This document shows positions 1 through 11,846 of a stretch of DNA of 11,846 nt, piece by piece. A program made the translations under genes and the position numbers. Source of the DNA: an uncultured Ardenticatenia bacterium (GTDB lineage: Bacteria > Chloroflexota > Anaerolineae > Promineifilales > Promineifilaceae). The stretch covers positions 1 through 11,846 of the forward strand of contig CALLZA010000855.1 of the NCBI GenBank assembly GCA_937858165.1. The letters are read 5' to 3'. The notes beneath the pieces were generated by a model, which was given only the letters and a program-made list of their open reading frames with translations, was not told the origin of the DNA and ran no database searches. How positions within the stretch are numbered: the stretch's first letter is position 1; each line of letters opens with the position of its first letter.

Positions 1-170
1 TGTCCACCCGTGCCGGGGCGTGGTTGTGCTGGGGGGGGCGTGGGGGGGCGGGGGGCGGGGGGAGAGGGGGCGGGGGGGGGGGGGGTGGGCCGGGGTGGGG
101 GGGGGTGGGGTTGGCCCCCCGGGTGGTTCTCTCTGCGGGGGGCGGCGCCGCGCCCGGCCCGGCGGGCGGC
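1..170. other. G-rich low-complexity contig end, probable artefact
   Basis: Bases 20-125 are almost pure G with scattered T and C, in runs of up to 15 G. Bases 125-170 are GC-only-like sequence that no longer fits the protein family encoded just to the right. Read on the minus strand, the reading frame of the adjacent oxidoreductase stays open to the window edge, but its family-like residues stop at about 170-180 and become Pro/Arg/Gly-rich. I infer degraded read ends or a misassembled tail rather than a biological G-tract. A genuine G-quadruplex-forming region cannot be excluded from sequence alone. Confidence 0.7.
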
Positions 171-1427
171 AGAAACCCTCTGCCCCCGCCGTAGCGGCTC
201 GGCCGGGTAGTCGAACGGCGGCGACATCCAGTTGTTCATGCCCAGGTCGAGGTCGCTGAGGACGAAGACGGGCGTTTGCAGCGTATCGGCCAGGTCGAAG
301 GCGCGGTAGCCGTACTCGAAGCACTCGGCCAGCGACGCCGGCAGGAGGATGACGTTCTTCGTATCGCCGTGCCCCAGGTAGTAGGTGAACAGCACGTCCC
401 CCTGGCTGGTGCGCGTCGGCAGGCCGGTGCTCGGCCCCACGCGCTGGATGTCCCAGATGACAGCCGGCACCTCGGCGAAGTAGGCCAGCCCGACATACTC
501 GGCCATGAGCGAGATGCCCGGGCCGCTGGTGGCGGTCATGGCCCGCGCCCCGGCGAAGCCCGCGCCGACGATCATGCCAATGGCCGCCAGTTCGTCTTCG
601 GCCTGCACGACGGCGTAGGTCGCCTCGCCCGTCTGTGGGTCGCGGCGGTACTGCTCCAGGTAGTTGTTAAGCGCGTCGATGACGCTGGTCGAGGGGGTGA
701 TGGGGTACCAGGCAGCGAACGTCACGCCGCCGAAGACCGCACCCAGGGCGGCCGCCTCGTTGCCGGTCATCATGATCAGCCCTTCGGTCGCGGCCATGGG
801 CTCGATGCGGTACGGGTGGTTGCGCGGCAGGTTGGCCGCGGCCCACGCGTAAGCGGCCCGGACGACGGCCATGTTCGAGTCCACCGTCTTGCGCTTGCCC
901 TTGAACAGGAACGACAGTGCCTCGTCCAGCCGCTCCAGCGGGATGTCGAGCAGGTGGGCCAGCGCGCCGACGTAGACCATGTTGGCCAGGTAGTCCTTCA
1001 GCTTGCCCTTCATGCCGCTGTCGCGGATGAACTCGTTGACCGGCACGGCGTAGGCGGTGATGTCGTCGCGCTGGGGCGCGGCGCGCCAGTCGGTGTTGTA
1101 GAGGCAGATGCCGCCGGCGGGCAACGTCTGCACGTCCTGGACAAACGTCGTCTGGTTGAAGGCGACGAGGACTTCCGACGTGTGCCGCCGCCCGGTGTAG
1201 CCGTCGGCGCTCAGGCGGATGTGGTACCACGTCGGCAAGCCCTGGATGTTGGACGGGAAGATGTTCTTGCCGTTGACCGGAATGCCCATCTTGAACAGCG
1301 CGCGCAGGATGGCCATATTGGCCGTCTGGCTGCCCGTGCCGTTGGCCGTGGCGACGACGATGGCGAAGTCGTTGACGATCAAATCCTCCCGCGCCACTGC
1401 CGGCGCGGGAGCGATACCGATACCCAT
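171..1427 (-). CDS. 2-oxoacid:ferredoxin oxidoreductase, second fused gamma-alpha subunit (3' truncated)
   Basis: Cytoplasmic subunit of a thiamine-diphosphate 2-oxoacid:acceptor oxidoreductase. The ATG at 1427 follows a GGAGAG ribosome site. About 416 residues can be read before the sequence degrades; full gamma-alpha proteins are usually around 600. Residues 18-200 form the gamma domain, opening VNDFAIVVATANGTGS and followed by KNIFPSNIQGLPTWY at 54-68. The alpha (pyrimidine-binding) domain follows, with YPITPST at 241-247, TSGPGIS at 300-306 and QRVGPSTGLPT at 328-338. DLDLGMNNWMSPPFDYP at 392-408 is a signature of this branch. It is clearly divergent from the KorA encoded at 3178-5037 (for example NGTGS instead of GDSGDGM). 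It is last in the operon, 58 bp after korB. It could share that KorB or pair with a beta subunit lost beyond the edge. The substrate is unknown. The frame remains open to the left edge, but the sequence left of about 171 is unreliable. Confidence 0.88.
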
Positions 1428-1431
1428 GTTA

Positions 1432-1437
1432 CTCTCC
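1432..1437 (-). promoter_or_regulatory. Ribosome binding site for the second gamma-alpha subunit
   Basis: On the minus strand GGAGAG lies 4 nt before the ATG at 1427. It fixes this start and is one of the better Shine-Dalgarno sites in the operon. It sits just downstream of the 17-bp hairpin at 1447-1484. Confidence 0.6.
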
Positions 1438-1446
1438 ATTGAGGGT

Positions 1447-1484
1447 CCAGGTTCCAGGGAAGAACGCTCTTCCCTGGAACCTGG
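1447..1484. repeat. Perfect 17-bp inverted repeat with 4-nt loop
   Basis: Left arm 1447-1463 (CCAGGTTCCAGGGAAGA) and right arm 1468-1484 are exact reverse complements around the loop ACGC. It fills the junction between the korB stop (1486) and the ribosome site of the next gene. On the minus strand no U-run follows the stem (ACCCTCAATGG), so a simple intrinsic terminator is unlikely. Possible roles are an mRNA processing or stability element, partial attenuation, or an interspersed genomic repeat. Confidence 0.85.
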
Positions 1485-1485
1485 T

Positions 1486-3063
<1,578 letters not shown>

Positions 3064-3077
3064 AGATATATCTCAAT

Positions 3078-3169
3078 TGACCGCCGACGGCCGACCGCCG
3101 ACCGCAGCCAGATCGGTCGAATGGAGCGATCGGCTCTTGCGGCGGTCGGTCGTCGGCGGTCGGCGGTCA
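3078..3169. repeat. GC-rich inverted repeat built from a GACCGCC-like unit
   Basis: Lies in the 114-bp gap between korA and korB. The outer 11 bp (TGACCGCCGAC, 3078-3088) pair exactly with 3159-3169. The inner parts of both arms (to about 3106 and from about 3138) consist of repeated GACCGCC / GGCGGTC units that pair in several registers. A central AT-richer stretch (3107-3137) forms the loop. No U-tract follows on the minus strand. It could fold in mRNA and modulate the korA:korB ratio, or be a mobile palindromic repeat. Confidence 0.75.
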
Positions 3170-3177
3170 CTGGTCAT

Positions 3178-5037
3178 CTAGCCAAGCACCTGATCGATCT
3201 TCTGGGCGATTTCATTGATGGTGAACGGCCGCCCATGCACCTTCGGGTACGACTGAATGTTCAGCGCATAGCGCCCGCGCAGCAGGAAGGCCAACTGCCC
3301 GCCGTTCAACTCTGGTACGACCACCTGCCGGTAGCGGCTCAGCACGTCGCGCAGGTTGGCCGGGAACGGGTTCAGGTAGCGCAGATGGGCGTGGGCCACC
3401 GAGCGGCCCTGGCGGCGGGCGGCGGCCACGGCCGAGCGCACCGCGCCATACGTGCCGCCCCAACTGACCAGCAGCAGTTCCCCTTTCTCCGGCCCGAACA
3501 CCTCTTGCGGGGGAATGACCTCGGCCAGCCGGGCGACCTTGTCGGCCCGCTCGCGCACCATGCGTTCGTGGTGCAGGGGGTTATAAGAGACGTTGCCCGT
3601 CTCCGGGGCCTTGCTCAGCCCGCCGATGCGGTGCTCCAGCCCGGCCGTGCCGGGGATGGCCCACGGGCGAGCCAGCGTCTCGGCGTCGCGGTAGTAGGGC
3701 AGGAACGCGCCGTCGCCGTTGGCCGGGGCGCTGTCTGGGCCGTCGGGGTGCATGACCGGGATGGGCGGAATATCGGCTGAGTCGGGAATGCGCCACGGCT
3801 CGCTGCTGTTGGCCAGGAAGCCGTCGGACAGGATCATCACCGGCGACATGGAGCGCACCGCCAGCCGGCACGCCTCGATGGCGATGTCGAAGCAGTCGGC
3901 CGGGCTATAGGGGGCCAGGACGGCGATGGGGCTTTCGCCGTTGCGGCCGAAGAGGGCCTGCAACAGGTCCGATTGCTCCACCTTGGTCGGCAGGCCGGTG
4001 CTGGGGCCGCCGCGCTGGACGTTGACGATGATCATCGGCAACTCCAGGGCGATGGCCAGGTTCATGCCCTCGCTCTTCAGAGCGATGCCCGGACCGCTGG
4101 TGCCGGTGACGGCCAGCGCCCCGCCAAAGGCGGCGCCGATGACCGAACCCATGGCGGCGATCTCGTCCTCGGCCTGGAAGGTGCGCACGTCGAAGTTGCG
4201 CAGCGGGGCCAGAGCGTGGAGGATGTCGCTGGCCGGGGTGATGGGGTAGGTGCCGTAGAATAGCGGCTTGCCCATCTTCTGCGCCGCCGTCACCAGCCCC
4301 AGCGCCAGGGCGGTATTGCCCGTCACCTTGCGATAGGTTCCCGGCGGCAGGGCAGCCGGGCGGATGCGGTAGCGGTGCTGGAAGACGCGGCTCGTCTCGC
4401 CGAAGTGGTAGCCGGTCTCCAGCGAGCGGATGTTGCCTTCCATGACCGCCGGCGTCTTGGCGAACTTCTTGCGCACCCAGTCGAGCGTCACGTCCAATGG
4501 CCGATCGAACATCCAGAAGGCCAGGCCCAGGGCAAAGAAGTTCTGCGAGCGGTCTTTGTCCTTGGTCGATAGCCCTTCGATCTCCTTCAGCGCCTCGCGG
4601 TTCATCGTCGTCAGGGGCACCGGGATGACCTGATACTCGCTCAATGAGCCGTCTTCCAGTGGGTTGGCGTCGTAGCCGGCCTTGCGCAGGTTGCCCTGGG
4701 TAAAGGCGTCGGTGTTGGCGATGATGGTGCCGTGGCTCTCCACGTCCGACAGGCTGGCCTTCAACGCCGCCGGGTTCATGGCCACCAGAATATGGGCCGC
4801 GTCGCCGGGGGTCAGGATGTCGCTATTGGAGAAGTTGACCTGGAAGCCGCTGACGCCGGCCAGCGTGCCCGCCGGGGCGCGGATTTCGGCCGGGAAGTCG
4901 GGCATGGTGCTGACGTCGTTGCCGAAGACGGCCGACGTGTTGGTGAATTGCGTGCCGGTCAACTGCATCCCGTCGCCGGAGTCGCCGGCAAAGCGGATGA
5001 CGACCGCGTCGCGTTCTTCGATGATGTAGTCGTTCAT
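3178..5037 (-). CDS. korA: 2-oxoacid (2-oxoglutarate):ferredoxin oxidoreductase, fused gamma-alpha subunit
   Basis: Partner of KorB in CoA-dependent, ferredoxin-linked oxidative decarboxylation, which can replace 2-oxoglutarate dehydrogenase or run reductively. The 619-aa length is normal for fused gamma-alpha KorA. The gamma domain (about 1-205) starts with VIRFAGDSGDGM at 13-24 and includes the MPDFPAEIRAPAGT stretch at 45-58. The alpha domain (about 235-450) has YGTYPITPASDIL at 261-273, QAEDEIAAMG at 288-297, TGTSGPGIALKSE at 311-323 and QRGGPSTGLPT at 341-351. The C-terminal domain contains LLVSWGGTYGAV and PELNGGQL. The start at 5037 has an in-frame TAA a few codons upstream, so it cannot extend, and no Shine-Dalgarno sequence is visible because an AT-rich palindrome begins 3 nt upstream. 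Substrate specificity for 2-oxoglutarate is inferred from overall resemblance, not from a decisive residue. Confidence 0.93.
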   Translation of the reverse strand: MNDYIIEERDAVVIRFAGDSGDGMQLTGTQFTNTSAVFGNDVSTMPDFPAEIRAPAGTLAGVSGFQVNFSNSDILTPGDAAHILVAMNPAALKASLSDVESHGTIIANTDAFTQGNLRKAGYDANPLEDGSLSEYQVIPVPLTTMNREALKEIEGLSTKDKDRSQNFFALGLAFWMFDRPLDVTLDWVRKKFAKTPAVMEGNIRSLETGYHFGETSRVFQHRYRIRPAALPPGTYRKVTGNTALALGLVTAAQKMGKPLFYGTYPITPASDILHALAPLRNFDVRTFQAEDEIAAMGSVIGAAFGGALAVTGTSGPGIALKSEGMNLAIALELPMIIVNVQRGGPSTGLPTKVEQSDLLQALFGRNGESPIAVLAPYSPADCFDIAIEACRLAVRSMSPVMILSDGFLANSSEPWRIPDSADIPPIPVMHPDGPDSAPANGDGAFLPYYRDAETLARPWAIPGTAGLEHRIGGLSKAPETGNVSYNPLHHERMVRERADKVARLAEVIPPQEVFGPEKGELLLVSWGGTYGAVRSAVAAARRQGRSVAHAHLRYLNPFPANLRDVLSRYRQVVVPELNGGQLAFLLRGRYALNIQSYPKVHGRPFTINEIAQKIDQVLG

Positions 5038-5040
5038 AGC

Positions 5041-5101
5041 AATTAGGAATTACGAATTAGGAATTAGGAATTACCAATTCGTAATTCCTAATTCCTAATT
5101 C
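5041..5101. repeat. AT-rich palindrome of AATTAGG heptamers
   Basis: The whole gap between the CBS gene stop (5106) and the korA start (5037) is made of AATTAGG / CCTAATT heptamers. The best hairpin pairs 5054-5073 with 5082-5101 (20 bp perfect, 8-nt loop). An alternative pairs 5041-5058 with 5076-5093 (18 bp perfect, 17-nt loop), so the two folds are mutually exclusive. Its low GC contrasts sharply with the flanking genes. It occupies the region where a korA ribosome site should be. Confidence 0.9.
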
Positions 5102-5105
5102 CTAA

Positions 5106-5579
5106 TTAATCTCCACCTTCAGGCTTGCTCGGATACTGCTGCGGCCGCAGCGGGCGGTTTTGCACTTCGACCGGATAGCGGGCGGCCAGATAGTGGACAA
5201 AGGCGGCATAGCTCATGTCGCCCAGGATGCGCCCCTGGCGGTTGACCACGGGCAGGTTGCGGAAGTGATGGTCGTCCATCAACCACAGCGCGTCGGCGGC
5301 TGTCGTGTCGGGCAGGACGGTGATGGGCCGCGGTGTCATGACTGCGTCGATGGGGGCGTCGAGCACCGCCGGCTGGCCGACCACGCGCTGCAACACGTCG
5401 CGCTCGGTGAAGATGCCGATCAACTCCTCGCCACGGATGACCAGCAGCGGCCGCCCCGCTTCGGCGCGCATCGTCGCCAGCGCCTGGCGCACCGGCGTGC
5501 CGCTCTGCACGGCGCAGTAGTGGCTCAGGTCAAGGTGTCGTACTTGTTGGCTGTCTAACTCTTCTTTCAGGCTCTTCAT
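5106..5579 (-). CDS. Stand-alone tandem CBS-domain protein
   Basis: A 157-aa soluble protein consisting almost only of a CBS pair (Bateman module), a fold that usually binds AMP, ATP, S-adenosylmethionine or NAD(H) and acts as an energy sensor. CBS1 is about residues 20-72 (LLVIRGEELIGIFTERDVLQRVVG) and CBS2 about 78-134 (MTPRPITVLPD, FRNLPVVNRQGRILG, YAAFVHYL). It resembles the CBS pair fused to KorB in the same operon: GIFTERDVL-RV and F-(R)-HLP/NLP are shared, so the two are probably paralogues. I chose the ATG at 5579 (MKSLKEELDSQQ) because the open frame above it runs through a palindrome and overlaps the regulator gene. The ribosome site is weak. Ligand and partner are unknown; regulation of the Kor enzyme is an inference from context. 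Confidence 0.85.
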   Translation of the reverse strand: MKSLKEELDSQQVRHLDLSHYCAVQSGTPVRQALATMRAEAGRPLLVIRGEELIGIFTERDVLQRVVGQPAVLDAPIDAVMTPRPITVLPDTTAADALWLMDDHHFRNLPVVNRQGRILGDMSYAAFVHYLAARYPVEVQNRPLRPQQYPSKPEGGD

Positions 5580-5597
5580 GGTTCGCTCGCTTGTTGT

Positions 5598-5661
5598 AGC
5601 GCGATTCTCCAGAATCGCGCTCTTCTCCGCTCTGTCGTGGCGCGATTCTGGAGAATCACGC
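5598..5661. repeat. Two nested copies of a GCGCGATTCT palindrome
   Basis: Copy 1 (5598-5621) is a perfect palindrome with 11-bp arms around CC (AGCGCGATTCT / AGAATCGCGCT). Copy 2 (5640-5661) is the same element in inverted orientation with GG in the centre and one mismatch. The two copies are also reverse complements of each other at 21 of 22 positions, so either two small hairpins or one long stem can form. They fill the gap between the regulator stop (5671) and the CBS gene start (5579). No U-run follows. Confidence 0.85.
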
Positions 5662-5670
5662 TCCATGGCA

Positions 5671-6342
5671 CTACGCGGCCACGGCTTCGGTTTGCAGCAG
5701 GGCAAAGTGCTCGTTCAACAACTGCCGACCGCGCTCGAAGTCGTCGGCGCACAGGGCATCGACGATTTGCTCATGATAGCTCCACACGTCGGTCCAGTAC
5801 TGGTAGCTCTGGAAGCGGGTCAATTCACTGGCGTCGTAGGCGTCCCAGTAGGCGATGAGCAGGCCGTGGACAAACGGATTGTTCAGCCGGCCAAAGATGG
5901 TCAGGTGCAGTTGCCGGTGTTCGGCGTTGGGAATGTGAATCGGTTCGCCGCGCAGCTTGCCCCAGGCGCGGTTGACCAGGTCGCGTAAGTGTAGCCGGTC
6001 ATCGGCCGTCAGGCACACGACAGCCTCATCCCAGAAGCTCGTCTCGATCGTCCGCCGCAGCCGGCTCAATTGGGCGAAAGTCGCTTCGCCCGTGGCCAGG
6101 CCGAACAGGATGGCCGGCAACACGGCTTCGGCGAAGTCGAACGGCTCGCGCTGGATGCCCAACCGCGGCCGGACGGAGACGACGCCCAACCCGCGAGCCA
6201 CGGCCAGCTCCTCGCGCAGCTTGCCGACGCTGACGCCCATGGCGTCGCCGATCTCGTTCAGCGACGGCAGCTTGTCGCCCGGATCGACGTGGTGTTCGAT
6301 GAGGTAGTGGAGGAAGTCGGAGTCCAGCTTGTCGAGGCGCAC
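5671..6342 (-). CDS. GntR-family transcriptional regulator, FadR/FCD subfamily
   Basis: A 223-aa DNA-binding regulator. Residues about 8-65 form a winged helix-turn-helix (PGDKLPSLNEIGDAMGVSVG, then KLREELAVARGLGVVSVRPR). The all-helical FCD-type effector domain covers about 70-218, with RRTIE at 96-100, an EHRQLHLTIF metal/effector-site segment at 141-150 and YHEQIVDAL at 189-197. FCD regulators typically bind small carboxylates or acyl-CoA and a metal, which would suit control of a 2-oxoacid enzyme. The GTG at 6342 was chosen because it starts at the domain edge about 35 nt after a predicted transcription start; the ribosome site (GGAT) is weak. It is first in the gene row leading to kor, so autoregulation of the operon is likely but not shown. 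The effector is unknown. Confidence 0.85.
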   Translation of the reverse strand: MRLDKLDSDFLHYLIEHHVDPGDKLPSLNEIGDAMGVSVGKLREELAVARGLGVVSVRPRLGIQREPFDFAEAVLPAILFGLATGEATFAQLSRLRRTIETSFWDEAVVCLTADDRLHLRDLVNRAWGKLRGEPIHIPNAEHRQLHLTIFGRLNNPFVHGLLIAYWDAYDASELTRFQSYQYWTDVWSYHEQIVDALCADDFERGRQLLNEHFALLQTEAVAA

Positions 6343-6383
6343 AATGAATGATCCAATAAATCGGATGAATACAACGAATATGG

Positions 6384-6412
6384 ATTATAGCCCGCAGCAG
6401 GCCTGGCGGCAA
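6384..6412 (-). promoter_or_regulatory. Sigma70-type promoter for the regulator/CBS/kor operon
   Basis: On the minus strand TTGCCG (6412-6407) is followed by a 17-bp spacer and a perfect TATAAT (6389-6384). The expected start is around 6376, giving a leader of about 35 nt before the GTG at 6342. The spacer contains the 8-bp palindrome CAGGCCTG (6398-6405), a possible operator half or whole site. This is the only consensus-like promoter I found in the left half. Confidence 0.6.
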
Positions 6413-6482
6413 GCGTAAATGACTCCGACACAAGGCTTCTCAGTAGTTAATAAGTTGGCGTCGGGGATTGTCCAGCAGCGGA

Positions 6483-6504
6483 GTCCGCATCTAAGGATGC
6501 GGAC
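6483..6504. repeat. Perfect 9-bp stem-loop in the inter-operon gap
   Basis: GTCCGCATC (6483-6491) pairs exactly with 6496-6504 around the loop TAAG. It lies in the gene-free 6343-6559 gap and is related in sequence to the next stem-loop (shared core GCRTC-T(A/G)AG-GATGCG). With that stem it could form a tandem transcription barrier between the two operons. It may equally be a dispersed repeat. Confidence 0.65.
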
Positions 6505-6525
6505 GGGGAAGGGCAAAGAACCTCC

Positions 6526-6560
6526 GGCGGACACGCGCGTCTGAGGATGCGCACTCCGCC
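6526..6560 (-). terminator. Stem-loop directly behind the transporter gene, candidate terminator
   Basis: Outer arms GGCGGA (6526-6531) and TCCGCC (6555-6560) enclose an inner stem GCGCGTC / GATGCGC (6535-6541 / 6546-6552, one mismatch) with loop TGAG. On the minus strand it begins at the TAG stop of the transporter gene (6562-6560) and is followed by GGAGGTTCTTTG, only mildly U-rich. Position favours termination or 3'-end protection of the lanthipeptide transcript; the weak U-tract argues for caution. Confidence 0.5.
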
Positions 6561-8767
6561 TACTGCGCCCCAACCAGCGCCGCATACTGCCCACCCCGCG
6601 CCAGCAGCTCGTCGTGCGTCCCCTGCTCAACAATGCGCCCCGCGTCCAGCACGACGATTAGATCGGCGTTGCGAACGGTGCTCAGCCGGTGGGCGATGAC
6701 AATGCGGGTGCTGGGCAACGCGCTCAGATTGGCGTCCAGTTGCTGCTCCGTCAGCGAGTCCAGGTGGCTGGTCGCCTCGTCCAGCAGCAGAACACCCGGC
6801 TCGGCCACCAGGGCGCGGGCCAGCGCCAGTCGTTGCCGCTGGCCGCCGGAGATGGTGCTGGCGTCCTCGGCCAGATAGGTTTCGTAGCCCATCGGCAGCG
6901 CCTCGATCTCCTCCGCAATGGCCGCCAGCCGGGCCGCGGCGCGGATGCGCGCCAGGCTGGCGTCCGGGGCGTGGAGAGCGATGTTCTGGCGCACGGAGCC
7001 GCTGAACAGAAACGGCTCCTGCATGACGACGCCGAACTGGCGGCGAAGCTCGCCTAGATCAAGCTCTTCCGCGTTCCGGCCGTCGTAGGTGATGACCCCG
7101 GCTGTTGGCTGATAGAGGCGCAGCAGCAGGTGGCCAAGCGTCGTCTTGCCCGAGCCGCTGCGGCCGACGATGGCGACTTTCTGCCCGGCGCGGATGGACA
7201 GCGAGACGTCGCGCAGGACGAAGGGCGCTTCGGCATTATAGCGGAAGCTGACGCCGGATAACTCGATATCGCCGCGCAGCCGTTCGACCTCGCCCTCGCC
7301 GCCCGCCTCCGGCTCGGCGTCCATCACGTCGGCGATGCGGTCGAGGTGCGCGCCGGCCAGTTGCAGCCGCTGGATGCTCTGCACCAGCGACGACAGGGGG
7401 CTGAGGAACAGCAGCGCGACGCTGTTGACGGCCAGCATCTGGCCCAGCGTCATGGTTCCGTTCATCACCTGGTAGACGCCCAGCCACAGCAGCGTGATGG
7501 GGGCCAGCGCCCGCAACAGCCAGCGGCCGGTGTCGATGACCGCGCCCTCCGTGTTCTTGCGGATGGTGACGTTGAGGGCGCGATAGAAGAGCGTCTCCCA
7601 CGCCCCGTAGGCGCGGGCCTCCGAGCCGGTGGCCTTCACGGTGGCCACGCCCTTGAGCATCTCCACCAAATACCCCTGCTCGTCCCCCTCGGCGGCCAAC
7701 ATCTCGGCCACCAGCCGGCGCTGCCGGGCGGCCGTGGCCAGCGTCAGCGCCACCTGCGCCCCACCGAAGGCCAGGGCGACGGCGGCCATGAGCGGCTGTT
7801 GCCATAGCAGGAAGGCCAGATAGGTGAGCACCAGCGCGCTATCGAGCACCAGCGAAAACGCCTCGCCGGTCAGCGTCTCGCGCAGAACGGTGTTGCTGCC
7901 CAGGCGCATTAGCAGGTCGCCGCTCGAACGGGCCTGGAAGAAGCCAAAGGGCAGGCGCAACAGCCGCTCCAGAAAGCCGGTCATCAGCCGCACGTCCAGC
8001 CGGGCCTGCAAGTTGACCAGCAGCACGCCCCGCGCCAAGCTGACCAGGGCGTGGGCCAGCGTCAGCACCGCCACACCCGCGCCGACAAGCGCCAGCGTGC
8101 CCCTGTTGCCGGCGGGCAGAATCTCGTCCACGAGCACTTGAGTGAAGATGGGGCCGGCCAGCGCCAGAAGCTGGATGAGCAGCGACACCCCCAAAATCTG
8201 GGCCAACAGGCCGGGGTGCTCGCCCAGGATGCCGCGCAGATAGGTGATCCAGGCGTTGGATCGGGTCGACCGGGCCGCTCGAAAGTCGATGCCCGGCGCG
8301 AAGGTCATCACTACCCCGGTGAACGCCGCTTCGAACGCCGCCGCCGACAGCCGCCGGCGACCGGAGGCGGGATCAACGATGTCCACGCCCTGCGGCGACC
8401 AGCGCTCCAGGACGACGAAGTGGTTGAACTCCCAGAAGACGATGGCCGGCAGCGGCAAGAGGGGCAGGTTCTCCGGCTCGGTGGAGAAGGCGCGCACGAT
8501 CAACCCCTGGCGGCGCGCCTCGCGGGCGATGGCCTCGGCCGTCACCCCGTCGCGCCCGGCGTGCAGCAGGCCGCGCAACTGATCCACGCGCGTGGCGCGG
8601 CCGTGGTAGGAGAGCACCATTGCCAGTGCCGCCGCGCCGCACTCCATTTCGCTCATCTGGAGCCGCACGGGAACGCGGCGGCCGAAGACGCGTCTGAAGC
8701 GCCCTGCCCCCTGCGGTCCGCGACGCGACGGCGCTTGAGATGGCTGGGATGATGGTGACGCGGCCAC
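6560..8767 (-). CDS. Peptidase-containing ABC transporter (C39 peptidase, LanT/PCAT type)
   Basis: Membrane exporter that cleaves the leader (usually after a double-glycine) from a ribosomal peptide and exports the product. At 735 aa it is full length. The C39 peptidase is at about 32-160 with the complete active site: Q37 in QMSEMECGAAA, C43, H116 in EFNHFVVL and D132 in DIVDPASG. The six-helix exporter domain is at about 172-470. The nucleotide-binding domain is at about 500-735 with Walker A GRSGSGKT (535-542), Q-loop VMQEPF, signature ISGGQRQR (639-646), Walker B VLLLDEA (659-665) and H-loop IAHR with H693. The GTG at 8767 follows a GGAGGG site 8 nt away and lies 4 nt after the preceding gene. 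It is last in a lanM-like operon, so the cargo is most likely that operon's modified peptide. No precursor gene is in the window. I see no missing catalytic residue. Confidence 0.94.
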   Translation of the reverse strand: MAASPSSQPSQAPSRRGPQGAGRFRRVFGRRVPVRLQMSEMECGAAALAMVLSYHGRATRVDQLRGLLHAGRDGVTAEAIAREARRQGLIVRAFSTEPENLPLLPLPAIVFWEFNHFVVLERWSPQGVDIVDPASGRRRLSAAAFEAAFTGVVMTFAPGIDFRAARSTRSNAWITYLRGILGEHPGLLAQILGVSLLIQLLALAGPIFTQVLVDEILPAGNRGTLALVGAGVAVLTLAHALVSLARGVLLVNLQARLDVRLMTGFLERLLRLPFGFFQARSSGDLLMRLGSNTVLRETLTGEAFSLVLDSALVLTYLAFLLWQQPLMAAVALAFGGAQVALTLATAARQRRLVAEMLAAEGDEQGYLVEMLKGVATVKATGSEARAYGAWETLFYRALNVTIRKNTEGAVIDTGRWLLRALAPITLLWLGVYQVMNGTMTLGQMLAVNSVALLFLSPLSSLVQSIQRLQLAGAHLDRIADVMDAEPEAGGEGEVERLRGDIELSGVSFRYNAEAPFVLRDVSLSIRAGQKVAIVGRSGSGKTTLGHLLLRLYQPTAGVITYDGRNAEELDLGELRRQFGVVMQEPFLFSGSVRQNIALHAPDASLARIRAAARLAAIAEEIEALPMGYETYLAEDASTISGGQRQRLALARALVAEPGVLLLDEATSHLDSLTEQQLDANLSALPSTRIVIAHRLSTVRNADLIVVLDAGRIVEQGTHDELLARGGQYAALVGAQ

Positions 8768-8771
8768 GTGG

Positions 8772-9335
8772 CTACCCCTCCCCCAATAGCTGATCGACGC
8801 CGGGCAGCAGCGCCAGGCCGGTCTGCGCGCCGATGGCCACGCGCACGTCGGCCGGAGAGCCGCGCCACAGGTCGCCGCCGGGCAGCGCCGCGGCCAGCGT
8901 CAGGTGAACAACGACGACTGGGGCCGTGGGCGACGCGACCAGCCACGCAAAGCGGTCGCGGGCGGCGGCAGGCGAGAGAAGCTCCGGTTCGACCGCCACC
9001 ACGCGGCCGGTCACGTCGGGCGAACCGCCGTCCAGACCGGGCAGCGTCACGCGTGCTGCCTGCCCCGCGGCCAGACGCGGCGCAGCCTCGGGCGGCAACA
9101 GGGCGATGATGGCCACCTGATCATCGCCGGCGGCCACGCCGGTGACGAAGCCGGAGCCGGTGGCGTAGACCGGCACGTCGGCGGCCCATAGCAGCCCGGC
9201 GACGACGGCCAGCAACAGGCCGCACGCCACCCAGAGCCGCGCCCAGCCGAGTGTGGCGTAGCGCGGCAGCTCGACCTTCTCCAGCCGTTCGTTGTAACGG
9301 CGCAGGGCCGAGGCGCGGAAGATGGGGCGGGCCAT
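8772..9335 (-). CDS. Short HlyD-like single-span membrane protein, export accessory
   Basis: 187 aa. The N-terminus FRASALRRYNERLEKVELPR resembles the cytoplasmic start of HlyD-family adaptors in lanthipeptide/NHLP clusters. One membrane helix at about 33-53 is followed by VPVYATGSGFVTG, a typical first beta-strand of the adaptor barrel. The extracytoplasmic part (about 55-187) then looks like beta-barrel/lipoyl half-motifs (GQAARVTLPGLDG, DVTGRVVAVEP, ADVRVAIGAQTG) without the long coiled-coil hairpin of full adaptors, which are usually about 400 aa. The ATG at 9335 shares its A with the TGA of the upstream synthetase gene and has GGAGG 8 nt away, pointing to translational coupling. The frame is open further upstream, but that stretch overlaps the synthetase. 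Assignment to the HlyD superfamily is by pattern only. Confidence 0.7.
   Translation of the reverse strand: MARPIFRASALRRYNERLEKVELPRYATLGWARLWVACGLLLAVVAGLLWAADVPVYATGSGFVTGVAAGDDQVAIIALLPPEAAPRLAAGQAARVTLPGLDGGSPDVTGRVVAVEPELLSPAAARDRFAWLVASPTAPVVVVHLTLAAALPGGDLWRGSPADVRVAIGAQTGLALLPGVDQLLGEG
8776..8781 (-). promoter_or_regulatory. Ribosome binding site for the C39 ABC transporter
   Basis: GGAGGG on the minus strand, 8 nt before the GTG at 8767. It supports that non-ATG start and partly overlaps the end of the preceding gene. Confidence 0.6.
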
Positions 9336-11658
9336 CAGGCGAACCTCCGCGCGCCGTCCGGGGCCAGAATGGAGGGCACGGCGGCCGGCGCGGCCAGCCG
9401 CAATAAGCCGTAGCCAATGCCCGCCAGCCCGACCATCAGCCCCGGGGCCGCCGCACCCAGCGGGCAACCCGTTTGTGGGCTGTGTTGCTGAAGCGTGTCG
9501 AGGACGGCCGCGGCGTGGCGGCCGGCCAACTCGAGCAGGGCCGGATCGTCCAGCGCCATGGCCGCCGACCAGGCCACGTCCAGTTGCCCCAGCGCGCCGC
9601 GCCCGAGCGAGTGGTTGTCCGACCCCTCATCCAGCAACGCCGGCAGCGCCGCCGCCAGATGCGCGTCAACCTGGGCGCGACGCCCGTCGGGCAGCCAGGG
9701 GCGCGCGGCCAGATAGGCCGGCCACAGGCCCACGCCCGCGTCGGCCTCGTGCAGTAGGGCTTCGGCCGTGGCGCGGGTGGCGCTGTCGCCGGTCAGCTCG
9801 GCCAGTTCCAGCAGCGGAGCGATCGCACCGGCCGCGCCGTCGCTGCTGGCCGGGAAGCGCGCGTGCCGGTCGTAGGGATCGAGCGCTTCGACCGTCGCCA
9901 GTGGCAGCAAGCGCACCAGGGCGCGGCCGGCTGCCTCGGCCACGGCCAGCGCCCGCGGCGCGGCCCCGGTGGCCTGGGCCGCCAACAGCCCCACCAGTAG
10001 CCCGGCCAGACCACGCGCCACGCCCGGCGCCTCGTCCTCGGCTGCTTCGTCCAGGGCGAGCGCCGCTTGCTCCACCAGTGCGTCCACTTCGCGGCGTAAC
10101 GCATCCGCTCCGCCCCAGAGGGGAATGAGCTGGGCCAGGACGTAGAGTTGGCCGCCCAGCCCGTCGAAAAGCCCCAGGGGAGCCAGCGCGTCCGGCCCAT
10201 CGGCGCGCGCTTCGGCCGACAGCCGCAGCCACGCGGCCACGGCGGCGCGCGCCAGTGTTGTCCAGCGCGCTTCGCCGGACAGCGCCCCCAGATGGGCCAG
10301 AAAGAGGGCCACGCCCGGCAGCCCGTTATAGAGGTCGGTGTCCAGCGGCTCCAGCGTCCAGTGGCCGTCGCCGTCCAGTTGAACGCCGACCCACGACGCC
10401 TCATCCCCGGCGCGCACGGCCGAAGCATCGAGCCTGGCGGCGATGGCCGTCGCCGCGGCCAGCAGGGGCGTGGCCAGATCGCGCGGCGCGACGGCCGGCA
10501 GGGGGCGCGGCTTGGGCACACCGGGCGCGTCGTCGGCTACGGTGGCGAAGGCGGCACGTATTAGCTCGCGCTGCCGCTCCAGATCGTCCTCGCCCAGCGC
10601 CCGAATGCGCCGCCGCGCCGTCGCCAGGCCCGACACCGGGAAGAAGCCGGCTACTTCGCCGCCGCCATAGGCGCGAACGGCGCGCGAGTTAGCCCGCGTC
10701 GTGAACAGGGGCACGTCGCCCGCCAGCAGATCGGCCGTCTCGAACGGCACCAGCGCGGCCAGGGCGGAATCATCCTCCTCTTCGTGGAGCCGGCGCGCGA
10801 AGTAGGCCGCGCGCGCCTCCGGCAGGCGCAGCAGATCGGGGTGGTAGCTGTTGTCCAGCAGCTTGCCGTAGCGCTGGCCGGAGCGGGGCAACACGCGCAC
10901 CTCGGCAGCAGCAAAGCGCGACAGCGGGCCGTCGGCGGCCAGGAGCGCCGGGCGGTGGGCGACCAGCAGCCGGTAGGCAGCGACGAAGCCGGCATCCAGC
11001 GCGGCGAGGTAGTCCAGGGCATCGACCGGGCGGCCGTCGAGGCTTGGCCGGTTATGGCCGCCGCCCAGCGTTTCCGGCCGGCGCACCAGGCGCATCTGGT
11101 CTGTGCCGCGCCCCTGCCAGCTTGGAACGGTGTAGGGCGTCACTTGCCCGGCTGCACCCGTCAGCCCGCCCATGTCGAAGCGGTTCTGGCCGACAGACTC
11201 CGGCTCCGGCAACAGGCCGACGCGCAGGACGGAGTGATAGGTCAGCGCGTCCAGCGCCAGGTCGAGCGGCGGCCAGGTCGGGTCGGCGTCGCGGGGGTGG
11301 AACAGCGCCTCCAGATCGATCAGGACGGGCTGCTCCCCGGCAGCGATGACGTTGCTCAGGTGGAAGTCGGTCGCTTCCAGCGCGTAGAGCAGCGCCAGAG
11401 CGGCCCCCTGCCGCCGGTAGAAGCGTTCGACCTCGGCCACCGAGGAGCAGGGCGCGGCCTCGGCCCAGGCCATCCAGCCGTAAGCGCCGCGATCGAGGAG
11501 AGGCAGCGTCGCCGGCGCAGGTTCCAGGCCGCGCGCGTTCAGCCAGCCCACAAGGTTCTGGAAGTGAGCCTCAACGGCCAGCGAGCGGGGCTTGTAGACC
11601 AGTCGCGCGCCGGAAGCAAAGGACAGCACGACCACCGCCCGGCCGCCGCGCTTGGTTG
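9335..11658 (-). CDS. lanM: LanM-type (type 2) lanthipeptide synthetase, 5' truncated, degenerate cyclase domain
   Basis: Cytoplasmic enzyme family that phosphorylates and dehydrates Ser/Thr of a precursor peptide, then cyclises it with Cys. The gene enters from the right edge: GGRAVVVLSFASG just before codon GTG 11635 is already mid-domain, so roughly the first 200-300 residues are missing and 11635 is not a start. Numbering from 11635: the dehydratase domain keeps VYKPR (K15), the kinase motif TDFHLSN (D90, H92, N95), LIDLEALFH (D107) and FTTRANSR (311-318). The usual VR....RxT..Y motif reads VRVLPRSGQRY, with Gly (G253) where Thr is expected. The LanC-like domain (about 434-766) keeps the barrel motifs LYNGLPGVALFLA, LFDGLGG and GLMVGLAGIGYGLLRLA. 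It has lost the catalytic His (SSDGAAG for AHGASG), lacks a WCHG motif and has LGRGALG for LCHGxLG. It is first of three coupled genes. Confidence 0.88.
9344..9348 (-). promoter_or_regulatory. Ribosome binding site for the HlyD-like gene
   Basis: GGAGG on the minus strand, 8 nt before the ATG at 9335 and inside the end of the synthetase gene. It is the reason for choosing this start over upstream in-frame codons. Confidence 0.6.
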
Positions 11659-11736
11659 CTGTCTCTTATACACATCTCCGAGCCCACGAGACCGTACTAG
11701 ATCTCGTATGCCGTCTTCTGCTTGAAAAAAAAAAAA
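11659..11736 (+). other. Untrimmed Illumina Nextera adapter with index and poly-A
   Basis: 11659-11677 is the 19-bp Tn5 mosaic end used in Nextera kits (CTGTCTCTTATACACATCT). 11678-11692 is the rest of the read-2 transposase adapter (CCGAGCCCACGAGAC). 11693-11700 is CGTACTAG, which matches the i7 index known as N702. 11701-11724 is the P7 end (starts ATCTCGTATGCCG, ends CTTCTGCTTG). 11725-11736 is 12 A, as expected when a read runs past its fragment. This is synthetic and not part of the organism. Confidence 0.98.
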
Positions 11737-11846
11737 TAATACTATCGTCTAAAATGCTCTCACAATCACACCTGCAAACGCATCTAAACATGCTATCACA
11801 GAACATAACTATCTTAACAACAACATATAGATGGAGCACTATCTAA
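11737..11846. other. Random A/C/T-rich sequence after the adapter
   Basis: The stretch after the adapter's poly-A is low in G and AT-rich, in sharp contrast to the GC-rich contig. It has no recognisable coding signal or repeat. I read it as base-calling noise beyond the end of a library fragment. No real feature is supported here. Confidence 0.88.

Follow-up and report, generated by a model that had tools for sequence, protein, structure and literature searches.

LanM-derived enzymes without cyclisation and phosphate-elimination residues as candidate kinases of Cys-free Ser-Arg repeat peptides

The analysed window is a stretch of 11,846 nt of contig CALLZA010000855.1 from an uncultured Ardenticatenia bacterium (GCA_937858165.1). 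It contains a gene for a LanM-type enzyme in which the residues expected for cyclisation are missing (Table 1), raising the question of what reaction such an enzyme can perform, and on which peptide. Its frame and framework are intact. The DUF4135 domain and the LanC-like barrel are found in a single protein by profile matches (324 bits for DUF4135, 82 bits for LANC_like) and by structure prediction, and the protein scores 551 bits against the LanM profile TIGR03897 vs 42 bits against the class III profile NF038151. The statement of the initial annotation that the barrel framework is kept and no frameshift is involved is borne out by these LANC_like and TIGR03897 matches. The window covers residues 161-933 of P0001, a 933-residue protein cluster that is the window LanM itself; independent evidence comes from homologs P0002-P0028. 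LanM shares an operon with the C39-ABC transporter and the short membrane protein. The stop of the LanM gene is overlapped by the ATG (9333-9335) of the short membrane protein, and in a genome of the same genus (G034) LanM is likewise followed by an open reading frame similar to this protein.

Table 1. Features of the window and residues of the LanM-type enzyme named by their CylM counterparts
Feature	Position	Strand	Basis or remark
LanT-like C39 peptidase-ABC transporter; leader cleavage and export presumed	6560..8767	-	Pfam/NCBIfam
Short membrane protein, HlyD-like by inspection only	8772..9335	-	no Pfam/NCBIfam match
LanM-type enzyme (DUF4135 kinase-like half and LanC barrel)	9335..11658	-	5' end cut by adapter
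NHSLGRG instead of NHSLCHG (zinc ligands Cys and His lost)	9596..9616	-	alignment
ASSDG instead of GFAHG (catalytic His lost)	9836..9850	-	alignment
Elimination residue lost: Gly at the place of CylM T512	10877..10879	-	alignment
Equivalent of R506 kept	10895-10897	-	alignment
Equivalents of CylM H349, N352, D364 kept	11360-11362, 11351-11353, 11315-11317	-	alignment
Kinase residue kept: Asp (CylM D347)	11366..11368	-	alignment
Kinase residue kept: Lys (CylM K274)	11591..11593	-	alignment
Elimination residue lost: Lys at the place of CylM H254	11651..11653	-	alignment

In the cyclase half, the Gly (9602-9604) and Arg (9599-9601) codons of the NHSL-GRG segment replace the Cys and His of CHG, an Asp codon (9839-9841) occupies the place of the catalytic His in GFAHG, and the segment that carries WCHG in canonical LanMs corresponds to gaps or unrelated residues. 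Codons and alignment agree here with the initial annotation. The readable 766 residues contain only two Cys, as had been counted, at residues 63 and 724. The protein retains none of the three zinc ligands (Cys, Cys, His) and no catalytic His. Among the best 120 of 348 homologs of the cyclase half, the 28 nearest (P0001-P0028) form a clade with the same tendency: both Cys ligands are absent in 28/28, the His ligand in 18/28, and the catalytic His in 20/28. The loss is partial: 10 of these 28 relatives still have the His ligand, and 8 retain the catalytic His. The other 92 of the best 120 keep Cys/Cys/His in 89 cases (the exceptions are P0080, P0089, and P0093) and the catalytic His in 87. Zinc loss as a mark of the clade alone was considered and rejected, the same three proteins and LanMs of Ktedonobacteria having lost ligands too; in the latter, the precursors contain Cys wherever one was found.

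In a tree of 82 LanMs, the 26 clade members included are set apart from all others by a branch with SH-aLRT 100; the tree was obtained by a quick method with a midpoint root and with 29 rows of unusual letter composition. The short proteins P0007, P0011, and P0025 were excluded from the tree, and the comparison set consisted of 36 of the 92 other homologs and 21 loci. Searches of 56 (order), 400 (phylum), and 396 (class) genomes, and of further sets of 25, 46, 7, and 151 genomes, which overlap, yielded no additional clade members among the matches that were made into loci, the classification covering that part of the matches. In a contig scan, the only clade member among the best 80 of 246 loci was L012, the G034 gene.

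The residues of the kinase-like half can be interpreted by comparison with CylM, for which the accessible text of PMC4550811 assigns K274, D347, H349, N352, and D364 to phosphorylation and D252, H254, R506, and T512 to elimination of the phosphate. We mapped the elimination sites by alignment with CylM and LicM2 to T160, K162, R414, and G420 of P0001; the Ala at the D252 place in the window itself is an adapter base, and P0001 carries Thr there. All five kinase residues are kept in 26/26 clade proteins that cover them. The elimination set has been dismantled, with three of its four residues lost and R506 alone kept. The D252 place is taken by Thr (15), Asn (6), Ser (3), or His (1) and the H254 place by Lys (21), Arg (3), or Gln (1) in the 25 covering clade proteins, and Gly stands at the T512 place in 28/28. 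The other 92 of the best 120 homologs have D and H in 84/84 and Thr or Ser at 512 in 89/89 covering proteins. Confidence in the predicted structure is low at the P-loop (159-161), which counts against a kinase role.

Departures from D/H/Thr-Ser are rare in the loci as well, being observed in 11 of the 157 LanM matches that cover the elimination sites (165 LanM matches in loci in all). Six of the 11 are duplicates representing the G000 and G034 genes; three (L037, L141, and L142) differ at these sites solely by a Glu in place of D252; and the remaining two, L065:4417-7503 and L059:3211-5454, are LanMs with a dead kinase, the latter bearing the only Gly at 512 outside the clade among these 157. 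In Ktedonobacteria we also observed neighbouring LanM genes with complementary losses (L065:4417-10913, L059:3211-10637, and L108:1492-5885). One LanM of such a pair keeps kinase and elimination residues and has lost the zinc ligands, and its partner keeps the cyclase motifs, with the kinase motif lost in L065 and L059, as if dehydration and cyclisation were divided between two LanMs.

The candidate substrate lies on another contig. The window contig is closed (11659-11846) by an adapter starting at 11659, which we take to be a Nextera-type mosaic end, followed by AT-rich junk. A search of the same genome located the LanM start on contig C1012, which opens with a mirror image of the window-end adapter (L122:1-217). 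These adapter ends indicate that one LanM gene was split across two contigs. Upstream of the LanM start on C1012 and on the same strand is a precursor with a mersacidin-type leader, ending in ...ELTDGELAEVAGG and followed by the core KKKRKKRKKSRSRSRSRSRSRS, which contains Ser and no Cys. The Cys-poor precursor that the initial annotation had advised looking for thus exists in the genome and is Cys-free; neither its Ser-Arg character nor the loss of phosphate-elimination residues had been foreseen there. G034 has the same gene order, a Cys-free core RKRRRRRRRKNTSRSRSRSRSRS, and a LanM with T512G and without Cys ligands. In both genomes a small membrane-anchored protein with no Pfam or NCBIfam match is divergent from the precursor (L122:1327-1848 and L004:2-451); in L122 it is followed by an apparent response regulator and an apparent histidine kinase.

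Precursors of this kind are numerous. Two protein searches, one giving 80 proteins and one the best 120 of 2091, together provided 186 distinct precursors with a contig size, and 52 of these, among the matches listed, satisfy our own cut-offs for the Ser-Arg type (no Cys, at least five Lys/Arg, and at least four Ser/Thr). Their cores are basic, contain no Asp or Glu, and end in Ser or Thr in 52/52 cases. They hold 315 Ser and 16 Thr, of which 234/331 follow and 212/331 precede an Arg; (SR)3 or (RS)3 occurs in 37/52 cores, and a Lys/Arg run of five likewise in 37/52. The Ser-Arg tails are written in mixed codons, and hence the repeat is maintained at the peptide level. All five Ser-Arg precursors scanned match the leader profile TIGR03898 (64-77 bits vs a cut-off of 23.5), and a Pfam scan of these five gave no match. 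In the protein database, 17 of the precursors listed carry the assignment PF27893.1; each is of the Ser-Arg type, and thus curators may already have grouped such peptides; this family gave no match in the Pfam copy used and is not named in the open literature searched.

Pairing of enzyme and precursor was seen directly in two genomes, that of the window and G034. For eight further clade LanMs (P0004, P0010, P0012, P0014, P0018, P0022, P0024, and P0027) the contig is exactly as long as that of one Ser-Arg precursor, and among the matches listed this holds for no further combination of LanM and precursor on contigs above 3000 bases. Such agreement in length is a strong, if indirect, hint at physical linkage.

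Is the loss of elimination simply a consequence of Cys-free cores? The comparison covered 85 non-redundant LanM loci in which the same stretch also encodes a precursor. At least one core contains Cys in 78 of them, and in the remaining seven every core is Cys-free: G034, a Ser-rich group (L006, L125, L126, L128, and L146), and L046. In this table the 'Zn_lost' rows L069, L078, and L132 reflect cut contigs rather than losses, and the window's locus is uncounted, its precursor and LanM being on different contigs. Cys-free cores as a general cause can be rejected, as D/H and T are retained in L046 and throughout the Ser-rich group (five loci). Since only G034 of the seven deviates, elimination loss tracks the Ser-Arg type and not Cys-free cores generally, although the direct count behind this apparent tie, G034 and the window genome, is small. 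The Ser-rich group forms a separate LanM branch (SH-aLRT 100) with long Cys-free cores; its cyclase is intact in L125, has GFAYG in L126, and has lost the zinc ligands in L128 and L146. L046 contains two Cys-free cores (L046:7192-7449 and 11005-11241), and its Terriglobales LanM keeps zinc and elimination residues.

We consider it somewhat probable that the clade represents LanMs turned into peptide serine kinases, which would make (pSer-Arg)n peptides for export by the adjacent C39-ABC transporter. The proposed pathway is as follows. The precursor, composed of a mersacidin-type leader, a Lys/Arg block, and a (Ser-Arg)n tail, would be bound by LanM, and its serines would be phosphorylated by the intact lipid-kinase-like half. 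With the elimination residues lost, the phosphate would stay in place, leaving phosphoserine as the putative end product, and thioether rings would not arise, the enzyme having no zinc site and the core no Cys. The C39-ABC transporter would then cleave after Gly-Gly and export a linear (pSer-Arg)n peptide. The first of the three outcomes offered by the initial annotation, that thioether rings are not made, is supported by the Cys-free core of the genome's own precursor: within Cys-free Ser-Arg cores ring formation cannot take place. The second, a separate cyclase, found no counterpart, because searches of the genome (79% complete) with PF05147 and PF13575 matched only the pieces of this gene. 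The third, a barrel converted into a peptide-binding scaffold, stood in part: the barrel is predicted to fold, but within the clade the kinase half is the better conserved of the two, with a cyclase-to-kinase conservation ratio of 0.80 in the clade vs 1.06 in canonical LanMs. It is plausibly a retained structural or peptide-handling scaffold.

If all Ser and Thr are assumed to be phosphorylated, the 52 listed cores have a mean side-chain charge of -0.1 (sd 3.9, range -10 to +6), with a correlation of only 0.22 between the numbers of basic and Ser/Thr residues. Such a mean would be in keeping with near-neutral polyampholytes, such as a cationic peptide that phosphate keeps masked within the producing cell.

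The main competitor of the kinase reading is a LanM that only dehydrates, the replaced residues still allowing elimination and the product being a linear cationic (Dha-Arg)n peptide, a ring-free multiple electrophile. We regard this as possible but rather doubtful. The DUF4135 half is well kept, and R506, retained in 28/28 clade proteins, speaks against a pure kinase; as CylM D252A, H254A, and R506A were impaired and yet partly dehydrated the peptide (accessible text of PMC4550811), other residues might serve elimination. Furthermore, the zinc-less DUF4135 enzyme CcaM dehydrates, according to the available part of PMC10676384, and Cys-free dehydrated peptides may exist nearby, as the Ser-rich group keeps D/H/R/T. 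Against this, D252, H254, and T512 are replaced clade-wide, and T512A by itself abolished elimination in CylM even with longer time (same part of PMC4550811). On chemical grounds, the Ser or Thr that ends 52/52 listed cores is an improbable site for a stable Dha. On balance, phosphorylation of the Ser-Arg cores is favoured over dehydration by these comparisons of sequence, with the reservation that elimination loss together with a Ser-Arg core was seen directly in two genomes only.

The loss of two catalytic sites in one protein might suggest a dead or decaying gene that has persisted by chance, or a protein that binds without catalysis. This reading is very improbable given 26 further proteins of 46-74% identity with invariant kinase residues, the retention of precursor and transporter, and Ser-Arg tails that are maintained as peptide in mixed codons. 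Slightly less credible still is a metal-independent cyclase that forms class III-like rings, perhaps on another, Cys-containing peptide. Class III synthetases without zinc residues do cyclise (available parts of PMC10301443 and PMC7268733), but the cores of the window genome, of G034, and of the eight equal-sized-contig partners have no Cys, the cyclase half is under weaker constraint, and the domain scores as class II (551 vs 42 bits), on which ground a class III-like cyclase was rejected. Finally, a sequencing or assembly artefact, suggested by imperfect read trimming at the adapter-bearing contig end, is hardly conceivable, since the same zinc and catalytic losses in P0002-P0028 and G034 rule out a base error in the window.

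Several described systems resemble the putative kinases in part. From class II LanMs (CylM, 5dzt; LicM2, 6st5) the clade differs in that it has no zinc site, its substrate has no Cys, and three of four elimination residues are replaced. Because catalytic features that define lanthipeptide synthetases are absent, we do not file the clade as one; LanM is its parent by fold and sequence. The LanMbC enzyme of dehydrazoles, CcaM, likewise joins a DUF4135 half to a C-terminal domain that has no zinc site, but that domain is of the class III cyclase type and acts alongside a YcaO protein (available part of PMC10676384), whereas the window domain scores as class II and no YcaO partner was matched in the 79% complete genome. 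CA_C0082-like LanM homologs of Clostridium also have no zinc motif; elimination and kinase residues and a precursor are absent from them, as far as the accessible part of PMC10301443 goes, in contrast to the kinase residues and dedicated precursor of the clade. Cys-free precursors beside lantibiotic genes are described for M. tusciae and B. cereus SJ1; the first case is LanB-type and Gly-rich, the second has a frameshifted LanM, and Ser-Arg repeats are not described for either in the available text of PMC3951391. Titles and abstract openings of the open literature, a scope outside which most subscription papers and bioRxiv fall, contained neither a natural elimination-minus LanM with a precursor nor a Ser-Arg-repeat lanthipeptide precursor.

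Secreted linear, multiply phosphorylated Ser-Arg repeats made by LanM-derived kinases without elimination and cyclisation may be a new type of ribosomal peptide, a proposal for which we see about even chances. Eukaryotic SR-protein kinases act on consecutive Arg-Ser repeats. As part of the same reading, and with equally balanced confidence, the clade peptides might in effect be a bacterial counterpart of RS-repeat phosphorylation; this is analogy only, as the eukaryotic kinases belong to an unrelated family and the clade substrate is a short secreted peptide. According to the accessible parts of PMC4550811 and PMC7268733, LanM is a lipid-kinase fold to which phosphate elimination was added, and the clade appears to have reverted to a kinase, elimination and cyclisation being lost along with the substrate Cys. 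As natural elimination-minus LanMs, its members would be useful for separating phosphorylation from elimination. The Ser-Arg peptides form a group so far unexplored, and the 'type 2 lantibiotic' label can be misleading when applied to an entire group of precursors.

Two minor observations concern the rest of the window. Positions 1-190 are G-rich and of low complexity, enter a 2-oxoacid oxidoreductase gene, and look like a contig-end artefact. Positions 5041-5105, between two genes, contain an AT-rich repeated and inverted motif (aattaggaatt...).
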